A DNA stretch of 64,000 nt from Candidatus Enterenecus merdae (lineage in GTDB: Bacteria; Bacillota; Clostridia; Oscillospirales; Oscillospiraceae), in contig DVJZ01000026.1 of the NCBI GenBank assembly GCA_018716385.1, positions 1 to 64,000 of the forward strand. Reading direction: 5' to 3'. Made by a program: the position numbers and the translations under genes. Shown piece by piece: positions 1 through 64,000 of this stretch (positions are counted from its first letter, which is position 1; every line of letters starts with the position of its first letter). The notes under the pieces were generated by a model that searched no databases, had not been told where the DNA came from, and was given only the letters and a program-made list of their open reading frames with translations.

Positions 1-29
1 TCGTTTAGCTGTACAATCTTCTCGGACAT
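1..29 (-). CDS. IS256-family transposase, N-terminal start only (cut by window edge)
   Basis: The reverse strand starts ATG at 29 and reads MSEKIVQLN before leaving the window. This peptide is the usual N-terminus of IS256-family (DDE, mutator-type) transposases. An AAGGAGA ribosome binding site lies about 9 bases upstream (positions 38-45). Only nine residues are visible, so the family call rests on this signature plus the AT-rich end sequence just upstream. Whether the transposase is intact cannot be judged here. Confidence 0.7.
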
Positions 30-122
30 GGTTTGCTGTCTCCTTTCGAATGGTGGTGTCGCAACTTCATTCTACCAGAGATCTGCAAACCATGTCTTTT
101 TTTGTTTTTGCGAAACTTATTC
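1..122 (-). mobile_element. End of an IS256-family insertion sequence
   Basis: Upstream of the transposase start is a short leader and, at about 85-122, an AT-rich stretch (GTTTCGCAAAAAC on the minus strand) typical of the terminal inverted repeat of IS256-like elements. The exact end and target duplication cannot be fixed because the other end is outside the window. Bases 123-301 contain no recognisable gene. Confidence 0.55.
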
Positions 123-301
123 TACCTGACCTCATAAATGCATAAGTCAACAGATTCTGCGGGAAGGTAACACCATATCACAGGACTCGTACACTACCGC
201 CCCCCACTAATTCACTGGAAAGCTTGCGGTCAAATAGACGGAAGGAAATCAAAATATCCTTGCGGTACACGAAATTCTTGGTTTTGAAATCTATTTCCCA
301 T

Positions 302-3079
302 TCAAGAATACTTCGCAATAATCCCATCCACATCCGCCACATTATAGGACACATCATTGCACCAAACGCCGTATTCTCCCAAACCGTTCACAGCAGAAAT
401 CCATTCGGCCAGTGCCTTTCGCTTCTCCTTATCTCTGCGGCTCTCCTGTCCCTTGGCCTCCAGAACCAGAGTTTTCCCGTTGTCCAGCTTGATCAGAAAG
501 TCCGGCGTGTATTTGCGGATGACTCCGTCAAAAACATAAAGAATCTCAAAGCCAAGGTGATCATTTTTTGCCCAGGCAACAACATGGGGATTTTTCTCCA
601 AACGATAGCTCTCTGTCGCCTCCCATGCGCTGTCAAAGACACAGTGACTGATTTGGGAATGCTGTGTAATATAGCAGGGCTTACTGGTAAACCAGGTGGG
701 CATATCGTTGGTAGAGCGAACTCTCTTGTTCTGGTCAAAAATCGGTACGATCTGCTCTGTCTGTTCCATTTTGATGAAACTCCACAGGTGCTGCACGATC
801 TTGTTCATGTTCATCATGTAGATGATACGCTGTCGGACCGGATCAGTATTGAATAAGGGCGGGTTAATGACGATTGCGCCAGACTTCAGATACTGCTCTA
901 CCAGCCGGATAACCTGCCCCAACAGGGCAAATTTAGTACCCTCATTCTGCCAAGAAGCCTTCATCAAATCATAAACCTGTCCGGATGCCTCAAACACGAT
1001 CCGCTGCATCCGCAGTTCCGCGTCCAGCTTTTCCAGGTCGATCTCTGTACACTTGGTCAGGTCGGTCTTGCCATCAATGATCGGGGCCAGGTCGGCCCGC
1101 AGACGGGTATCCGATGCCTCCAGCACCAGTGTGTCGATTTTGTCCAAATCAACTGAGAGCTTTGGCTTGAAGCCCCGGTCGATGCGAATAATGTTCGGCC
1201 AACTGATAGCATAGTCCATCCGCTCCTTCAGCGCCTCCACCTGGGTCTTGGGCGGTGTTGTGGGCGGAGTGCCAGTTTCATCCGACTCATGGGGCAGGAA
1301 TGTGAAGGGAATGCCAAAAATATTCACATACTCCGGCGTAAACATATCGCTGCCTTCCGCCAGATCATAGGAGGTCCGCCGCAGTCCACGGCCCACCACC
1401 TGCTCGCAGAGCAGTTGGCTGGAGAAAGCGCGCAGGCCCAAAATATGCGTCACGGTCTTGGCATCCCAGCCCTCGGAGAGCATTCCCACCGAAATTACAT
1501 TGCGGACCTGCTCGCCGCGCTTGCCCCGCTGTCCCACGGTGTCCACGGTCTCACGAAGAATGGCGGCGGCCTCTTTCTTGCTGAGTTTTCGTTCCCCGCT
1601 ATCATCGTCTTCGGCAGTCATATCCGGTGCGGCAGTTCCCTCTGCCTCGTCCATCGTCTTGGAATCAATATGGATGGTTAGCTCTGGCACGCACAATTCC
1701 GGGATAGGGATACGGCCATGGTCAAATGCGTATTTGATTCGGGCGGCAGTCTCCGTCCGGTTGGCAACCGTGATCATCACCGGCGGGACCGGCGAGCCGG
1801 CGTCCTGCCACGCATGGAACAGCACCTGCCAGTCCTTCCCCAGCAGATAGAAAGCCTGCATCAGCAGGTCAGGCAGAGGTTCCTCCGGCGGAGCGGGCCG
1901 GTTGATGTCGTCCTTCACTGTGTCGTCCGCATAAATATGATACAGCTTGGAGCGCAAGCTCTCAGCATCGGGGATACCATCATCCCGCACCACCACCCGG
2001 GGCGTTTTGACCAGGCCGGATTCAATGCCGTCATTTAATCCGAAGTCGCTGACGATCCAGCCAAACAGCGCCTCCTCATCATTTCGCTTGCCGGAGGGAG
2101 CAAAGGGAGTAGCCGAGAAATCGTAACAGGTCAAAATCGTGCGGGTCTTGTGGATGCGGTCCAGGCCGCTGATCCAGATGGTGGCCTGCTGTTCCGCCTC
2201 CTTCTGCTCCCGGGTCAGTTTCCCCTTGTTCTCCGGGTTTTTGCGCCATGCGTGGTGGGCCTCGTCGTTGATCACCAGGATATTCTGCGCGTTGGCCAGC
2301 TCCCCCAGCACTTCCCGGGTGTAGGCCTCGTCGCTCTTGGCTCCTCGCTTGTCCACACTCCTGCGCTTTCTGACGGCTTCCTCGCTCTCCCAAGCCAGTG
2401 CCTGCCAGTTGGTGATCAGCACCTTGCCCTGGCGCAGCCTGTCCATCAGCCCCACCGGTACCACATTGAACTGGGTGTAGTAGTTGTCCTCACCGCCGGT
2501 CTGGAGCACCTGAAGACGGCTCTTGACGGTCAGGCCGGGGGCTACGATAAACACATACTTGGAAAACCGCTTGTCCTGGGGATAGGTGGCCTTGTTGCAG
2601 ACCATCCAGGCAATGAGCATGGCCATCACCGTGGTCTTGCCGCCGCCGGTACACAGCTTGGTGCAGATACGGCGAAACAGGCCGCCGTCGCCGGGGATGT
2701 CGATGCCCACCTTGTCCGCATCCGGCGCCTCGGTGAGCCAGATAATGGTCTCAATGGCGTCCATCTGGCAGAAGAAAAACTGGTACTGCCGGGCGCCCTT
2801 ATCGTTCCAGTGTTCCAGCAGCTTCTTGGTCACGCCGGTGACGCCGGGATAGCCCGCCTGCCGCCAGGCTTTTACCCGGGGGCGGATCTTGTTGACCAGG
2901 GGCAGCTCGATGAACTGGCCGATGTCGTTGTACTGGTTGGAGCCCTGCCCGGCGATGAAGTAGCCGGCGGGCCGCCTGCCGGGTTCCCGGACAAAGGTCT
3001 GCCCGTTCAAGTCGTATTTCCAGTGACACTCCGGCTCCCGGAAGGCGGAGTTGATGATCAACTGGTCGATTCCTGCCAT
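302..3079 (-). CDS. res: Type III restriction enzyme, Res subunit (helicase-nuclease)
   Basis: A 925-residue protein with the layout of type III Res subunits. It has a superfamily 2 helicase core with Walker A TGGGKTT at about 144-150, DEAH box at 272-275 and SATP further on. Near the C-terminus (about 868-890) is a PD-(D/E)xK nuclease motif (TPDF then LVLEAKG). Res acts with Mod: it uses ATP to communicate between two inversely oriented unmethylated sites and cuts beside one. The start overlaps the mod stop (TAATG), so the two are translationally coupled. Length is normal and no damage is visible. Confidence 0.95.
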   Translation of the reverse strand: MAGIDQLIINSAFREPECHWKYDLNGQTFVREPGRRPAGYFIAGQGSNQYNDIGQFIELPLVNKIRPRVKAWRQAGYPGVTGVTKKLLEHWNDKGARQYQFFFCQMDAIETIIWLTEAPDADKVGIDIPGDGGLFRRICTKLCTGGGKTTVMAMLIAWMVCNKATYPQDKRFSKYVFIVAPGLTVKSRLQVLQTGGEDNYYTQFNVVPVGLMDRLRQGKVLITNWQALAWESEEAVRKRRSVDKRGAKSDEAYTREVLGELANAQNILVINDEAHHAWRKNPENKGKLTREQKEAEQQATIWISGLDRIHKTRTILTCYDFSATPFAPSGKRNDEEALFGWIVSDFGLNDGIESGLVKTPRVVVRDDGIPDAESLRSKLYHIYADDTVKDDINRPAPPEEPLPDLLMQAFYLLGKDWQVLFHAWQDAGSPVPPVMITVANRTETAARIKYAFDHGRIPIPELCVPELTIHIDSKTMDEAEGTAAPDMTAEDDDSGERKLSKKEAAAILRETVDTVGQRGKRGEQVRNVISVGMLSEGWDAKTVTHILGLRAFSSQLLCEQVVGRGLRRTSYDLAEGSDMFTPEYVNIFGIPFTFLPHESDETGTPPTTPPKTQVEALKERMDYAISWPNIIRIDRGFKPKLSVDLDKIDTLVLEASDTRLRADLAPIIDGKTDLTKCTEIDLEKLDAELRMQRIVFEASGQVYDLMKASWQNEGTKFALLGQVIRLVEQYLKSGAIVINPPLFNTDPVRQRIIYMMNMNKIVQHLWSFIKMEQTEQIVPIFDQNKRVRSTNDMPTWFTSKPCYITQHSQISHCVFDSAWEATESYRLEKNPHVVAWAKNDHLGFEILYVFDGVIRKYTPDFLIKLDNGKTLVLEAKGQESRRDKEKRKALAEWISAVNGLGEYGVWCNDVSYNVADVDGIIAKYS

Positions 3080-5601
3080 TATTCATCACCTACCTTGATT
3101 ACCTTCAGACTCTCGATGCCCCGGTCGTCAATGATCTTGACCGCGATTTGAGAGTTGGGCTGGACAGTAAACCAAATAGATTCATTCCCGGCGAATTTCT
3201 CAATCAGGTCCGGGTCGATCTCGGCCTTCAAGGTCTTGGCCAGCTTGTTCCAGCCGTCCTTCATGCCGCCCATGGGGAAGAATACCTGGGTGGGCTGGAG
3301 GCACATCCCGTCATAATCCGTGTCCAGCATCCACATGGCAATGCGGGAGGTGCTGCCGGATTCCACTGTGCCCTTCTTCACATCGTAGTAATCAAAACCG
3401 TTGACCCACACCTTGTAACGGGTCTTGCTGCGCTTGTCCGGGATCAGCTCCACATCCGGCTGTCCCACCAGCCAGAAGGACTGGTCGGAGGATCGTTTTT
3501 TCTTCAGATCCTCTGTCATCAGGTCAGTGTTCATCTGGGCTTTCAGGGCGGTGAGGCCCGGCCAGTTCAGCTCGTCGATGTCCTTGGCGGCCTCCGGGTC
3601 AAACTGGAAGGCAGCGAAGATGATCAGTTTGGGGGTGGGGCGCAGATTTTCCACCTCGTCCAGGGCCATAGATACCATACGGGAATCCATAGGCTTGGTC
3701 TCCCCGGCAAAGCAGATCACCGCCCGGCGGGGCGTATTCTCCTTGGTCTCCGCCTCCGCCTGGAGGAACTTGGTGCCGGCCAGGGGTTCCACCCGACTGA
3801 ACTCTAGGCGGCTGCCGCCCCGGCCCAGAATGCCGGTGGCCAGCAGCTGGTCCCGCCAGTCAGTCTGCTTGGCGGTGGAGTCCTCATCCCAATCACTTAC
3901 ATCATCCAAAGGCTTCACCACGGGAGCAGGCAGGGCCTCCACGGTGAAAGGGCCGGTGATGCGGATCTTGGTCTTGTCGATCTCCGGTTGGTCGTAGAGG
4001 GTTTCCGTTGCAGGCGGTTCGTTATTGGCAATGGAACCGAGTGTAATGTGTGGAACTGTTTTATAGATAAATCCGCTGCCCACGCCCTGCTCTGGATGGG
4101 CCAGCTTGTAGTAATCAAAGGTGGCGGTCATCAATCGCTGTTTGGCTAACGTTATTGCTATCCGGGAGGTGTCACAGGTGATCCAGCGGCGGCCCCACTG
4201 CTCGGCTACATAAGCGGTAGTGCCGCTACCGCAGGTGATGTCCAGAACCAAGTCGCCGGGGTCGGTGGTCATAAGCATACAGCGTTGGATAACCTTTTCC
4301 GATGTTTGAACTACATATTTTTTATCTGTTGCTCCTTGCGTATCATTCCAGATATTCGTCAAGGCCGTTACGGGAAAATCATCATAATATAAGACATATT
4401 CTGGACTATCCCCAAGTTTAATAAGTCGATTCTTTTTAATAAGTGTTTGAATTCCATTTTTGTTTGTTTTCCAGCTTCGGCCACGATGTGGGGAGCAAAT
4501 TTCACCATTAAATTCAAAATCGAATACGCAAGAATCTGTGCGACCAGATGAATGCATATCAAGTGTTCTAAATACACGAGTTCCTTTAGGCAAACATGAT
4601 GGATCTTCCTTTTCTTCTCGTGTCATTCTTCTTCTTTCGCCATTTGGAAATTCAACACAAGTATACTGACTTCCAAAGCCAATTTCTTTTTCTACAAATA
4701 GCTCATGAAACTTTGCCAATTTTTCATTTTTTGCATACCAAATAATATAATCATTTGTAGATGCAAGATATGTACGGCCCAAGGCCATCTTTTTCGTCTT
4801 AAAAGAAATCTGTGCTATATAATTTTGAAATCCAAATACTTCATCGCATAATATCCGAACTAAATGAACATTCGCTTCACTGATTTGAATAAACACGCTT
4901 CCCGTTTCTGACAATAATTCTCTTGCTAAAAGTAATCTGTTTCGTAAATAGCTAAGGTAGGAGTGTATTCCCAATTCCCAAGTGTCACGAAAAGCCTTTA
5001 TCATTTCTGGTTCTTGGGACAAATCGTCATCTCTGTCCTTTACCATGTTTTGATTTACAAAAGGCTGGAAATTGGAGCCGTACTTGATGCCGTAGGGCGG
5101 GTCAATGTACACCATCTGCACCTGCCCGGCCATGCCCTCTTTCTCCAGCAGGGAGTTCATGATCACCAGACTGTCCCCGGCGATCATGCGGTTGGTCCAG
5201 TCCACGCCGTGCTGATAGAACTCAATGGACTCCCGCCGCCGGCGCATCCGCTCCGCCGGAGTTTCCGCCGGGAACAGGTTGACCTGGCCCTCGATCTGGC
5301 CCGCCTCCGCCTCGGAGTATTCCTTGGTCACCCGGGCGATGATGTTCAGCGGCTTGATGGATTCGTGGATGTGGATGGAGGAGGTAGGCACCTGAAAGCT
5401 CATGCCCTCCGCCTTGCCCGCCCACTGGAGCGTGGGGTCCAGGTGAGGATCGAACTGGTAGGTCTTGAGCTTCTCCTCCGCCTTGTCGTGCTGGGCCATG
5501 CCCACCGGCGGATTGTTGGTGCGCTTCTTGTCATCGTGGGTGTAGGTCTCGATGTCGCGCATCTTCTCTGTGTCTGTCAGTTGTTTTCTCGGCCGCGCCA
5601 T
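3079..5601 (-). CDS. mod: Type III DNA adenine methyltransferase, Mod subunit
   Basis: An 840-residue beta-class N6-adenine methyltransferase: catalytic DPPYGIKYGSNF at 167-178 precedes the target recognition domain, and the AdoMet-binding DITCGSGTT follows at 454-462. Mod provides sequence recognition for both methylation and restriction. Base composition is a clear mosaic. The ends are GC-rich, but the middle (about 4280-5060, residues 180-440, covering the recognition domain) is markedly AT-rich, which suggests the specificity region was replaced by recombination. It starts right after the stop of the ATPase gene upstream and is followed by overlapping res. Confidence 0.95.
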   Translation of the reverse strand: MARPRKQLTDTEKMRDIETYTHDDKKRTNNPPVGMAQHDKAEEKLKTYQFDPHLDPTLQWAGKAEGMSFQVPTSSIHIHESIKPLNIIARVTKEYSEAEAGQIEGQVNLFPAETPAERMRRRRESIEFYQHGVDWTNRMIAGDSLVIMNSLLEKEGMAGQVQMVYIDPPYGIKYGSNFQPFVNQNMVKDRDDDLSQEPEMIKAFRDTWELGIHSYLSYLRNRLLLARELLSETGSVFIQISEANVHLVRILCDEVFGFQNYIAQISFKTKKMALGRTYLASTNDYIIWYAKNEKLAKFHELFVEKEIGFGSQYTCVEFPNGERRRMTREEKEDPSCLPKGTRVFRTLDMHSSGRTDSCVFDFEFNGEICSPHRGRSWKTNKNGIQTLIKKNRLIKLGDSPEYVLYYDDFPVTALTNIWNDTQGATDKKYVVQTSEKVIQRCMLMTTDPGDLVLDITCGSGTTAYVAEQWGRRWITCDTSRIAITLAKQRLMTATFDYYKLAHPEQGVGSGFIYKTVPHITLGSIANNEPPATETLYDQPEIDKTKIRITGPFTVEALPAPVVKPLDDVSDWDEDSTAKQTDWRDQLLATGILGRGGSRLEFSRVEPLAGTKFLQAEAETKENTPRRAVICFAGETKPMDSRMVSMALDEVENLRPTPKLIIFAAFQFDPEAAKDIDELNWPGLTALKAQMNTDLMTEDLKKKRSSDQSFWLVGQPDVELIPDKRSKTRYKVWVNGFDYYDVKKGTVESGSTSRIAMWMLDTDYDGMCLQPTQVFFPMGGMKDGWNKLAKTLKAEIDPDLIEKFAGNESIWFTVQPNSQIAVKIIDDRGIESLKVIKVGDE

Positions 5602-6390
5602 TTACTTGGCCTCCTTTACATCCGGAATATGGATCACTTCACCAGGCTTTGCCTCAAAAAGTTTATGATATATTGTAAACTCTGAGTCCTTTATCTGAAA
5701 ATGATCTTGATGAAGAGAATCTTGAATGTTATCTTGAAAATATTGGTTTAGATTGATGGGCGTGGTAATACCGTCTTGAATCGTGATTTGAGGACAGTTC
5801 CCAGAAATAAAGAATGGAAGGCAATGTTCTATAATCTTCTTTGCAACTACATCAAGTTCTACAGGTGCTTTATTGCGATACTTCGGGATAAATTCACATA
5901 ATTTTACTGATGTACCACAGAGTTTTTTGTCACTGGATGTAACATTGTCTTGCTCCGGGGAAATTCCCTTTTCCGCCGTAAAGGAAAAATCTCGTTTCAT
6001 ATATTGGCCGTTTTCGTAAAAAACACTATGTATTTCTACAGCATTGAATGCCTTTAGCCATAAGAAACGGCCGATTCCCTTGCATCCCTTTTTGATTTTG
6101 AGTGTAGAATAGGCCGTTTGGAAAGATTCATAGTTTGCTTTATTGAATCCTGTGCCATTGTCTGTGATTGTAAATGACTCAAATTTTTCTAAAATCCTTT
6201 TTTGCCCTTGTGATAATTGTTCCTGTGTAGATGGTTCTCGCTCTGCAAGGATTGTAATTTTACCGGAATCTTTGTTTGGAGATTCTTCAATAGCTTGAAT
6301 AGAGTTCACAACAGCTTCAAAAAGCGGCCATAACGCTTTTGATTCAGCAAGATTCATACTATTTAGTTGTCCTTGCACATCAAATAGCAT
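5602..6390 (-). CDS. GHKL-type ATP-binding protein, short form
   Basis: 262 residues with a GHKL (histidine-kinase/Hsp90/MutL) ATPase fold: N-box EAVVNSIQAI at about 25-34, DNGTGF at 77-82 and GCKGIGRF at 102-109. Proteins with this start are usually much longer, so this one looks like just the ATPase head with a short new tail. The start is supported by an AAGGAGG site 10 bases upstream. Its stop touches the mod start, so it belongs to the restriction operon. Composition is AT-rich like the mod centre. A regulatory or accessory defence role is inference; it may be a truncated remnant that kept its reading frame. Confidence 0.7.
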   Translation of the reverse strand: MLFDVQGQLNSMNLAESKALWPLFEAVVNSIQAIEESPNKDSGKITILAEREPSTQEQLSQGQKRILEKFESFTITDNGTGFNKANYESFQTAYSTLKIKKGCKGIGRFLWLKAFNAVEIHSVFYENGQYMKRDFSFTAEKGISPEQDNVTSSDKKLCGTSVKLCEFIPKYRNKAPVELDVVAKKIIEHCLPFFISGNCPQITIQDGITTPINLNQYFQDNIQDSLHQDHFQIKDSEFTIYHKLFEAKPGEVIHIPDVKEAK

Positions 6391-6494
6391 GGTATTCCAA
6401 TCCTCCTTTTGTCCAATTATCTAAATCAAAGAGTATAGTATTACGGTATTGTCATAGCATAACAAATGACAAGTACCAAAATCTGTACAAATCA

Positions 6495-6640
6495 ATTTTT
6501 AATGCAGTAATAGGCGCCATTAACACCTCGTTCGGTTTTCGGTACGCTACGTTGGTCATGTCACACAGGATGTGTAGCACGGCGGGAGACTTTTTCTTGG
6601 GGTCAGCCTCGATCTCCTAATTTCTGTAATTCTGATGGCG
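6495..6640 (-). pseudogene. Remnant of the 3' end of a second DUF4143 ATPase gene
   Basis: The minus strand here resembles the end of the ATPase gene at 7393-8670. One part matches its last 100 or so bases (AAYQRPDG...PVTAL in the intact copy, AYRKPNEVLMAPITAL here). It is joined directly to a piece matching an upstream part of the intact gene (around 7620-7655), so an internal segment is deleted. Stops interrupt the frame. It is a decayed paralogue or duplication scar; bases 6391-6494 hold only leader sequence of the GHKL gene. Confidence 0.7.
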
Positions 6641-6652
6641 TCGTTGGATATC

Positions 6653-7375
6653 CTAAATCTCCCTTACATATTTTTTCAGCGCTTGATAGGTTCGCACATT
6701 GTTCGTCAGCACTTCCCGGCAAAGTTTACGGTGGGCCTCCTGCTTTTCTTCCTCCGTCCGCTCAGGGATGTCAAATTTGGCGAAAACCTCCTCCATGGGG
6801 ACATAGAATTTTCTCTGCTCTTCCTCCGGGAGTTTGCGGATCTCCTCTGCCTCGCGAGCGGCCTCATGGAGTTTCTGCCGCTCCGCCTCCACACGCTCTT
6901 CGTCGAACCCAAAGAAGGTCATTTCCCAAATAACAGCAGCGCACAGCTCAGTCGCTCCCACATCGTAGGCATTGCGCACATCGATTTCATAGCCAAGGAT
7001 CTCATTCCAGGGAGAGAATTCAAAGGCATAGGACTCCGGAAAATCTCGGAGATGCGCCAGCCGCTCAATTTCTTCCTCTGCCAGTTCCCCTATATCCTCC
7101 AGACCGGCAAGTTCGGAATCTGCTCTGCACCCAGCCTCCAACTCCTCTTTGCAGTACAGACAGGGATCCAGGAAATCCCCATCTTCATCCACATGGAAAA
7201 TGCCGAGGATCAAATGCCCGCAGTCAACCGGTTCGATCTGATTCAAGCCCTCAATGAATTTCACGAGGCGTTTCATGACCCGTTCTCTGTCATCCGGCTT
7301 GGCGTGGAACTTGTCCAGCAAGAGCGCGGCAATGGCCGCTGGTGGTTGACTGATGATCAATTCTTTTACATTCAT
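6653..7375 (-). CDS. Uncharacterised acidic protein downstream of DUF4143 ATPase
   Basis: About 240 residues from ATG 7375, which has a GGAGG site 8 bases upstream; an alternative ATG at 7396 overlaps the upstream stop (ATGA). The protein begins MNVKELIISQPPAAIAALLL and is rich in Glu, Lys and Arg. It has a cysteine cluster (CLYCKEE then GC) near residue 65 and a charged helical C-terminal part (EERVEAERQKLHEAAREAEE). I do not recognise a catalytic motif. Tight coupling to the ATPase suggests the two act together, possibly as an accessory or defence-type pair, but that is inference. Confidence 0.6.
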   Translation of the reverse strand: MNVKELIISQPPAAIAALLLDKFHAKPDDRERVMKRLVKFIEGLNQIEPVDCGHLILGIFHVDEDGDFLDPCLYCKEELEAGCRADSELAGLEDIGELAEEEIERLAHLRDFPESYAFEFSPWNEILGYEIDVRNAYDVGATELCAAVIWEMTFFGFDEERVEAERQKLHEAAREAEEIRKLPEEEQRKFYVPMEEVFAKFDIPERTEEEKQEAHRKLCREVLTNNVRTYQALKKYVREI

Positions 7376-7392
7376 AATGGCAACCTCCGCGC

Positions 7393-8670
7393 TCATGGTT
7401 TCAATGCCGTCACCGGCACCACAAACACCCCGTCCGGTCTCTGATACGCCGCGTTGGCCATCCCACACAGGACGCACAGCACCGCTGGCGGCTTGCCCTT
7501 GGGGTCCGCCTCGATCTGCTTTTTGATCTCCAGCAGGTTCTCCGCCGCGGCGTCGATCTGGTTGGCCCCCAGTTTGATCTCAAAGGCACACCACTGGCCG
7601 TCGGGCAACTCGATCACCGCGTCGATCTCCTGATTTCTGTAGTCCTGATAGTGATAGAGGTGCGCACCGAAGGACTCAGCGTAGATACGCAGGTCCCGCT
7701 CGCACAGGGCCTCAAAGAGAAAGCCCAGGGTCTCCAAATCCCCCAGCAGTCCGGCAGGCGTGGCCTTCAGCAGGGCGCAGGCCAGAGAGGGGTCGGCAAA
7801 GTGCCGCTTCTCCGCCTGCTTCACTCGCACAGAGGAGCGGATACCAGAGGAGAAGGGCGGCTGGTTGTCCGTAATAAACAGCCGCTTGAAGATGTCCAGA
7901 TAGGCCGCCACGGTGTTGCCGTCGATGTCCTCGTCGTCCACCGCCTTGATGTCCTTCATCAGCGTCTTGTTGGTGACGGTGGTGCTCTCGTTCCGGGCCA
8001 GGGAGCGCAGCAGCAGGCGCATTTTCTGAGTGTCCCGCTTGATCCCGTCAATACGGTATACATCATCGTCGATGACAGCGTCCAAGTATTGAGCCGGGAG
8101 CAGCGCCGCCTGCTCCAGCGGCAGCCCCAGGCTCCCTGGCCAGCCGCCCCGGATAATCAGTTCGATCAGTTTCTTCAGATCCACCTCGCCGGTCATGGCG
8201 GGGGTCAACTTCCCTTGGCACAGCTGCTCCAGTGACACCTTGCCGCTGGAGTCCCCGGACTCCCACAGGGACATGGGCCGCATTCGCAGTCGGGCGATGC
8301 GGCCCGCGCCGCTGTGGAGGATGCCCTTGTGGTTGGGCGTGGCAGAGCCGGTGAGGATGAACTGCCCCTTCTGGGCCGTCTGATCTACCTTGTAGCGCAC
8401 CGCGTCCCAGAGGGGCGGCACCTCCTGCCACTCGTCGATGAGGCGGGGCGTCTCCCCCTCCAGCACCAGGGCGGGGGACAGTTCCGCCAACTGGCGGTTC
8501 TGGAAGTTGCCGGCAGGATCGCCGATATAGATCTCGCTTTTGCTGTGGTAGGAGGAGGTCCAGGTCTTGCCGCACCATTTCGGTCCCTCGATGCAGACGG
8601 CGCCAAAAGCGGACAGGTACTCCTCCACCTGCCGGTCAATGATACGGGGCTTGTAGTTCTGCTTATCCAT
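7393..8670 (-). CDS. AAA ATPase with DUF4143 C-terminal domain
   Basis: 425 residues of the AAA_14/DUF4143 family. Walker A is GPKWCGKT at 29-36 and Walker B is LIDEWQ near 77-82. The C-terminal half carries a nuclease-like DUF4143 region (NQEIDAVIEL ... CAFEIKLG), whose D...ExK arrangement resembles PD-(D/E)xK folds. The biochemical role of this large family is not settled; members are frequent in accessory regions. The start at ATG 8670 has a GAGGTGA site 7 bases upstream and a promoter further up. The next gene overlaps or closely follows it. Confidence 0.85.
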   Translation of the reverse strand: MDKQNYKPRIIDRQVEEYLSAFGAVCIEGPKWCGKTWTSSYHSKSEIYIGDPAGNFQNRQLAELSPALVLEGETPRLIDEWQEVPPLWDAVRYKVDQTAQKGQFILTGSATPNHKGILHSGAGRIARLRMRPMSLWESGDSSGKVSLEQLCQGKLTPAMTGEVDLKKLIELIIRGGWPGSLGLPLEQAALLPAQYLDAVIDDDVYRIDGIKRDTQKMRLLLRSLARNESTTVTNKTLMKDIKAVDDEDIDGNTVAAYLDIFKRLFITDNQPPFSSGIRSSVRVKQAEKRHFADPSLACALLKATPAGLLGDLETLGFLFEALCERDLRIYAESFGAHLYHYQDYRNQEIDAVIELPDGQWCAFEIKLGANQIDAAAENLLEIKKQIEADPKGKPPAVLCVLCGMANAAYQRPDGVFVVPVTALKP

Positions 8671-8700
8671 AAACGCTCACCTCGACTATAAGCTATGTCT

Positions 8701-8729
8701 ATCATAGCCCGTTCAGTTGAATTTTACAA
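8701..8729 (-). promoter_or_regulatory. Promoter for the DUF4143 ATPase pair
   Basis: On the minus strand TTGTAA (8729-8724) and TATGAT (8706-8701) are separated by 17 bases, upstream of the ATPase start at 8670. Confidence 0.5.
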
Positions 8730-9197
8730 CTCTATTCAGTCAATTTTTTGTTTTTATCCAGTGCAATTTTAGCCAAGGGTGAATTAGGAATCAAAACGAA
8801 TTTTCTTCGTTCTGATTTTTATGTCGAAATTTCAAAGCCTCGGTGCTCGCCTATCTGCCCCAGGATCAGAACGTCAATTTGTCGTTTTGATTTTCCGCAC
8901 CTATCTAGTGGTGACCGAATATTCTTCGCTCACCTACGGTGCTGGCCGACAAATTATCAGCCAGCTAATAAAAAGCCGCACAAAAGACGTAATATAGACT
9001 CATTTAAGCTCTTCACCAATCGGAAGACGCATAAAAGAGGCTATACAGGCGTGTTAAAAATTCCGTGCTATTGTCGTACGGCTAAATCCAATCATTGATT
9101 TACTAATTTCACACCCTACCTTACAACGTTGGCGAAAATTTTTCTTCCACGTTCTATGTTTATAGAAGAGACACCAGCCGGCCCGCTTTTTCGTAAC

Positions 9198-9226
9198 AAC
9201 GTGACAGGCAATCTGCCTGCCACGTT
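9198..9226. repeat. Hairpin with ACGTT ends
   Basis: AACGTGACAGGCA and TGCCTGCCACGTT form a 13-base inverted repeat with one mismatch around a 3-base loop. It sits amid the ACGT-rich motifs of the non-coding stretch. There is no T-run, so it is not an obvious terminator. Confidence 0.5.
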
Positions 9227-9605
9227 ATCGGTCGGAACTCATTAGCGCGATGACGCAACCGATAAATTGTCGGCCACATTGCAGGCAGCGACTGCTCCTC
9301 TTTCATATCAACGTGGGCAAATATTCTTCGCTCACGTTGTGTTTTCGACAAGATACACCCCTTGACAACCACAATATATTGTGGTAAAAGAAATATATAA
9401 TTGATTCTTTGTGCGCTCTCCGTGAAAATCGGAGCCAGGTGGTTGACCTGGGATCGGCAGGCAGCCGCATTGCACACGTTGTCAGGTTTGTACGCAGGTG
9501 TCTATGGCACTCTGACCCGCTAAGGGTGGAGTCTGCCCGGACGCCATTTTCATTTTAAGTTATCAGGCCGTTTGTGGCTGGGAAAGAATCTCACGCACTC
9601 ATTGA

Positions 9606-9664
9606 GGGCGCGAAAAGTTTGAGGATCACCATAAGGTGGTCGCTTTGCTTTTCGCGCCCTTTTT
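9606..9664 (+). terminator. Intrinsic terminator-like hairpin
   Basis: GGGCGCGAAAAG (9606-9617) pairs with CTTTTCGCGCCC (9648-9659), encloses a second small stem, and is followed by TTTTT. No plus-strand protein gene precedes it, so it may end a non-coding transcript. Confidence 0.55.
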
Positions 9665-10352
9665 GCGTCTATCGCACCAATGAACCACCTCCGCTCTTTG
9701 AGAGCAGCCGCACATCTCTGCCGGATGTGCGGTCGTAGAGGAAACCATCAGATGACATACAACATATCAGTATATCAGTCCCTCTCGTCTTTTGAGGTTT
9801 TGCGGGAGAGAAGAAGGATAAACCTCACCGGGGTCATGGCAGAGACTCCACCCCTCCCTGCTCCGGCGTTGTGCCGGTTCGGCAGCATGGAGGCTGCACA
9901 CTCCTGATTCCAGCCGAAGGGATCACACGACACACGCGGGCCATGGCGTTTGCCATCGCCCGCAGCCGAGTTCAGCGGCCGTGTCGGCAGTTGTCGTCGA
10001 AACAAGTTCCGTATCGTTCGTTTCCACATGAATGCGAAAACTCACTCACTTCACTGTTCTTCCTCTCCAAATCGAACCCGCTGCGCCGGGCTTCGATTTG
10101 GTTTGGAACCGACGACAGGGACCATCCCCATACTGCATCCGTACTGACCTGGCTTAAAATTGAAGAGAGACAGACGTTCGCCGGCAGATCGCTCTATGCA
10201 CCAAAGCGCCTCTGTTCCAAAGGATTTCGGCTTCTTCAAGCCGTTGCTCCCCTGGAGATTTCTCTGGAAATCCGGCGGAAACAGACGGACTTGCCAAGGG
10301 GTGGACTGCGCCTACCTGAACGACCTATGATAAAAAGGAGAGCTTTTCATAT

Positions 10353-11273
10353 ATGGCAAAATCAATCCAAAACTTAGGCCTCTACCTGACTCTGGTGGGC
10401 CAACTGGACAAGTTGGCCCGTCACAACCGCCAGGGTAGTTTCCGCACCAAGGAACGCTACTACGAGGCGTTCAAGCGGTTCTGCGCGTTCCTGGCGGACG
10501 AGTATCATCTGCAAAAACTGGAGAACATCAGCGGCAAGCACCTGGCCAGCTATGTCCTTTGGATGCAGGAGAGCGGCAAGTCCGCCTCCACCATCAAGAC
10601 CGACCTGGCGGCCATCCGGTTCTTCCACGACAAGATGAGCCGGCCCAAGTATCAGCTGCCCACCAATGACGAGCTGGCCGTGGAACTGGAGCGGCGCTGT
10701 TTTGGCGGCGTGGACCGCACCTGGAGCAACATCGAGTTCAACAAGATGCTGGGCAAGGCACTGGCCGAGGACCGCTATGACTTCATCCTGGCCCTCTATC
10801 TGGGCCGATACGCCGGTCTGCGTATCCATGAGTGCTTTCGCATCGACACCGCCACGGCGGAGCGGGCGCTCCGGGAGAATGCCATCACTATCAAGGGCAA
10901 GGGTGGCAAGGTACGGACGGTGCCCATCAACGAGCAGATCGCCGTCGCCATGAGGAAACAGCTGGATCGCACGCCCCGGGGCCATAAGCTGCTGGTACCC
11001 GACGATATGCACACCGACCGGGCCATCAACCTGCTGCAGCTCTTCATCATGAAACACCGGGACGAGGTGCGGGACGCGGGCTCCGACCGGCCTTTGACCT
11101 TCCACGGGCTTCGCCATACCTATGCAGCGGAGAAGTACAAGGAGTTGACCGGCAGCGGCATGAGCGCCCTGGACGCCCATTTCGCCGTGTCCCGGCTGTT
11201 GGGCCACGAGCGGGCGGATGTGACCAACATCTATCTGGCCTCTCTGCCCAAGGGAGAGCGCCATGGGAAATAA
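10353..11273 (+). CDS. int: Tyrosine-type site-specific integrase
   Basis: 306 residues with an N-terminal SAM-like core-binding domain (about 10-100) and a C-terminal catalytic domain. The active-site set is visible: R157 (GLRIHE), K183 (KGKGGK), H251 and R254 (HGLRH), H285 (LLGHE) and Y294 (NIYLAS). It cuts and rejoins DNA through a covalent tyrosine link. The start ATG follows an AAGGAG site. It overlaps the next small gene and heads an operon ending in a serine recombinase, an unusual combination. It could act in a different excision step from the serine enzyme. Confidence 0.93.
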   Translation: MAKSIQNLGLYLTLVGQLDKLARHNRQGSFRTKERYYEAFKRFCAFLADEYHLQKLENISGKHLASYVLWMQESGKSASTIKTDLAAIRFFHDKMSRPKYQLPTNDELAVELERRCFGGVDRTWSNIEFNKMLGKALAEDRYDFILALYLGRYAGLRIHECFRIDTATAERALRENAITIKGKGGKVRTVPINEQIAVAMRKQLDRTPRGHKLLVPDDMHTDRAINLLQLFIMKHRDEVRDAGSDRPLTFHGLRHTYAAEKYKELTGSGMSALDAHFAVSRLLGHERADVTNIYLASLPKGERHGK

Positions 11274-11478
11274 CGGAATGAATCCCAAAAGTCCGGGCCA
11301 AACTACACCCGGAGGCGAATGTATGGAACAGCAAGAGATCACATTGGGTCAGGCCACCTATCAGGTCAGCCGGGTCTACGCTGGAACCCGCCCCGCTTCG
11401 GAACTGGTGGCGGAGCGGCTGGCCAAGCAGATTTCGGAAAATCCTCCCTTTGACGAAGGGCACACCAAGGTCGTATAA
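11263..11478 (+). CDS. TnpW-like small transposon protein
   Basis: 71 residues from ATG 11263, which overlaps the integrase end; ATG 11323 (51 residues) has an equally good GGAGG site and may be the true start. The segment EITLGQATYQVSRVYAGTR followed by SELVAERLAKQI resembles the small TnpW proteins that lie beside serine recombinases in Tn4451-like elements. Its function is unproven; its placement suggests a directionality or accessory factor for the recombinase. Confidence 0.55.
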   Translation: MGNNGMNPKSPGQTTPGGECMEQQEITLGQATYQVSRVYAGTRPASELVAERLAKQISENPPFDEGHTKVV

Positions 11479-11514
11479 TGGCCTTGTGGGTCGGTTCGTC
11501 GTAAGGAGGCGAGG

Positions 11515-13227
11515 ATGAGAACCGACAAATTGACGCTGGGGTTCGCCTATCTGCGGCTGTCCAACGAGGAGGCCCAGGGCGGCGAGTCCTCCAGTATCAC
11601 CAATCAGCGCATGATCGTGCAGAACTACTGCAAACAGAACGGCATCACCCTGGTGCGGGAGTTCGTGGACGACGGCTACTCCGGCGGCAACTTCGACCGG
11701 CCGGCGTTCCAGGAGATGATGCGCCAGCTCTCCCAGGGCAAGGCCAACACCGTCATCACCAAGGACCTCTCCCGGCTGGGCCGCGATATGCGGGAGTCCA
11801 GCTACTACGCCGAGCAGTTCTTCCCGGAGCACGACATCCACTATATCGCCATCGGAGACAACTTCGACACCGAGCGGGAGAACATCATGGCCCCCTTCCT
11901 GTTTGCCATGAATGAGGTCTACCTGCGGGACGGCTCCCGGAAGGTGAAAGATGTACTCCGCAGCAAGCGGCAGAACGGCCAGTACTGCGCCTGCCCGCCC
12001 TACGGCTACCGCAAGGACCGGGAGGACAAGCACCGTCTGGCTCCCGACGAGCAGACTGCCCCGGTGGTACAGCGCATCTTCGAGCGGGCGGCCAAGGGGG
12101 ATTCCTCCCGGAAGATCGCCCTGGATCTGAACGCCGACGGGGTTATCCCACCGCTGAAGTACCGGGTGCTGTACCGGGACGACTTCAGCCAGGAGGGCGC
12201 CGCCCGGGCCAGCGATGTGTGGAACTACACTACGGTGAAGCGGATTCTGAAAAACCCGGTCTATCTGGGCCACACCCTGCTGGGCAAAAGCAAAAAGGTC
12301 AGCGTGAAGTCCAAGAAAAAAGTCCCGGTCCCCCGGGACGACTGGGCGGTGACGGAGAACACCCACCCGCCCCTGGTCACGAAGCAGCTCTATGAGCGGG
12401 CCCAGCAGAATCTGGGACGGGGCAGCCGGGACTACCGGGCCTACGACCAGGTGCGCAAGAGCATTTTCTCCGGCGTCGCCGTCTGTGCCAAGTGCGGCTA
12501 CTCTCTGTGCTCCTGCGGCACGGTCTATAAGGGAGAGCGGGAGAAGTACTGGTATCTCTCCTGCACCCACCAGCGGCAGGACATTGCCGAGCCCTGCACC
12601 GGGGTCCGGGTGCGGTACGCCGACCTGCTGGAGGTGGTGCGGCAGGATCTGAACCACCTGCTGTCCATGACGGACGATCAGATGGAGCGGATGGTGAAAG
12701 AAGCCCTCAAGCGCTTTGGCAGCGAGGAAGTCCTCAAGGCGAAGAAGCTCCAGCGGGAGCAGGCGGAGGCCCGGCTGCTGACCATCGACAAGATGGTGGG
12801 CAAGCTCTATCTGGACAACGCCGAGGGGCGCCTGGACGACGACCGGCTCCGGCGGATGATGGCCGACTTGGAGAAGGAGTCCGCCGGGCTGAAGGCGACG
12901 TTGACCGAGCTGAGTGTGGCCAGCCCTGCCCATGAGGTAGAGGAAAACTACCGCCGCTTTTTTGCCTTGGCCAGGGAGTACACCCAGATCCCTGAAGTGA
13001 ACCGGGATATTCTGCTGACCTTTGTGGAGAAGATCGAGGTGGGCCCCAAGGAATATCCCGACGGCACCGTGAAGGCCACCCACCGCAACCAGCCCTACCG
13101 GCAAAGCATCCGCATCTTTTACAAGTTCATCGGAGAAATGCAGGAGGACGCAATTCGGGCTCTGCCCGTGGATGTCTCCATCTTAAAACAGAGCAAAAAT
13201 TTGGACGATGAGCCAAATTCGGCATGA
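11515..13227 (+). CDS. Large serine recombinase (TnpX/TndX type)
   Basis: 570 residues. The N-terminal resolvase domain has the nucleophile Ser16 (AYLRLSNEE) and the conserved LSRLGRD. A recombinase domain and a zinc-ribbon (CAKCGYSLCSCG with a later Cys) follow, then a coiled-coil and a DUF4368-like C-terminal part. Such enzymes excise and insert elements through a circular intermediate with a 2-base crossover. The start follows AAGGAGG at 11503-11509. The gene ends about 70 bases before the junction with the interrupted spore gene, the usual position for the element's own recombinase. Confidence 0.93.
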   Translation: MRTDKLTLGFAYLRLSNEEAQGGESSSITNQRMIVQNYCKQNGITLVREFVDDGYSGGNFDRPAFQEMMRQLSQGKANTVITKDLSRLGRDMRESSYYAEQFFPEHDIHYIAIGDNFDTERENIMAPFLFAMNEVYLRDGSRKVKDVLRSKRQNGQYCACPPYGYRKDREDKHRLAPDEQTAPVVQRIFERAAKGDSSRKIALDLNADGVIPPLKYRVLYRDDFSQEGAARASDVWNYTTVKRILKNPVYLGHTLLGKSKKVSVKSKKKVPVPRDDWAVTENTHPPLVTKQLYERAQQNLGRGSRDYRAYDQVRKSIFSGVAVCAKCGYSLCSCGTVYKGEREKYWYLSCTHQRQDIAEPCTGVRVRYADLLEVVRQDLNHLLSMTDDQMERMVKEALKRFGSEEVLKAKKLQREQAEARLLTIDKMVGKLYLDNAEGRLDDDRLRRMMADLEKESAGLKATLTELSVASPAHEVEENYRRFFALAREYTQIPEVNRDILLTFVEKIEVGPKEYPDGTVKATHRNQPYRQSIRIFYKFIGEMQEDAIRALPVDVSILKQSKNLDDEPNSA

Positions 13228-13284
13228 CGGTTTTGTCGAACAGTGACAAGGAATTTGGCCTCAAACCCCTTTGAGATGGAGAAG

Positions 13285-13300
13285 GAACACCAAGGGAGGT
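13285..13300. other. Probable right end (att junction) of the island
   Basis: Left of about 13294 the frame of the spore gene runs into a TGA (13272-13274) and matches no SASP. From GAG at 13296 it reads perfect SASP sequence. The change point CAAGGGAGG contains the GA dinucleotide typical of TnpX-type crossover sites. The exact crossover base needs the left end of the element, which is outside the window. Confidence 0.55.
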
Positions 13301-13415
13301 TGGGGTCAACCTGAAGCAGGGCTACAACGGCGATCTGACCAGCCGTCAGGCCGGCTCCGTGGGCGGCCAGATGGTCAAGAAGATGATCGAGGCCTACGAG
13401 AACGGCCTGAAGTAA
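13296..13415 (+). pseudogene. 3' part of an alpha/beta-type small acid-soluble spore protein gene
   Basis: The frame reads EVGVNLKQGYNGDLTSRQAG, then SVGGQMVKKMIEAYENGLK, then TAA. This is the DNA-binding C-terminal portion of alpha/beta-type SASPs, which coat and protect spore DNA and carry the GPR protease site near this position. The N-terminal part and start are missing because the recombinase island lies directly upstream. The remaining codons are undamaged and the gene keeps its terminator, so the interruption looks recent or reversible. The 5' part should lie beyond the left window edge. Confidence 0.85.
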
Positions 13416-13438
13416 CCAGTTCAAACAGCCAATCCACA

Positions 13439-13477
13439 CAGGAGGCTCCGGGACTGCCCAACAGGGCGGCCCCGGAG
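13439..13477 (+). terminator. Terminator of the spore protein gene
   Basis: AGGAGGCTCCGGG pairs with CCCGGAGCCTCCCT across a short loop and is followed by TGTTTT, 24 bases after the SASP stop. Confidence 0.75.
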
Positions 13478-13709
13478 CCTCCCTGTTTTCCCAAGAAGGC
13501 CGGGCGCTTCCTCGCCGCAGGCGGGCAGCCATTCAGCGGAGAACGAGGGCAGTCAGCGCGCCACGCTCTCCACAAAGCACATCAGAATGGCCGCCAACTG
13601 TACCCTCTTCCGTATAGCGCATCCCCTGAAAAAGCCAACTGTTTTTCTCGCCCTTCCCCACCGCCGGCAAGGCTGTCCCGCTCAGGGAGAACCCGGCGGG
13701 GACTGCCGC

Positions 13710-14429
13710 CTATCCCCCCCGGTCTGACCGGTCCGGGTCACACAGCCGTGCCAGCTTCTCCCGGTCCCGCAGCTCCACTGTCCCTCGGGCCAGCCGCACC
13801 ATGCCCTCGCTTTGGAAGTAACGCAGCATCCGGGTAATCACCTCCCGGGCGGTGCCCAGGTGGTTGGCAATGCGCTCGTGAGTGATGTGCAGAATGGGGC
13901 TGCCCTCCAGTGCGCTCTCCCCCAGCAGAAAAGCGGCCAGCCGCTGGTCCATACTGCCCCAGAGGATTTGCTCCATCAGCCACATGACCTCTGAGAACCG
14001 GGTGACCATCACCTCGCTGGTGTAGTTTGCCAAGGGGGCGGATCGCTGGGTGACCTGCTGGTAGACCGGAGCAGGGATGACCCAGAACAGGGTGTCCTTC
14101 TCGGCCTGGATCATCAGATCAAACTGCAAGTTTTTGATAACACACGCGGCGGAAAACAGGCAGATATCCCCGGAAAACAGCCGGTAAAGCGTCACTTCCC
14201 GCCCCTGTTCGGACAGGATGAAAGCCCGCAGCTGCCCCTGGCGGATGGCCAGCAGGCCCAGGCAGTCCGCCTCCCCGCTGTGCACCAGCTCCCCCGGCTT
14301 GGCTGACCGCAGCACCGCGGCGGAGGCCAGCTGCTGCCGGTCCTGGATGCTCAGCCTCTCCCAAACAGGCAGGCACTGGGCCAGCTCCAGCCGCTCCAGA
14401 GCGGTATTTTTGTCCCCCATCCCGCTCAT
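13710..14429 (-). CDS. Crp/Fnr-family transcriptional regulator
   Basis: 239 residues: an N-terminal cyclic-nucleotide-binding-type beta-roll (about 20-130), a dimerisation helix, and a C-terminal winged helix with recognition helix ERIANHLGTAREVITRMLRYF. No Fnr-type N-terminal cysteine cluster is visible. It overlaps the DUF3842 gene (ATGA) in a two-gene operon divergent from larEBC. In Lactobacillus plantarum the lar operon is controlled by LarR, also a Crp/Fnr member, so control of the lar genes is a reasonable inference. An alternative in-frame start is ATG 14420. Confidence 0.85.
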   Translation of the reverse strand: MSGMGDKNTALERLELAQCLPVWERLSIQDRQQLASAAVLRSAKPGELVHSGEADCLGLLAIRQGQLRAFILSEQGREVTLYRLFSGDICLFSAACVIKNLQFDLMIQAEKDTLFWVIPAPVYQQVTQRSAPLANYTSEVMVTRFSEVMWLMEQILWGSMDQRLAAFLLGESALEGSPILHITHERIANHLGTAREVITRMLRYFQSEGMVRLARGTVELRDREKLARLCDPDRSDRGG

Positions 14430-14863
14430 CGTTCCCCGCCCTGCCCATCCAGCGCCTGCCGGATCAGCGTCACGCAGGAGTCCAGGTAGTGGCGCAAGGG
14501 CTGCTCTTCCCCTGCGATGAGCAGGCCGCAGCGGTTGGAGGGCACCACCACCTTCACCCCCCGGCTGGCCCCCACCGCTTGGGCCATGGCCGGGGTGATC
14601 TCCCCCAGCAGGGCGTTGGGCAAAAGGATGGCCGCCGGCCCGGCGATGACGTCGGCCAGAGGGGCGTTGACCACCACGGCGTTCTCCCCCGTGGCCCCCT
14701 CCGCCGCACCCGCCTTCAGCATGGCCTGGGTGGCCGCCGCGTTGGTCCCCACCGCCCGGATGCGGGCCTGGGGCAGCTGCTCAACCAGCCGGGCGATCAG
14801 CGCCCTGCCCACGCCGCCGCCCTGCCCGTCCAGCACCAGGATCAAAGGTTGACGCTCTCCCAT
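14426..14863 (-). CDS. DUF3842 family protein
   Basis: 145 residues with the DUF3842 pattern: a Rossmann-like start (LDGQGGGVG), GTNAAATQAMLKAGA, then GATGENAVVVNAP and LPNALLGEITPAMA. The function is unknown; the glycine-rich start suggests nucleotide or cofactor binding. It has an AAGGAG site and its own promoter, is translationally coupled to the Crp/Fnr gene, and shares the intergenic region with larE. Confidence 0.85.
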   Translation of the reverse strand: MGERQPLILVLDGQGGGVGRALIARLVEQLPQARIRAVGTNAAATQAMLKAGAAEGATGENAVVVNAPLADVIAGPAAILLPNALLGEITPAMAQAVGASRGVKVVVPSNRCGLLIAGEEQPLRHYLDSCVTLIRQALDGQGGER

Positions 14864-14919
14864 CTCATGGCTCCTTTCCGCCGCGGCCCCCGGGCCGCCG
14901 GTCTGTTTCTTTTGGCCCT

Positions 14920-14948
14920 ATTCTATCACATCCGGCCCGCTCTGCCAA
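14920..14948 (-). promoter_or_regulatory. Promoter for the DUF3842-Crp/Fnr operon
   Basis: On the minus strand TTGGCA (14948-14943) and TAGAAT (14925-14920) lie 17 bases apart. Confidence 0.6.
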
Positions 14949-14969
14949 CCCGTTCCAGCCGCCTCGCCC

Positions 14970-14998
14970 TTGACAGGCCCGCCGCCATCCTGTATCAT
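14970..14998 (+). promoter_or_regulatory. Promoter for larEBC
   Basis: TTGACA (14970-14975) and TATCAT (14993-14998) with a 17-base spacer. It leaves a leader of about 175 bases before larE, GC-rich with hairpin potential; I could not match it to a known riboswitch. Confidence 0.6.
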
Positions 14999-15181
14999 AT
15001 CGGTGCCAGCGCCTGCAGGAAGCGGGCGGCGGGGCCGCGGCCCCTGCGTCCGGCCATGTCCCATCGCAATCCCATTTGTAGCACAGAAGGCTACCGGAAC
15101 GGCCCGCAGGCCGCCCTGGCAGCCTTTTCGCTTTTCCCCGGGCCCAAAACGCCCGGTCCACCCCCAGGAGGTGTTTGATTG

Positions 15182-15928
15182 ATGACCCTGAAAGACTTCT
15201 TTTCCCACCACCCCAAGGTGGCGGTGGCCTTCTCCGGCGGCGTGGACTCCTCCGTCCTGCTCTGGGCCGCTAAGACCTACGGTCAGCAGGTGCGGGCCTA
15301 CTGCGTCCGCTCCCCCTTCCAACCCGCCTTTGAGCTGGAGGAGGCCCGGCTGCTGGCCGACCGTCTGGACGTGCCCCTCACCGTGCTCCAAGCCGACCCC
15401 CTGTCCCGCCCGGACATCACCGCCAACGGGCCGGACCGATGCTACCTGTGCAAGCGCCTGATCCTATCGGCCATTCTTCAAGCTGCCCAGCGGGACAGCT
15501 TCCCCCTGGTGCTGGACGGCTCCAATGCCTCGGACGACCCGGCCCAGCGCCCTGGGATGCGGGCGCTGGAGGAGCTGGGGGTGCGCTCCCCCCTGCGGCT
15601 GTGCGGGCTGGACAAGCCTGCGGTGCGCCGGCTGGCCAAACAGGCGGAGCTACCGGTCTGGGACAAGCCCGCCTACGCCTGCCTGGCCACCCGGGTACCC
15701 ACTGGCACGGCCATCACCCGGGAGGATCTGGGCCGGGTGGAGCGGGCGGAGACCACGCTGGCGGGGCTGGGCTTTTCCGACTTCCGGGTGCGGCTGTTCC
15801 ACGGCGGCGCGCGCATCCAACTGCCCGCCGGCCAGCTGGCTCAGGCCGTGACCTTGCGGGAAACCATCACCCACGCCCTGGGCGGCGACTTCCCCGCCGT
15901 CCTGCTGGATCTGATCCCCAGGGCTTGA
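15182..15928 (+). CDS. larE: LarE, sacrificial sulfur transferase for the nickel-pincer cofactor
   Basis: About 248 residues of the PP-loop superfamily with SGGVDSS at about 18-24. It adenylates the pyridine carboxylate made by LarB and transfers sulfur from a protein cysteine, making the thiocarboxylate of the nickel-pincer nucleotide. The conserved KPAYACLATR segment supplies a candidate sulfur-donor cysteine, and CYLC is also present. I place the start at ATG 15182, 10 bases after AGGAGG; TTG 15179 is possible. It is first of larE-larB-larC with a short gap before larB. Confidence 0.92.
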   Translation: MTLKDFFSHHPKVAVAFSGGVDSSVLLWAAKTYGQQVRAYCVRSPFQPAFELEEARLLADRLDVPLTVLQADPLSRPDITANGPDRCYLCKRLILSAILQAAQRDSFPLVLDGSNASDDPAQRPGMRALEELGVRSPLRLCGLDKPAVRRLAKQAELPVWDKPAYACLATRVPTGTAITREDLGRVERAETTLAGLGFSDFRVRLFHGGARIQLPAGQLAQAVTLRETITHALGGDFPAVLLDLIPRA

Positions 15929-15943
15929 CAGGAGGCCTCTCGT

Positions 15944-16723
15944 ATGGACAACAAACAGGATATGCTCGCCCTGCTGCGTCAGGTGCGGGACGGCTCCCTT
16001 CCCCCGGAGGACGCCCTGCTGCGCTTGCAAGGCGCCCCCTTTGAGGACCTGGGCTATGCCAAGGTGGACTTTCACCGTGCGGTGCGCCAAGGGGCCACCG
16101 AGGTGATCTACGGCCAGTCCAAGACCCCGGAGCAGATCATCGGCATCCTCACCGCCATGGGCCAGCGCGGGTGCCGCAACGTGCTGGTCACCCGCCTGGA
16201 GGCGGACAGCGCCCGGCAGGTGGGCCAGGCCCTCCCCCTGGACTACCATCCCCTACCCCGGCTGGGCCTGGCCTTCCCCGCGCCCTTCCAGGGCCGGGGC
16301 CATGTGGCGGTGGTGTCCGGCGGCACCAGCGACCTGCCCGTGTGCGAGGAGGCCGCCCTCACCGCCCAGGCCCTGGGCAGCCGGGTCACTCGGCTGTACG
16401 ACGTGGGAGTTGCCGGGCTGCACCGGCTGCTGCACAACCTTCCGACCATCCAGTCGGCCCGGTGCGTGGTGGCCGTGGCCGGCATGGAGGGGGCGCTGGC
16501 CTCGGTGTTGGGCGGGCTGGTGGACTGCCCGGTCATCGCCGTGCCCACCAGCGTGGGCTATGGAGCCAGCTTCGGCGGCCTGGCCGCCCTGCTGTCCATG
16601 CTCAACTCCTGCTCCAGCGGGGTAAGTGTGGTTAACATCGACAACGGCTTTGGGGCGGGCTATCTGGCCAGCCGCATCAATCTCATGGAGGGTCCCCCTC
16701 CGGAAGAGGAGGAGAAGGGATGA
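15944..16723 (+). CDS. larB: LarB, nicotinate adenine dinucleotide carboxylase/hydrolase
   Basis: 259 residues. The C-terminal two-thirds (from about 115, VAVVSGGTSDLPV) resembles PurE-type AIR carboxylase; the N-terminal part carries the LarB-specific region with YGQSKTPEQI. LarB carboxylates the pyridine ring of NaAD and releases AMP, the first step to the nickel-pincer cofactor. AGGAGG precedes the start. The stop overlaps larC (ATGA). Confidence 0.92.
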   Translation: MDNKQDMLALLRQVRDGSLPPEDALLRLQGAPFEDLGYAKVDFHRAVRQGATEVIYGQSKTPEQIIGILTAMGQRGCRNVLVTRLEADSARQVGQALPLDYHPLPRLGLAFPAPFQGRGHVAVVSGGTSDLPVCEEAALTAQALGSRVTRLYDVGVAGLHRLLHNLPTIQSARCVVAVAGMEGALASVLGGLVDCPVIAVPTSVGYGASFGGLAALLSMLNSCSSGVSVVNIDNGFGAGYLASRINLMEGPPPEEEEKG

Positions 16724-18069
16724 AGACGCTCTATCTGGAATGTGCCATGGGGGCCTCCGGCGATATGCTGCTGGGGGCGCTGTACGAGCTGCTGCCTGAC
16801 CGGGCAGGCTTTTTGGACACCCTGAACGGCCTAGGCCTGCCCCAGGTGGCGGTGGCCGCCCAGCCCGCCCAGTCCCTGGGCTTGTCGGGCACCCATATGG
16901 CTGTCACCGTGGCCGGCCTGGAGGAGGATGAACTGACTGGCCAGGGCCACCTCCATGGCCATGGCCATCTCCACCATCCTGACCACGAGCACGGGCACGA
17001 CCACCACCCTGGCCACGGCCACGGGCACAGCCATGACCACGGCCATAACCATGACCATGGCCACGGGCGCACCCACGAACACGACCACAGCCCCCACCAG
17101 GGCCATGGACACGCCCGCGTCTCGGACGTGGCGGCCATCCTGGGCCGCCTGCCCCTGCCCGCCCCGGTGCTGGCCCATGCCCGGGCGGTGTATGACAGCA
17201 TCGCCCAGGCGGAGGCCAAGGCCCACGGCCGACCGGTGGAGCAGGTGCACTTCCACGAGGTGGGAGCGCTGGACGCCATCGCCGACGTGGCCGGGGTGTG
17301 CTACGCCCTGCACCTGCTGGCCCCGGATGAGATTGTGGTCTCCCCCGTCCATGTGGGCAGCGGGCAGGTGCGCTGCGCCCACGGCGTCATGCCGGTGCCC
17401 GCCCCTGCCACCGCCCACCTGCTGGCCGGGGCGCCCATCTACGGCGGCGCCATCCAGGGGGAGCTGTGCACCCCAACCGGCGCGGCCCTGCTGACCCACT
17501 TCGCCACCCGGTTCGGCCCCATGCCCCTGATGCAGGTGGAGCGTGTGGGCGTGGGCCTGGGCAGCCGGCAGTTCCCCGCAGCCAACTGTCTGCGGGCCTT
17601 CTGGGGCCAGGGTCAAGGCCTGGAAGAGGGCCGTGGGGAGGTCAGCCAGCTGGTGTGCAACCTGGACGACATGACTCCGGAGGCCCTGGCCTTCGCCTGC
17701 CAGCGGCTGCTGGAGCTGGGGGCGCTGGACGTATACACCCTGCCCGGCCAGATGAAGAAGGGCCGGCCCGGCTGGCAGCTCACCCTGCTGTGCGACCCCG
17801 CCCGGGAGGAGGAGTTTGCCCGGCACCTGTTCACCCACACCAGCACCAACGGACTGCGGGCCCTGCGGTGCGGCAAGTACTACCTGGCCCCCAGCCGGCA
17901 CACGGCGGGCACCCCCTACGGCCCGGTTGGCATCAAGCGGGCCCAGGGGATGGGGGTGGAGCGGGCCAAGCCGGAGTATGACGACGTGGCCCGCATCGCC
18001 CGGGAGCGGGATCTGCCCTTCCCCACGGTGTGGCGGGCGGCGGACCAGGCCGGCCAAAGGCCGGACTGA
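16720..18069 (+). CDS. larC: LarC, nickel insertase for the pincer cofactor, single-frame form
   Basis: 449 residues. LarC inserts nickel into the organic pincer using CTP. The start MKTLYLECAMGASGDMLLGA is typical. A striking histidine-rich stretch spans residues 77-131 (26 histidines in about 55), likely a nickel-binding or storage segment. In Lactobacillus plantarum larC is read through a programmed frameshift (larC1/larC2); here both parts are in one frame. No lactate racemase gene larA follows in this window, so the cofactor is probably used by LarA homologues elsewhere. Confidence 0.93.
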   Translation: MKTLYLECAMGASGDMLLGALYELLPDRAGFLDTLNGLGLPQVAVAAQPAQSLGLSGTHMAVTVAGLEEDELTGQGHLHGHGHLHHPDHEHGHDHHPGHGHGHSHDHGHNHDHGHGRTHEHDHSPHQGHGHARVSDVAAILGRLPLPAPVLAHARAVYDSIAQAEAKAHGRPVEQVHFHEVGALDAIADVAGVCYALHLLAPDEIVVSPVHVGSGQVRCAHGVMPVPAPATAHLLAGAPIYGGAIQGELCTPTGAALLTHFATRFGPMPLMQVERVGVGLGSRQFPAANCLRAFWGQGQGLEEGRGEVSQLVCNLDDMTPEALAFACQRLLELGALDVYTLPGQMKKGRPGWQLTLLCDPAREEEFARHLFTHTSTNGLRALRCGKYYLAPSRHTAGTPYGPVGIKRAQGMGVERAKPEYDDVARIARERDLPFPTVWRAADQAGQRPD

Positions 18070-18095
18070 GCGGGGCCGACTGAACCTCCTGTTTA

Positions 18096-18124
18096 TTGAC
18101 TTCCCCACCGGTTTCGGGTATAAT
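18096..18124 (+). promoter_or_regulatory. Promoter for rmlA
   Basis: TTGACT (18096-18101), 17-base spacer, TATAAT (18119-18124); the start codon lies 80 bases downstream. Confidence 0.8.
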
Positions 18125-18203
18125 CTGTCCATCTGCTTTTGGCCCGTCGGGCCGGAGGCCTACCTCGGATATGCAGCGCCACCCGGGCGCGTGGAGGTCT
18201 TCT

Positions 18204-19061
18204 ATGAAGGGTATCATTCTGGCCGCCGGGCGGGGCACCCGGCTGTATCCCATGACGAAACCTGTCTGTAAGCCCCTGCTGCCCGTCTATGACAAGCCGC
18301 TGCTGTACTATCCCCTGTCCGTGCTGATGCAGGCGGGCATCGACCAGGTGTTGGTCATCGTCCCTCCGGGGGAGACGGGCACCTTTTCAGCTCTGTTGGG
18401 GGACGGCGCCCAGCTGGGCATCTCCATCCAGTACACCGTGCAGCCGGTGGCCCGGGGCATTGCCGACGCGCTGCTCATCGGCGGAGACTTCCTGGCCGGG
18501 GAGGACGTGTGCCTGGTGCTGGGGGACAACCTCTTCTGGGCCCCCGACCTGGCCGGCGTGCTCAAACGGGCCGCCCGGGACAACCGGGGGGCCACGGTAT
18601 TCGGCTGCTATGTGCAGGATCCAAAACCCTTCGGAGTGGTGGAATTTGACGCAGACGGCCGGGCCATCTCCATCGAGGAAAAGCCCAGCCACCCCAAGTC
18701 CCACTATGTTGTGCCCGGCCTGTACTTCTATCGCAACGACGCGCTGGACATCGCCGCCGGCCTCACCCCCTCTGCCCGGGGGGAGCTGGAAATCACCGAT
18801 GTGAACCTGGCCTTCCTGCGCCGGGATCAGCTCCAGGTCATCCCCTTGCAGGACAACTACCTGTGGATGGACGCGGGCAGCGCCGACAGCCTGCTGGCCG
18901 CCGCCCAGGCCATCCATGACCTGCAGCATACCACCGGGCAGTATGTGGGGTGCATCGAGGAGGTGGCCTATCGGGAGGGGCGCATCACCAGGCAGCAGCT
19001 CCACCAGCTGGGCAGCCAGCTGGATATGACCGCCTATGGCCGGCACCTGCTGGCCCTGTAA
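18204..19061 (+). CDS. rmlA: Glucose-1-phosphate thymidylyltransferase
   Basis: 285 residues from ATG 18204, where the family N-terminus MKGIILAAGRGTRLYP begins. It makes dTDP-glucose from glucose-1-phosphate and dTTP, the first step of dTDP-rhamnose and related sugars for surface polysaccharides. The nucleotide-binding GxGTRLxP and EEKPSHPKS are visible. GGAGG lies just upstream. It has its own promoter and terminator, and no other rml genes are adjacent. Confidence 0.9.
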   Translation: MKGIILAAGRGTRLYPMTKPVCKPLLPVYDKPLLYYPLSVLMQAGIDQVLVIVPPGETGTFSALLGDGAQLGISIQYTVQPVARGIADALLIGGDFLAGEDVCLVLGDNLFWAPDLAGVLKRAARDNRGATVFGCYVQDPKPFGVVEFDADGRAISIEEKPSHPKSHYVVPGLYFYRNDALDIAAGLTPSARGELEITDVNLAFLRRDQLQVIPLQDNYLWMDAGSADSLLAAAQAIHDLQHTTGQYVGCIEEVAYREGRITRQQLHQLGSQLDMTAYGRHLLAL

Positions 19062-19081
19062 AGGAATGCTGTCCAACAACT

Positions 19082-19117
19082 CGGGCCCGCAGCCTTTCGG
19101 CTGCGGGCCCGTTTCTT
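19082..19117 (+). terminator. Terminator after rmlA
   Basis: CGGGCCCGCAGCC and GGCTGCGGGCCCG form a 13-base stem followed by TTTCTT. The convergent serA ends 23 bases further on. Confidence 0.8.
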
Positions 19118-19139
19118 CCGCTTCAGTCGTCCCGGTGCT

Positions 19140-20306
19140 TCACCGGACCGCCCGGGTGCGCAACATCCCGGGGATGCGGGCAATGTGATCCAGCACCCGC
19201 TGCTCCACCACGCTGCCTGTATCCACGATGGTGTAGGCGTACTCTCCCTTGGACTTGTTGGTCATGTTCTCCACGTTCACCCCGTCGTTGGACAGCTGCA
19301 GGGTGACGTTGGCCAAGATGGCCGGGATATTGCGGTGCATCAGGCACAGGCGCAGCGCGCCCGAGCGTTCCATGATGACGTCGGGGAGGTTCACCGAGTT
19401 TCTCACATTGCCGTTCTCCAGGAAATCCCGCAACTCCTCGGCGGCCATGACCGCACAATTGTCCTCGCTCTCCGGCGTGGACGCGCCCAGGTGGGGGAAG
19501 GCCACCACCCCCTTGGCCAGGGTCACGGTGTTGTTGGGGAAGTCGGTGACATAGCGGGCCACCTTGCCCGACTCCAGCGCCGCCAGCATCGCCTGGTCGT
19601 CCACCAGCTCGCCCCGGGCCAGGTTCACCACCCGCACCCCGTCCTTCATGGCGGCCAGGGCGTCGGCGTTGATGGTGTGCCGGGTCTGATCGGTGTAAGG
19701 CATGTGGATGGTGAGATAGTCAGCCGCCCGGTAGAGCTCCGTCACGTCCTTGACCACATGGATGTGACGGTCTAGGCGCAGGGCCGCGTCCACCGACAGG
19801 AAGGGATCGTATCCATACACCTCCATGCCCAGGGACAGGGCGATGTTGGCCACCAGCGCGCCGATGGCCCCCAGGCCGATTACGCCCAAGGTCTTGCGGT
19901 ACAGCTCGGGGCCCACGAAGGCGGACTTCCCCTTCTCCACCACGGCGGCCACGTCGGCGCCGGCCTGGGCCTGCTCCCGCACCCAGGCGCTGCCCCCCAG
20001 GACGTCCCGGGAGGCGGCCAGCAGGGCGCAGATCACCAGCTCCTTCACCGCGTTGGCGTTGGCGCCGGGAGTGTTGAACACGATGATGCCCGCCTCCGAA
20101 CAGCGGTCCACCGGGATGTTGTTGGTTCCCGCCCCCGCCCGGGCGACGGCCCATAGCTTAGGGGGGAACACATAGTCATGGAGCTTGGCCGACCGGACCA
20201 GGATGGCGTCCTCGTTTGCCACATCGTCCCCCACGGTGTAGCGCTCCCTGGGCAGCCGCTCCAGCCCCTTGGCCGAGATCTGATTCATGGTCTTGATCTG
20301 AAACAT
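19140..20306 (-). CDS. serA: D-3-phosphoglycerate dehydrogenase
   Basis: 388 residues from ATG 20306 (MFQIKTMNQISAKGLERLP), with AGGAGA 6 bases upstream. It oxidises 3-phosphoglycerate in serine synthesis. The NAD fold has LGVIGLGAIGALVAN; catalytic Arg, Glu and His lie in NLARGELVD and the HLGAST region; a C-terminal ACT domain (about 315-388) likely senses serine. The frame stays open upstream to 20543 and includes a copy of the SerC C-terminus, so a longer fused form is conceivable but the internal start is better supported. It is in one operon with serC. Confidence 0.92.
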   Translation of the reverse strand: MFQIKTMNQISAKGLERLPRERYTVGDDVANEDAILVRSAKLHDYVFPPKLWAVARAGAGTNNIPVDRCSEAGIIVFNTPGANANAVKELVICALLAASRDVLGGSAWVREQAQAGADVAAVVEKGKSAFVGPELYRKTLGVIGLGAIGALVANIALSLGMEVYGYDPFLSVDAALRLDRHIHVVKDVTELYRAADYLTIHMPYTDQTRHTINADALAAMKDGVRVVNLARGELVDDQAMLAALESGKVARYVTDFPNNTVTLAKGVVAFPHLGASTPESEDNCAVMAAEELRDFLENGNVRNSVNLPDVIMERSGALRLCLMHRNIPAILANVTLQLSNDGVNVENMTNKSKGEYAYTIVDTGSVVEQRVLDHIARIPGMLRTRAVR

Positions 20307-20339
20307 ATCCAATCTCCTCTTTTGATCCATAATGGTATG

Positions 20340-20480
20340 GCCGATTCCCTCGGCCTGCTGGCTTTCGTTGACCCTGTCAAAGGCCTGGATGAAGTCCGCC
20401 AGCTTCTCCACGCCCTCGGCGGGCATGGCATTGTAAATCGAAGCCCGTATCCCGGCCCCACAACAGGCAACCCCTTTTGT
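20340..20480 (-). pseudogene. Second, degenerate copy of the serC 3' end
   Basis: The minus strand reads LTKG...GIRASIYNAMPAEGVEKL then ADFIQAFDRVN, nearly the same as the real SerC C-terminus (GMRASIYNAMPTEGVEKL, ADFIRAFDRAN). The copy has lost the SerC stop and is in frame with serA downstream. It lies about 125 bases beyond the true serC end, separated by a hairpin-rich element. Confidence 0.85.
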
Positions 20481-20499
20481 GAGGATCCCATTTCCTCCC

Positions 20500-20586
20500 T
20501 CAACGGAAATGAATTCCGCCTGCGGCAAGGTTTTGCTGCGCAAAACGCTTGGGCCCGGCCCGCCGCCGCGCCCCGCTGCGCGGGGC
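20500..20586 (-). repeat. Hairpin element between the two serC ends
   Basis: On the minus strand a GC stem (GCCCCGC / GCGGGGC, near 20569-20586) is followed by the perfect hairpin GTTTTGC-GCA-GCAAAAC (20530-20546) and then CCTTGCCGCAG. A very similar arrangement with compensating stem changes lies at 34185-34216. Confidence 0.5.
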
Positions 20587-20589
20587 CTC

Positions 20590-20699
20590 GGGCGGTATGC
20601 GGGCTTTAGTTGGCCCTGTCGAAGGCCCGGATAAAGTCCGCCAGCTTCTCCACGCCCTCGGTGGGCATGGCATTGTAAATCGAAGCCCGCATACCGCCC
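20590..20699. repeat. Inverted repeat bracketing the serC 3' end
   Basis: GGGCGGTATGCGGGC at 20590-20604 is the exact inverse of GCCCGCATACCGCCC at 20685-20699, and the match extends two bases further at the 20604/20685 side. The outer copy lies just past the serC stop, the inner one inside the coding region. Confidence 0.75.
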
Positions 20700-21691
20700 A
20701 CGGAGCGGTGCCCTTTCAGGTTGACAAAGCCCGCCTGGGTGGCCTCGGCCACAAATTTGGCGTCCAGCTCCGGGTCGGCGGTGCGGAATACCACGTTCAT
20801 ATCCGAGCGGCTGCCCGGCTGGGCAGGGCAGGTGAACAGCTTGGAGTTGTCCAGCGCGTCATAGAGCAGCTGGGCCTTGGCGTGCTTGATCTTCTCCATG
20901 CCTTCCACGCCCCCTTTGCTGTCCAGCCACTCCAGCACCAGCCCCAGCATATAGATACACCAGCAGGGCGGCGTGTTGTACATGGAGTCCTTGTCGATCA
21001 TGGTCTTGTAGCTGAGCATCAGCGGGGTGTTGGGCAGCTCCTGCCCCGCCAGATCCTTGCGGATGACCACGATGGTCAGCCCTGCGGGGGCCAGGTTCTT
21101 CTGGGCCCCGCCGTAGATCACGCCATACCTGGACACATCCACCACCCGGCTGAGGAAATTGGAGGACATGTCACATACCAGGGGCACCTCCCCGGTGTCG
21201 GGCACATACTGCCACTCGGTGCCATAGATGGTGTTGTTGGCGCAGTAGTGGAAGTAGCTGGCCTGGGGGTCCAGCTTCAGCTGGTCCTGGGTTGGGATAT
21301 AGGTGTGCTCCCGGTCCTTGCTGGAGGCGGCCAGGTTGATCTGGCCGTACTTGCCCGCCTCCTGATAGGCGATGTTGGAAAAGCTGCCGGTCACAGCGTA
21401 ATCGGCCTTCCCCGTCCTGCCGATCAGGTTCAGGGGCACCATGGAAAACTGGGTGGACGCCCCGCCCTGGAGAAACAGGATGCTGTACTGCTCCGGCACA
21501 TGGAACAGGCGGCGGAAATTGGCCTGGGTGTCCTGAAAGATCTTGTCGAAAACCTTAGATCGGTGGCTCATCTCCATCACGGACATACCTGACCCCTGGT
21601 AGTTGGCGATCTCCCCGCCGGCGCGCATGAGCACTTCCAGTGGCAGCATGGAGGGGCCTGCTGAAAAGTTGTAGACGCGTTCTTTCCCCAT
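20606..21691 (-). CDS. serC: Phosphoserine aminotransferase
   Basis: 361 residues from ATG 21691 (MGKERVYNFSAGPSMLP), with GGAGA upstream. A PLP enzyme that converts 3-phosphohydroxypyruvate to phosphoserine with glutamate as amino donor. The PLP lysine is in GGAQKNLAPAGL. It is first in the serC-serA operon, so two steps of serine synthesis are encoded together; a phosphoserine phosphatase is not nearby. Confidence 0.93.
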   Translation of the reverse strand: MGKERVYNFSAGPSMLPLEVLMRAGGEIANYQGSGMSVMEMSHRSKVFDKIFQDTQANFRRLFHVPEQYSILFLQGGASTQFSMVPLNLIGRTGKADYAVTGSFSNIAYQEAGKYGQINLAASSKDREHTYIPTQDQLKLDPQASYFHYCANNTIYGTEWQYVPDTGEVPLVCDMSSNFLSRVVDVSRYGVIYGGAQKNLAPAGLTIVVIRKDLAGQELPNTPLMLSYKTMIDKDSMYNTPPCWCIYMLGLVLEWLDSKGGVEGMEKIKHAKAQLLYDALDNSKLFTCPAQPGSRSDMNVVFRTADPELDAKFVAEATQAGFVNLKGHRSVGGMRASIYNAMPTEGVEKLADFIRAFDRAN

Positions 21692-21775
21692 GAGTAAGTT
21701 CTCCTCTCTCAGATTTCCGTCATGCGTTCTTTGCTCCATGTTGTTATGAATAAATTAAATGCATGGATTGAATTT

Positions 21776-21805
21776 ATTATATGAGTTCTCGCACCCTGGT
21801 GTCAA
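21776..21805 (-). promoter_or_regulatory. Promoter for serC-serA
   Basis: On the minus strand TTGACA (21805-21800), 18-base spacer, TATAAT (21781-21776). The leader is about 80 bases and AT-rich. Confidence 0.75.
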
Positions 21806-21967
21806 TGGCAGATACCACAAAAAGGCCGCCCCTTCCCCTTCCTCTTTCTGTTCCTCTTCACGCCAAGGCCCCCATCCGTCGGCGCGAACAAGAGGACGTG
21901 GGCCGGTCACCCGGCTCCGGTTCTACCTCAGCCTATGCCCGCATAGGCTGGGGTGAGGTGACATCCC

Positions 21968-23119
21968 ATGCGAAAGAAACGGACAAGGAAGCCCTTTGCC
22001 CAGTGGCTGCGCCAGGCTGCGGCCCTGTTTGTGGCCTGCGCCGCCCTATGGCTGGTCTGGCTCACCGGTGACCCTGCCGCCGCCCTGTCCCAGCTGGCTG
22101 CCAGCACCCGGCTGGCCACCACCTTGCTGTCGGCCGAGCTGGGCGCCCCGCCCCAGGACGGCACCCAGCTGTCCAGCTGGGACCGCCTGGTGCTGGCCCA
22201 GTCCTCCCTGCTGGGCGGCCTGCTTCCCCAGGACGCGGACAACCCCGATCCTCAGCAGGACCCCTCCCCCCAGCCAGCCCCCTCCGTCCAGCCCTCCCAG
22301 GAGGCCGACCCCCTGCCGGCCGCCACCGCCCAGCCGGACGGCATCATCCCCCGCACCCTGGTGGCGGGCACCTCCGCCAGCTATGTCACATCTGGCGCGG
22401 TATCCATCTACAACCACACCGACTATGCCCTGGACATCGACCAGCTGCTGGCCGACGCCCCCGCCCTCACCGCCGGGGGAGACGGCCCCCAGGTACTTAT
22501 CTTCCACTCCCACGCCACCGAGGCCTACACCATGTCCGGCTCCGACGTGTACGAGGAAAGTGACAGCTACCGCACCCTGAACACCGAGCAGAACATGGTC
22601 CGGGTGGGGGCGGAGATGGCCCAGATCTTTGAGCAAGCCGGCATCCAGGTCATCCACGATACCACTCTGTACGACTACCCCAGCTACAACGAGGCCTACA
22701 TCCGATCCTCCCAGGGGGTGGCCCATTGGCTGGAGCAATACCCCTCCCTCCAGCTGGTGCTGGACGTCCACCGGGACGCCCTGGCCGCCAGCGATGGCAC
22801 CATTTACAAGACCGTGGCCGGCACCGTGGACAACTGCGCCCAGGTGATGATGGTGATGGGCAGCGACGCCATGGGACAGGAGCACCCCAACTGGCGGGTC
22901 AACCTGTCCCTGGCCGCCAGCATCCAAAAGGACCTGGCTGAAAAGTGGTCCACCCTGGCCCGGCCCCTGGTGCTGCGCACCTCCCGGTTCAACCAGCACC
23001 AGTCCACCGGGGAGATCCTGCTGGAGGTGGGGACCCACGGCAACACCCTGCAGGAAGCCATCACCGCCGCCCGGCTCTTTGCCCGCACCGTGGCCGACCG
23101 GATGACCGGCGCGTCCTGA
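21968..23119 (+). CDS. spoIIP: Stage II sporulation protein P
   Basis: 383 residues: a membrane anchor near the N-terminus (about 14-35), a proline-rich linker (90-120) and a C-terminal SpoIIP domain with HSHATEAY and LDVHRDA, the zinc-binding amidase/endopeptidase motifs. With SpoIID and SpoIIM it thins septal peptidoglycan so the mother cell can engulf the forespore. Its presence shows that the organism forms endospores. A palindrome GCCTATGC-CC-GCATAGGC lies about 20 bases before the start. Confidence 0.92.
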   Translation: MRKKRTRKPFAQWLRQAAALFVACAALWLVWLTGDPAAALSQLAASTRLATTLLSAELGAPPQDGTQLSSWDRLVLAQSSLLGGLLPQDADNPDPQQDPSPQPAPSVQPSQEADPLPAATAQPDGIIPRTLVAGTSASYVTSGAVSIYNHTDYALDIDQLLADAPALTAGGDGPQVLIFHSHATEAYTMSGSDVYEESDSYRTLNTEQNMVRVGAEMAQIFEQAGIQVIHDTTLYDYPSYNEAYIRSSQGVAHWLEQYPSLQLVLDVHRDALAASDGTIYKTVAGTVDNCAQVMMVMGSDAMGQEHPNWRVNLSLAASIQKDLAEKWSTLARPLVLRTSRFNQHQSTGEILLEVGTHGNTLQEAITAARLFARTVADRMTGAS

Positions 23120-23151
23120 TCCCGCGCAGGACAGAATTTTTCAAAAATCCC

Positions 23152-23180
23152 TTGCCTTTTGAGGCCGGACATGGTAGAAT
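23152..23180 (+). promoter_or_regulatory. Promoter for secG
   Basis: TTGCCT (23152-23157), 17-base spacer, TAGAAT (23175-23180). Confidence 0.6.
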
Positions 23181-23257
23181 GATGGGCACGACATGGGGCG
23201 GGCCCGCCCAGCTCCCCGCCCCGCAGACGATTCTACCGCCGAAAGGAATGCAGTCCT

Positions 23258-23497
23258 ATGACCACTACCCAGCTCGTTTTGTCCATTGTCTACTTCGTCA
23301 TCGCCCTGGTGCTGGTTGCCATCGTGATGCTTCAGTCTGGCAAAAGCGCCGGCCTGTCCGGCGCCATTTCCGGCGGGGCGGACACCTTCCTGTCCAAGAA
23401 CAAAGCCCGGTCGGCCGATGCGCGCATGGCCAAGATGACCAAGTGGGTGGCCGTGCTGTTCCTGGGCCTTACCATGGTGATCTGCCTGGTCAATTGA
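23258..23497 (+). CDS. secG: Preprotein translocase subunit SecG
   Basis: 79 residues with two membrane segments (about 5-25 and 57-77) and the conserved loop LQSGKSAGLSGAISGGA. SecG joins SecY and SecE in the translocation channel. A GAAAGGA site precedes the start. It has its own promoter and terminator. Confidence 0.92.
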   Translation: MTTTQLVLSIVYFVIALVLVAIVMLQSGKSAGLSGAISGGADTFLSKNKARSADARMAKMTKWVAVLFLGLTMVICLVN

Positions 23498-23601
23498 GCG
23501 CTCCCCAAGCCGGAAAAACGGGCGGCATCCACGAAAGCCAACCACCGGGCAGGAAGCATTGAAAACAAACTAACTTCGCGGCCGGCAAATAGATCGCGCT
23601 A

Positions 23602-23639
23602 AAAGCGGGCAGGAAGCCTAACAGCTTCCTGCCCGCTTT
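23602..23639 (+). terminator. Terminator after secG
   Basis: AAAGCGGGCAGGAAGC and GCTTCCTGCCCGCTTT form a 16-base perfect stem with a 6-base loop, followed by a short pyrimidine run. Confidence 0.75.
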
Positions 23640-23920
23640 CTCTATATTTCATGGAAGGATAGGGCGGCAGTTCCCCGTTGTCGAGAGATGATTGTATTAC
23701 CTGCCTCGCTTCCGCGCTTTGAACGCTGCATAATGAGTATTCGGATTGTAGGAAATAACAATGATACCCCCGATACCGCCGCATCCTTAAAAGAAAGCGG
23801 CTTCGCATCCCCCCGTAATCCGATTTTTGAAAAGGAACACGGCGGCTTGAAATGATAGTTTCAAAACCGCCGTTTTATTAGGATGCTCCAGCCGTAAAAC
23901 AACGGCTTTCAGAATCGGAA
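23640..23920. other. Intergenic left edge of the AT-rich cassette
   Basis: No recognisable gene. A hairpin at 23839-23877 (ACGGCGG...CCGCCGT followed by TTTTATT) looks like a plus-strand terminator with nothing obvious to terminate; it may belong to whatever preceded the cassette. Confidence 0.4.
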
Positions 23921-24583
23921 TCATCCATTTACAAACTCAATATTGACATCGCCGTTATTGCTGGACACATTTAGCGTTTTTTCGCCGCCATCTTTCTGAT
24001 CCGGCAGATTACTGTCACCTTTTTTTATTTCTGACCGAATGGTAAAATCATCATAACTTCCCACAACCGTTCCCACAATGTCCCCATTTTTAACCGTTAG
24101 ATATAGGGCGTTTCCTACCTCTAAGTTTCCAAAGGTGATATTTCCCCCATTAGAAGAAATATTTATGCGTCCGGTTACAGCCAATGCAGAAAGTGTTATA
24201 TCCTCGTTTGTTGTGGATAGTGTCAGGTTTCCTAAACGTGCGTGCGGTATCTGCAACGATATTTTCCGATCTTCGGCGGAGGGTTTTCCACCAATATAAT
24301 CCGTCCACTCTTTATCGCTTGCACTCGTCATAGTCAACACATTTTCGTCTGAAACGGAAATATCGTAATACTCCTTGCTGTTTTCAGAATATTGAATATG
24401 AACTTGTTCGTCCTCGGACAACGACACTTCAATTTCTCTATCCTGTACATCCAGATTGATTTCATGGATCTGTGTATCCGGCGTATAGCTTTTTTCTTCA
24501 AATGGTTCTCCGCTGTTCGAGCAGCCCGCCAAAACAAAACAGCCCAATGCGAGGCACAATGCAAGCGAAATGATTTTCTTCAT
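23921..24583 (-). CDS. DUF4097-type lipoprotein
   Basis: 220 residues with a lipoprotein signal (MKKIISLALCLALGCFVLAGC, lipobox LAGC). The mature part is beta-strand repeats of the DUF4097 adhesin-like type (GRINISSNGGNITFGNLEVG, then NGDI and NGDV units). Members often accompany ABC transporters and sensors. It ends a minus-strand cluster with the acetyltransferase and ABC genes and shares their AT-rich composition. Confidence 0.75.
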   Translation of the reverse strand: MKKIISLALCLALGCFVLAGCSNSGEPFEEKSYTPDTQIHEINLDVQDREIEVSLSEDEQVHIQYSENSKEYYDISVSDENVLTMTSASDKEWTDYIGGKPSAEDRKISLQIPHARLGNLTLSTTNEDITLSALAVTGRINISSNGGNITFGNLEVGNALYLTVKNGDIVGTVVGSYDDFTIRSEIKKGDSNLPDQKDGGEKTLNVSSNNGDVNIEFVNG

Positions 24584-24613
24584 TTTAATTCCTCCATATT
24601 TCGTAGATTAGAT

Positions 24614-25063
24614 TTACAACGCTAACTCATAGTAGCCTTCACTTTTATCAGTCTTCCCAGTGGAACGAAAGCCGAAAGAAAGATATAGATTTTTTGCTTT
24701 TTCATGTGCGCGGCCTATTACTATGGCCACTTTTCTAACGCCTTGTATTTTTAAGCCTCGCAAGATATGCTCTAAGGCTTTTTCCTCCAGCCCTTTGTGT
24801 TGAAATCTATCATCTACCATAAAGCGGCAAATGGTTGCTGTATCGGCCCGATTTTCTGCACGCTGATACATGAAAAAACCAATTAGCACATTGTTGTTAT
24901 AGATTGCATTGGGGTGCATTTCTGGATGATATTTGGCTTCCGCTATGGAAATTGCGTTGCAGCAAAAATGCCCCTCCATCGTCGTCCCAATACCATCTTG
25001 GTTTGTTGTCAATTCGCACACGTCCAATATATTTTGTGCGTCAATTGCTTTTATCCGAATCAC
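24614..25063 (-). CDS. GNAT-family N-acetyltransferase
   Basis: 149 residues with a GNAT fold: FMVDDRFQHKGLEEKALEHIL corresponds to the acetyl-CoA loop and helix (the usual Q/RxxGxG/A is somewhat diverged), and NLYLSFGFRSTGK is the C-terminal motif. It resembles polyamine or small-molecule acetyltransferases. Its place beside a MerR regulator and an exporter recalls the bltR-blt-bltD arrangement of Bacillus, which suggests a drug or polyamine resistance role (inference). Confidence 0.8.
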   Translation of the reverse strand: MIRIKAIDAQNILDVCELTTNQDGIGTTMEGHFCCNAISIAEAKYHPEMHPNAIYNNNVLIGFFMYQRAENRADTATICRFMVDDRFQHKGLEEKALEHILRGLKIQGVRKVAIVIGRAHEKAKNLYLSFGFRSTGKTDKSEGYYELAL

Positions 25064-25078
25064 GGCTATCCCTCTTGT

Positions 25079-25726
25079 CTATAAAGTTTTTCTTTTCAAG
25101 ACCACAAGCCCCCCGAGAGATAATGCGGCACTTAGTAACAGGCAAATACAAATGTGCAGGACGGCATTGTCGTTAAGCATGATCGTCTGAAAAAATTCAG
25201 CCAAAATCGCGCGCAATGGCGCAATCGGCGTAAAAATACAAATCATTGCAACGAATAATGCGTCAGTCAGCCACCCATACCAACGTGTCTGCATGGATAG
25301 CAGCACATGAAGAAAAACCATAACAAGCAGTAAAAAGAACATCTGCTGTAATCCGGCAACGACCATCCCGTTTCCCGTCCATTTGCACACGTCCATCATA
25401 TTGATGACTGTTTGCGCTGAATATACGGGGTCAATCAGGAGATGAATGACTGTGTTGACAAGGGAAATGCAAAACGCCAGAAGCCCGTAACTAATCAGGC
25501 AGCCGAAAAAGTAATCCCTTTTGCTCGCTCCCAGATGCATTAACTTTGAGAAATCATAAAACACAAAGAAGAATGGGGTCAAGACAGCAAGCAGCCAAGT
25601 ATAATTTCCATTGCTTAAAACCACATCGCCGGAGGATGTGGCGCAAAGCACCACAAGCGCCGTAAGGATGAAACTGATCTTATCGCTTGCAAGCAACCGC
25701 TTTACAATCGCAACAATGGCCGTCAT
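25079..25726 (-). CDS. ABC-2-type membrane protein
   Basis: 215 residues with about six hydrophobic segments and no other motif. The start overlaps the stop of the ATP-binding gene (ATGA), so it is the permease partner. It is shorter than most ABC-2 permeases but has the usual membrane-rich layout. Substrate unknown. Confidence 0.75.
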   Translation of the reverse strand: MTAIVAIVKRLLASDKISFILTALVVLCATSSGDVVLSNGNYTWLLAVLTPFFFVFYDFSKLMHLGASKRDYFFGCLISYGLLAFCISLVNTVIHLLIDPVYSAQTVINMMDVCKWTGNGMVVAGLQQMFFLLLVMVFLHVLLSMQTRWYGWLTDALFVAMICIFTPIAPLRAILAEFFQTIMLNDNAVLHICICLLLSAALSLGGLVVLKRKTL

Positions 25727-26574
25727 CTCTTTACGCCTCCCTTATGTCCCACCAGTTGAATAAAGAAGTCCTGCAAAGACAGTGGTTGAATTTCCAATGA
25801 GGCCGCCTGCTTTGGCGGGGTGTCGAAGATATAGCTTGTTACAAGGCCTCCAACAGCATCTTGGCCGATGATATTGAGCCCTCGGGTCGCAGCCTCCACG
25901 TCTTTTTTCAGTCCGCTGATACAAAATGCTTTTGTTTCAACCGATTGTAGGGTATCAAAGAAGCGGACGCTCCCTCTATCCATTATGATCAGCTTTTGAA
26001 TTGTCTTTGCGATTTCCTCGATGATGTGGGTGGATACGATTATAATGCGCGGGTGTTTCTGAAAGCTCTCTGTCAGCATATCGTAAAACTCCACGCGCAT
26101 CATTGTGTCAAAGCCGAGGACCGGTTCGTCTAAAAGAATGACCTCCTTATGGCTTGCCAAACAGATAATGGTGGAAACCATCGTTTTCATGCCCAGAGAG
26201 AGATGGTTAAACTTCTTTTTTCCGTCCAGCTCAAAACGCTCCATCATCTCCGACGCAAAGTCATCATCATAGTTGGGGTTTACTTCGGAAGCAATCCGCA
26301 GCAGCTTCCGCACCGGAAGGTTAAAATGCTTTGCAAAGTTTTCGACATAGCTAACGCCTGGATCCAAGGTGGACGTCGTTATTGTCTTGCCGCCAATTTG
26401 AATCGTACCGCTTGTAAGATTCTGGTGCCCGGCGATGGATTTGAGAAGCGTTGTTTTCCCTGCGCCATTCCTGCCAAGCAAGCAATAAATACCCGGTTCA
26501 TCAATCGATAACGTAATGTTTTTCAGTACGGTTGCTTGCCCGTACTGCTTTGTCACTTGTTTGAGTTCTATCAT
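25723..26574 (-). CDS. ABC transporter ATP-binding protein
   Basis: 283 residues from ATG 26574 (MIELKQVTKQYG), 8 bases after AGGAGG. Walker A is LLGRNGAGKTTLLKS, the signature region is NHLSLGMKTMV (a diverged LSxGM), and Walker B is VILLDEPVLGFD. It powers the membrane protein encoded next, probably as an exporter. It is divergent from merR across a palindromic operator. Confidence 0.9.
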   Translation of the reverse strand: MIELKQVTKQYGQATVLKNITLSIDEPGIYCLLGRNGAGKTTLLKSIAGHQNLTSGTIQIGGKTITTSTLDPGVSYVENFAKHFNLPVRKLLRIASEVNPNYDDDFASEMMERFELDGKKKFNHLSLGMKTMVSTIICLASHKEVILLDEPVLGFDTMMRVEFYDMLTESFQKHPRIIIVSTHIIEEIAKTIQKLIIMDRGSVRFFDTLQSVETKAFCISGLKKDVEAATRGLNIIGQDAVGGLVTSYIFDTPPKQAASLEIQPLSLQDFFIQLVGHKGGVKR

Positions 26575-26609
26575 GCGGTCATTCCTCCTAAACAGCATTG
26601 CAACATCTA

Positions 26610-26638
26610 TTGCTTTCCGCCATACCCTATGCTAAAAT
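26610..26638 (+). promoter_or_regulatory. Promoter for merR
   Basis: TTGCTT (26610-26615), 17-base spacer, TAAAAT (26633-26638). Confidence 0.5.
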
Positions 26639-26647
26639 GGATTGTAA

Positions 26648-26668
26648 ACCTTTGTGCAACACAAAGGT
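26648..26668. promoter_or_regulatory. Palindromic operator between merR and the ABC operon
   Basis: ACCTTTGTG-CAA-CACAAAGGT is a perfect 9-base inverted repeat with a 3-base centre. On the minus strand it overlaps TTGCAC, which has TAGCAT 19 bases downstream, the long spacer typical of MerR-activated promoters. It likely binds the MerR protein encoded just downstream. Confidence 0.7.
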
Positions 26669-26686
26669 CAATGGGGGAAAATAAAA

Positions 26687-27484
26687 ATGAAGAAATATTT
26701 TTCTGTTGGAGAAACTGCAAAGGCCGTCCATGCAACGAGCGAAACGCTGCGGCATTATGACCGCATTGGATTGGTGAAGCCAAGCAAAAAAGACGAATGG
26801 ACCAATTACCGCTATTATACCGAGCAGGACATTGTTCGGTTGAATACGGTGCGGGCTTTACAGCTTATGGACTTATCTTTGCAGGAGATAAAAAAGGTTT
26901 TAGAATATGACGATCTGGAAAAAATAGTGGACTTTTTAGCGCAGGCGGAGAAAAAGGCCGATGAAAAAATGGAGGCCTTGCAATACAGCAAATCCAAAAT
27001 TCAGTTGGCAAAAGCGGACTATGAAAGAAAATTACACAGGCGTGAGAATCTAAACGGCACTGTTCTCAAAGATGTTCCGGAGCGTGTTATTCTCCTGTCA
27101 GATACGCTGGAAACGCCAACGCTTGATAACCTTTGGAACTATCTCAGCCACTTCTATGATAAAGTTACCCCCGCCTTAAAAGAGCAGTTTTCCTTTGAGG
27201 ATTTAGCCGGCATATACACCGAAAACGGAATCACAAGGCTCTTTGCCGTCTGTACTCGCTATGTGAATATAGCCGGATTAAAGGTATTGCCAAAGGGGAA
27301 ATACCTATGTGCTCACTGCACGGAAGAATATAGAAAAGATGTATTGGACGAGTTGATAGATAAAGCTAAAACAGAGTATGGCGTGGACCCGGCATTTACG
27401 GTGCAGCTCATTGTTGTATCGGGTATTTTGCAATGGAATTATGAAGTGCAGGTGTTTTTGACGGACGATAAATCAGAGAAATAA
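26687..27484 (+). CDS. MerR-family regulator with effector-binding domain
   Basis: 265 residues from ATG 26687. The N-terminal winged helix has FSVGETAKAVHATSETLRHY then RIGLVKPS, followed by a coiled-coil dimerisation helix (about 75-125) and a GyrI-like effector domain. MerR members twist promoters with 19-20-base spacers to activate transporters when a drug or metabolite binds. It faces the ABC-GNAT-lipoprotein operon, its likely target. Confidence 0.88.
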   Translation: MKKYFSVGETAKAVHATSETLRHYDRIGLVKPSKKDEWTNYRYYTEQDIVRLNTVRALQLMDLSLQEIKKVLEYDDLEKIVDFLAQAEKKADEKMEALQYSKSKIQLAKADYERKLHRRENLNGTVLKDVPERVILLSDTLETPTLDNLWNYLSHFYDKVTPALKEQFSFEDLAGIYTENGITRLFAVCTRYVNIAGLKVLPKGKYLCAHCTEEYRKDVLDELIDKAKTEYGVDPAFTVQLIVVSGILQWNYEVQVFLTDDKSEK

Positions 27485-27503
27485 AATCGCAAAAAACACA
27501 ATG

Positions 27504-27660
27504 GCACAGCCTTTCAACTATGCCATTGTGGAGAAGATTATCGTCCATGGGCCGGACAAGTCCAGCGGCCACCGCCGGCAGAACATTCAAATTATTTGCA
27601 ACTTCACCTGGGAACTGAAACAGGACGAGGACAAGCCGCCCAGTGAACGGCAAAGGAAAA
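27504..27660 (+). pseudogene. C-terminal fragment of a large serine recombinase
   Basis: The frame reads YAIVEKIIVHGPDKSSGHRR then QNIQIICNFTWEL, matching the C-terminal (DUF4368) tail of TnpX/TndX-type recombinases (VEKI..HAPDKSSGHR.Q.I.IYYNFIGE). The catalytic domain is gone. It marks the right edge of the AT-rich merR/ABC cassette and shows that a mobile element carried it in. Confidence 0.75.
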
Positions 27661-27695
27661 GCAGGACAGCATGGCAATTTGCCATGCTGTCCTGC
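27650..27695 (-). terminator. Terminator for comM
   Basis: GCAGGACAGCATGGCAA and TTGCCATGCTGTCCTGC form a perfect 17-base stem with a 1-base centre (27661-27695), followed on the minus strand by TTTTCCTTT. It lies 72 bases after the comM stop. Confidence 0.75.
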
Positions 27696-27767
27696 AAGAT
27701 AGGATTACTTCCTTATGGGTATGCGGCTAAGGATGCCGCCCGTTTTGCTCTTATCTATTCCCATCCC

Positions 27768-29291
27768 CTACCGCCGGAGGTAGGCCGGCGGCCGGTATTG
27801 CAGCGCTTCGGCCAGATGTCCCAGCCCAATCTTCTCCGCCCCGTCCAGGTCCGCGATGGTCCGGGCCACCCGGAGCACCCGGTCATAGCTGCGGGCAGTG
27901 AGGCCAAGGCGCTCGTAGGCATCCTGGATCAACTGCTGGCAATCCTCATCCAGCCGGCAGTGGCGCTGGAGCTGCTCCGGCCCCATCTGGGCGTTGCAGG
28001 TCGGTCCGTCCGGCCCAAAACGGCCGGCCTGGACAGCCCGGGCTGCGTTCACCCGCTCCCGGATGGCCGCCGACGGCTCGCCCGACCCGCCGGGGGCGGC
28101 CAGCTCCTCATACTCCAGGGCCGGGACCTCCACACAGATGTCGATGCGGTCCAGCAGGGGACCGGACAGCCGGCCCAGATACCGCGCCACGGCCTGCTGG
28201 GTGCAGGTGCAGCGGCCGGAGGGATGGCCGTACCAGCCGCACCGGCATGGGTTCATCGCGCACACCAGCATGAACCGGCTGGGGTAGGTCACCGAGCCGG
28301 ACACCCGGGTGATCTGGGTCTGGCCGTCCTCCAGAGGCTGGCGCAGCACCTCCAGCACACTGGGGTCAAACTCGGGCAGCTCGTCCAGGAACAGCACGCC
28401 GTTGTGGGCCATGGAGATCTCCCCTGGGCGCAGGCCAGTGCCCCCGCCGGACAACCCAACCTGGGAGACGGTGTGATGGGGGGCCCGGAAGGGCCGGTGC
28501 AGCACCATAGGCCGCTCCCGGCTGGTCAGCCCCAGCACGGAATAGATCTCAGTGCACTCCAGCGCCTCCGCCCGGGTCAGGCTGGGTAGAATGGAGGGCA
28601 GGCGCTTTGCCATCATGGACTTCCCGGAGCCCGGGCTGCCCGACAGCAGCACATGGTGTCCTCCGGCGGCGGCCACCTCCAGAGCCCGGCGGGCTTCCTC
28701 CTGGCCCTTGACGTCCCGAAAGTCGGGCATAGGCCGCCCCGGACCGCCGGGCTGCCACACAGGGGCGGGCCGGATGGCCCGCTCCCCCCGCAGGTGGGCG
28801 GCCAGGTCTGCCACCGTCTCCACCGGATAAACCTCCAGGCCGTCGGCCAGGGTGGCCTCCGGCGCGTTGTCCGCCGGCACGAACAGCTGGCGCAGCCCGG
28901 CCCGCTGGGCTGCCAGGGCCATGGGCAGCACGCCGGACACCGGCCGCAGATTGCCCGACAGGGACAGTTCCCCCAGGAAAGCCGCATCCTGCGTCTCCCG
29001 GAGCTTGATCTGGCCGCTGGCGGCCAGGATGCCCACCAGGATGGGCAGGTCGTAGACGGTTCCAGCTTTTTTCCGGTCCGCGGGAGCCAGGTTGACCGTG
29101 ATGCGGGAGACGGGGAAGTCGAACCCGCTGGCCCGGATGGCCGCACGCACCCGCTCCCGAGCCTCCTTCACCGCCGCGTCGGGCAGCCCCACCACGTCAA
29201 AGGCGGGCAGGCCGCTGGACAGGGCGCACTCCGCCTCCACCAGATAGCCCGACACCCCATGCAGCCCAAGGGACAGCACCTTGCAGACCAT
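27768..29291 (-). CDS. comM: ComM/YifB-type AAA ATPase (Mg-chelatase family)
   Basis: 507 residues from ATG 29291 (MVCKVLSLGLHGVSGYLVEA), with a GGAGG-rich site upstream; the frame stays open further up without support. An N-terminal Lon-like domain (about 20-130) precedes an AAA core with Walker A SGSPGSGKS and Walker B GVLFLDELPEF, and a C-terminal Mg-chelatase domain with a CRCGW cysteine cluster. ComM is a hexameric helicase that promotes branch migration during recombination in transformation. Confidence 0.92.
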   Translation of the reverse strand: MVCKVLSLGLHGVSGYLVEAECALSSGLPAFDVVGLPDAAVKEARERVRAAIRASGFDFPVSRITVNLAPADRKKAGTVYDLPILVGILAASGQIKLRETQDAAFLGELSLSGNLRPVSGVLPMALAAQRAGLRQLFVPADNAPEATLADGLEVYPVETVADLAAHLRGERAIRPAPVWQPGGPGRPMPDFRDVKGQEEARRALEVAAAGGHHVLLSGSPGSGKSMMAKRLPSILPSLTRAEALECTEIYSVLGLTSRERPMVLHRPFRAPHHTVSQVGLSGGGTGLRPGEISMAHNGVLFLDELPEFDPSVLEVLRQPLEDGQTQITRVSGSVTYPSRFMLVCAMNPCRCGWYGHPSGRCTCTQQAVARYLGRLSGPLLDRIDICVEVPALEYEELAAPGGSGEPSAAIRERVNAARAVQAGRFGPDGPTCNAQMGPEQLQRHCRLDEDCQQLIQDAYERLGLTARSYDRVLRVARTIADLDGAEKIGLGHLAEALQYRPPAYLRR

Positions 29292-29313
29292 GTCCTCCCC
29301 TCCTCGCCGTCCC

Positions 29314-29342
29314 ATCATACCATGATTCTCCTGACCGTGCAA
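29314..29342 (-). promoter_or_regulatory. Promoter for comM
   Basis: On the minus strand TTGCAC (29342-29337), 17-base spacer, TATGAT (29319-29314). Confidence 0.65.
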
Positions 29343-29345
29343 GGC

Positions 29346-29946
29346 AGCGGGCCTCAGCTCGTCCAAGTCAAGATATTTCCACGCTTTGCCGATAAACCTG
29401 TCAGGGTTTCTTACTTTGTAATTTCTTCCTCCCGCCGCAACAGCTTTTCCTGTCCTCTCCTTGTTCTTGAATGTGATACGTTTTGTAGCAAGCATAGGAA
29501 AGAGGTGCCCTTTCCTTATTTTTACCCTCCTGGGGCATCGTGCAAAAATGTTTTTGGGACGTGTCTAAAATCCCCTCATTCCCTACATAACGAGGCAAAA
29601 TGGATTTTGCCAGCCGGACAATAGCTTTTGGGGGGAAGCGGAATTGTTCTCTTGACGAAATCATGCTTCTTGATTATAATTTAGCGCGATATTCTATGTC
29701 AATTCGGGCGATAATCACTTAGGAAAACAGCGGTTGTATGTTTGTTTGATAGAGATAAATACCGCGAGAATTTAGGAAAAAGGACTTGGCTTTTATGCTA
29801 AAACCATTCGCAGACAGGAAAAGCCTTTCTTTTTTACATGCCCATATGATTAGGCGTGCGTCGCCTATGTAGAAATTATTGTGGATGGGACGCGCCTTTT
29901 GCGTTTTATCATAAAACAAACATTTCAAAGAAGGGATTTGGAGATT
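29346..29946. other. Intergenic region with no clear gene
   Basis: AT-rich, with scattered short frames but none resembling a known protein. It supplies the leader of the lipoprotein gene that starts at 29947. Confidence 0.4.
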
Positions 29947-30609
29947 GTGAAAAAAAGAATATTTGCATTGTTGTTAGCCGGGCTGCTGTCCGTGTCGCTG
30001 ACCGCCTGCGGCGGCGAAGGAGAGCGGGAGGCTTCCTCCGCCCCTGCAACACAGAGCAGCAGTACGGACAGCACAGAATCGTCCCCGGAGCCGACGGAAA
30101 GCAGTGATCCCGAAACCGCTGAGCAGCCTACGCCTACCAAACAGGAAATCAACCAGACCATTACAGACCCCGAGTTGGGCTATACCATTACTTTGAAGCA
30201 GGCCATTATTGATATCCCCTTTGATAATCCGGATATCTGGTACAATGGGTACAGAACGGGTGTTTGCGTAGAAGTGGAGTTGAGAAACGACAGCGAATAT
30301 ACCGGCAGGTTGTATGCTACCGATCTGAAGTTGCTCGTGAACGGCAACCCTGTGGATACCAACAGCTCCAGGATCAGCAGCTTTCAGACCTATGCGGATG
30401 AAAACAATCTCACAGCTTTGACCTCAACGGGTGTCCAACAAGGTGAGAGCGCCAGCGGGTGGCTGTTTTACTATTACGAGACCGGCTCCGGTGACAATGA
30501 ACTGGCCCTGCGCTATTCCCGGCAGGAAACAGAAATTACCGTAATCGGCGGCCCCGATGGCGGAACAAGCTCTACACTTCCTGCTCAGGATTTTGATATT
30601 CCGTTCTAA
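29947..30609 (+). CDS. Secreted lipoprotein, DUF4352-like
   Basis: About 220 residues from GTG 29947 (GGAG upstream); an ATG at 29881 would add an implausible charged leader to the signal. The lipoprotein signal ends in LTACGG. A Ser/Thr/Pro/Glu-rich linker (about 25-65) follows, then a beta-sandwich domain with the spacing of DUF4352 proteins (GVCVEVELRNDSEYTG). Such domains are extracytoplasmic and bind unknown ligands. It stands alone. Confidence 0.65.
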   Translation: MKKRIFALLLAGLLSVSLTACGGEGEREASSAPATQSSSTDSTESSPEPTESSDPETAEQPTPTKQEINQTITDPELGYTITLKQAIIDIPFDNPDIWYNGYRTGVCVEVELRNDSEYTGRLYATDLKLLVNGNPVDTNSSRISSFQTYADENNLTALTSTGVQQGESASGWLFYYYETGSGDNELALRYSRQETEITVIGGPDGGTSSTLPAQDFDIPF

Positions 30610-30902
30610 GCTCTTCTGCCTGAACTGTCGTCACAGATATATTGTAACCTTACTCACAGCACGATGAGCTATGTAACTTTTGGGGCGGGGAGCTGGAAAG
30701 CTTCGGGGAAGCGGCGTTTGACAAGTCACCGATGGAGTGATTGTGCCATGATTCCCCTGACCGCCCAAGGCGGGGCGCAGCAGGCCGGATCAAAGGCGGG
30801 GCGGCCAAAGGCCGCGGAAGCCAAAAGGAAAGGACGTCCTGATGGGCGTCCTTTCCTTTGCTTAGATCCGATCTGCAATACCTTTGACACCATGGGAAAC
30901 AG
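30610..30902. other. Intergenic region with a promoter-like repeat and hairpin
   Basis: At 30745-30771 a 27-base segment closely matches the comM promoter region (29319-29345), with the same 17-base -35/-10 spacing on the minus strand (TTGGGC / CACAAT). A stem AAAGGAAAGGACG / CGTCCTTTCCTTT lies at 30823-30858 and may terminate transcription. No gene is seen. Confidence 0.45.
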
Positions 30903-31751
30903 TCACACACCGATCCATTTGGACGCCAACGCAATGAGATATCTGTGAACCGGATAGTAGAGGTAAAAGAAGTATTGATCCGACCGCCCTCTCTTCCCAT
31001 TATACAAAAGCATCATGGGCAGCGCGAGGATCATCCAGAACTGCTGGCTCTCAAAAAACTGATGAAACGGCCACAGGTCCCTGTCTGCCCTGGAGCCCAG
31101 GAAGGACAGGATGCAAAACCCAAGGAACACGAGCGCCTGCCATTTCCGGTTCCCCCTTGTAAAGTAGAGAAGGATCCCCATGAGCACGAACAGGGCGGAA
31201 TACTCCACTTGCGAGATCCGGAGCAGGAGCCCCGATACGATATCGTCCCTTAAAAAGATGTGCTGTGAATGCGGCAGCATTCGCAGGCCATCGACGAACT
31301 TCCATAACAACTCCGGCACAACGGTTGCCAGGAGCAATCCGAGCCAGAGCGCCATTTTCTTGCCCGCCCGCTCTTTCCAGGCACGAACGAGGTTCTCGAT
31401 GAGGTAGACATATATCGCCACATAAAGATATGTAAAGATGATGTTCCCCGGCGTATAGATCAACCGATCTCCAAACACCAAGTTTGTCACCGTGGTAAAG
31501 AGCGACGTCAACACCCCCGCAAGGTATAGCCGCAAGAGAAACCTTTTCTTATCTCGCGTATGGGAAATGCTCTCCGTCAATACAAACAGGAACAAGGGCG
31601 CCGCCCCCCGCCCCAACAGCCGCAGGATCGTGGCGGAGGAGGAGAGCGGGGGAATCTTTTCCACGATCATCGCAAGGTGATCGGCCGTCATGAGCACGAC
31701 CGCAATCCATTTTAATTGATATGCCGTGAGCCCAAATGGTTTTGCTCCCAT
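30903..31751 (-). CDS. TraX-family membrane protein
   Basis: 282 residues with about eight hydrophobic segments. The start FGLTAYQLKWIAVVLMTADHLAM and the short LLGRGAAPLFLFVLTE match the TraX family, first known for N-acetylating F-pilin; chromosomal homologues in Firmicutes are thought to acylate surface molecules. No pilus genes are nearby, so its substrate is unknown. Confidence 0.85.
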   Translation of the reverse strand: MGAKPFGLTAYQLKWIAVVLMTADHLAMIVEKIPPLSSSATILRLLGRGAAPLFLFVLTESISHTRDKKRFLLRLYLAGVLTSLFTTVTNLVFGDRLIYTPGNIIFTYLYVAIYVYLIENLVRAWKERAGKKMALWLGLLLATVVPELLWKFVDGLRMLPHSQHIFLRDDIVSGLLLRISQVEYSALFVLMGILLYFTRGNRKWQALVFLGFCILSFLGSRADRDLWPFHQFFESQQFWMILALPMMLLYNGKRGRSDQYFFYLYYPVHRYLIALASKWIGV

Positions 31752-31837
31752 AATGCCTCCTTTATGAAAGCAGGGGCGGGTTTGCCGTCCCGGGCATTGA
31801 TCCAGAGGATGGAGCGGGCCGATGGCCGCCGGAACCC

Positions 31838-31876
31838 AAATGAGGGGGCAACTGCAAAAGCAGTTGCCCCCTCATT
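31838..31876 (-). terminator. Hairpin downstream of tRNA-Gly
   Basis: AAATGAGGGGGCAACTGC and GCAGTTGCCCCCTCATTT form an 18-base perfect stem around AAAA, directly after the tRNA 3' end on the minus strand. Confidence 0.7.
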
Positions 31877-31952
31877 TGGAGCGAGTGACGAGGCTCGAAC
31901 TCGCTACCTCCACCTTGGCAAGGTGGCGCTCTACCAGATGAGCTACACTCGC
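31877..31952 (-). tRNA. tRNA-Gly (anticodon GCC)
   Basis: Read on the minus strand: acceptor stem GCGAGTG/CACTCGC, D-arm, anticodon stem CCACC-TTGCCAA-GGTGG (anticodon GCC), T-arm GCGAG-TTCGAGC-CTCGT, discriminator T and encoded CCA at 31879-31877. 76 bases in all. Confidence 0.95.
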
Positions 31953-32046
31953 ACAATAGCGAGTATGATTTTAGCAGGAACGCACCCGCTTGTCAAGGGT
32001 GAAATTGCGGCTGGGAGCCGGATCCTAAAATATTCCGGGCCGTTTC

Positions 32047-32076
32047 TTGACTGTCCGGCCGATTTAGAGATATAAT
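32047..32076 (+). promoter_or_regulatory. Promoter for the GyrB/GyrA-like pair
   Basis: TTGACT (32047-32052), 18-base spacer, TATAAT (32071-32076). Confidence 0.75.
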
Positions 32077-32113
32077 AAAAAATGATTTGATCTGGCTAAA
32101 AGTAGGTGCAGAC

Positions 32114-34108
32114 ATGGCAAATCCGAAATCGGAAGCACAATATGGCAACCAGTCCATCTCCGCGCTAAAGGGGGCTGACCGGGTGCGCAAGCGCCCAGGG
32201 GTCATCTTTGGCTCGGACGGGCTGGACGGCTGCCAGCACGCGGTCTTTGAGATCCTGTCCAACGCCATTGACGAGGCCAGAGAGGGCCACGGCAACCTGA
32301 TCATCGTCACCCGGTACGAGGACAAGTCCATTGAGGTGGAGGACTTCGGCCGGGGCTGCCCGGTGGACTGGAACGAGGCGGAGGGGCGCTATAACTGGGA
32401 ATTGGTGTTCTGCGAGCTATATGCCGGCGGCAAGTACAAGAACGGCGAGGGGGATAACTACGAGTACTCCCTGGGCCTGAACGGCCTGGGCTCCTGCGCC
32501 ACCCAGTACGCCAGCGAATACTTTGACGCGCTGATCTACCGGGACGGCTTCCGTTACACCCTCCACTTTGAAAAGGGCGAAATCGTGGGCGATATGAAGA
32601 AGGAGCCGGCAGACCGGAAAAAGACGGGCTCCAAGTTCCACTGGAAGCCTGATCTTGACGTGTTCACCGACATCGACATCCCCCTGGAGTACTATACCGA
32701 CACCCTCAAGCGCCAGGCGGTGGTCAACGCGGGGGTCACCTTCCGGCTGCGCAACCAGGTGGGCGACCGGTTTGAGACCATGGAGTTCCGCTATGACAAC
32801 GGCATCATCGACTACGTCCGGGAGCTGGCTGGGGAGGACACGCTGACCCAGCCGGTGTTCTGGCAGGCCGAGCGGAAGGGCCGGGACCGGGCGGACAAGG
32901 AGGAGTACAAAGTCAAGCTGTCTGTGGCCTTTTGCTTTTCCAACCGGGTGCAGCGCATCGAGCACTACCACAACTCCTCCTGGCTGGAGCACGGCGGCGC
33001 ACCGGAAAAGGCGGTGCGCTCTGCCTTTGTCTCGGCCATCGACGGCTGGCTGAAACAGAACGGCAAGTATCAGCGGGGGGAGAGCAAGATCACCTTCAAC
33101 GACGTGCAGGACGCGCTGGTGCTGGTGTCCAACAACTTCTCCACCCAGACCAGCTATGAAAACCAGACCAAGAAGTCCATCACCAATAAGTTCGTCCAGG
33201 AGGCCATGACCGAGTTCCTGCGGGCCCAGCTGGAGGTGTACTTCATCGAAAATCCTCTGGACGCGGAGAAAGTGGCCGGCCAGGTACTGGTCAACAAGCG
33301 CTCCCGGGAGACGGCGGAAAAGACCCGGCTTGGCATCAAAAAGAAGCTGTCCGGCACGCTGGACATCTCCAACCGGGTGCAGAAGTTCGTGGACTGCCGC
33401 ACCCGGGACGTGTCCCGCCGGGAGCTGTATATCGTGGAGGGGGACTCGGCCATGGGCAGCGTCAAGCTGTCCCGGGATCCGGAGTTCCAGGGCATCATGC
33501 CCGTGCGGGGCAAGATCCTCAACTGCCTGAAGGCCGACTACGCCAAGATCTTCAAAAGCGAGATCATCACAGACCTGCTCAAGGTCATGGGCTGCGGCGT
33601 GGAGGTGAAGGCCAAGGGCAGCAAGGATCTGGCCGAGTTCGACCTGAACAACCTGCGGTGGAACAAGATCATCATCTGCACCGACGGCGACGTGGACGGC
33701 TTCCAGATCCGCACCCTCATCCTCACCATGCTCTACCGCCTCACCCCCACCCTCATCCAAGAGGGGTACGTCTACATCGCCGAGTCCCCGTTGTACGAGA
33801 TCACCTGCAAGGAAAAGACCTGGTTTGCCTACTCCGACCAGGAGAAGACCGCCATCTGCCGGCAGCTGGAGCAGGAGGGGAAAAAGTACGATTTGCAGCG
33901 CTCCAAAGGACTGGGCGAGAACGAGCCGGACATGATGTGGCTGACCACCATGAGTCCGGACACCCGCCGGCTGATCAAGGTCATGCCCGAGGACGTGGAA
34001 AAGACCGCCGCGGTGTTCGACCTGCTGCTGGGGGACAACCTGCAAGGGCGCAAAGAGCACATCGCCGACAACGGCTATAAATACCTGGATCTGGCGGACA
34101 TCTCCTGA
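32114..34108 (+). CDS. Divergent type IIA topoisomerase B subunit (GyrB/ParE-like)
   Basis: 664 residues from ATG 32114. A GHKL ATPase (ISALKGADRVRKRPGVIFGS, EILSNAIDEAREG, GLNGLGSCATQ), a transducer domain, then TOPRIM with VEGDSAMGSVK and TDGDVDGFQI. Both TOPRIM motifs differ from normal GyrB (EGDSAGG and DADVDG). The PVRGKILNC and KGLGE blocks are conserved. It belongs to an extra topoisomerase pair seen in many Clostridia besides gyrase. It pairs with the downstream A subunit; whether it supercoils or decatenates is unknown. Confidence 0.88.
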   Translation: MANPKSEAQYGNQSISALKGADRVRKRPGVIFGSDGLDGCQHAVFEILSNAIDEAREGHGNLIIVTRYEDKSIEVEDFGRGCPVDWNEAEGRYNWELVFCELYAGGKYKNGEGDNYEYSLGLNGLGSCATQYASEYFDALIYRDGFRYTLHFEKGEIVGDMKKEPADRKKTGSKFHWKPDLDVFTDIDIPLEYYTDTLKRQAVVNAGVTFRLRNQVGDRFETMEFRYDNGIIDYVRELAGEDTLTQPVFWQAERKGRDRADKEEYKVKLSVAFCFSNRVQRIEHYHNSSWLEHGGAPEKAVRSAFVSAIDGWLKQNGKYQRGESKITFNDVQDALVLVSNNFSTQTSYENQTKKSITNKFVQEAMTEFLRAQLEVYFIENPLDAEKVAGQVLVNKRSRETAEKTRLGIKKKLSGTLDISNRVQKFVDCRTRDVSRRELYIVEGDSAMGSVKLSRDPEFQGIMPVRGKILNCLKADYAKIFKSEIITDLLKVMGCGVEVKAKGSKDLAEFDLNNLRWNKIIICTDGDVDGFQIRTLILTMLYRLTPTLIQEGYVYIAESPLYEITCKEKTWFAYSDQEKTAICRQLEQEGKKYDLQRSKGLGENEPDMMWLTTMSPDTRRLIKVMPEDVEKTAAVFDLLLGDNLQGRKEHIADNGYKYLDLADIS

Positions 34109-34184
34109 ACCCGCCGCCCTTTGCGCCCTGCCCCGGCGATGGGCTCCTGCGAGCGGAAGTGAACCGCCGCCTTTGCGGCGCACC

Positions 34185-34216
34185 AGATTTTGTCCCTGAC
34201 AACGCCTTGCCGCAGA
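34185..34216 (+). repeat. Hairpin element similar to that beside serC
   Basis: ATTTTGTC-CCT-GACAAC followed by GCCTTGCCGCAG. The same layout (hairpin then CCTTGCCGCAG) occurs at 20521-20546 on the minus strand, with a different but still pairing stem. Approximate inverted ends (GGAAGTGAACCGCC near 34154 and GGCAACTCACTTGCC near 34217) suggest a small element of about 80 bases. Confidence 0.45.
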
Positions 34217-34278
34217 GGCAACTCACTTGCCCCGGGGAAGATCCATGCGGGGCCCCCGGCCGGCTTGCCGGCTGGGGC

Positions 34279-34341
34279 ACACATCGCCACAACAGCTATC
34301 AATACCCTGGACTTGGCGGACCGCTCCCGAGCCCGCCGCCC
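34279..34341 (+). repeat. Degenerate duplicate of the B-subunit gene 3' end
   Basis: This stretch repeats 34059-34119, the last codons and stop region of the gene upstream (shared blocks include CACATCGCC, ACAAC, TGGCGGAC and CCCGCCGCCC), with one insertion, one deletion and a few substitutions that break the frame. Confidence 0.8.
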
Positions 34342-34365
34342 CATCTGATGGAGGGATGACACCCA

Positions 34366-36615
34366 ATGGCAAAACGCAGCCGGCCCCAGGACTCGGGCCC
34401 CAAGAAGGTCGATAACCCCAACGTCATGGGCCTGCGGGCCCAGGTGCTGGAGCAGCCCATCACCCAGACCCTGGAAGTCAACTATATGCCCTATGCCATG
34501 TCGGTCATCGTCTCCCGGGCCATCCCGGAGATCGACGGCTTCAAGCCCAGCCACCGCAAGCTGCTGTACACCATGTACCAGATGCACCTGCTGGGGGGCA
34601 GCCGCACCAAGAGCGCCAACGTGGTGGGGGCCACCATGAAGCTCAACCCCCACGGGGACGCGGCCATCTACGACACCATGGTGCGCCTGTCCCGGGGCTA
34701 CGGCGCTCTGCTCCACCCGCTGGTGGACTCCAAGGGCAACTTCGGCAAGGTCTACTCCCGGGATATGGCCTGGGCCGCCTCCCGGTACACCGAGGTGCGG
34801 CTGGACCCCATCTGTCAGGAGTTGTTCCGGGACATCGACCAGGACGCGGTGGACTTTGTCCCCAACTACGACGGCAAGCTCCAGGAGCCTACTCTGCTGC
34901 CCACCACCTTCCCCAACGTGCTGGTGGCGGCCAATCAGGGCATCGCCGTGGGTATGGCCTCCAACCTGTGCGGGTTCAACCTGGCCGAGGTGTGCCAGGC
35001 GGCCATCGCCCGGATGCGGGACCCGGAGGCAGACCTGATGGCCATCCTGAAGGCTCCCGACTTCTCCACCGGCGGCCAGCTGCTGTACGACGGGGCTGCC
35101 CTGGCCGAGATCTATCGCACCGGGCGGGGCAGCGTGAAGCTGCGGGCCAAGTGGCGGTATGTGCAGCAGGAGCACCTCATCGAGGTCTATGAGATCCCCT
35201 ACTCCACCACCGTGGAGGCCATCCTGGACAAGGTGGCCGAGCTGGTCAAGTCCGGCAAGGTCCGGGAGATCTCCGACATGCGGGACGAGACCGGCCTGGA
35301 CGGATTGAAGCTGACCATCGACCTGAAGCGGGGGGCCGACCCGGACAAGCTCATGGCCCGGCTGTTCCAGCTCACCCCCTTGCAGGATACCTTCTCCTGC
35401 AACTTCAACATCCTCATCGCCGGGATGCCCCGGGTGATGGGGGTGGGCGAGATCCTGGACGAGTGGATCGCCTGGCGGATGGACGGCGTGCGCCGGCGCA
35501 CCTATCATGTGTGCAAGAAGAAGGAGGAAAAGCTCCACCTGCTCAAGGGGTTAAAGCGCATCCTGCTGGACATCGACAAGGCCATCCGCATCATCCGGGA
35601 AACGGAGGAAGAGTCCGAGGTGGTGCCCAACCTGATCATCGGCTTTGGCATCGACCAGATCCAGGCCGAGTATGTGGCCGACATCCGGCTGCGCAACCTC
35701 AACAAGGAGCACATCCTCAAGCGCATCCAGGAGGTGGGCGCGCTGGAGGAGGAAATCGCCGACCTGAAGGACCTCATCCAATCCCCCCAGCGCATCCAGG
35801 CGGTGATGGCCGGCGAGCTGGAGCAGGTGGAGAAAAAGTTCGCCCTGCCCCGCCGCACCGAAATCATATACGACTATCAGCTGCCCCAGGATGTTCCGGA
35901 GGCCGCCCAGCAGGCGCCGGAGTACCCGGTGCACGTCTTCCTCTCCCGGGACGGCTACTTCAAGAAAATCACCCCTCAGTCCCTGCGCATGAGCGGGGAG
36001 CAGAAGTACAAGGAGGGGGACGGCCCCTTCCTGCAGTGGGAGGGGAACAACCGGGACGAGCTGCTGGTGTTTACCGACCACCAGCAGTGTTACAAGACCC
36101 GGCTGGCCGACTTTGAGGACAGCAAAGCCAGCGTGCTGGGGGACTACCTGCCCACCAAGCTGGGCATGGACCCGGACGAGCGGTTCGTGTGGGCCTGCGA
36201 CCCCGGGGACTACCGCGCCCACCTGCTGCTGTTCTATGCCAACGGCAAGGCCGCCCGGGTGGAGCTGTCCGCCTATCAGACCCAGACCCGGCGCAGGAAG
36301 CTCACCGGGGCGCTGTCTGACAAGGCCCCCCTGGTGTCCGCCATGGTGCTCCAGGAGGACATGGAGGTGGCGGTGTGCTCCACCCAGGGGCGGTGCGTGG
36401 TGTTCCACACCGCTTCCCTCACCCCAAAGACCACCCGGTCCACCCAGGGGGTCAACGTGATCACCCTCAAACCCGGCCATCAGCTGGCGTGGGCCAAGCC
36501 CCTGGCCGAGACCCAGATCGTCCACGCCGCCCGGTACCGGGCCCGCTCCCTGCCCATCGCCGGAGCGCTGCTCCAGGAGGAGGACCGGGGCGAGGCCCAA
36601 CTGTCCCTGCTGTGA
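34366..36615 (+). CDS. Divergent type IIA topoisomerase A subunit (GyrA/ParC-like)
   Basis: 749 residues. The catalytic tyrosine is Y141 in AASRYTEVRL; the quinolone-region blocks are recognisable (MSVIVSRAIPEIDGFKPSHRK). A coiled-coil arm (about 400-480) and a C-terminal beta-propeller-like part (520-740) follow. The classic GyrA box is not evident, so true gyrase activity is doubtful. It is cotranscribed with the B subunit; the 257-base gap holds the duplicated 3' end and hairpin element. Confidence 0.88.
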   Translation: MAKRSRPQDSGPKKVDNPNVMGLRAQVLEQPITQTLEVNYMPYAMSVIVSRAIPEIDGFKPSHRKLLYTMYQMHLLGGSRTKSANVVGATMKLNPHGDAAIYDTMVRLSRGYGALLHPLVDSKGNFGKVYSRDMAWAASRYTEVRLDPICQELFRDIDQDAVDFVPNYDGKLQEPTLLPTTFPNVLVAANQGIAVGMASNLCGFNLAEVCQAAIARMRDPEADLMAILKAPDFSTGGQLLYDGAALAEIYRTGRGSVKLRAKWRYVQQEHLIEVYEIPYSTTVEAILDKVAELVKSGKVREISDMRDETGLDGLKLTIDLKRGADPDKLMARLFQLTPLQDTFSCNFNILIAGMPRVMGVGEILDEWIAWRMDGVRRRTYHVCKKKEEKLHLLKGLKRILLDIDKAIRIIRETEEESEVVPNLIIGFGIDQIQAEYVADIRLRNLNKEHILKRIQEVGALEEEIADLKDLIQSPQRIQAVMAGELEQVEKKFALPRRTEIIYDYQLPQDVPEAAQQAPEYPVHVFLSRDGYFKKITPQSLRMSGEQKYKEGDGPFLQWEGNNRDELLVFTDHQQCYKTRLADFEDSKASVLGDYLPTKLGMDPDERFVWACDPGDYRAHLLLFYANGKAARVELSAYQTQTRRRKLTGALSDKAPLVSAMVLQEDMEVAVCSTQGRCVVFHTASLTPKTTRSTQGVNVITLKPGHQLAWAKPLAETQIVHAARYRARSLPIAGALLQEEDRGEAQLSLL

Positions 36616-36652
36616 CGGCCCCTCGGCAAACCCCTGCGGAAAAGGAGGTCCC

Positions 36653-37525
36653 ATGAATCCCGCCACATTCCGAAAGCAGCTGGTATCCTTTCTGATCATC
36701 ACCCTGGCCGCCGCGGCCTACGCCATTGGGTTTGTCTGGTGCTATGAACCCAACAACATCGCCTTCGGCGGCATCACCGGCCTGGCCCAGATCGTCAACC
36801 ACCTGATCCCGGCCGTCCCCATCGGCGTCACCGTCATCGTGCTCAACCTCCCCCTGTTCCTGCTGGGCTGGCGGCTGCTGGGAGGCAGGATGCTGCTGGG
36901 CTCGCTGTACGCCATGGCCCTGTCCTCGCTGTTCATCGACCTGTTCTCCTCTCTGTGGGACTGGCAGCCCATGAACCCCATGCTGGGGTGCATCTTCGGC
37001 GGGCTGATCCTGGGGGTGGCCCTGGGGCTGGTGTTTCAGCAGGACGCCACCACCGGCGGCACCGACCTGGCCGCGCGGCTTTTGAAGCTGCGCCTTGCCT
37101 GGCTGCCCATGGGCAAGCTGCTCATGGCGGTGGACCTGGTGGTCATCGTGCTGGTGGCCCTGGCCTTCCGCGCCCTGGACACCATGCTGTACGGCCTGGT
37201 GGCCCTGTATATCTCGTCCATCGCCATGGACGGCGTCCTTTACGGGCTGGACAACGCCAAGGTGGCCTATATCGTCAGCGAGCGCAATGGGGAGATCAGC
37301 CGCGCCATTGTGGAGCAGCTGGAGCGTGGGGTCACCATCCTCCAGGGGCAGGGGGCCTACACCGGCGCAGACCGGAAGGTGCTGCTGTGCGCCTTCAAGC
37401 AGCGGGAGATCGCCTCCATCAAGAACTTGGTCAAACAGATCGACCCGGACGCCTTCCTCATCGTGTGCCCTGCCCACGAGGTGTTGGGAGAAGGGTTCCG
37501 GGCCTATCGGAAAAACGACCTGTAA
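36653..37525 (+). CDS. YitT-family membrane protein (DUF161/DUF2179)
   Basis: 290 residues: five or six membrane segments in the first 210 residues (start PNNIAFGGITGLAQI, later QQDATTGGTDLAARLL), then a cytoplasmic DUF2179 domain (RGVTILQGQGAYTG). YitT proteins may be transporters or sensors; none is well defined. AAAGGAGG precedes the start. Probably cotranscribed with the topoisomerase genes. Confidence 0.88.
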   Translation: MNPATFRKQLVSFLIITLAAAAYAIGFVWCYEPNNIAFGGITGLAQIVNHLIPAVPIGVTVIVLNLPLFLLGWRLLGGRMLLGSLYAMALSSLFIDLFSSLWDWQPMNPMLGCIFGGLILGVALGLVFQQDATTGGTDLAARLLKLRLAWLPMGKLLMAVDLVVIVLVALAFRALDTMLYGLVALYISSIAMDGVLYGLDNAKVAYIVSERNGEISRAIVEQLERGVTILQGQGAYTGADRKVLLCAFKQREIASIKNLVKQIDPDAFLIVCPAHEVLGEGFRAYRKNDL

Positions 37526-37568
37526 GCGCCCGGGCACCGCGGGGCCATCGGACCAAGGAGGGATGCGC

Positions 37569-38666
37569 ATGAGAAAACGGATCGGGCTGGCGCTGCTGGC
37601 CGGGGCGCTGCTGTGGGGGACAGGGTGCGCCTCCCTGTTGGAGCGCAGCTATGTCTCAGCCACCGCCCATGTGGACTACTACTATGTGCCCGAGGATCCC
37701 TCCACCCTCCGGGCGGAGACCTACCAGGGGCTGGTCAACGCCATCTTGTACCTGGTGGAGAGCTATGCAGACACGGGCACCATCCGGCTGTACAACTACA
37801 CTGGCGACGTGGAGGCCGACCTGGCCAACGCCTGCGCCGAGATCCGCAGCGAGGACCCTCTGGGGGCCTACGCCGTGCAGGACATCCGCTACGACACCAC
37901 CAGGATCGTCACCTACTATGAGGTCAACCTGGACCTTCTCTACTCCCGCTCGGCCCAAGAGGTAGAGGGCATCGTGCCGGTCACGGGGCTGGGCGGCCTG
38001 CAGACGGCCTTCTCCGAGGCGGTGGCCGCCCTGGATGAACAGGCGGCCATCCGGGCCGCCCGCTTCTCCTGGACCGAGCAGGAGCTGAGCGAGCTGTTTT
38101 GGACCGCCTACTACGGCCAGCCTCTCTACGCCGTGCCGGGGTCCCAGGTGTCCTTCACCTTCTACCCGGACACGGGCACACAGCGCATCATCGAGTTGTC
38201 CATCCTCTGGCCCCAAACGGTCCAGGAGCTGGCGCAACGGGCTGAGCGGCTGGAGCGGGCCGCCCTGCAAGCGCTGGCCGCCCTGCCCGCCGCCGGTCAG
38301 GCTCCCACCCTGTCGGAGGTGGCCGGCGCGCTGGGTTCCACCGCCGTCTATGACCCCCAGGGCAGCCCCGATCCGGAGCAGGCCCTGGCAGGCGCCCCCG
38401 CCAACGGGCTGGGGCTGGCGTTGGCCATGGAGCTGCTCTGCCATCAGGCCGGGCTGGAGGCCTTTCTGGTACAGGGCGCCTCCCCCCAGGGACAGGAGCC
38501 CTGGCTGATCGTGGAGCAGGGGGAGGGATACCGGCACCTGCTTGTTTCAGACCTGGCCGCCTTTCTGGTCGGCGGCCTGGGGGAGCTGCCGCTGTACACC
38601 GATCAGGAGCTGGCCCAGATGGGTCATTCCTGGCCGCAATCCTTTTACCCGGTCTGCTCGGACTGA
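37569..38666 (+). CDS. Lipoprotein of unknown function
   Basis: 365 residues from ATG 37569, 7 bases after AAGGAGG. The lipobox is GTGC at about residue 18. Two mixed alpha/beta regions follow. The last 110 residues (ANGLGLALAMELLCHQAGLE then AFLVQG and a later HLLVSDLAAF) have the spacing of transglutaminase-like domains but no clear Cys-His-Asp triad in order, so it may be a binding relic. It follows yitT by 43 bases, likely one transcript. I do not recognise the family. Confidence 0.7.
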   Translation: MRKRIGLALLAGALLWGTGCASLLERSYVSATAHVDYYYVPEDPSTLRAETYQGLVNAILYLVESYADTGTIRLYNYTGDVEADLANACAEIRSEDPLGAYAVQDIRYDTTRIVTYYEVNLDLLYSRSAQEVEGIVPVTGLGGLQTAFSEAVAALDEQAAIRAARFSWTEQELSELFWTAYYGQPLYAVPGSQVSFTFYPDTGTQRIIELSILWPQTVQELAQRAERLERAALQALAALPAAGQAPTLSEVAGALGSTAVYDPQGSPDPEQALAGAPANGLGLALAMELLCHQAGLEAFLVQGASPQGQEPWLIVEQGEGYRHLLVSDLAAFLVGGLGELPLYTDQELAQMGHSWPQSFYPVCSD

Positions 38667-38689
38667 CCAGGCCGCGCGGCAAGGCAAGA

Positions 38690-38727
38690 GGACGGGGGGA
38701 CGCCGTTGGCGTCCCCCCGTCCTTTTT
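38690..38727 (+). terminator. Terminator after the lipoprotein gene
   Basis: GGACGGGGGGACGCC and GCGTCCCCCCGTCC form a long stem followed by TTTTT. Confidence 0.85.
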
Positions 38728-38746
38728 GACTGTCTCAACCGATCCC

Positions 38747-39370
38747 TCAGTTCCGGGTGAAGGGGGCCATCTCCAGCCGAATGAAGTGGCCCTGGTCATG
38801 GCTGCACACCGGGCACAGCGCAGGGGCCTGGGAAGCCCGGATGAGCTCCCCGCAGTTCAGGCACATCCACACCGTCTCCTCCCCGTCGGCAAAGAGCTTT
38901 TTCCCCTCCAGCAGGTCGGCAAACAGCCCAAAGCGGTCCCCGTGGGTCTTTTCGATCTGGGCGATCATCTCAAACCGGCCGCCGATCACCTCAAACCCCT
39001 CCTGCCGGGCAATGCGGCCAAACTCGGCATAGTCGTGCTCAAACTCCTGATACTCGTTGTGCTGGGCGGCCCGGAGCTGGCCCAGGGTGTCCGGGTACAG
39101 GTCCACCGGATAGGTACCGTCCACCTCAATGGTCTGCCCGGACAGCTCCTTGAGCAGGTTGTAGAAGACCTTGGCATGGGCCTGCTCCTGGGCGGCGGTG
39201 AAGGCGAACACCTGGGACACCACCGTCAGCCCCTCCTTCTTGGCCAGGCTGGCGGCAAAGGTATAACGGTTGCGGGCCTGGCTCTCCCCGGCGAAGGCCC
39301 GCATCAGGTTCTCCCGGGTCTGGCTCTTGGCAAAGTCCACGTTGCCTTGGGTGAAGTTCTCGGCAGTCAT
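38747..39370 (-). CDS. rbr: Rubrerythrin
   Basis: 207 residues from ATG 39370, with GGAGG upstream. A four-helix diiron domain carries ExxH-type ligands (AGESQARNRY, AAQEQAH, EYQEFEHDYAEF), followed by a rubredoxin-like iron site CLNC...CPVC. It reduces hydrogen peroxide with NADH-derived electrons in anaerobes. It is a single-gene unit downstream of proBA on the same strand. Confidence 0.93.
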   Translation of the reverse strand: MTAENFTQGNVDFAKSQTRENLMRAFAGESQARNRYTFAASLAKKEGLTVVSQVFAFTAAQEQAHAKVFYNLLKELSGQTIEVDGTYPVDLYPDTLGQLRAAQHNEYQEFEHDYAEFGRIARQEGFEVIGGRFEMIAQIEKTHGDRFGLFADLLEGKKLFADGEETVWMCLNCGELIRASQAPALCPVCSHDQGHFIRLEMAPFTRN

Positions 39371-39461
39371 AAAGGGATCCCTCCTTGCAAGATACCGCAA
39401 GTATGCCCCTTTTTGGCCAAGCGCATACCCAACCCCGAAGAGGGGTATGCCGCCCACAGCG

Positions 39462-40718
39462 CTACCGGATCTGACCGCTGCCCTTGATGATGTATTTATA
39501 GCTGCACAGCTCGGCCAGCCCCATGGGCCCCCGGGCATGGAGCCGCTGGGTAGAGATGCCCATCTCGCAGCCCAAGCCGAACTCTCCCCCATCGGTGAAG
39601 CGGGTGGAGGCGTTCCAATAGACCGCGGCGCTGTCCACCGTAGACAGGAACCGCTCCGCCGCCTGCTCGTCACCGGTGACGATGGCCTCGGAATGGCCGG
39701 TGGAATGGGCGGCGATGTGGGCCACGGCATCCTCCAGGCTGTCCACCACCCCTACGGCCAGGATGTAGTCCAAAAACTCTGTGTCGAAATCCTGCGCCCC
39801 GGCGGCCTTGCCGGGGATCAGGCCCGCCGCAGCCCGGTCCAGCCGGAGCTCCACCGGGGGCAGGCCCTGGCCCGCGCGCCCCTCCACCAGGCGCTGGCGC
39901 AGCGCCGGCAGAAAGTCGGGGGCGAGGTCCCGGTGCACCAGGCAGACCTCGGCGGCATTGCACACGCTGGGCCGGCTGCACTTGGCGTTCTCCACAATGT
40001 CCAGCGCCATGTCCCGATCCGCCGCCCGGTCCACATAGATATGGCAAATGCCCGTGCCCGTCTCGATCACCGGCACCGCCGCGTGCTCTACACAGGCCCG
40101 GATCAGCCCCGCCCCGCCCCGGGGGATGAGCAGGTCCACCAGGCCCCGGGCGGTCATCAGTTCGTTGGCCGACTGGCGGGAGGTGTCCTCCACCAGCGCC
40201 ACCGCATCCTCGGGCAGTCCCGCCTGGGCCAGGCCTGCCCGCAGGGCGGCCACGATGGCCGCGGCGGACCGGTGGGCTTCCTTCCCCCCCCGGAGCACGC
40301 AGGCCGACCCCGCCTTCAGCGCCAAGGCTGCGGCGTCCGAGGTGACGTTGGGCCGGCTTTCATAGATGATGGCGATCACCCCCATGGGCACGCAGGTCTT
40401 TTCTATCACCAGCCCGTTGGGCCGCTCCACCCGGCGCAGCACCTGGCCCACCGGATCGGGCAGGGCAGCCACCTCCCGCATCCCGGCGGCCATGCCCCGG
40501 ATCCGCTCCGGGCTCAGCGCCAACCGGTCCAGCATCACGTCGGACACCGTACCACGGGCCGCCTCCAGATCCTTCCCGTTGGCGGCCAGGATCGCTTCCG
40601 CCTGCCCCTCCAATGCGTCGGCCATGGCCAGCAGGGCCGCGTTTTTCCGCTCTGTCCCGGCCAGGGCCACGGCGGACTTTGCCCCCTGCGCCCGGCGCAA
40701 CAGTTCCTGTGTGGTCAT
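39462..40718 (-). CDS. proA: Glutamate-5-semialdehyde dehydrogenase
   Basis: 418 residues of the aldehyde dehydrogenase fold; the catalytic Cys lies in [16 protein letters not shown]. It reduces gamma-glutamyl phosphate with NADPH, the second step of proline synthesis. The start overlaps the proB stop (ATGA). Confidence 0.94.
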
Positions 40719-41527
40719 GATTTCGTCCTCCTCTCCCGCTGGCCCCCTGCCTCCGAGGGCTTTGCCCGGGCCACGAACCGGGTGCCGGCGGGACGGCCAG
40801 CCACGATGTCATAGAGTAGCTCCGGCCTGGCCCCGTTGGCAATCACCATGTCACAGCCCCCCTGCATGGCCATTTGGGCCGCCTTCAGCTTGGTTGCCAT
40901 GCCGCCGGTGGCCAGGGCGCTGCCCGGACGGCCGGCCAGGGACTCGATGTCCGGGGTGATCTCCTCCACCAGGGGAATGAGGCGGGCTTCAGCATCTCGC
41001 CGAGGGTCTGCGGTGTACAGCCCATCCATGTCGGTGAGCACCACCAGCAGATCGGCCCCCACGCTGCACGCCACCACCGCCCCCAGGGTGTCGTTGTCCC
41101 CCACGCAGATCTCCGCGGTGGCCACGGTGTCGTTCTCGTTGACGATGGGCAGCGCCCCCAGCTCCAGCAGCCGGCGCACCGTGTTCTCAAAGTTATGCCG
41201 GCGCTCTTGATGGTCGATGTCCGCCCCGGTGAGCAGCAGCTGGGCCACGGTGTGGTTGTACCGGGAAAACAGCTCGTCATAGGCATACATCAGCTCACAC
41301 TGGCCCACCGCGGCGGCAGCCTGCTTGGTTGGCATATCCTCCGGCCGGCCGGGCAGGTTCAGCTTGCCCACCCCCATGCCGATGGCCCCGGAGGAGACCA
41401 GGATCAGCTCATGCCCCTCGTTTTTCAGGTCGGAGAGCACCTTCACCAGCGCCTCCACATGACGGATATTCATCCGCCCGGTGGCATAGGCCAGGGTGGA
41501 GGTGCCCACCTTGACGACCACTTTCAT
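40715..41527 (-). CDS. proB: Glutamate 5-kinase, short form
   Basis: 270 residues from ATG 41527 ([17 protein letters not shown]). An amino-acid kinase fold with VSSGAIGMG and [11 protein letters not shown]. It phosphorylates glutamate for proline synthesis. It lacks the C-terminal PUA domain found in the E. coli enzyme, as in many Firmicutes. First gene of proBA. Confidence 0.94.
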
Positions 41528-41582
41528 ACCCATCCCTCTCTTCCACCCGCTGCAAAGTAAAGCCATGATACCACAGCCGGGT

Positions 41583-41621
41583 TAAAAAGAAAAGCGCGGG
41601 ACGAAAAATTTCGCCCCGCGC
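41583..41621 (-). terminator. Terminator for lexA
   Basis: On the minus strand a stem GCGCGGGGCGAAA / TTCGTCCCGCGC is followed by TTTTCTTTTT, 8 bases after the lexA stop. Confidence 0.8.
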
Positions 41622-41628
41622 CGCCCCG

Positions 41629-42228
41629 TCAATACCGGCGCACCACCGCCACCACCCGGCCCAGGATGGTACATCCCGTCCCATCGATGGGCTGGTACTC
41701 AGGGCTGGAGTTCTCCGGGTAGAGCCAGACATGGCCGTTCTCCCGCCGGTAGGTCTTCACCGTGGCCTCCTGGTCAAACAGGGCCACCACGATATCGCCG
41801 CTGCGGACCTGCTGCTGCTGATGGACCACTACCACGTCGCCGGGCAGGATGCCCGCCTCCAGCATAGACTCGCCCCGGACCCGAAGGGCGAAGTGTTCCC
41901 CTACCCGGCCCCCGGTGTCAAAGCTCAGGTAATCCTCGATGCACTCCTCAGCCAGAATGGGCGCGCCGGCGGCCACCGAACCCAGCAGAGGGACCTGGTT
42001 GCGGCGGTTGTGGGCCCCGTCGGTGACGGTGATGGCCCGGGTCTTGCCCTCCGCCTGGGCGATCAGCCCCGCCTCCCGCAGGCTGCGCAGATGGAAGTGG
42101 ACCGTAGAGGGGGAGCGCAGCCCCACCGCCTGGGCGATCTCCCGCACGGAGGGAGGATAGCCGTGATCCTGGGAAAAGTCCAGAATGTAGTCATAGATCT
42201 GCTGCTGTTTGGGGGATAATTTGCTCAT
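41629..42228 (-). CDS. lexA: LexA repressor
   Basis: 199 residues from ATG 42228 (AAGGAG upstream; GTG 42237 is less likely). The N-terminal winged helix has PPSVREIAQAVGL. The self-cleavage site is A87-G88 (SVAAGAP), and the catalytic dyad is S121 (RGESM) and K158 (TVKTY). It represses SOS genes until RecA filaments trigger cleavage. A near-consensus box over its own promoter points to autoregulation; recJ lies divergently. Confidence 0.95.
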   Translation of the reverse strand: MSKLSPKQQQIYDYILDFSQDHGYPPSVREIAQAVGLRSPSTVHFHLRSLREAGLIAQAEGKTRAITVTDGAHNRRNQVPLLGSVAAGAPILAEECIEDYLSFDTGGRVGEHFALRVRGESMLEAGILPGDVVVVHQQQQVRSGDIVVALFDQEATVKTYRRENGHVWLYPENSSPEYQPIDGTGCTILGRVVAVVRRY

Positions 42229-42270
42229 CGCGCCCACTCCTTCCCACCGGGTTGGGTTTTGGATGAAACC

Positions 42271-42299
42271 ATTCTACCACATCCCCATCCAGATGTCAA
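42271..42299 (-). promoter_or_regulatory. Promoter for lexA
   Basis: On the minus strand TTGACA (42299-42294), 17-base spacer, TAGAAT (42276-42271). Confidence 0.75.
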
Positions 42300-42309
42300 A
42301 CATTTGTTC
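42298..42309 (-). promoter_or_regulatory. LexA box
   Basis: GAACAAATGTTT on the minus strand differs by one base from the Gram-positive LexA/DinR core GAAC-N4-GTTC. It overlaps the lexA -35 hexamer. Confidence 0.6.
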
Positions 42310-42358
42310 CAGACAGGCTGAGAGAGGTGAATTTCCGCTCCTTAACCCCTTCCCCCAG

Positions 42359-42387
42359 TTGAAAGCGGCGGCTTAATTTGTTATAAT
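42359..42387 (+). promoter_or_regulatory. Promoter for recJ-rel
   Basis: TTGAAA (42359-42364), 17-base spacer, TATAAT (42382-42387). Confidence 0.7.
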
Positions 42388-42424
42388 AGAGGCAATTTTA
42401 TGTCTGAAGCTTGAGGATGGAACC

Positions 42425-44554
42425 ATGAGATACGAACAGTGGAACCTGCGCCGCCCCCCATCCCCGGAGGCGCTGCGCCAGATGGAGCTGGCCGGCCTGC
42501 CGCCGCTGTGCGCCGCTGTGCTGTGCGCCCGGGGCGCGGACACGCCGGACAAGGCCGCCGCGTTCCTCACCCAGTCCTCCGTCCTGCTGCGGGACCCCTT
42601 CCTGCTGCGGGGTATGGATCGGGCGGTGGCGCGGATCGGCCGGGCAATAGAGCTGGGGGAGGGCATCGCCGTCTACGGGGACTATGATGTGGATGGCATC
42701 ACCGCCACCTGCCTGCTCTTGGAGTTCCTGCTGGAGCAGGGAGGGCAGGTGGTCTGCCATATCCCGGAGCGCACCCAGGAGGGGTATGGCCTGAACCCAG
42801 ACGCCATCCGGGCCCTGGCCGAGCAGGGGGTAAGCCTGATCGTCACGGTGGACTGCGGCGTCACTGCGGCGCGGGAGGTGGAGTACGCCCGCAGCCTGGG
42901 GGTGGATGTGGTGATCACCGACCACCACCAATGCAAGGGGGAGCTGCCCCAGGCCGCGGCGGTGGTGGATCCCCGCCTGCCCGGCTGCCCCTATCCCTTC
43001 AAGGAACTGGCCGGGGTGGGGGTGGCCCTGAAGCTGGCCCTGGCCCTCACCCCGCCCCCTCGGCGGGAGCAGGTTTTGCGCCGCTACGGGGAGCTGGCCG
43101 CCATCGGCACCGTGGCCGACGTGATGCAGCTGGCTGACGAGAACCGGGCCCTGGTGCGCCTGGGACTGACCCTGCTGGCGGACACCCAGCGCCCCGGCCT
43201 GCGCGCCCTGCTGCGGGAGGCCGGGTGCGACGGGGAAAAGGCCCCCACCGCCGGCACCATCGGGTACAGCCTGGCCCCCCGGATCAACGCCGCCGGGCGG
43301 ATGGGACAGGTGGGGATAGCTCTGGAGCTACTGCTCACCCGGGACGAGGAGCGGGGCCAAGCCGCCGCCCTGGAACTGTGCCAGCTCAACCGGGAGCGCC
43401 AGGCCATCGAGCTGGCCATCTACGAGCAGTGTGACGCCCTGCTCTCCCGCCAGCCCCAGCTGGCCGCCCCCGTCATCGTGCTGGCCGGGGAGGGCTGGCA
43501 CCAGGGGGTGGTGGGCATCGTGGCCTCCCGGATGGCGGAGCGGTATGCCTGCCCCGCCTTTATGATCAGCCTGGAGCACGGTAAGGGCAAGGGCTCTTGC
43601 CGCTCCTTCGGGGGCTTTAACCTGTTTGCCGCCCTGGAACGGTGCGCACCCCTTCTGGAGCAGTACGGCGGACACGAGCTGGCCGCCGGCTTCACTATTC
43701 GGGAGGAGAACATCCCCGCCTTCCGCGCGGCCATGGCCGATCTGGTGACCCAATATGCCCAGGGGCAGCCCATGGTGGCCTGCCTGGACATTGACGCGGA
43801 GATTGACGACTGCGCCGGATTGAGCTGCCAGGAGGTGGATGCGCTGGGCCTGCTGGAGCCCTTCGGTGCGGGCAACCCCAGGCCAGTCTTCCTCCTGCGC
43901 TCGGTGTGCGTGCTCTCCTGTGCCGACGTGGGGGGCGGGCGGCACCTGAAGATGAAGGTGCGCCGGGATGGGGTGGTGCTGGACGCCATCTTCTTTGCCG
44001 CCAACACCGCCGCCTGTGGCGTGGCCCGGGGAGACCGGCTGGACCTGGCCTTCCATTTGCAGGTCAACGAGTACCGCAACTGCCGCGGGGTACAGCTGCA
44101 GCTGCGCGACCTGCGCCCCGCCCCCACCCGGGCCCAGCTGGAGAGAACCCTGTTCCGCCGCCTGCGGCAGGGGGAACTGCTCTCCCGGTGGGAGGCCTCC
44201 CTGCTGCTGCCCGACCGGCGGGATTTCGCCCAGCTGTGGCGGGTCTTGGAGCACAGCTGCACCGACGGCTCGGCCGTGTCCCGGCTGGACCAGCTGGTGC
44301 GCCACGCGGTGAAGGGCCGGGGTGGGAACTGCTCGTACGGGAAGACCTTGGTGTGCCTTCACGTCATGGACGAGCGGGGGCTGATCCATCTCACCCTCAC
44401 CGGGGACAAGGTGTGCGTTTGCCTGCGCCCCCAGGCGGACAAGGTGGACCTGGAACAGGCCCAGATGATGAAACAGCTCCGGGCCATCCTGGGCCCGGGG
44501 GCTGGAGAAGGGGGGGGAAGGCGCCGTGGAGCAAACCATTCAGGCGCGCTATGA
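42425..44554 (+). CDS. recJ: Single-strand-specific exonuclease RecJ
   Basis: 709 residues with DHH-phosphoesterase motifs YGDYDVDGITATC (about 80-92), DHHQCKGELP and a GGH motif (QYGGHELAAGF). An OB-fold-like and C-terminal extension follow. RecJ degrades 5'-ended single strands in recombination and repair. The last 29 bases overlap the rel start, so the C-terminal tail is constrained by two frames. It lies divergent to lexA. Confidence 0.93.
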   Translation: MRYEQWNLRRPPSPEALRQMELAGLPPLCAAVLCARGADTPDKAAAFLTQSSVLLRDPFLLRGMDRAVARIGRAIELGEGIAVYGDYDVDGITATCLLLEFLLEQGGQVVCHIPERTQEGYGLNPDAIRALAEQGVSLIVTVDCGVTAAREVEYARSLGVDVVITDHHQCKGELPQAAAVVDPRLPGCPYPFKELAGVGVALKLALALTPPPRREQVLRRYGELAAIGTVADVMQLADENRALVRLGLTLLADTQRPGLRALLREAGCDGEKAPTAGTIGYSLAPRINAAGRMGQVGIALELLLTRDEERGQAAALELCQLNRERQAIELAIYEQCDALLSRQPQLAAPVIVLAGEGWHQGVVGIVASRMAERYACPAFMISLEHGKGKGSCRSFGGFNLFAALERCAPLLEQYGGHELAAGFTIREENIPAFRAAMADLVTQYAQGQPMVACLDIDAEIDDCAGLSCQEVDALGLLEPFGAGNPRPVFLLRSVCVLSCADVGGGRHLKMKVRRDGVVLDAIFFAANTAACGVARGDRLDLAFHLQVNEYRNCRGVQLQLRDLRPAPTRAQLERTLFRRLRQGELLSRWEASLLLPDRRDFAQLWRVLEHSCTDGSAVSRLDQLVRHAVKGRGGNCSYGKTLVCLHVMDERGLIHLTLTGDKVCVCLRPQADKVDLEQAQMMKQLRAILGPGAGEGGGRRRGANHSGAL

Positions 44555-46772
44555 ACAGCTGGAGCGCCGGGTGCTGGAGGGCAACCCCGGCGCCGATAAA
44601 GACCGGCTCCGCGCCGCCTTTGCCTACGCCGACGAGCATCACGGCAGCCAGCTGCGCAAGAGCGGAGAGCCCTATATCACCCATCCTGTGGCGGTGGCGG
44701 AGATCGTGGCCGAGTTGGGCCTGGATCTGGACTCCATCATCGCCGCGCTGCTGCACGACTGCATCGAGGACACCGACTCCACCCATGACGATATTGCCAA
44801 GCAGTTTGGCCCCATAGTGGCCGACCTGGTGGAGGGGGTCACCAAGCTGACCCGGATGCAGTACACCTCCAAAGAGGAGGAGCAGATGGAGAACCTGCGC
44901 AAGATGTTCATGGCCATGGCCAAGGACGTGCGGGTCATCCTCATCAAGCTGTGCGACCGGCTGCACAATATGCGCACCCTTCAATACCAGTCCGAGCGCA
45001 AGCAGAAGGAGAAGTCGCTGGAGACCATGGAGATCTACGCCCCCATCGCCCACCGGCTGGGGATGCAGCGGCTGAAGTGGGAGCTGGAGGACCTGTCCCT
45101 GCGCTATCTGGACCCCATCGGGTACCGGGAGGTCCAGCGGGAGCTGGACGAGCTCACCCGCCAGAACTCCGAGTTCCTGGCCCGGATGCAGGCGCAGATC
45201 GAGCAGCGCCTGGCCCAGGAGCGGGTGGCGTGCACCGTCTACGGCCGGCTCAAGCACATCTACTCCGTGTACCGGAAAATGTACGCCCAGAGCAAGACCA
45301 TCCGGGAAATCTTCGACATCTACGCCTTCCGTGTCATCGTGACGGACATCCCCGCCTGCTACACCGTGCTAGGCTGCATCCACGATATGTTCAAGCCGGT
45401 ACTGGGGCGGTTCAAGGACTATATCGGCACCCCCAAGCCAAACGGCTACCAGTCCCTGCACACCACCGTCATCGGCCGGGAGGGCCTGCCCTTCGAGGTG
45501 CAGATCCGCACCTGGGACATGCACCAGACCGCCGAGTACGGCGTGGCCGCCCACTGGAAGTACAAGCAGGGGATGGCCAACAGCAAACTGGGCAGCGAGC
45601 AGGAGTTTGAGTGGGTGCGCAAGCTGCTGGAGAGCCAGCAGGACACCGATCCGGACGAGTTTGTGCGCACCTTGAAGATCGACCTGTTTGCCGACGAGGT
45701 GTTCGTCTTCACCCCCAACGGGGACGTGAAGAGCCTGCCCGCCGGGGCCACCCCCATCGACTTTGCCTACTCCATCCACTCCGCCGTGGGCAACTCCATG
45801 ACAGGGGCCAGGGTGAACGGGCGCATCGTCACCTACGACACCCCGCTGAAAAACGGCGACATTGTGGAGATCCTCACCTCCAAGTCCGCCAAGGGGCCCA
45901 GCCGGGACTGGATGAAGATCTGTAAGTCCAACGAGGCCCGCAATAAGATCCGCCAATGGTTTAAGAAGGAACGCCGGGAGGAGAACATCGCCACCGGCCG
46001 GGCGGCCTTTGAGTCGGAGCTGAAGCACATCGGGCTGTCCATGGCCGCCATCACCGCCACCCCTGAGGTGCTGGAGACCCTGCTCAAGCGGGTGCGCTTT
46101 GGCGCCCTGGACGAGCTGTACGCCGCCATCGGCTACGGCGGCATGTCCGCCCAGAAGGCGGCCGCCCGCATGAAGGAAGAGCTGGTCCGGATGGGCCGGC
46201 TGGAGCGGCAGAACGCCGAGCGCCAGGCCATGCAGGACAGGCTGAGCGCCGGCCAGACCATCTTCCCCGCCGCCCACCGGCAGCCCGCCCCAACCCCCGG
46301 TCAGCCCCGCCATTCGGAGAGCGGCGTGGTGGTGGAGGGGCTGGACAACTGCATGGTGAAGTTCGCCAAATGCTGCACCCCCGTCCCCGGCGACCCGGTG
46401 GTGGGTTTCATCACCCGGGGCTACGGGGTGTCCATCCACCGGCAGGACTGCCCCAACGCCGACCCCGCCCGGCGCGCCCCGGAGGAGGCGGGGCGCTGGG
46501 TGGATGTGTCCTGGGTGGAGGGGGATCAGGCGGCCTACCGCACCTGCCTGGAGATCTCCGCCAAGGATCGGGACGGGCTGGCCCTGGACGTGGCCATGGC
46601 CCTGTCCACCCAGAAGGTAAAGGTGAACAACCTGTCCGCCCGCAGCCAGCCCGACGGCTATGCCCTGGTGTCCCTGGAGCTGTCCGTCAAGGATCAGCAG
46701 GAGCTGGCCGGGGTCATCCGCAAGCTGTCCCAGATCCAGGGGGTCTTCCTGGTCAAACGGGCCGGGAGCTAA
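44526..46772 (+). CDS. relA: Bifunctional (p)ppGpp synthetase/hydrolase
   Basis: 748 residues from GTG 44526, inside the recJ end. An N-terminal HD hydrolase with intact HDCIED (about 76-81), a synthetase domain (YSVYRKMYAQ, EVQIRTWDMHQTAEYG), TGS (VFVFTPNGDVKSLPAGATPI), a zinc-finger-like region (FAKCCTPVPGD) and a C-terminal ACT domain. It makes and degrades the stringent-response alarmone on amino-acid starvation. Both catalytic halves look active. Confidence 0.94.
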   Translation: MEQTIQARYEQLERRVLEGNPGADKDRLRAAFAYADEHHGSQLRKSGEPYITHPVAVAEIVAELGLDLDSIIAALLHDCIEDTDSTHDDIAKQFGPIVADLVEGVTKLTRMQYTSKEEEQMENLRKMFMAMAKDVRVILIKLCDRLHNMRTLQYQSERKQKEKSLETMEIYAPIAHRLGMQRLKWELEDLSLRYLDPIGYREVQRELDELTRQNSEFLARMQAQIEQRLAQERVACTVYGRLKHIYSVYRKMYAQSKTIREIFDIYAFRVIVTDIPACYTVLGCIHDMFKPVLGRFKDYIGTPKPNGYQSLHTTVIGREGLPFEVQIRTWDMHQTAEYGVAAHWKYKQGMANSKLGSEQEFEWVRKLLESQQDTDPDEFVRTLKIDLFADEVFVFTPNGDVKSLPAGATPIDFAYSIHSAVGNSMTGARVNGRIVTYDTPLKNGDIVEILTSKSAKGPSRDWMKICKSNEARNKIRQWFKKERREENIATGRAAFESELKHIGLSMAAITATPEVLETLLKRVRFGALDELYAAIGYGGMSAQKAAARMKEELVRMGRLERQNAERQAMQDRLSAGQTIFPAAHRQPAPTPGQPRHSESGVVVEGLDNCMVKFAKCCTPVPGDPVVGFITRGYGVSIHRQDCPNADPARRAPEEAGRWVDVSWVEGDQAAYRTCLEISAKDRDGLALDVAMALSTQKVKVNNLSARSQPDGYALVSLELSVKDQQELAGVIRKLSQIQGVFLVKRAGS

Positions 46773-46829
46773 CCCCCGCCGGCTGCCCCCCTCTGGGGCG
46801 GCCGGGTACAAAAGGAGGCCGATGTCAAG

Positions 46830-48044
46830 ATGTCCGTCCCCCCGTTCCAGCCGCTGCTGTTTGGCGGCGACATCAACGTGTACAGCATGGCCCGGGCCTT
46901 CCATGAGGCCTATGGGGTGCGCAGCATTGCCTATGGCAAGTATGTCAGCTTCCCCTGCGCGTACAGCTCCATTCTGGACTACCGCCCCTGCCCGGACAAC
47001 GAGGACGCCGAAACCTTCCTGCGCAATGTAAACACGGTGGCCCGGGAGTGTGGGGACAAAACCGTGCTGGTCATCGGCTGCGGGGACAGCTATGTGAAGC
47101 TGTGCGCCCACCTGAAGGAGCGCTTCCCTGACAACGTGAAGTGCAACTATATCAGCGGGGAGCTGCTGGACCGGCTGACCGACAAGGAGCAGTTCTACGC
47201 CCTGTGCGACCGCTACGGCATCGACCACCCGGCCACCTTCGTCTACGACGGTTCCATGGGCCACGATTTTACCCTGCCCTGGCATCCCCCCTATATCGCC
47301 AAGCCTGCCGACGGGGTGGCCTACTGGGCCACGGGACACCAGGAGCTGAAGAAGGTCTACCTGTGCCAGAGCTGGGAGGAGCTGCTGGCCGCTCTGGATG
47401 AGGTATACGCCGCGGGCTATCCCGGCAAGATGATTCTCCAGGAGTTCATCCCCGGGGACGACACCTATATGCGGGTGCTCACCAACTACTCGGACACCCG
47501 GGGCAAGGTGAAGCTGATGTGTCTGGGCCATGTGCTGCTGGAGGAACACTCCCCCCACGGCATCGGCAACCATGCCGTTATCCTCACCGAGCATGACCAG
47601 CCCCTGTGCCAGCGCATCCAGGCCATGCTGGAGGATTTGGGATACGTGGGCTTCTCCAACTTTGACCTGAAGTTCGACCAGCGGGACGGGACGTACAAAG
47701 CCTTTGAGATCAACTGCCGGCAGGGGCGCAGCAACTACTATGTCACCGGGGCGGGGGCCAACATTGCCCGGTACCTGGTGGACGACCTGCTGGAGGGGCG
47801 GGATCTTCCCTGCACGGTGGTGGAGCGGGAGACCCTCTGGCGGATGATCCCCCGGCGGCTGGCCCTGGCCTTCATCCCCAAGTCCTACCACCGGCAGATG
47901 AAGCGGCTGTTTGGCCGGGGCACCGACCACCACCCCATGGAGTACCGGCCGGACTATACCCCCAGGCGGATCTGGCGGGTGTGGAAGAACCACATCGGCA
48001 CCTATGTGCGCTTTCACCGGCACAACCGGAAGCCCAATGGATAA
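46830..48044 (+). CDS. ATP-grasp ligase, D-aspartate-ligase-like
   Basis: 404 residues with an ATP-grasp layout: Rossmann-like start (LLFGGDINVYSMARAF), ATP-binding lobe (PPYIAKPADGVAYW; ILQEFIPGDD) and metal-binding end (FEINCRQGRSNYY). It resembles carboxylate-amine ligases including AslFm of Enterococcus faecium, which attaches D-aspartate to the lysine side chain of peptidoglycan precursors. The adjacent aspartate/glutamate racemase and MurE genes strongly support a wall-precursor role. Substrate identity is inference. Confidence 0.75.
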   Translation: MSVPPFQPLLFGGDINVYSMARAFHEAYGVRSIAYGKYVSFPCAYSSILDYRPCPDNEDAETFLRNVNTVARECGDKTVLVIGCGDSYVKLCAHLKERFPDNVKCNYISGELLDRLTDKEQFYALCDRYGIDHPATFVYDGSMGHDFTLPWHPPYIAKPADGVAYWATGHQELKKVYLCQSWEELLAALDEVYAAGYPGKMILQEFIPGDDTYMRVLTNYSDTRGKVKLMCLGHVLLEEHSPHGIGNHAVILTEHDQPLCQRIQAMLEDLGYVGFSNFDLKFDQRDGTYKAFEINCRQGRSNYYVTGAGANIARYLVDDLLEGRDLPCTVVERETLWRMIPRRLALAFIPKSYHRQMKRLFGRGTDHHPMEYRPDYTPRRIWRVWKNHIGTYVRFHRHNRKPNG

Positions 48045-48054
48045 GGAGCAGGCT

Positions 48055-48756
48055 ATGGAGCAGAAATTAGGCGTGCTGGGCGGCATGGGCCCCCAGGCCA
48101 CCCAGGTATTCTACCAGTTCGTGCTGGACCGCACCGACGCGGCCCGGGACCAGGACCACCTGCCCACCCTGATCCTCTCGGACACCCAGATCCCCGACCG
48201 GACCCAGGCCATCCTGTCGGGGAACACTGAGGCGCTGTACCGGAGGCTGCGGGACGACGCCAAGCTGCTGGAGCGCTACGGCTGCACCGCCATCGCCATC
48301 CCCTGCAACACCTCCCACTGCTTCGTGGACCGACTGCAGGGGGAGGTGGGCGTGCCCATCCTCCACATGATCCGGGAGACCGCCCGGGTGCTGGCCGGCC
48401 AGGGCAAGCGCCGGGCCGGCATCCTGGCCACCGACGGCACCCTGCGCATGGGTCTGTACCAGCGGGAGTGCGCCGCGGCGGGGCTGGAGGCGGTATCCCC
48501 CGACCCGGATACCCAGCGGCTGGTGATGTCCATCATCTATGACGAGATCAAGCAGGGGGAGACGGGCAGCCGGGAAAAATTCGCCCACATTGACCGGGCT
48601 GTCCGGGCCGCCGGTTGCGACTGCGCCGTGCTGGCCTGTACCGAGCTGTCCGTATTCGCCACCCACCACCCCCTGCCTCCCTTCTACCTGGACGCCATGG
48701 CGGTGCTGGCCCAGCGGGCGGTGGCCGCCTGCGGCTATCCCCTGCGCACCATCTGA
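48055..48756 (+). CDS. Aspartate/glutamate-type amino-acid racemase
   Basis: 233 residues from ATG 48055, 6 bases after AAGGAG. Two catalytic cysteines lie in IPCNTSH and ACTELS, and GVLGGMGPQAT opens the protein, all typical of aspartate racemases. It would supply D-aspartate to the ligase encoded just upstream. A glutamate racemase role cannot be excluded. Confidence 0.85.
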   Translation: MEQKLGVLGGMGPQATQVFYQFVLDRTDAARDQDHLPTLILSDTQIPDRTQAILSGNTEALYRRLRDDAKLLERYGCTAIAIPCNTSHCFVDRLQGEVGVPILHMIRETARVLAGQGKRRAGILATDGTLRMGLYQRECAAAGLEAVSPDPDTQRLVMSIIYDEIKQGETGSREKFAHIDRAVRAAGCDCAVLACTELSVFATHHPLPPFYLDAMAVLAQRAVAACGYPLRTI

Positions 48757-48782
48757 CCATCCCATTCCGGAGGTGACCCATC

Positions 48783-50354
48783 GTGGAGCTGACCCGCTAT
48801 CCCCTGCAAGACTACTGCGCGCTGCTGGCCCGGGAGGGGCTGCTGGCCGCCCCGCTGCCCGCCGGGCTGGATCTGGAGCGGACGGTGGAGCTGGTGTGCT
48901 GCGACTCCCGACAAGTGGGGCCGGGCACCCTGTTTATCTGCAAGGGCGCCCACTTCCGACCGGAATTCCTCTCCCAGGCCGCCCGCCAAGGGGCCTTCGC
49001 CTATGTGAGTCAGACCTCCTACCCTCAGGTGGAGCTGCCCTGCATCCTGGTGAGCGACCTGCGCCGGGCCATGGCCCGGCTGGCGGTGCGGTACTACAAC
49101 GACCCCTCCCAGCGCCTGGCCGTCATCGGGATCACAGGCACCAAGGGCAAGTCGTCCACCGCCTACTACTTGAAAGCGATCCTGGACGAGCACCTGTCGG
49201 CCAAGGGCGGCACCTGCGGCGTCATCTCCTCCATCGACACCGATGACGGGGTGGAGCGCTTTGAGTCCCACCTCACCACCCCCGAGCCGCTGGAGCTGCA
49301 GCGGCACTTTGCCAACGCCCTGTCCGCCGGGCTGGAGTACCTGGTGATGGAGGTGTCCAGCCAGGCCCTGAAATACCACCGCACCCTGGGCGTCCGGTTC
49401 GCCGCGGCCTGCTTTCTGAACATCGGCCGGGACCATATCTCCCCGGTGGAACACCCGGACTTTGAGGACTACTTTCAGTCCAAGCTCAAGCTCTTCGCCC
49501 AGGCCGAACTGGCCTGCGTCAACCTGGACTGCGACCGGGCCGGGCAGGTGCTGGCCGCCGCCCGGCGAGACTGCGGGCGGGTGCTCACCTTCTCCCGGCG
49601 GGATCCCAACGCCGACGTGTATGGCAGCGGGATCGGCAAGCAGGGGCATGGCATCCGCTTCCACGCGGCGGCCCAGGGGCTGGACCGGGACTTCCGCCTG
49701 GGGATGCCGGGGCTGTTCAACGTGGACAACGCCCTGGCCGCCATCGCGGTGTGCCGGGGGCTGGGCATCCCGGAGAAGGCGATGGCCACGGGGCTGGAGC
49801 GGGCCCGGGTGCCCGGCCGGATGGAGGTGTTCACCAGCGCCGACGGCGGGGTGACCGCCATCGTGGACTACGCCCACAACCGCATGAGTTTTGAGACCCT
49901 GTTCCAGTCGGTGCGCGCGGAGTACCCCGGCCGGCGGATCGTCACCGTGTTCGGCTGCCCCGGCCGGAAGGCCTTCGACCGCCGCCGGGACCTGGGGGAG
50001 GTATCGGGCCAGTCCTCCGACCTGGTGGTGCTCACCGAGGAGGACTCCGGCGAGGAGGATACCCTGTCCATCTGCCGGGAGATCGCCGGCCATGTGTCCG
50101 CCCAAGACTGCCCCTATGAGATCCAGCCCAACCGAGGGGAGGCCATCCGCCAGGCGGTGCTCAGCTGTGCGGAACCCTCCGTGCTGCTCATCACCGGAAA
50201 AGGGGCGGAGACCAGGCAGAAGCGAGGCACCGAGTATATCGACACGCCTTCCGACGTGGACTATGTCCAGGCCTTCCTCCGGGAGTACGACGCCCGCCGG
50301 GCCGCCCAGGTACAGCCGGGCACGGACGCTCCCTCCACCCAGGCCGGCGCCTGA
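48783..50354 (+). CDS. MurE-like ligase lacking the DAP motif
   Basis: 523 residues of the Mur ligase family: UDP-MurNAc domain with CDSRQVGPGTLF, ATP loop GITGTKGKSST at 116-126, VMEVSSQAL, and a C-terminal ligand domain. Where DAP-type MurE has DNPR, this protein has EEDSGEED (419-426), so the added amino acid is unlikely to be DAP. It starts with an alternative codon (GTG) preceded by GGAGG. It sits between the racemase and the canonical murE, so it probably serves a branch or alternative stem peptide. Confidence 0.85.
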   Translation: MELTRYPLQDYCALLAREGLLAAPLPAGLDLERTVELVCCDSRQVGPGTLFICKGAHFRPEFLSQAARQGAFAYVSQTSYPQVELPCILVSDLRRAMARLAVRYYNDPSQRLAVIGITGTKGKSSTAYYLKAILDEHLSAKGGTCGVISSIDTDDGVERFESHLTTPEPLELQRHFANALSAGLEYLVMEVSSQALKYHRTLGVRFAAACFLNIGRDHISPVEHPDFEDYFQSKLKLFAQAELACVNLDCDRAGQVLAAARRDCGRVLTFSRRDPNADVYGSGIGKQGHGIRFHAAAQGLDRDFRLGMPGLFNVDNALAAIAVCRGLGIPEKAMATGLERARVPGRMEVFTSADGGVTAIVDYAHNRMSFETLFQSVRAEYPGRRIVTVFGCPGRKAFDRRRDLGEVSGQSSDLVVLTEEDSGEEDTLSICREIAGHVSAQDCPYEIQPNRGEAIRQAVLSCAEPSVLLITGKGAETRQKRGTEYIDTPSDVDYVQAFLREYDARRAAQVQPGTDAPSTQAGA

Positions 50355-50382
50355 TCGGGCCGGTTGCCGCGCCCCTCTTCCC

Positions 50383-50421
50383 ATTGCCCCGTCCCTCCCT
50401 TTTCAGGAGGGGCGGGGCAAT
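50383..50421 (+). promoter_or_regulatory. Hairpin between the two Mur ligase genes
   Basis: ATTGCCCCG...CCCTCC pairs with GGAGGG...CGGGGCAAT; no T-run follows. It may stabilise or attenuate the transcript between the two genes. Confidence 0.45.
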
Positions 50422-50544
50422 CTGCGTCCAGAGGCGGGGACGGGCCTATTTCCCCCTGTTTTGAGGCAAAAGGATGGGCAAATGGGAACCCTTCCTCCAT
50501 CTGGGGCATAGGCTGGGGCAGCAATCTGCAAAGGAGCGCTGCCC

Positions 50545-52002
50545 ATGAAACTCTCCCAACTGCTCATCCCCCTGAACCTGGCCTGCTCCGGGGGCGACCC
50601 CGAGCTCACGGGGCTGACCTGCGACTCTCGGCAGGTGGGGCCGGGGATGCTCTTTGCCGCCCTGCCCGGCGCCCGGACGGACGGCGCCCGCTTCCTGGCC
50701 CAAGCCAAGGCCCAGGGCGCGGCGGCGGTGCTCACCTCCGGCCCTGCCCTGCCCGGCCTGCCTACCGTGTCGGTGCCCGACCCCCGGCGCACCCTGGCCC
50801 TGCTGGCCGGGGCGTTCTACCGCCACCCAGCCCAGTCACTGGTGACCATCGCCGTCACCGGCACCAAGGGCAAGACCTCCACCACCCACATGATCCGGGA
50901 CATCCTGGCCGCCGCGGGGCACCGGCCCGGGATGATCGGCACCCTGGGGGCTTTCGCAGGGCGGGAGAAGCTGGCCGAGACGGGCAACACCACCCCGGAA
51001 CCGGTGGCCCTCCACGCCCTGCTGCGCCGCATGGCCGACGCCGGGTGTACCCATGTGGTGATGGAGGTGTCCTCCCAGGCCATGAAGCTGGACCGGGTGG
51101 CGGGCATCCGGTTTGATGCGGGGGTGTTCCTCAACCTCTCCCCCGATCACATCGGCCCTGGGGAACACGCCGACCTGGCGGAGTACCGCGCCTGCAAGGC
51201 CGCCCTGTTCTCCCAGTGCAAGCTGGCCGTGGGCAATGCCGATGACCCCAGCTGGCCCTCCATGGCCCAGCAGGTCCCCCCCGGCGTACCTGTGGCCACC
51301 TTTGGTGCGGAACCGGGGGCGGACACCCGCCTGCGGGCCGTCTATCCCGATCCCAGCCATCCCCTGTCCACCCTGGTGGAGCTGGACGGATCCCAAGATC
51401 CCTACTTCCTGCCCATGCCCGGGCAATTCAACGGGGAGAACGCCCTGGCCGCCATCGCCCTGGCCCGGGCCCTGGGGGTGGAGGACGGGGCCATCCGGGC
51501 AGGGCTGGCCCAGGTGGTGGTACCCGGGCGCACCCAGCGCTTCCCCACCGGCAACGGCGTGGGCGTGCTCATCGACTACGCCCACAACGGCGACAGCTTC
51601 CGCGCCCTGCTGCGGGCCTTGCGCCCCCATGTGTCCGGACGGATCATCCTGGTATTTGGCGCAGGGGGCGACCGGCCCCCCATGCGCCGCCGGGACATGG
51701 GCCGGGCCGCCGCCCAATGGGCCGACTGCGCCCTGCTCACCGAGGACAACCCTCGCAGTGAGCCGGTGCGAGCCATCTGCGAGCAGATCGCCCAGCAGCT
51801 GCGCGGACACATCCCCTTCCGCGTCCTCCCCCTGCGGCGGCAGGCCATCCGGACCGCCCTGGCCTTGGCCCGCCCCGGGGATCTGGTCGCCCTGCTGGGC
51901 AAAGGCCACGAGGAATACATCGAAACTCACGGGGTACGCCGCCCCTTCTCCGAATGGGCGGTGCTGGAGGAGTGCCTTGCCTCCCGGCGGCTGGCCGGAT
52001 GA
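50545..52002 (+). CDS. murE: UDP-MurNAc-L-Ala-D-Glu:meso-DAP ligase
   Basis: 485 residues. ATP loop VTGTKGKTSTT at about 104-114, the carbamylated-lysine segment YRACKAALF (Lys218) and the DAP-binding DNPRSE at 401-406. It adds meso-diaminopimelate to the peptidoglycan stem. AAGGAG lies before the ATG. A 190-base gap with a hairpin separates it from the divergent paralogue; the cell thus encodes two MurE-type enzymes side by side. Confidence 0.92.
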   Translation: MKLSQLLIPLNLACSGGDPELTGLTCDSRQVGPGMLFAALPGARTDGARFLAQAKAQGAAAVLTSGPALPGLPTVSVPDPRRTLALLAGAFYRHPAQSLVTIAVTGTKGKTSTTHMIRDILAAAGHRPGMIGTLGAFAGREKLAETGNTTPEPVALHALLRRMADAGCTHVVMEVSSQAMKLDRVAGIRFDAGVFLNLSPDHIGPGEHADLAEYRACKAALFSQCKLAVGNADDPSWPSMAQQVPPGVPVATFGAEPGADTRLRAVYPDPSHPLSTLVELDGSQDPYFLPMPGQFNGENALAAIALARALGVEDGAIRAGLAQVVVPGRTQRFPTGNGVGVLIDYAHNGDSFRALLRALRPHVSGRIILVFGAGGDRPPMRRRDMGRAAAQWADCALLTEDNPRSEPVRAICEQIAQQLRGHIPFRVLPLRRQAIRTALALARPGDLVALLGKGHEEYIETHGVRRPFSEWAVLEECLASRRLAG

Positions 52003-52044
52003 CGTTGGCTTTGTTACAGTTTTGTTACAGTTGGCAGAAATCGG

Positions 52045-52074
52045 TTGACACTTCCCCCCGCCGGTCGATATAAT
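52045..52074 (+). promoter_or_regulatory. Promoter for the SLH protein
   Basis: TTGACA (52045-52050), 18-base spacer, TATAAT (52069-52074): close to consensus, fitting a highly expressed surface protein. The leader is about 170 bases. Confidence 0.8.
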
Positions 52075-52253
52075 CACAATATCCCCAATATTGGGCAAAG
52101 ATGGGCTGTTGCGCCCGGCCTGGCCGGCCGGGTCAAAGGATGGGAGGTCGCGCCCCTCCCGCCCCTTGACGCGGTGGTTGAAGCCGGGAGACAGCAAGTC
52201 CCGTCCCAACCCGAGTAAGCGGGAAACTTTCGACAAGGAGGAACATCTGAAAC

Positions 52254-54809
52254 ATGAGAAATCTAAAGAAGATCCTCGCTCTGGTTCTGGCCCTCATGAT
52301 GACCGTGTCGGTCATGATGTTTGCCAGCGCTGCCAGCGTGGAGGATTACAACGACGCCGATCAGATCAACGCGCAGTATGTAGAAGCCGTTGACGTGCTG
52401 ACCGGCATGGGCGTGTTCCAGGGCTATGGCGACGGCTTCCAGCCCACTGCCAACGTCCGCCGCTCCGAGGTGGCCGCGCTGGTCTACCGGTCCCTGACCG
52501 CCGACGTGGCTGACGAGCAGACGCACATCTGGGAGGAGAGCAACTACTTCGACGATGTGAACACCAACTCCAGCCTCTGGGCTGCCGGCTACATCGGCTA
52601 CTCCGCCCACTACGGCTTCGTGATCGGCAACGGTCAGGGCCAGTTCATGCCCGAGGACTATGTCACCGGCTATCAGCTGCTGGTCATCATGCTCCGGGCC
52701 CTGGGCTATGGCGAGAACAACGAGTTTGTGGGCGCGCAGTGGGAGCTGAACGTGGCTCGGATCGCTTCTGAGCGGGGCATCCTGGACGGCTTCACCACCT
52801 CCCGGCTGAGCGACTACCTCACCCGTGAGGAGGTTGCCTACCTGCTGTTCAACGCCATCCGGGTGAACAAGGTGTCCTACACCCCCGCCTTCGGCTACCA
52901 GATCGGGGAGTTCTCCATCGGCGAGCAGATGTTCAAGCTGGACTCCGATGTGAACACCGCTGACAACTACGGCCGGCCCAGCACCACCTGGTTCTCCAAC
53001 AACAGCTGGACGGTGAACATGGGCAACAACACCGTTACCACCGACACCACTGCCTATGAGGAACTGACGGACACCGCCTATGCGGTGATCGAGGACACCC
53101 CCGTGGCCGTCTACTACACCGCCGAGACCCTGTGTGACGTGGCTGCCGCTGTGAACGAGGGCAACGACTTCACCTCCAACAGCGTCTGGACCAACGGCGC
53201 GGAGAGCACGACCGCCTTTACCGTGAACGCCACCAACACCGTGACCACCATGGGCAAGCAGGGCCAGGCCACCGAGATCTACAAGGACGGCACCGAGTGG
53301 GTCATCGTCTATGTGGACACCTACCTGGGTGAGGTCACCGCGGTCAGCCCGGCCGTGGTGGACACCGCCGGCCATGAGGTTCGTCCCGCCCAGCTCACGC
53401 TGAATACTGGCACGCTTGCCTCTTCCATCAGCGGGATCGTGGGCGAGGGTTACGCCGTGGGCGACTACGTGCTGTTCACTCAGTACGGCGGTACCGCCGC
53501 CCCCACCAGCACTCAGATTGACATCGTGGGCGCGGCTCCCACCGTGGATGTGACCATCTCCGGCCTGCACACCACCATGAACGCCTATGACGGCGTGATC
53601 GCCAACAGCACCACCTATCTGAACAACAACACCTTCGGCACCAGCCCCCTGACCATGACGCTGGCTCCCACCACCCACATCAACCGGAACTACCGGCTGT
53701 ACCTGGACAATCAGGGCAACCTGATGGGCCTGGACGGCATCGGCCTGATTGAGAGTGTGGGCGTGGTCACCGCCGCCGAGCTTGTCAGCGCGGGCACCGG
53801 CCGGTATGTGATGCAGGTCGACCTGTTCCTGGCCGACGGCACCACCGTCACCCGTCAGTTCGTGAATGGCAACACTGGTACCACCAGCGATTTCTTCCCC
53901 GTGGGTGGTTCCGCCTCCTGGGCGGCTGCGGGCACCTTTGTCCGCTTTGAGACGGTGTCCATCAATGGTTCCACCTACTACACCATCAGCGACACCGCTA
54001 AGGACGTTGTCCTGCCCTACGGCACAAGTGCTACTGGCTTTACTACCGCTTCTGCTGATAGCGACAGCTATGCCGAGACCGGTATCGCCAACACTCTGGA
54101 TACCACCGTTCTGCTGAATGACGCCACTCGGTTCATCGTGGCCAACTACGTCTATGACTACTCCATCAATCAGACTGTCCTCCAGGGCTACAGCGTGTAC
54201 ACCGGCTTCAAGACCATCCCCACGCTGACTGGCACCACGTATTATGGCAGCCTGACGGATACGGAGGGCACCCAGTATGTGCTGCTGACCAGCGCTCTGA
54301 CTGGGGCTGCGGTTCAGAGCGCCAAGCCCACCTACCAGGTGGACACCTCCGCCCTGTTCCTGTCCAAGGGTCAGACCTATCAGTACTACAGCACCTACAA
54401 TGTGGTACTCAACGGCCAGAAGACTACGGTCAACGTGAGCAACAACGTGGAGAGCGTCATCAATACCAACGGGATGAACCGAGTCTATGCCCTGAGTGGA
54501 CTGAATACCAGCGGCTACTACACCGGTCTGGCTCTGCCCGTGGATGGTGCAGGCAACCAGATGGGCTACCTGGCTGCTGGCGGCACCGCGACCTATGCGG
54601 ACGGCGTGTTGACCTACGTCAACGGCACTGCGACCACTTATCTGACGGTTGCCGACAACTGCACCGTCCAAGTAGTCAACTACGAGACTGAGGAAGTGTA
54701 CGCCGCGACGCTGGATAACCTGAGCCAGTACAGCGCTCAGGCCATCAGCTACGAGCTGGATGCCAACGGCTACGTGTCCTACCTGTATCTCACTGACGTG
54801 GACGCCTAA
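52254..54809 (+). CDS. S-layer-homology (SLH) surface protein
   Basis: 851 residues with a signal peptide ending near ASA (residue 27). Three SLH repeats span about 28-210 (GVFQGYGDGFQPTANVRRSE; GFVIGNGQGQFMPEDYVTG; GILDGFTTSRLSDYLTREE), which bind pyruvylated wall polymer. The rest is a Thr/Asn-rich beta-structured region. Codon use is biased to GAG/CTG/ACC as in abundant proteins. Strong promoter and terminator suggest a single high-level unit. Confidence 0.92.
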   Translation: MRNLKKILALVLALMMTVSVMMFASAASVEDYNDADQINAQYVEAVDVLTGMGVFQGYGDGFQPTANVRRSEVAALVYRSLTADVADEQTHIWEESNYFDDVNTNSSLWAAGYIGYSAHYGFVIGNGQGQFMPEDYVTGYQLLVIMLRALGYGENNEFVGAQWELNVARIASERGILDGFTTSRLSDYLTREEVAYLLFNAIRVNKVSYTPAFGYQIGEFSIGEQMFKLDSDVNTADNYGRPSTTWFSNNSWTVNMGNNTVTTDTTAYEELTDTAYAVIEDTPVAVYYTAETLCDVAAAVNEGNDFTSNSVWTNGAESTTAFTVNATNTVTTMGKQGQATEIYKDGTEWVIVYVDTYLGEVTAVSPAVVDTAGHEVRPAQLTLNTGTLASSISGIVGEGYAVGDYVLFTQYGGTAAPTSTQIDIVGAAPTVDVTISGLHTTMNAYDGVIANSTTYLNNNTFGTSPLTMTLAPTTHINRNYRLYLDNQGNLMGLDGIGLIESVGVVTAAELVSAGTGRYVMQVDLFLADGTTVTRQFVNGNTGTTSDFFPVGGSASWAAAGTFVRFETVSINGSTYYTISDTAKDVVLPYGTSATGFTTASADSDSYAETGIANTLDTTVLLNDATRFIVANYVYDYSINQTVLQGYSVYTGFKTIPTLTGTTYYGSLTDTEGTQYVLLTSALTGAAVQSAKPTYQVDTSALFLSKGQTYQYYSTYNVVLNGQKTTVNVSNNVESVINTNGMNRVYALSGLNTSGYYTGLALPVDGAGNQMGYLAAGGTATYADGVLTYVNGTATTYLTVADNCTVQVVNYETEEVYAATLDNLSQYSAQAISYELDANGYVSYLYLTDVDA

Positions 54810-54858
54810 TCAGGGCTCCCTTCGGTGACTGACGCGGCCAACCGGCCCGTCAACAGGC

Positions 54859-54894
54859 AAAGCGCCCCCGGGCAAAAGCCCGGGGGCGCTTTTT
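54859..54894 (+). terminator. Terminator after the SLH gene
   Basis: AAAGCGCCCCCGGGC and GCCCGGGGGCGCTTT form a 15-base perfect stem around AAAA, followed by more T. Confidence 0.9.
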
Positions 54895-54964
54895 GTCCTC
54901 TGGAGCCCCCTCCCGTCAGCAGGAGGACGGATAACATCCTCGGGTAGGTGTCCGGGGCGCTGGT

Positions 54965-55426
54965 TTAGTAGCCCAGCGCGATGTAGTGGTAGGTGATACC
55001 CCCGCTGTTGCCTTGATGATAGGCATTCCCGTCCCCGCTCACATACCACTGCACACTGTGCCCTCCCCAGGTGAGAAAGACCCCATAGGCCACGCCCCCC
55101 AGCTGGCAGCTGGCGCTGGGTGCCGGGCGCATGAGAACCATGGGTGGCGCACCGGTAGCTGCTGTGGTGAGCGCCACCATCACCACCACCGGGTGGAGCT
55201 GGAAAGTCAGGGTGTTGGGTTGGCTCTCTCCATATCCCCCTGTGCCCACATAGCTGCCCGTCTCCACCCGGAGGTTCTGCCCGATGGTCCCCAGGTTGCC
55301 CAGCAGCGAGCTCTCCAGCTCGGTCAGGGCTTGCTCCACCTGCTCCATGTTGTCGTTAAGGGGCTGGGGCGAGAAGGCGTCCGTCCCCTCAATGAGCTTG
55401 AACTGGTACTTATCCGTCTGCTGCAT
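54965..55426 (-). CDS. Phage-tail-like protein of unknown function
   Basis: 153 residues. The N-terminal half is helical (NDNMEQVEQALTELESSLL); the C-terminal half has TGSYVGTGGYGESQPNTLTF then a beta-rich YVSGDGNAYHQGN region, a pattern seen in phage tail-fibre and baseplate proteins. A GGAGGGAG site precedes the start. No other phage genes are adjacent, so it is a stray or domesticated gene. Confidence 0.5.
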   Translation of the reverse strand: MQQTDKYQFKLIEGTDAFSPQPLNDNMEQVEQALTELESSLLGNLGTIGQNLRVETGSYVGTGGYGESQPNTLTFQLHPVVVMVALTTAATGAPPMVLMRPAPSASCQLGGVAYGVFLTWGGHSVQWYVSGDGNAYHQGNSGGITYHYIALGY

Positions 55427-55533
55427 AGTTTTCTCCCTCCTACCCAGGGCCGGGCAGGAGGGAGATGTTGTACATTTCGATGCATCTTGGGGGATATGCT
55501 TGCCGCCCCTGCCAATTGGCTGGGGCGGCGCTC

Positions 55534-56826
55534 TCAGGGGATCAGCTCCCCCAGCAGACCATCGTTGTCAGCGGCGATCAGGCGCACCGAGCGCACCTGG
55601 TTGTGCAGGCCCTCCCCCTCTGCCCGCACCAGGACGTAGTTGGGGGCATGGCCCTGCCACAGCCCGTCCCGCTGCTCCTCAAAGAGCACCGGTACGGTGC
55701 GCCCCACCTGCCGCTCCAGATAGGCCTGGCGCAGCTCATCAGCCACCTGGGCGGCGGCCTGCACCCGGGCCTCCTTCACCGGCTTGGGCACCTGCCCGTC
55801 CATGTCTGCCGCCGGGGTCCCGGGGCGGGGGGAATAGGGGAAGATGTGCATGGCGGAAAAGCCACACCGGCTTACAAAGGCCAGGCTTTGGTCAAACTCC
55901 TCCTGCGTCTCCTGGGGAAAGCCCACGATGAGATCGGTGGTGATGCCCGGGTCGGGAAAGGCCGCCCGCAGGAGCTGAATGGACTGCTCATATCGCTTGG
56001 AATCATAACCCCGCCGCATCCGGGCCAGGGTGGCGTCGCAGCCGGACTGGAGGGACAGGTGGAAATGGGGGCACAGGTTTGGCAGGGCAGAGGCCCGGCG
56101 GCAGAACTCCGGGGTGACGGTGCGCGGCTCCAGAGAGCCCAGGCGCACCCGCATCCCAGGCACTGCCCGGCACACCGCCTCGATCAGCTCCAGGTAGGTG
56201 GGCCGCCCTGCCAGGTCGCGGCCCCAGGAGGAGAGCTCGATGCCGGTGAGCACCAGCTCCCGATAGCCTGCCTCCTGCAACTGCCTGGCCTGATCCACCG
56301 CCTCGGCCATGGGCAGGGAGCGCACCGGCCCTCTGGCATAGGGGATGATGCAATAGGTGCAGAAGTAGGCGCAGCCGTCCTCCACCTTCAGCATGGCCCG
56401 GGTACGCCCGGCCGGGCCGCCGGGGCTCAAGCGCTCAAATTCCCGGCGGGCCATGGCCCGATCCACCGCCACCACCGGCGCGCCCCGGCTGGCCAACTGG
56501 CCCTCCAGCCGGTCCAGGAAGTCCATGCGGCCAGCTGAGCCGGACACCAGATCCACCCCCAGCTCGGCCACGGCCTGGGGGTCGGTCTGGGCATAGCAGC
56601 CGCACACCGCCACCACCGCCTCCGGCGCCTGCTTCCGGGCCCGGCGGATGAGGTTGCGGCACTTTTTATCGCTCACCGCGGTGACGGTGCAGGTATTGAT
56701 GATGTAGGCGTCCGCCGGAGCGTCAAATTCGGCCAGGGCATGACCCCGGCGCAGAAGCTCCCGCTCCATGGCCTGGCTCTCATATTGGTTCACTTTGCAC
56801 CCCAGGGTACAGATGGCAACCTTCAT
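55534..56826 (-). CDS. mtaB: tRNA t6A37 methylthiotransferase MtaB
   Basis: 430 residues. UPF0004 domain with CTLGCKVNQYES and CGCYAQ, radical SAM CAYFCTYC (about 145-152) and a C-terminal TRAM domain. It converts t6A to ms2t6A at position 37 of ANN-decoding tRNAs. All six cluster cysteines are present. A stem GCCGCCCC / GGGGCGGC lies just after the stop (55502-55529). Confidence 0.93.
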   Translation of the reverse strand: MKVAICTLGCKVNQYESQAMERELLRRGHALAEFDAPADAYIINTCTVTAVSDKKCRNLIRRARKQAPEAVVAVCGCYAQTDPQAVAELGVDLVSGSAGRMDFLDRLEGQLASRGAPVVAVDRAMARREFERLSPGGPAGRTRAMLKVEDGCAYFCTYCIIPYARGPVRSLPMAEAVDQARQLQEAGYRELVLTGIELSSWGRDLAGRPTYLELIEAVCRAVPGMRVRLGSLEPRTVTPEFCRRASALPNLCPHFHLSLQSGCDATLARMRRGYDSKRYEQSIQLLRAAFPDPGITTDLIVGFPQETQEEFDQSLAFVSRCGFSAMHIFPYSPRPGTPAADMDGQVPKPVKEARVQAAAQVADELRQAYLERQVGRTVPVLFEEQRDGLWQGHAPNYVLVRAEGEGLHNQVRSVRLIAADNDGLLGELIP

Positions 56827-56901
56827 TGCGTTTCCTCCGCAGATCAGTCAAATCCGCCACACAGTATATCAAGTTTCCCCCGGTTTGTACAGCCTGGGGC
56901 G

Positions 56902-56930
56902 TTTACTTTTCCGCCGATTCCTGCTATACT
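56902..56930 (+). promoter_or_regulatory. Promoter for the YfbR-like gene
   Basis: TTTACT (56902-56907), 17-base spacer, TATACT (56925-56930). Confidence 0.65.
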
Positions 56931-56980
56931 GTCCCAAGACACGTCCCGACCCCAGCGGCGGGACAGAGGGGGGAGCGGTG

Positions 56981-57556
56981 TTGGCTCACAGTTTTTTCGC
57001 CTATATCTTCCGGATGCGCTACATCGCCCGCTGGGCCCTGATGCGCAACACCCGCACGGAGAACGTGGAGGAGCACTCCTATGAGGTGGCGGTGCTGGCC
57101 CACGCCCTGGCCGCCATCGGGCAGGAGGTCTTTCACCGGGCGGTGGATCCGGCCAAGGCGGCGGCTGCCGCCTTGTTCCACGACGCGCCAGAGATCATCA
57201 CCGGCGATATGCCCACCCCCATCAAGCACCACAACCCGGGGCTGAAGGCCGCCTACCGCCAGGTGGAAGCCGTGGCCCAGGACAAGCTGCTGTCCATGCT
57301 GCCCCAACAGCTGGCACCTGCCTACCAGCCCCTGGTGCGGCAATCCGACCCCGTGCTGCGCCGCTATGTCAAAGCGGCCGATAAGCTGGCGGCCTGGCTC
57401 AAGTGCCAGGAGGAGCTCAAGGCGGGCAACACCGAATTTCAGCGGGCCGCTCAGGAGACCATGGACGCTCTGCGCGCCATGAAGATGGAGGAATTGGACT
57501 GGTTTTTGGAGCATCTGGCCGGCCCGTTCCAGCTGACCCTGGACGACCTGGGATAA
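56981..57556 (+). CDS. YfbR-like 5'-deoxynucleotidase (HD domain)
   Basis: 191 residues from TTG 56981 (GGGGAG upstream; GTG 56978 is an alternative). HD-domain residues are in ENVEEHSYEV, ALFHDAPE and AADKLAAW. YfbR dephosphorylates deoxynucleoside monophosphates. The start codon is weak, which suggests low expression. Confidence 0.85.
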   Translation: MAHSFFAYIFRMRYIARWALMRNTRTENVEEHSYEVAVLAHALAAIGQEVFHRAVDPAKAAAAALFHDAPEIITGDMPTPIKHHNPGLKAAYRQVEAVAQDKLLSMLPQQLAPAYQPLVRQSDPVLRRYVKAADKLAAWLKCQEELKAGNTEFQRAAQETMDALRAMKMEELDWFLEHLAGPFQLTLDDLG

Positions 57557-57592
57557 CCAGGCCCACAATTTTGATCTGCAGGAGGAAGGATT

Positions 57593-57862
57593 ATGAGAGC
57601 AATCGTCACCGTCATCGGCAAAGACCAGGTGGGTATCATCGCCGCCGTGTGCACCCTGCTCAGCGCCAGAAACGTCAATGTGCTGGACATCAGCCAGACC
57701 ATCGTGCAGGAGTACTTTACCATGACCATGCTGGTGGACCTGGCCCAGGCCGCCGTCCCCTTCGCCGCGCTGCGGGAGGAGCTGGCCGAGGCGGGGAAGT
57801 CCCGCAGCCTGGACATCCGCATCCAGCGGGAGGACATCTTTGACTCCATGCACCGCATCTGA
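57593..57862 (+). CDS. ACT-domain protein (UPF0237)
   Basis: 89 residues, a single ACT domain (MRAIVTVIGKDQVGIIAAV). Such proteins usually precede a PFL/UPF0210 gene, as here, and probably sense an amino acid or related ligand. AGGAGGAAGG precedes the start. Confidence 0.88.
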   Translation: MRAIVTVIGKDQVGIIAAVCTLLSARNVNVLDISQTIVQEYFTMTMLVDLAQAAVPFAALREELAEAGKSRSLDIRIQREDIFDSMHRI

Positions 57863-57904
57863 AACCTGCCCGGGCATCTCAGACAAACGCCAAGGAGGGT
57901 TACC

Positions 57905-59263
57905 ATGCTCAACAGCAAAGACATCCTAAGTACCATCCGCATGATCGACCAGCAGCACCTGGACGTGCGCACCATTACCATGGGCATCTCCCTGCTGGAC
58001 TGCTGCGACCCTGACCCAGACGCCGCCTGCCGGAAGATCTACGACAAGATCGCCACCAGCGCGCAGCATCTGGTGCGCACCGGCCAGGACATCGAGACGG
58101 AGTTTGGCATCCCCATCGTCAACAAGCGTATCTCCGTCACCCCCATGGCCCTGGTGGCCGGGGCCTCCCGCACCGACGACTACCTTCCCTTCGCCCAGGC
58201 CATGGACCGGGCGGCCAAGGCGGTGGGGGTCAACTTCATCGGCGGCTTCTCCGCCCTGGTGCAAAAGGGCATGACCGAAGGGGATCGGAAGCTCATTTCC
58301 GCCATTCCAGAGGCGCTGGCAGCCACCGATGTGGTGTGCGCCAGCGTCAACGTGGGCTCCACCAAGGCGGGCATCAACATGGACGCGGTGCGCCTCATGG
58401 GAGAGGTCATCAAGGCCACTGCCCAACGCACGGCAGACCAGGGCGGCTTTGGCTGCGCCAAGCTGGTGGTGTTCTGCAACGCCGTGGAGGACAATCCCTT
58501 CATGGCCGGCGCTTTTCACGGCGTGGGGGAGGCCGAGCGGGTCATCAACGTGGGGGTATCCGGCCCCGGCGTGGTGCACCACGCCCTCCAGGCTGTCAAG
58601 GGGCAGAGCTTTGACGTGCTGGCCGAGGCCATCAAGAAGACCGCCTTCCAGGTCACCCGCATGGGTCAACTGGTGGCCCAAGAGGCCAGCGCCCGGCTGG
58701 GGGTCCCCTTTGGCATTGTGGATCTGTCCCTGGCCCCCACCCCCGCCGTGGGCGACTCGGTAGCCCGTATTCTGGAGGAGATGGGCCTGGAAGTGTGCGG
58801 CACCCACGGCACCACCGCCGCCCTGGCCCTGCTCAACGACGCGGTGAAGAAGGGGGGCGTCATGGCCAGCTCGTCGGTGGGCGGCCTGTCCGGCGCTTTT
58901 ATCCCAGTGAGCGAGGACGAGGGGATGATCGCCGCCGCCCAGTCCGGCAGACTCACCCTGGACAAACTGGAGGCCATGACCTGCGTGTGCTCGGTGGGGC
59001 TGGACATGATCGCCGTCCCCGGGGACACCAGCGCAGCCACCATCTCCGCCATCCTGGCTGACGAGGCGGCCATCGGCATGGTCAACACCAAGACCACCGC
59101 CGTGCGCATCATCCCCGCCCCAGGCAAGCAGGTGGGGGATACGGTAGAGTTTGGCGGCCTGCTGGGCTCTGCCCCGGTGATGCCCTGCCACACCGGCTCT
59201 GCCGAGGACTTCGTGGCCCGGGGGGGACGAATCCCCGCCCCCATGCACAGCCTGAAAAATTGA
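57905..59263 (+). CDS. PFL-family protein (UPF0210/DUF711)
   Basis: 452 residues. The conserved start [20 protein letters not shown] and blocks [20 protein letters not shown] and [18 protein letters not shown] mark the family, related in fold to pyruvate formate-lyase but without the glycyl-radical loop. Function is unknown. It is coupled to the ACT gene 42 bases upstream. Confidence 0.88.
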
Positions 59264-59275
59264 GCGGCCAGACCG

Positions 59276-59328
59276 CAAAAAGCCCCCTGGGCAGCGTCCG
59301 CCATGCGGGCGCGCCCAGGGGGCCTTAT
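59276..59328. terminator. Bidirectional terminator
   Basis: GCCCCCTGGGC (59282-59292) pairs with GCCCAGGGGGC (59313-59323). T-runs lie on both sides (AAAAA upstream, TTATT downstream), serving both the PFL gene and the convergent PAP2 gene. Confidence 0.75.
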
Positions 59329-59336
59329 TGATCCCA

Positions 59337-60056
59337 TCATTCGTACTCCACGGATTTCCTGCGCCGGCCCCGGCCGGCGGCAGGGGCGGCAGCCCAGGCG
59401 GACCGGCCATACACCACGATGTAGCCCACCGCGCACACCGCCAGCGCCGCCAGAATATCCAGCACCGAGTGCTGCTTGAGAAACACCGTGGACACACTGA
59501 TCAGCCCAGCGGTCACCCCGAAGGCGGCCCGCCAGAGGGGGGTGGACAGCCGCGGGGTGTCCCAGGCGGCGAACATCACCGCCAGCGAGCCCACCACATG
59601 CAGGGAGGGGCAGACGTTGGTGCTGGTGTCAAAGGCATAGAAATCGGCCATGAAGCGGGTCAGGGGATTGTCCCGGGCAAAGCCGGTGGGGCGCAAGTGC
59701 TGGCAGTTGGGGAACAGGAAGAAGATGAGCAGGCTGACGGAATAGGTCAGGATGATGAAGCGCATCATCCGCCGGAAGGCAGCCGGATCATACCACAAAG
59801 TATACAGATGCATCCCGATCAGAAAGACAAACCAGAACAGGTAGGGGATGAGAAACCATTCGTTAAAGGGGATGTAGTCGTCCAGCCAGCAGTGCATGGG
59901 GTAGTAGAACTCCACGTCCATCCCCCGCTCCGCGTACCAGAACAACAGGCCAAACACCGGCCAGTAGAGCAGCAGCGCCCAATGCCGAAACCGGTCTATG
60001 TTCCATTCCTTCAGACGCAGCCGTCTGCCCCCCATCGGGGTATGTTTTGCTCGCAT
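59337..60056 (-). CDS. PAP2-family phosphatase
   Basis: 239 residues with five or six membrane segments. The PAP2 motifs CPSLHVVGS (motif 2) and LKQHSVLDI (motif 3) carry the catalytic histidines; motif 1 is weaker. It likely dephosphorylates a lipid phosphate such as phosphatidate or undecaprenyl pyrophosphate. GAGGA lies upstream. Confidence 0.82.
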   Translation of the reverse strand: MRAKHTPMGGRRLRLKEWNIDRFRHWALLLYWPVFGLLFWYAERGMDVEFYYPMHCWLDDYIPFNEWFLIPYLFWFVFLIGMHLYTLWYDPAAFRRMMRFIILTYSVSLLIFFLFPNCQHLRPTGFARDNPLTRFMADFYAFDTSTNVCPSLHVVGSLAVMFAAWDTPRLSTPLWRAAFGVTAGLISVSTVFLKQHSVLDILAALAVCAVGYIVVYGRSAWAAAPAAGRGRRRKSVEYE

Positions 60057-60672
60057 GGTAAATCCTCACTCTGTGGCAGGTGAACGGCAGCCCTGCGTAC
60101 CCGTGAAGCCACGGGCACAGGCCGCCGGCAGCCTGCTTGTCCAAACTTGTGAACGTCTCGTCTTCTGTGGGGAAGGCCACCGCTCAGGGCAGCCCACGGC
60201 TGTATGTCCCGCCATTTCCGGTTCCGGAGGATGCGGCAACAGCCGCAGGTCATGATGGCAACCGCGTCCCCAATCCCCGCCGCGGCAAGGCCATCCCGCC
60301 AGGCCGTCCCCGCGGTAAAGCCCAGATAAAAAATATAAGGAAAAACACGATGGGGTAAGGGGGGCGACAGATAGATGGGCTTCCGGTTCACGATCCTGGC
60401 CTGGGGAAGAAGTGCCGCCCAATCAGTAAGGGTGCGGGGAATACGAACTTCCCCTGGTCGGCACCAGCCGCGGGAAAAGGCCGCATCATCCCGTGGGGCG
60501 TAATGTTTTACGCAAGCGCGCCAAATACCCGTTCGGCTGAGTTGGTCGCCATCTCAAGCCCCATCCTGCTCCACGCTTACCATTCCGCTCTGATTATAGG
60601 CGATTGCCTGGGAAAAAGGAAGAGGGAATTCTTTAAGGTTTTTACAAATTTTTTGCCCGTCCGCTGTGGCAC
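60057..60672. other. Intergenic region, no convincing gene
   Basis: About 600 bases. The minus-strand frame MNRKPIYLSPPLPHRVFPYI is partly hydrophobic but has no recognisable family, and another frame overlaps it fully. It may be a decayed gene. Confidence 0.35.
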
Positions 60673-61710
60673 TCATCCCTCCGCCGCGGCGGGGCCGAGG
60701 GCGGAGCGGCGGCGGGCATGGCCCACAGCGGTGACGATTCCCGTGACCACCAGCACCAGGTAACAGCTCATCGTCCGGCTGAGGATCATGGCGGGGGCCA
60801 CCAGCCCCATGCCAAAGATGGTCTGGAACCCCCTTAGGAACACGCTCTCTGCCGCCCCGGCAGAACCGGGCAGGGGCAGGTATCCCACGGCGATGGACAC
60901 CAATACCTGGAGGGCACACACCTGCCACAGGGAGAAACCGTCCAGGCCGAAGGACCGGTAGACCAGATAGGGGATGAAGTAGGTGCAGGCCATCTGGCCC
61001 AGGCTGCAGGCCAGCACCTTGGGCAGCAGGCGGGGGGTGCCCCGGATGACCGACGCCCCCTGGCGGTAGCCGTCCAGATAGCCGTCCAGCCGCGCCTCCA
61101 ATCTGGCCCGGTCCAAGCTGGGGCGCACCCGCGCCGCCGCCCCGATGGCCAGCCGGCACAGGCGGCGGGCCGGATTGGGCAGGAACAGGAACAGGATCAT
61201 GGCCAGGTTCAACACCAAAAACACCGTGAACCCCACCCCCAGCAGGAACCCCACCTGCCCGCCCAGCTGACGGGTAAGTCCCCCGCTGACGAACAGGGCA
61301 GCCACGCCGTACAGGACGATGGCGGTGTGGTAACCAATGGTGACCAGCAGCATGTCAATGGTGCCGTTGGCCACGCTCACCCCATCCCGGTTCATGTAAT
61401 AGACCTGGGCGGGTTGGCCGCCGGTGGCGGAGGGGGTGATGTTGCTGAAGAAAAAGCCCGTGCAGGAATAGAAGTAGCACTTCCGAAAAGGCTGTGGGCT
61501 GCCCAGCACCCGCAGGATGCTGTGGGTGGACTTGGCCTCGCAGGCGATATACAGCGCCATCACCGGCACCCCCAACAGCAGCACCCGCCAGTCCGCCTGG
61601 GCGATGGCTCCGGCCAGCTCTCGGGGGGTCTGCTCCCGCAGGATGGTATATCCCGTCCAGCCCAGCAGGGCGGCCACCACCGCCAGCCAGATCAGCCTCC
61701 CCTTGCTCAC
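60673..61710 (-). CDS. LPG-synthase-type membrane protein (flippase domain)
   Basis: About 345 residues from GTG 61710, which overlaps the glycosyltransferase stop (GTGA) 10 bases after GGAGG. Eight or so membrane segments of the lysylphosphatidylglycerol-synthase TM/UPF0104 type (FFSNITPSATGGQPAQVYYM; LPLPGSAGAAESVF). The aminoacyl-transferase domain of MprF is absent, so it is the flippase-like half only. It may move the glycolipid made by the partner enzyme. Confidence 0.85.
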   Translation of the reverse strand: MSKGRLIWLAVVAALLGWTGYTILREQTPRELAGAIAQADWRVLLLGVPVMALYIACEAKSTHSILRVLGSPQPFRKCYFYSCTGFFFSNITPSATGGQPAQVYYMNRDGVSVANGTIDMLLVTIGYHTAIVLYGVAALFVSGGLTRQLGGQVGFLLGVGFTVFLVLNLAMILFLFLPNPARRLCRLAIGAAARVRPSLDRARLEARLDGYLDGYRQGASVIRGTPRLLPKVLACSLGQMACTYFIPYLVYRSFGLDGFSLWQVCALQVLVSIAVGYLPLPGSAGAAESVFLRGFQTIFGMGLVAPAMILSRTMSCYLVLVVTGIVTAVGHARRRSALGPAAAEG

Positions 61711-62777
61711 GCGCAAACCGCCTCCTCACTCCAAATTTGAACCGCAGCGCACACCGCATCCCGGCACAGCCCGGCGGCCAGCCGGTCCATGGCCTGCTCC
61801 ATACCGGCCAGCAGCGGCCGGTCGTAGATGGTCTGCCGGATGGCCGCCAGGCAGGCGTTCTCCTCCTTGCCTACCACCCGGGCCATGCCGTGGCGCACCA
61901 GAAAGCGGGCGTTCTCCCGCTCCTGCTCCAAAAACGGCTCCCAGGCCAGCATGGGCAGCCGGGAGGCGATGGCCTCAAAGCAGGTGACGCCACCCGGCTT
62001 GGACAGCATCAGGTGGGACTGGGCCATATACTGCGCCACCCGGTCTGTGAAGGGCACCGCCTCCAAGTTGGCGTACCGCCCCGCCAGACGGCGGTACAGC
62101 CGCTGGTTCTTCCCCGTCAGGATGGTGGTGCGCACCCCCTCCAGGTCATTGAGCGCCTGGTAGAAGGAGTCCCGCCGGGGCATCAGCCCCAGTCCACCCC
62201 CCATGATCAGCAGCCGCCGGGGGCCATCCTGCCGCCGGGCGGCGGCGAAGCCATCCTTGACCGGGACGCCGCTGACCAGGATCCGCCCCGCAGCCACCCC
62301 CTTGTCCACCAGGGCCTTCCGCACGTCAGGGGAGGGGACCAGGTAGCAGTCGGTACCAGGATGGATCCATTCACTGTGGTCGGTGACGTCGGTCATACAG
62401 GTGATTAGGGGCAGGGTGCTGCCCGCGACCCACTTGTACCGGGCCGCAGCGCCGGAGCACACCGGGTGGGTGGACAGGATCAGCGCCGGGCGCAGCGCCC
62501 CCGCCAGCTCTCCCACCTTGCGCTCCAACAACCTGGCCAGGGGAATCTCCCCCGCCTCGTCCCGGGTCCGGCGGTGGTGGAGGTTGTACACCCCGCCCAA
62601 CCGGCTCACCAGGAATTGGAACCCCCGATACAGGGCGGGGGCCAGCTCGGGCATGGCATAGTGGAAGAGGTCGGTCAGGGCCACGGTGTGCCCCGCCCCT
62701 TCCAGCTGGGCCGCCAGGGCCTGGGCCGCCGACCAATGCCCCATTCCAAACTTTCCAGTCAGCAGCAAGATGTTCAC
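61707..62777 (-). CDS. Diacylglycerol glycosyltransferase (MGDG-synthase type)
   Basis: 356 residues from GTG 62777 (GGGGGAG upstream). N-terminal MGDG-synthase domain (ILLLTGKFGMGHWSAAQAL) and C-terminal GT28 domain (LIMGGGLGLMP; MLSKPGGVTCFEAIA). It probably transfers glucose or galactose to diacylglycerol, like UgtP. In operon with the flippase-like gene. Confidence 0.87.
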   Translation of the reverse strand: MNILLLTGKFGMGHWSAAQALAAQLEGAGHTVALTDLFHYAMPELAPALYRGFQFLVSRLGGVYNLHHRRTRDEAGEIPLARLLERKVGELAGALRPALILSTHPVCSGAAARYKWVAGSTLPLITCMTDVTDHSEWIHPGTDCYLVPSPDVRKALVDKGVAAGRILVSGVPVKDGFAAARRQDGPRRLLIMGGGLGLMPRRDSFYQALNDLEGVRTTILTGKNQRLYRRLAGRYANLEAVPFTDRVAQYMAQSHLMLSKPGGVTCFEAIASRLPMLAWEPFLEQERENARFLVRHGMARVVGKEENACLAAIRQTIYDRPLLAGMEQAMDRLAAGLCRDAVCAAVQIWSEEAVCA

Positions 62778-62891
62778 AGCGCTCCCCCCTCGGGGCGGGG
62801 CTGGCCCTCCCGCCCGGTTTTCAAGGGCCATGATACACCATGATTCTTAGCTTTCCCCAGGGGTTTCCTTTAAGTTTTGATAAAGAATCCC

Positions 62892-63419
62892 TCAAGATTC
62901 CCGAAGAGAACTGTCCCATCCCTCCGGCCCCAGCCACCGGATCTCCTCCGGCGGCCTGCCCCGGCAGCAGATCGCCGCCCGCCAGCCCGCCCCCTCGTAG
63001 CTGCGCTGGGGGCAGTCCTTGGGTACGGCGGCCTTCCTGGGCGGGTAAAGGGGAAGGTCGGTCATCTTGCACCAACTCTCTTTCAGGGTCCACAGCCGGG
63101 TAAAATCCTCCCAGGTGCCGTCAAAGCAGGCGGCCTCCTCCCTGGTCAGGGCAAAGCCGGGCACCTCAGGCCGGTGGGGACGCACCACCTCGATGTCCAC
63201 CCCCACCGGCCCGTCGTCGGACAGGGCGCACAGGGCGTAACCGCCGCTGTGGGATAGGGACAGCCATCGGCCCGGCACCCCCAGGAAGAAGGGTTTGCCC
63301 CGGGGGCTGCGCCCCAGCGAAGGGCGCTCCCACCCCCAGAGCAGCCTGGCTCCCTGTTCCAGCAGCGGGTGGGCCAGCGCCCGCCCGTCCTCCCCCTTTG
63401 TTCCGAAGACCACCGTCAT
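62892..63419 (-). CDS. Sfp-type 4'-phosphopantetheinyl transferase
   Basis: 175 residues. The metal and CoA motifs GVDIEVVRP and FTRLWTLKESWCK are present. It moves phosphopantetheine from CoA to carrier proteins. It is shorter than Sfp (about 220) but has the core motifs. No NRPS or PKS gene is in the window, so its target may be elsewhere. Confidence 0.88.
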   Translation of the reverse strand: MTVVFGTKGEDGRALAHPLLEQGARLLWGWERPSLGRSPRGKPFFLGVPGRWLSLSHSGGYALCALSDDGPVGVDIEVVRPHRPEVPGFALTREEAACFDGTWEDFTRLWTLKESWCKMTDLPLYPPRKAAVPKDCPQRSYEGAGWRAAICCRGRPPEEIRWLGPEGWDSSLRES

Positions 63420-63487
63420 GCTCCCCTGCCTCCCTGCGCCGCCCCCCCATGGCCAACGCCAATGGGCGGGGCAGCCCCTGTGTGCAT

Positions 63488-63493
63488 ATTATA
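63488..63493 (-). promoter_or_regulatory. -10 element upstream of the phosphopantetheinyl transferase gene
   Basis: TATAAT on the minus strand at 63493-63488; a -35 of only partial match (TTCCCT) lies 16 bases upstream. Confidence 0.4.
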
Positions 63494-63625
63494 GCAGATT
63501 TTTTGGAAAAGGGAACTCCTACGCCCGGCCCAGGGCAAAGAATTCCCGGTCCCTTTTCAAGGAAAGTAGCGATTTCACGGAAAATTGAAAATTCCCGTCA
63601 AATTGACAGGAATCCCGACAGCTTA

Positions 63626-63715
63626 TTAAAATTCCTCATACCGCCGGATTTTCTCCTGATTGTTCTCAATCTCGTTGGTTAATTCCTCGCGTGTTTTCTC
63701 CCTCCGTTTCGTCAT
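63626..63715 (-). pseudogene. Truncated DUF3847-like mobile-element protein
   Basis: The minus strand has an AAAGGAG site and ATG 63715, then MTKRREKTREELTNEIENNQ, EKIRRYEEF and TAA: 29 residues. This is the coiled-coil start of DUF3847-type proteins of conjugative elements, which normally run to 80 or more residues. A stop ends it early. It marks debris of an integrated element at the right edge. Confidence 0.55.
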
Positions 63716-63846
63716 AGCTGGTCGCTCCTTTCTACCCGCAGGCACAAAAAGGAGCAGCCGTTTTCTTGGTTGAAGATAGCTGCTCTGGGTGGATGGGTTC
63801 AGTTGTTTAAGCTGGCGGCAAACTCCCCGATAAATGGGAATTTAGC

Positions 63847-64000
63847 TTACTTTTCTTTCAATCCTAAGATTGCAATGACTATACCTACAACAGCAATAAC
63901 TACTGCTACATACAGAAATGGTGTAAGACCATACTCTGCAAGGATTTGCATCGTCATAGAGAATGGACTTAAGTTTATATGCTCAAATTGATAAGCCATC
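63847..64000 (-). CDS. Small membrane protein, partial at window edge
   Basis: The minus strand reads from the edge MAYQFEHINLSPFSMTMQIL, then one membrane segment (LYVAVVIAVVGIVIAILG) and KEK stop. The ATG at 63999 may be the start or an internal Met. Family unknown. Composition is AT-rich, as in acquired DNA. Confidence 0.45.
   Translation of the reverse strand, partial: MAYQFEHINLSPFSMTMQILAEYGLTPFLYVAVVIAVVGIVIAILGLKEK

What the first reader, a model, noticed from the sequence alone, without database searches (positions are those of the whole stretch)
11515..13477. A recombinase-carrying island interrupts a spore SASP gene, possibly reversibly
Directly after the serine recombinase gene the DNA becomes the undamaged C-terminal half of an alpha/beta-type SASP gene with its stop and terminator. 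Large serine recombinases are known to split sporulation genes and excise during development (skin in sigK, the SP-beta prophage in spsM of Bacillus). An element that restores a SASP gene when it leaves would be a new example linking spore DNA protection to element excision. The lack of decay in the 3' half favours reversibility.
Basis: partly seen in the sequence, partly recalled or inferred. Interest (0 to 1): 0.85.

Follow-up and report, generated by a model that had tools for sequence, protein, structure and literature searches.

The report
Mobile islands splitting a spore gene
In many gut bacteria the gene for the protein that coats and protects spore DNA is cut in two by a removable DNA island that carries its own cutting-and-joining enzyme, and the two halves stay fit to be rejoined, which suggests that the gene is put back together when a spore has to be made.

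Summary
Window 11515-13227 is a large serine recombinase; 68 bp further on begins an undamaged 3' half of an alpha/beta SASP gene (13296-13415), the only SASP sequence found in this genome. Of 77 related recombinase loci (Clostridia, mostly Oscillospirales by title), 71 abut a SASP half (63 the 3' half, 8 the 5' half). In 34 of 34 genomes examined the halves rejoin in frame across two shared bases (GA; CA at both ends in one genome whose codon is CAG). The element arms form an attP-like inverted repeat. In four Agathobaculum species sharing the same cargo both halves stay constrained. Recombinases are open in 61 of 62 split loci and broken in both loci with an adjoining intact SASP. A named strain carries a 96%-identical recombinase in other DNA while its SASP is whole. 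Best reading: an integrative element whose dedicated attB lies inside the SASP gene; excision restores the gene. Not shown: excision, its timing, and this genome's own 5' half (not found in the assembly). Sporulation-gene elements whose timing I read about act in the mother cell; SASP is a forespore gene, so this would be germ-line rearrangement. In six Agathobaculum species sigG also appears cut beside a serine recombinase.

The parts
13296..13415 (+). 3' half of the alpha/beta SASP gene (core GA at 13296-13297, stop TAA 13413-13415)
   Evidence: PF00269 match, sole SASP hit in the genome; 98% identical to intact SASP locus of G003
13270..13321 (+). attR: element arm TTTGAGATGG...CACCAAGG, core GA 13296-13297, then SASP
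   Evidence: arm conserved in other elements; the same end in Flavonifractor An306 is joined to other DNA directly after GA
11515..13227 (+). large serine recombinase (integrase), 570 aa
   Evidence: Pfam domains; of 77 related loci 63 precede a SASP 3' half and 8 face a 5' half
11263..11478 (+). 71-aa ORF conserved upstream of the recombinase; candidate accessory or directionality factor (inference)
   Evidence: relatives in 6 other genomes among the loci scanned; no Pfam or NCBIfam match
10353..11273 (+). tyrosine recombinase, 306 aa, in this element and some relatives
   Evidence: Pfam Phage_integrase; relatives in G002 and G053, in G067 by its translated ORF and within the 87% nucleotide match
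7393..8670 (-). cargo: AAA_14/DUF4143 ATPase
   Evidence: Pfam; 91% nucleotide identity with the complete G067 element
6653..7477 (-). cargo: DUF6557 protein
   Evidence: Pfam
3079..5601 (-). cargo: DNA methylase, type III restriction-modification-like
   Evidence: Pfam N6_N4_Mtase; PHROGs DNA methyltransferase
302..3079 (-). cargo: ResIII-type restriction subunit
   Evidence: Pfam ResIII
13438..13486 (+). stem-loop behind the SASP stop, probable terminator of the SASP gene
   Evidence: fold -42.9 kcal/mol, z -7.9; not listed by the consensus scan

Best explanation
This is the right end of an integrative element that uses a large serine recombinase and a GA core inside the conserved codons A-A-N/S/A-E-V-G-V of the (usually single) alpha/beta SASP gene as its dedicated attB. 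Insertion leaves promoter plus about 28 codons at the left end and about 40 codons plus terminator at the right end. Precise excision would rejoin them in frame. Shown by comparison: the site, the shared bases, the in-frame rejoining in silico, the recombinase's near-exclusive link to SASP, mobility, and constraint on both halves while split. Inferred: excision happens in cells that go on to make spores, aided by an unidentified directionality factor; because SASP is needed in the forespore, the circle must be carried along and reinserted after germination (insertion being the default reaction of serine integrases), or only cells that lose it make good spores.
For: Only SASP of the genome, only its 3' half, beside the recombinase. 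71 of 77 recombinase loci abut a SASP half. 34 of 34 rejoin in frame; the two bases are the same at both ends in 34 of 34 and are CA at both ends in G070, whose codon is CAG. attP arms match at 18.4 of 27 positions on average against 7.2 shuffled (33 pairs). In Flavonifractor An306 a 96%-identical recombinase (93% nucleotide identity over window 10458-13297) sits in other DNA after the same CACCAAGGGA, and SASP is whole. Agathobaculum G072/G079/G085/G120 share the cargo with interior dS close to flank dS, while the SASP halves show for example 10 of 44 synonymous but 1 of 160 nonsynonymous changes. Recombinase open in 61 of 62 split loci, 0 of 2 beside an intact SASP. OB.20 has a whole gene made of a second copy of promoter plus 5' half behind a truncated recombinase. 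A promoter-like block is conserved in 5 intact and 7 split genomes. gpr is kept in 8 of 9 split genomes of the genus.
Against: No excised junction or circle was seen directly. The 5' half of this genome was not found. No forespore-type promoter motif is enriched before the recombinase (1 of 58, shuffled mean 2.4; the motif also missed the SASP controls, 0 of 12). In the Agathobaculum clade recombinase dS exceeds that of the flanks in 5 of 6 pairs, so that gene may be exchanged. In G049 the DNA close inside the left arm is chromosomal (parE), so some loci are rearranged. Many relatives have a whole SASP. Spore formation by these species was not tested.
Confidence: 0.72

Rival explanations
1. 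Plain insertional knock-out: the SASP codons happen to be a good attB, the elements come and go, and the split gene is simply dead while the element sits there. The lack of decay reflects recent insertion.
For: Within both genera examined closely many species keep a whole SASP (24 of 42 in the window's genus, 13 of 25 in Agathobaculum); cargo varies between elements; An306 shows mobility.
Against: Four species share split and cargo, with interior dS of about 0.15-1.0 like the flanks, yet the halves stay constrained; recombinase open in 61 of 62 split loci and broken in both loci next to a whole SASP; gpr kept; OB.20 regained a whole gene.
Confidence: 0.2
2. In this particular genome the gene is a dead relic: the 5' half has been lost (for instance when the CRISPR-Cas locus came in), so nothing can be restored here even if relatives can.
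For: No 5' half or left arm in a 98.97% complete assembly; the upstream flank ends at a CRISPR-Cas locus.
Against: C14 ends inside a repeat array and C11 inside the island, so the missing piece may lie in the gap; 9 of 50 other genomes also show only the 3' half; the own 3' half and recombinase are undamaged.
Confidence: 0.3
3. Selfish bet-hedging: excision is rare and random, and only the few cells that have lost the element form fully resistant spores, so selection on SASP acts through them without developmental control.
For: Would also give constraint on both halves, intact recombinases and mixed populations (a G049 contig ends exactly at the crossover and overlaps the element contig by 55 bp); no developmental promoter found.
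Against: Would tend to cure lineages of the element, yet the split appears inherited in the shared-cargo clade.
Confidence: 0.3

Closest known systems
skin elements in sigK (Bacillus, Clostridioides)
   Same: A sporulation gene is split by an element with a serine recombinase; halves rejoin in frame on excision.
   Different: sigK is a mother-cell gene and the rearranged chromosome is discarded (PMC4191935 passages); SASP acts in the forespore. The SASP-linked recombinase has no relative above 33% identity in the IMG/VR scan (7 loci, pattern-based).
SP-beta prophage in spsM (B. subtilis)
   Same: Site-specific serine recombinase; SP-beta YokA is among the four PDB sequences matched (9dxh, E 1.1e-16).
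   Different: SP-beta is an active phage and excises during sporulation only in the mother cell.
gin in gerE (B. cereus), yin in yabG (C. botulinum), vfbin in spoVFB, vrin in spoVR
   Same: gin is a non-phage element with serine recombinases in a very small sporulation gene (PMC5595907 abstract and passages); yin exists integrated and as a circle (PMC10747680 passages).
   Different: gerE is a mother-cell regulator; spoVFB and spoVR are mother-cell-expressed; that yabG is too is recalled. yin is described as unique to one strain, whereas the SASP link holds in 71 loci of many genera.
Tn4451/TnpX-type mobilisable transposons
   Same: TnpX is the best PDB match (2mhc, E 1.4e-27); a GA core is also recalled for Tn4451.
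   Different: TnpX elements are recalled to use many targets; this family is nearly confined to one codon position of one gene.

Membership tests
Large serine recombinase / serine integrase | Resolvase N-terminal domain plus Recombinase and zinc-ribbon domains in a protein of over 400 aa | tested here: met
   570 aa; PF00239, PF07508, PF13408, PF14287 above cut-off
Large serine recombinase / serine integrase | 2-bp crossover core with attP arms forming an inverted repeat | tested here: met
   The two bases at the fixed codon position are the same at both ends in 34 of 34; 31 of 33 arm pairs match at 15 or more of 27. In some Agathobaculum ends the shared stretch is longer than 2 bp, so the exact core is ambiguous there; An306 supports GA. 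For the window itself only attR was seen
Alpha/beta-type SASP | PF00269 domain complete after rejoining | tested here: inconclusive
   Own: 3' half only. In other genomes 34 of 34 rejoin in frame (33 with ATG and at least 59 aa)
Sporulation gene-intervening element (skin, SP-beta/spsM, gin, yin class) | Element with recombinase splits a sporulation gene, halves in frame across the core | tested here: met
   for the window's own genome the 5' half was not found
Sporulation gene-intervening element (skin, SP-beta/spsM, gin, yin class) | Excised circle and rejoined gene in sporulating cells | not testable with these tools
   No reads or cultures; only a contig end at the crossover in G049
Sporulation gene-intervening element (skin, SP-beta/spsM, gin, yin class) | Recombinase or directionality factor under a sporulation sigma factor | tested here: inconclusive
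   1 of 58 upstream regions with a recalled sigma-F/G-like motif, shuffled mean 2.4; positive control missed (0 of 12)
Sporulation gene-intervening element (skin, SP-beta/spsM, gin, yin class) | Rearrangement confined to the mother cell | not testable with these tools
   Would have to fail if SASP is used in the forespore as in B. subtilis (inference)
Prophage | Close relatives of the recombinase in viral collections | tested here: not met
   IMG/VR: 7 loci at 24-33% identity. Phage records: of the 8 of 40 listed, seven at 31-33% and MT836041 at 51%, which itself holds a SASP 5' half
Prophage | Phage structural genes in the element | tested here: inconclusive
   PHROGs on 5 window and 5 G067 cargo proteins: helicase, methyltransferase, endonuclease or unknown families, plus one 85-residue match of the restriction subunit to a head-closure family (E 1.6e-8); not all ORFs were tested

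The most novel reading that the evidence does not exclude
Germ-line DNA rearrangement in bacteria: spore-forming gut Clostridia keep forespore genes (the usually sole SASP gene, and in Agathobaculum also sigG, the sigma factor that in B. subtilis drives SASP genes) cut into two or three pieces in the growing cell. Serine recombinases rejoin them in the cell line that becomes the spore, and the elements reinsert after germination, so that insertion and excision alternate every spore cycle.
Probability: 0.33. Interest if true: 0.96.

Novelty: new variant of a known kind. Interest (0 to 1): 0.88.

Why it matters
The sporulation-gene elements whose timing is given in the passages I read act on mother-cell genes, and the accepted logic is that the discarded mother cell makes the rearrangement safe for the element. 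A widespread recombinase family devoted to the forespore's DNA-protection gene breaks that logic and makes a question testable: whether bacteria can rearrange DNA in the cell that founds the next generation and reverse it. It might also explain differences in spore resistance among gut commensals, and it supplies a set of serine integrases with a known conserved target.

Tried and rejected
Own 5' half: sought with the SASP profile, a 37-aa 5' peptide, the G003 upstream DNA, a degenerate KFKMEA pattern and the left arm of the closest complete element: none found. A phage origin is not supported by the viral collections, though only part of the hit lists was shown (8 of 40 phage records, 8 of 44 plasmid records at 32-34%). 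An attP pattern in viral contigs gave 0 hits. Sigma-F/G-like motifs before the recombinase: not enriched, and the motif missed the SASP controls, so the test is weak. A motif taken from the SASP promoters of the window's genus hit 22 SASP and 12 other places in 3.05 Mb, and a looser form was in 32 of 88 SASP 5' regions, so it is a feature of that genus and near kin rather than of every host. Rfam: nothing in 9000-14000. A second whole SASP copy as proof of excision: in G053 and G066 the two SASPs differ in sequence, so they are paralogues or contamination, not two states of one gene. G052 has a whole SASP plus a remnant piece on one contig, which I could not explain fully. Recombinase-host co-descent was checked only by pairwise dS in one clade, not by a tree. 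The classification of the 77 loci is by text patterns in 1 kb downstream; two of the 63 (L157, L158, apparent duplicates) hold an atypical middle piece.

Literature searched: (listings and starts of abstracts), and passages of PMC5595907, PMC10747680 and PMC4191935; none of what I saw reports an element in a SASP gene or in sigG. The library holds only open-licence PMC papers, so this is no proof of absence.

Full report
WHAT IS IN THE WINDOW. The window is the first 64 kb of contig C11 of a 1.8-Mb, 98.97% complete assembly. ORF 11515-13227 is a 570-aa large serine recombinase (Resolvase, Recombinase, zinc ribbon, DUF4368). After its stop come 68 bases of element arm and then, from the bases GA at 13296-13297, the last 39 codons and stop of an alpha/beta SASP gene. 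No start codon lies in frame between the preceding stop and the half. It is the only SASP sequence found in the genome (E<=1). A strong stem-loop follows. Window 13296-13491 is 98% identical to the SASP locus of the relative G003, and gene order then agrees to about 44 kb. In G003 the SASP gene is whole and its upstream neighbours follow directly. So this is an insertion into the gene. Island genes in the window include restriction-modification (ResIII, N6_N4_Mtase), DUF6557, AAA/DUF4143, a tyrosine recombinase, a 71-aa ORF and the serine recombinase.

THE OTHER END IN THIS GENOME. The upstream flank lies on contig C14, but only to 340 bp before the place of the SASP start; beyond it lies a CRISPR-Cas locus (type I-C by gene order, named by eye) whose repeat array is the contig end. 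The SASP 5' half and the left arm were not found. Either they lie in the gap between two contig ends, or they are lost. The complete element closest in type among those fetched is in G067 (uncultured Flavonifractor): 23.5 kb between the halves, 87-91% nucleotide identity with window 7382-8747 and 9850-13418.

RELATIVES SPLIT THE SAME WAY. In the window's genus (42 genomes including this one) 24 have a whole SASP match, 3 a match ending at positions 49-52, 9 only halves cut at the same codon (junctions read), and 6 none; two of the 24 also carry split pieces. Most whole-copy genomes show one SASP match. Searching named genomes with an alignment of nine SASP-linked recombinases gave 77 loci. By text patterns in the 1 kb after the recombinase, 63 have a SASP 3' half, 8 an antisense SASP 5' half, 2 an intact SASP, 2 another sequence, and 2 end at a contig edge. 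Record titles include Flavonifractor, Flintibacter, Agathobaculum, Dysosmobacter and Ruminococcus; identity goes down to 47%. Genomes of 50 of the 77 loci were searched for SASP: 33 have both halves and no whole copy, 9 only the 3' half, 1 only the 5' half, 3 a whole copy (one of them with a 3' half as well), and 4 other combinations. The halves lie on one contig in the right order in at least 14 genomes, 4.1 to 36 kb apart.

THE JUNCTION. Of 42 genomes in which both halves were found (one of them, G053, also with a different whole copy) I examined 34; for 8 the 5' half was not fetched. Joining them at the bases shared by both ends gives an in-frame SASP in 34 of 34 (33 with an ATG and at least 59 aa; G081 probably starts at GTG). 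Seven of these end in the second-site tail described below. The two shared bases, read at the fixed codon position, are GA in 33 and CA at both ends in G070, whose SASP has Gln (CAG) in place of Glu. In some Agathobaculum ends the shared stretch is longer, so the exact core is ambiguous there. The two element arms put together match as an inverted repeat at 18.4 of 27 positions on average, against 7.2 for shuffled arms (33 pairs). This is what a serine integrase attP looks like. In Flavonifractor sp. An306 a 96%-identical recombinase (93% nucleotide identity over window 10458-13297) ends in the same CACCAAGGGA but is joined to other DNA, a 287-codon open frame that looks like an AMP-ligase (by eye), and its SASP gene, on another contig, is whole: independent support for the core and for mobility. 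One further locus, L115, also has other DNA after the arm.

IS THE SPLIT GENE STILL IN USE? (1) Agathobaculum G072, G079, G085 and G120 carry the same mgl-gal sugar operon between the halves, with the same flanks as intact species. Interior and flanking genes show comparable synonymous divergence (for example ptsI 0.28-0.70, galK 0.43-0.85, mglA 0.15-0.73), so this split was most likely inherited. Over the six pairs the 5' half has 0 nonsynonymous differences in 412 site-pairs against 9 of 110 synonymous, the 3' half 7 of 544 against 29 of 158. Single pairs range from Fisher p 8e-7 (G072-G085: 1 of 160 against 10 of 44) to 0.07 (G072-G120); pairs are not independent. Against this, recombinase dS is higher than that of the flanks in five of six pairs, so that gene may have been exchanged. 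(2) The recombinase is an open frame of at least 520 aa in 61 of 62 split loci not cut by a contig edge (9 were; the exception, L131, has one stop that is probably its natural end) and in 0 of 2 loci next to an intact SASP (Fisher p 0.0015). (3) In Colidextribacter sp. OB.20 promoter plus 5' half exist twice (224 bp, 99.1%): once followed by the left arm, once behind a truncated recombinase and joined in frame to the 3' half. The gene was apparently regained another way where the recombinase is broken. (4) A promoter-like block (GCATA, 17 bases, CAAACTATGC) is conserved in 5 intact and 7 split genomes of the genus, GGATA replacing GCATA in one; it resembles the recalled sigma-G consensus, but is not found in most other hosts. 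(5) The SASP-specific protease gene gpr is present in 39 of 42 genomes of the genus, including 8 of its 9 split ones. (6) In assembly G049 one contig ends exactly at the crossover and overlaps the element contig by 55 bp, as expected where an assembly graph branches; this fits a mixed population but may equally be two strains.

HOW IT MOST LIKELY WORKS. Serine integrases insert without help and excise only with a directionality factor (PMC3783163, abstract start). The window element would therefore be inserted by default and released when such a factor is made; the conserved 71-aa ORF is one candidate (inference). In sigK and spsM the rearrangement happens in the mother cell, which dies, so the element stays in the spore (PMC4191935 passages). 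SASPs coat DNA inside the forespore (established for Bacillus, recalled). Rejoining must then take place in, or before, the cell that becomes the spore, and the element can persist only by reinserting after germination or by living in cells that do not sporulate. I hold the reversible-element reading likely and the developmental-cycle reading possible but unproven.

A SECOND SITE AND A SECOND GENE. Many SASPs are also cut near codon 50 (GGQMVK), where the reading frame runs into a tail with a recurring P-x-R...RTA-x-GH pattern. In G017 the gene is in three pieces, and the last piece lies beside another serine recombinase (22% identical). In six Agathobaculum species and in Clostridiaceae bacterium 9 (7 of the 27 genomes with a match, 28 searched), sigG matches start only at position 86-92, each 8-26 bp behind a recombinase ORF (Pfam-checked in G080). 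The 5' third was not in the DNA fetched from those genomes, but in another Agathobaculum genome, G121, sigG runs from its start to codon 93 next to a sigE-like gene and then leaves the frame of sigG, without a recombinase in the fetched DNA. In G079 and G120 the C-terminus is cut too, with the last piece 9-23 kb on, in G079 beside a second serine recombinase. No genome of the 28 reached the NCBIfam cut-off for sigG (best 434.7 of 457 bits), so the name rests on similarity. The sigG 3' part is constrained (for example 5 of 325 nonsynonymous against 46 of 95 synonymous, G079-G085).

VERDICT. Observation confirmed; interruption certain; a dedicated, mobile, reversible-type element well supported by comparison; rejoining during sporulation inferred; own 5' half unresolved. 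Closest known: sporulation gene-intervening elements. New: forespore target, a recombinase family devoted to it across many genera, and recurrent multiple cutting of forespore genes.

Noticed in passing
L229, L227, L232, L233, L236, L237-L238, L239 (Agathobaculum G080, G073, G072, G079, G085, G120; Clostridiaceae bacterium 9); L187 5291-5578 (G121): sigG lacks its first about 90 codons and is directly preceded by a serine recombinase ORF; in G079 and G120 its C-terminus is cut as well, the last piece 9-23 kb away. In G121 only the first 93 codons were seen, cut at the same place.
   Followed up: partly
G017 C5 (L036, L063); also L059-L061, L086, L087, L091: A second insertion site near SASP codon 50; in-frame tail with pattern PxR...RTAxGH; in G017 SASP is in three pieces with a second, distant serine recombinase.
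   Followed up: partly
L045 1-8723; L031; L057-L058: CRISPR-Cas loci (type I-C by gene order, by eye) lie beside the SASP locus in three genomes, in different orientations.
   Followed up: no
L169-L174, L181-L182: An mgl-gal sugar utilisation operon (named by eye) is the cargo between SASP halves in four Agathobaculum species.
   Followed up: partly
L052 (G049 C20): parE (named by eye) lies about 360 bp inside the left arm; the SASP halves of this genome seem separated by a chromosomal rearrangement rather than a simple island.
   Followed up: partly
L250 (MT836041.1): A record filed as Bacteriophage sp. carries a SASP 5' half next to a 51%-identical recombinase and a reverse-transcriptase-like ORF (by eye); probably chromosomal.
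   Followed up: partly
L057-L058 (G052): A whole SASP and a SASP middle piece with a recombinase remnant lie on one contig with a large CRISPR array between them.
   Followed up: no
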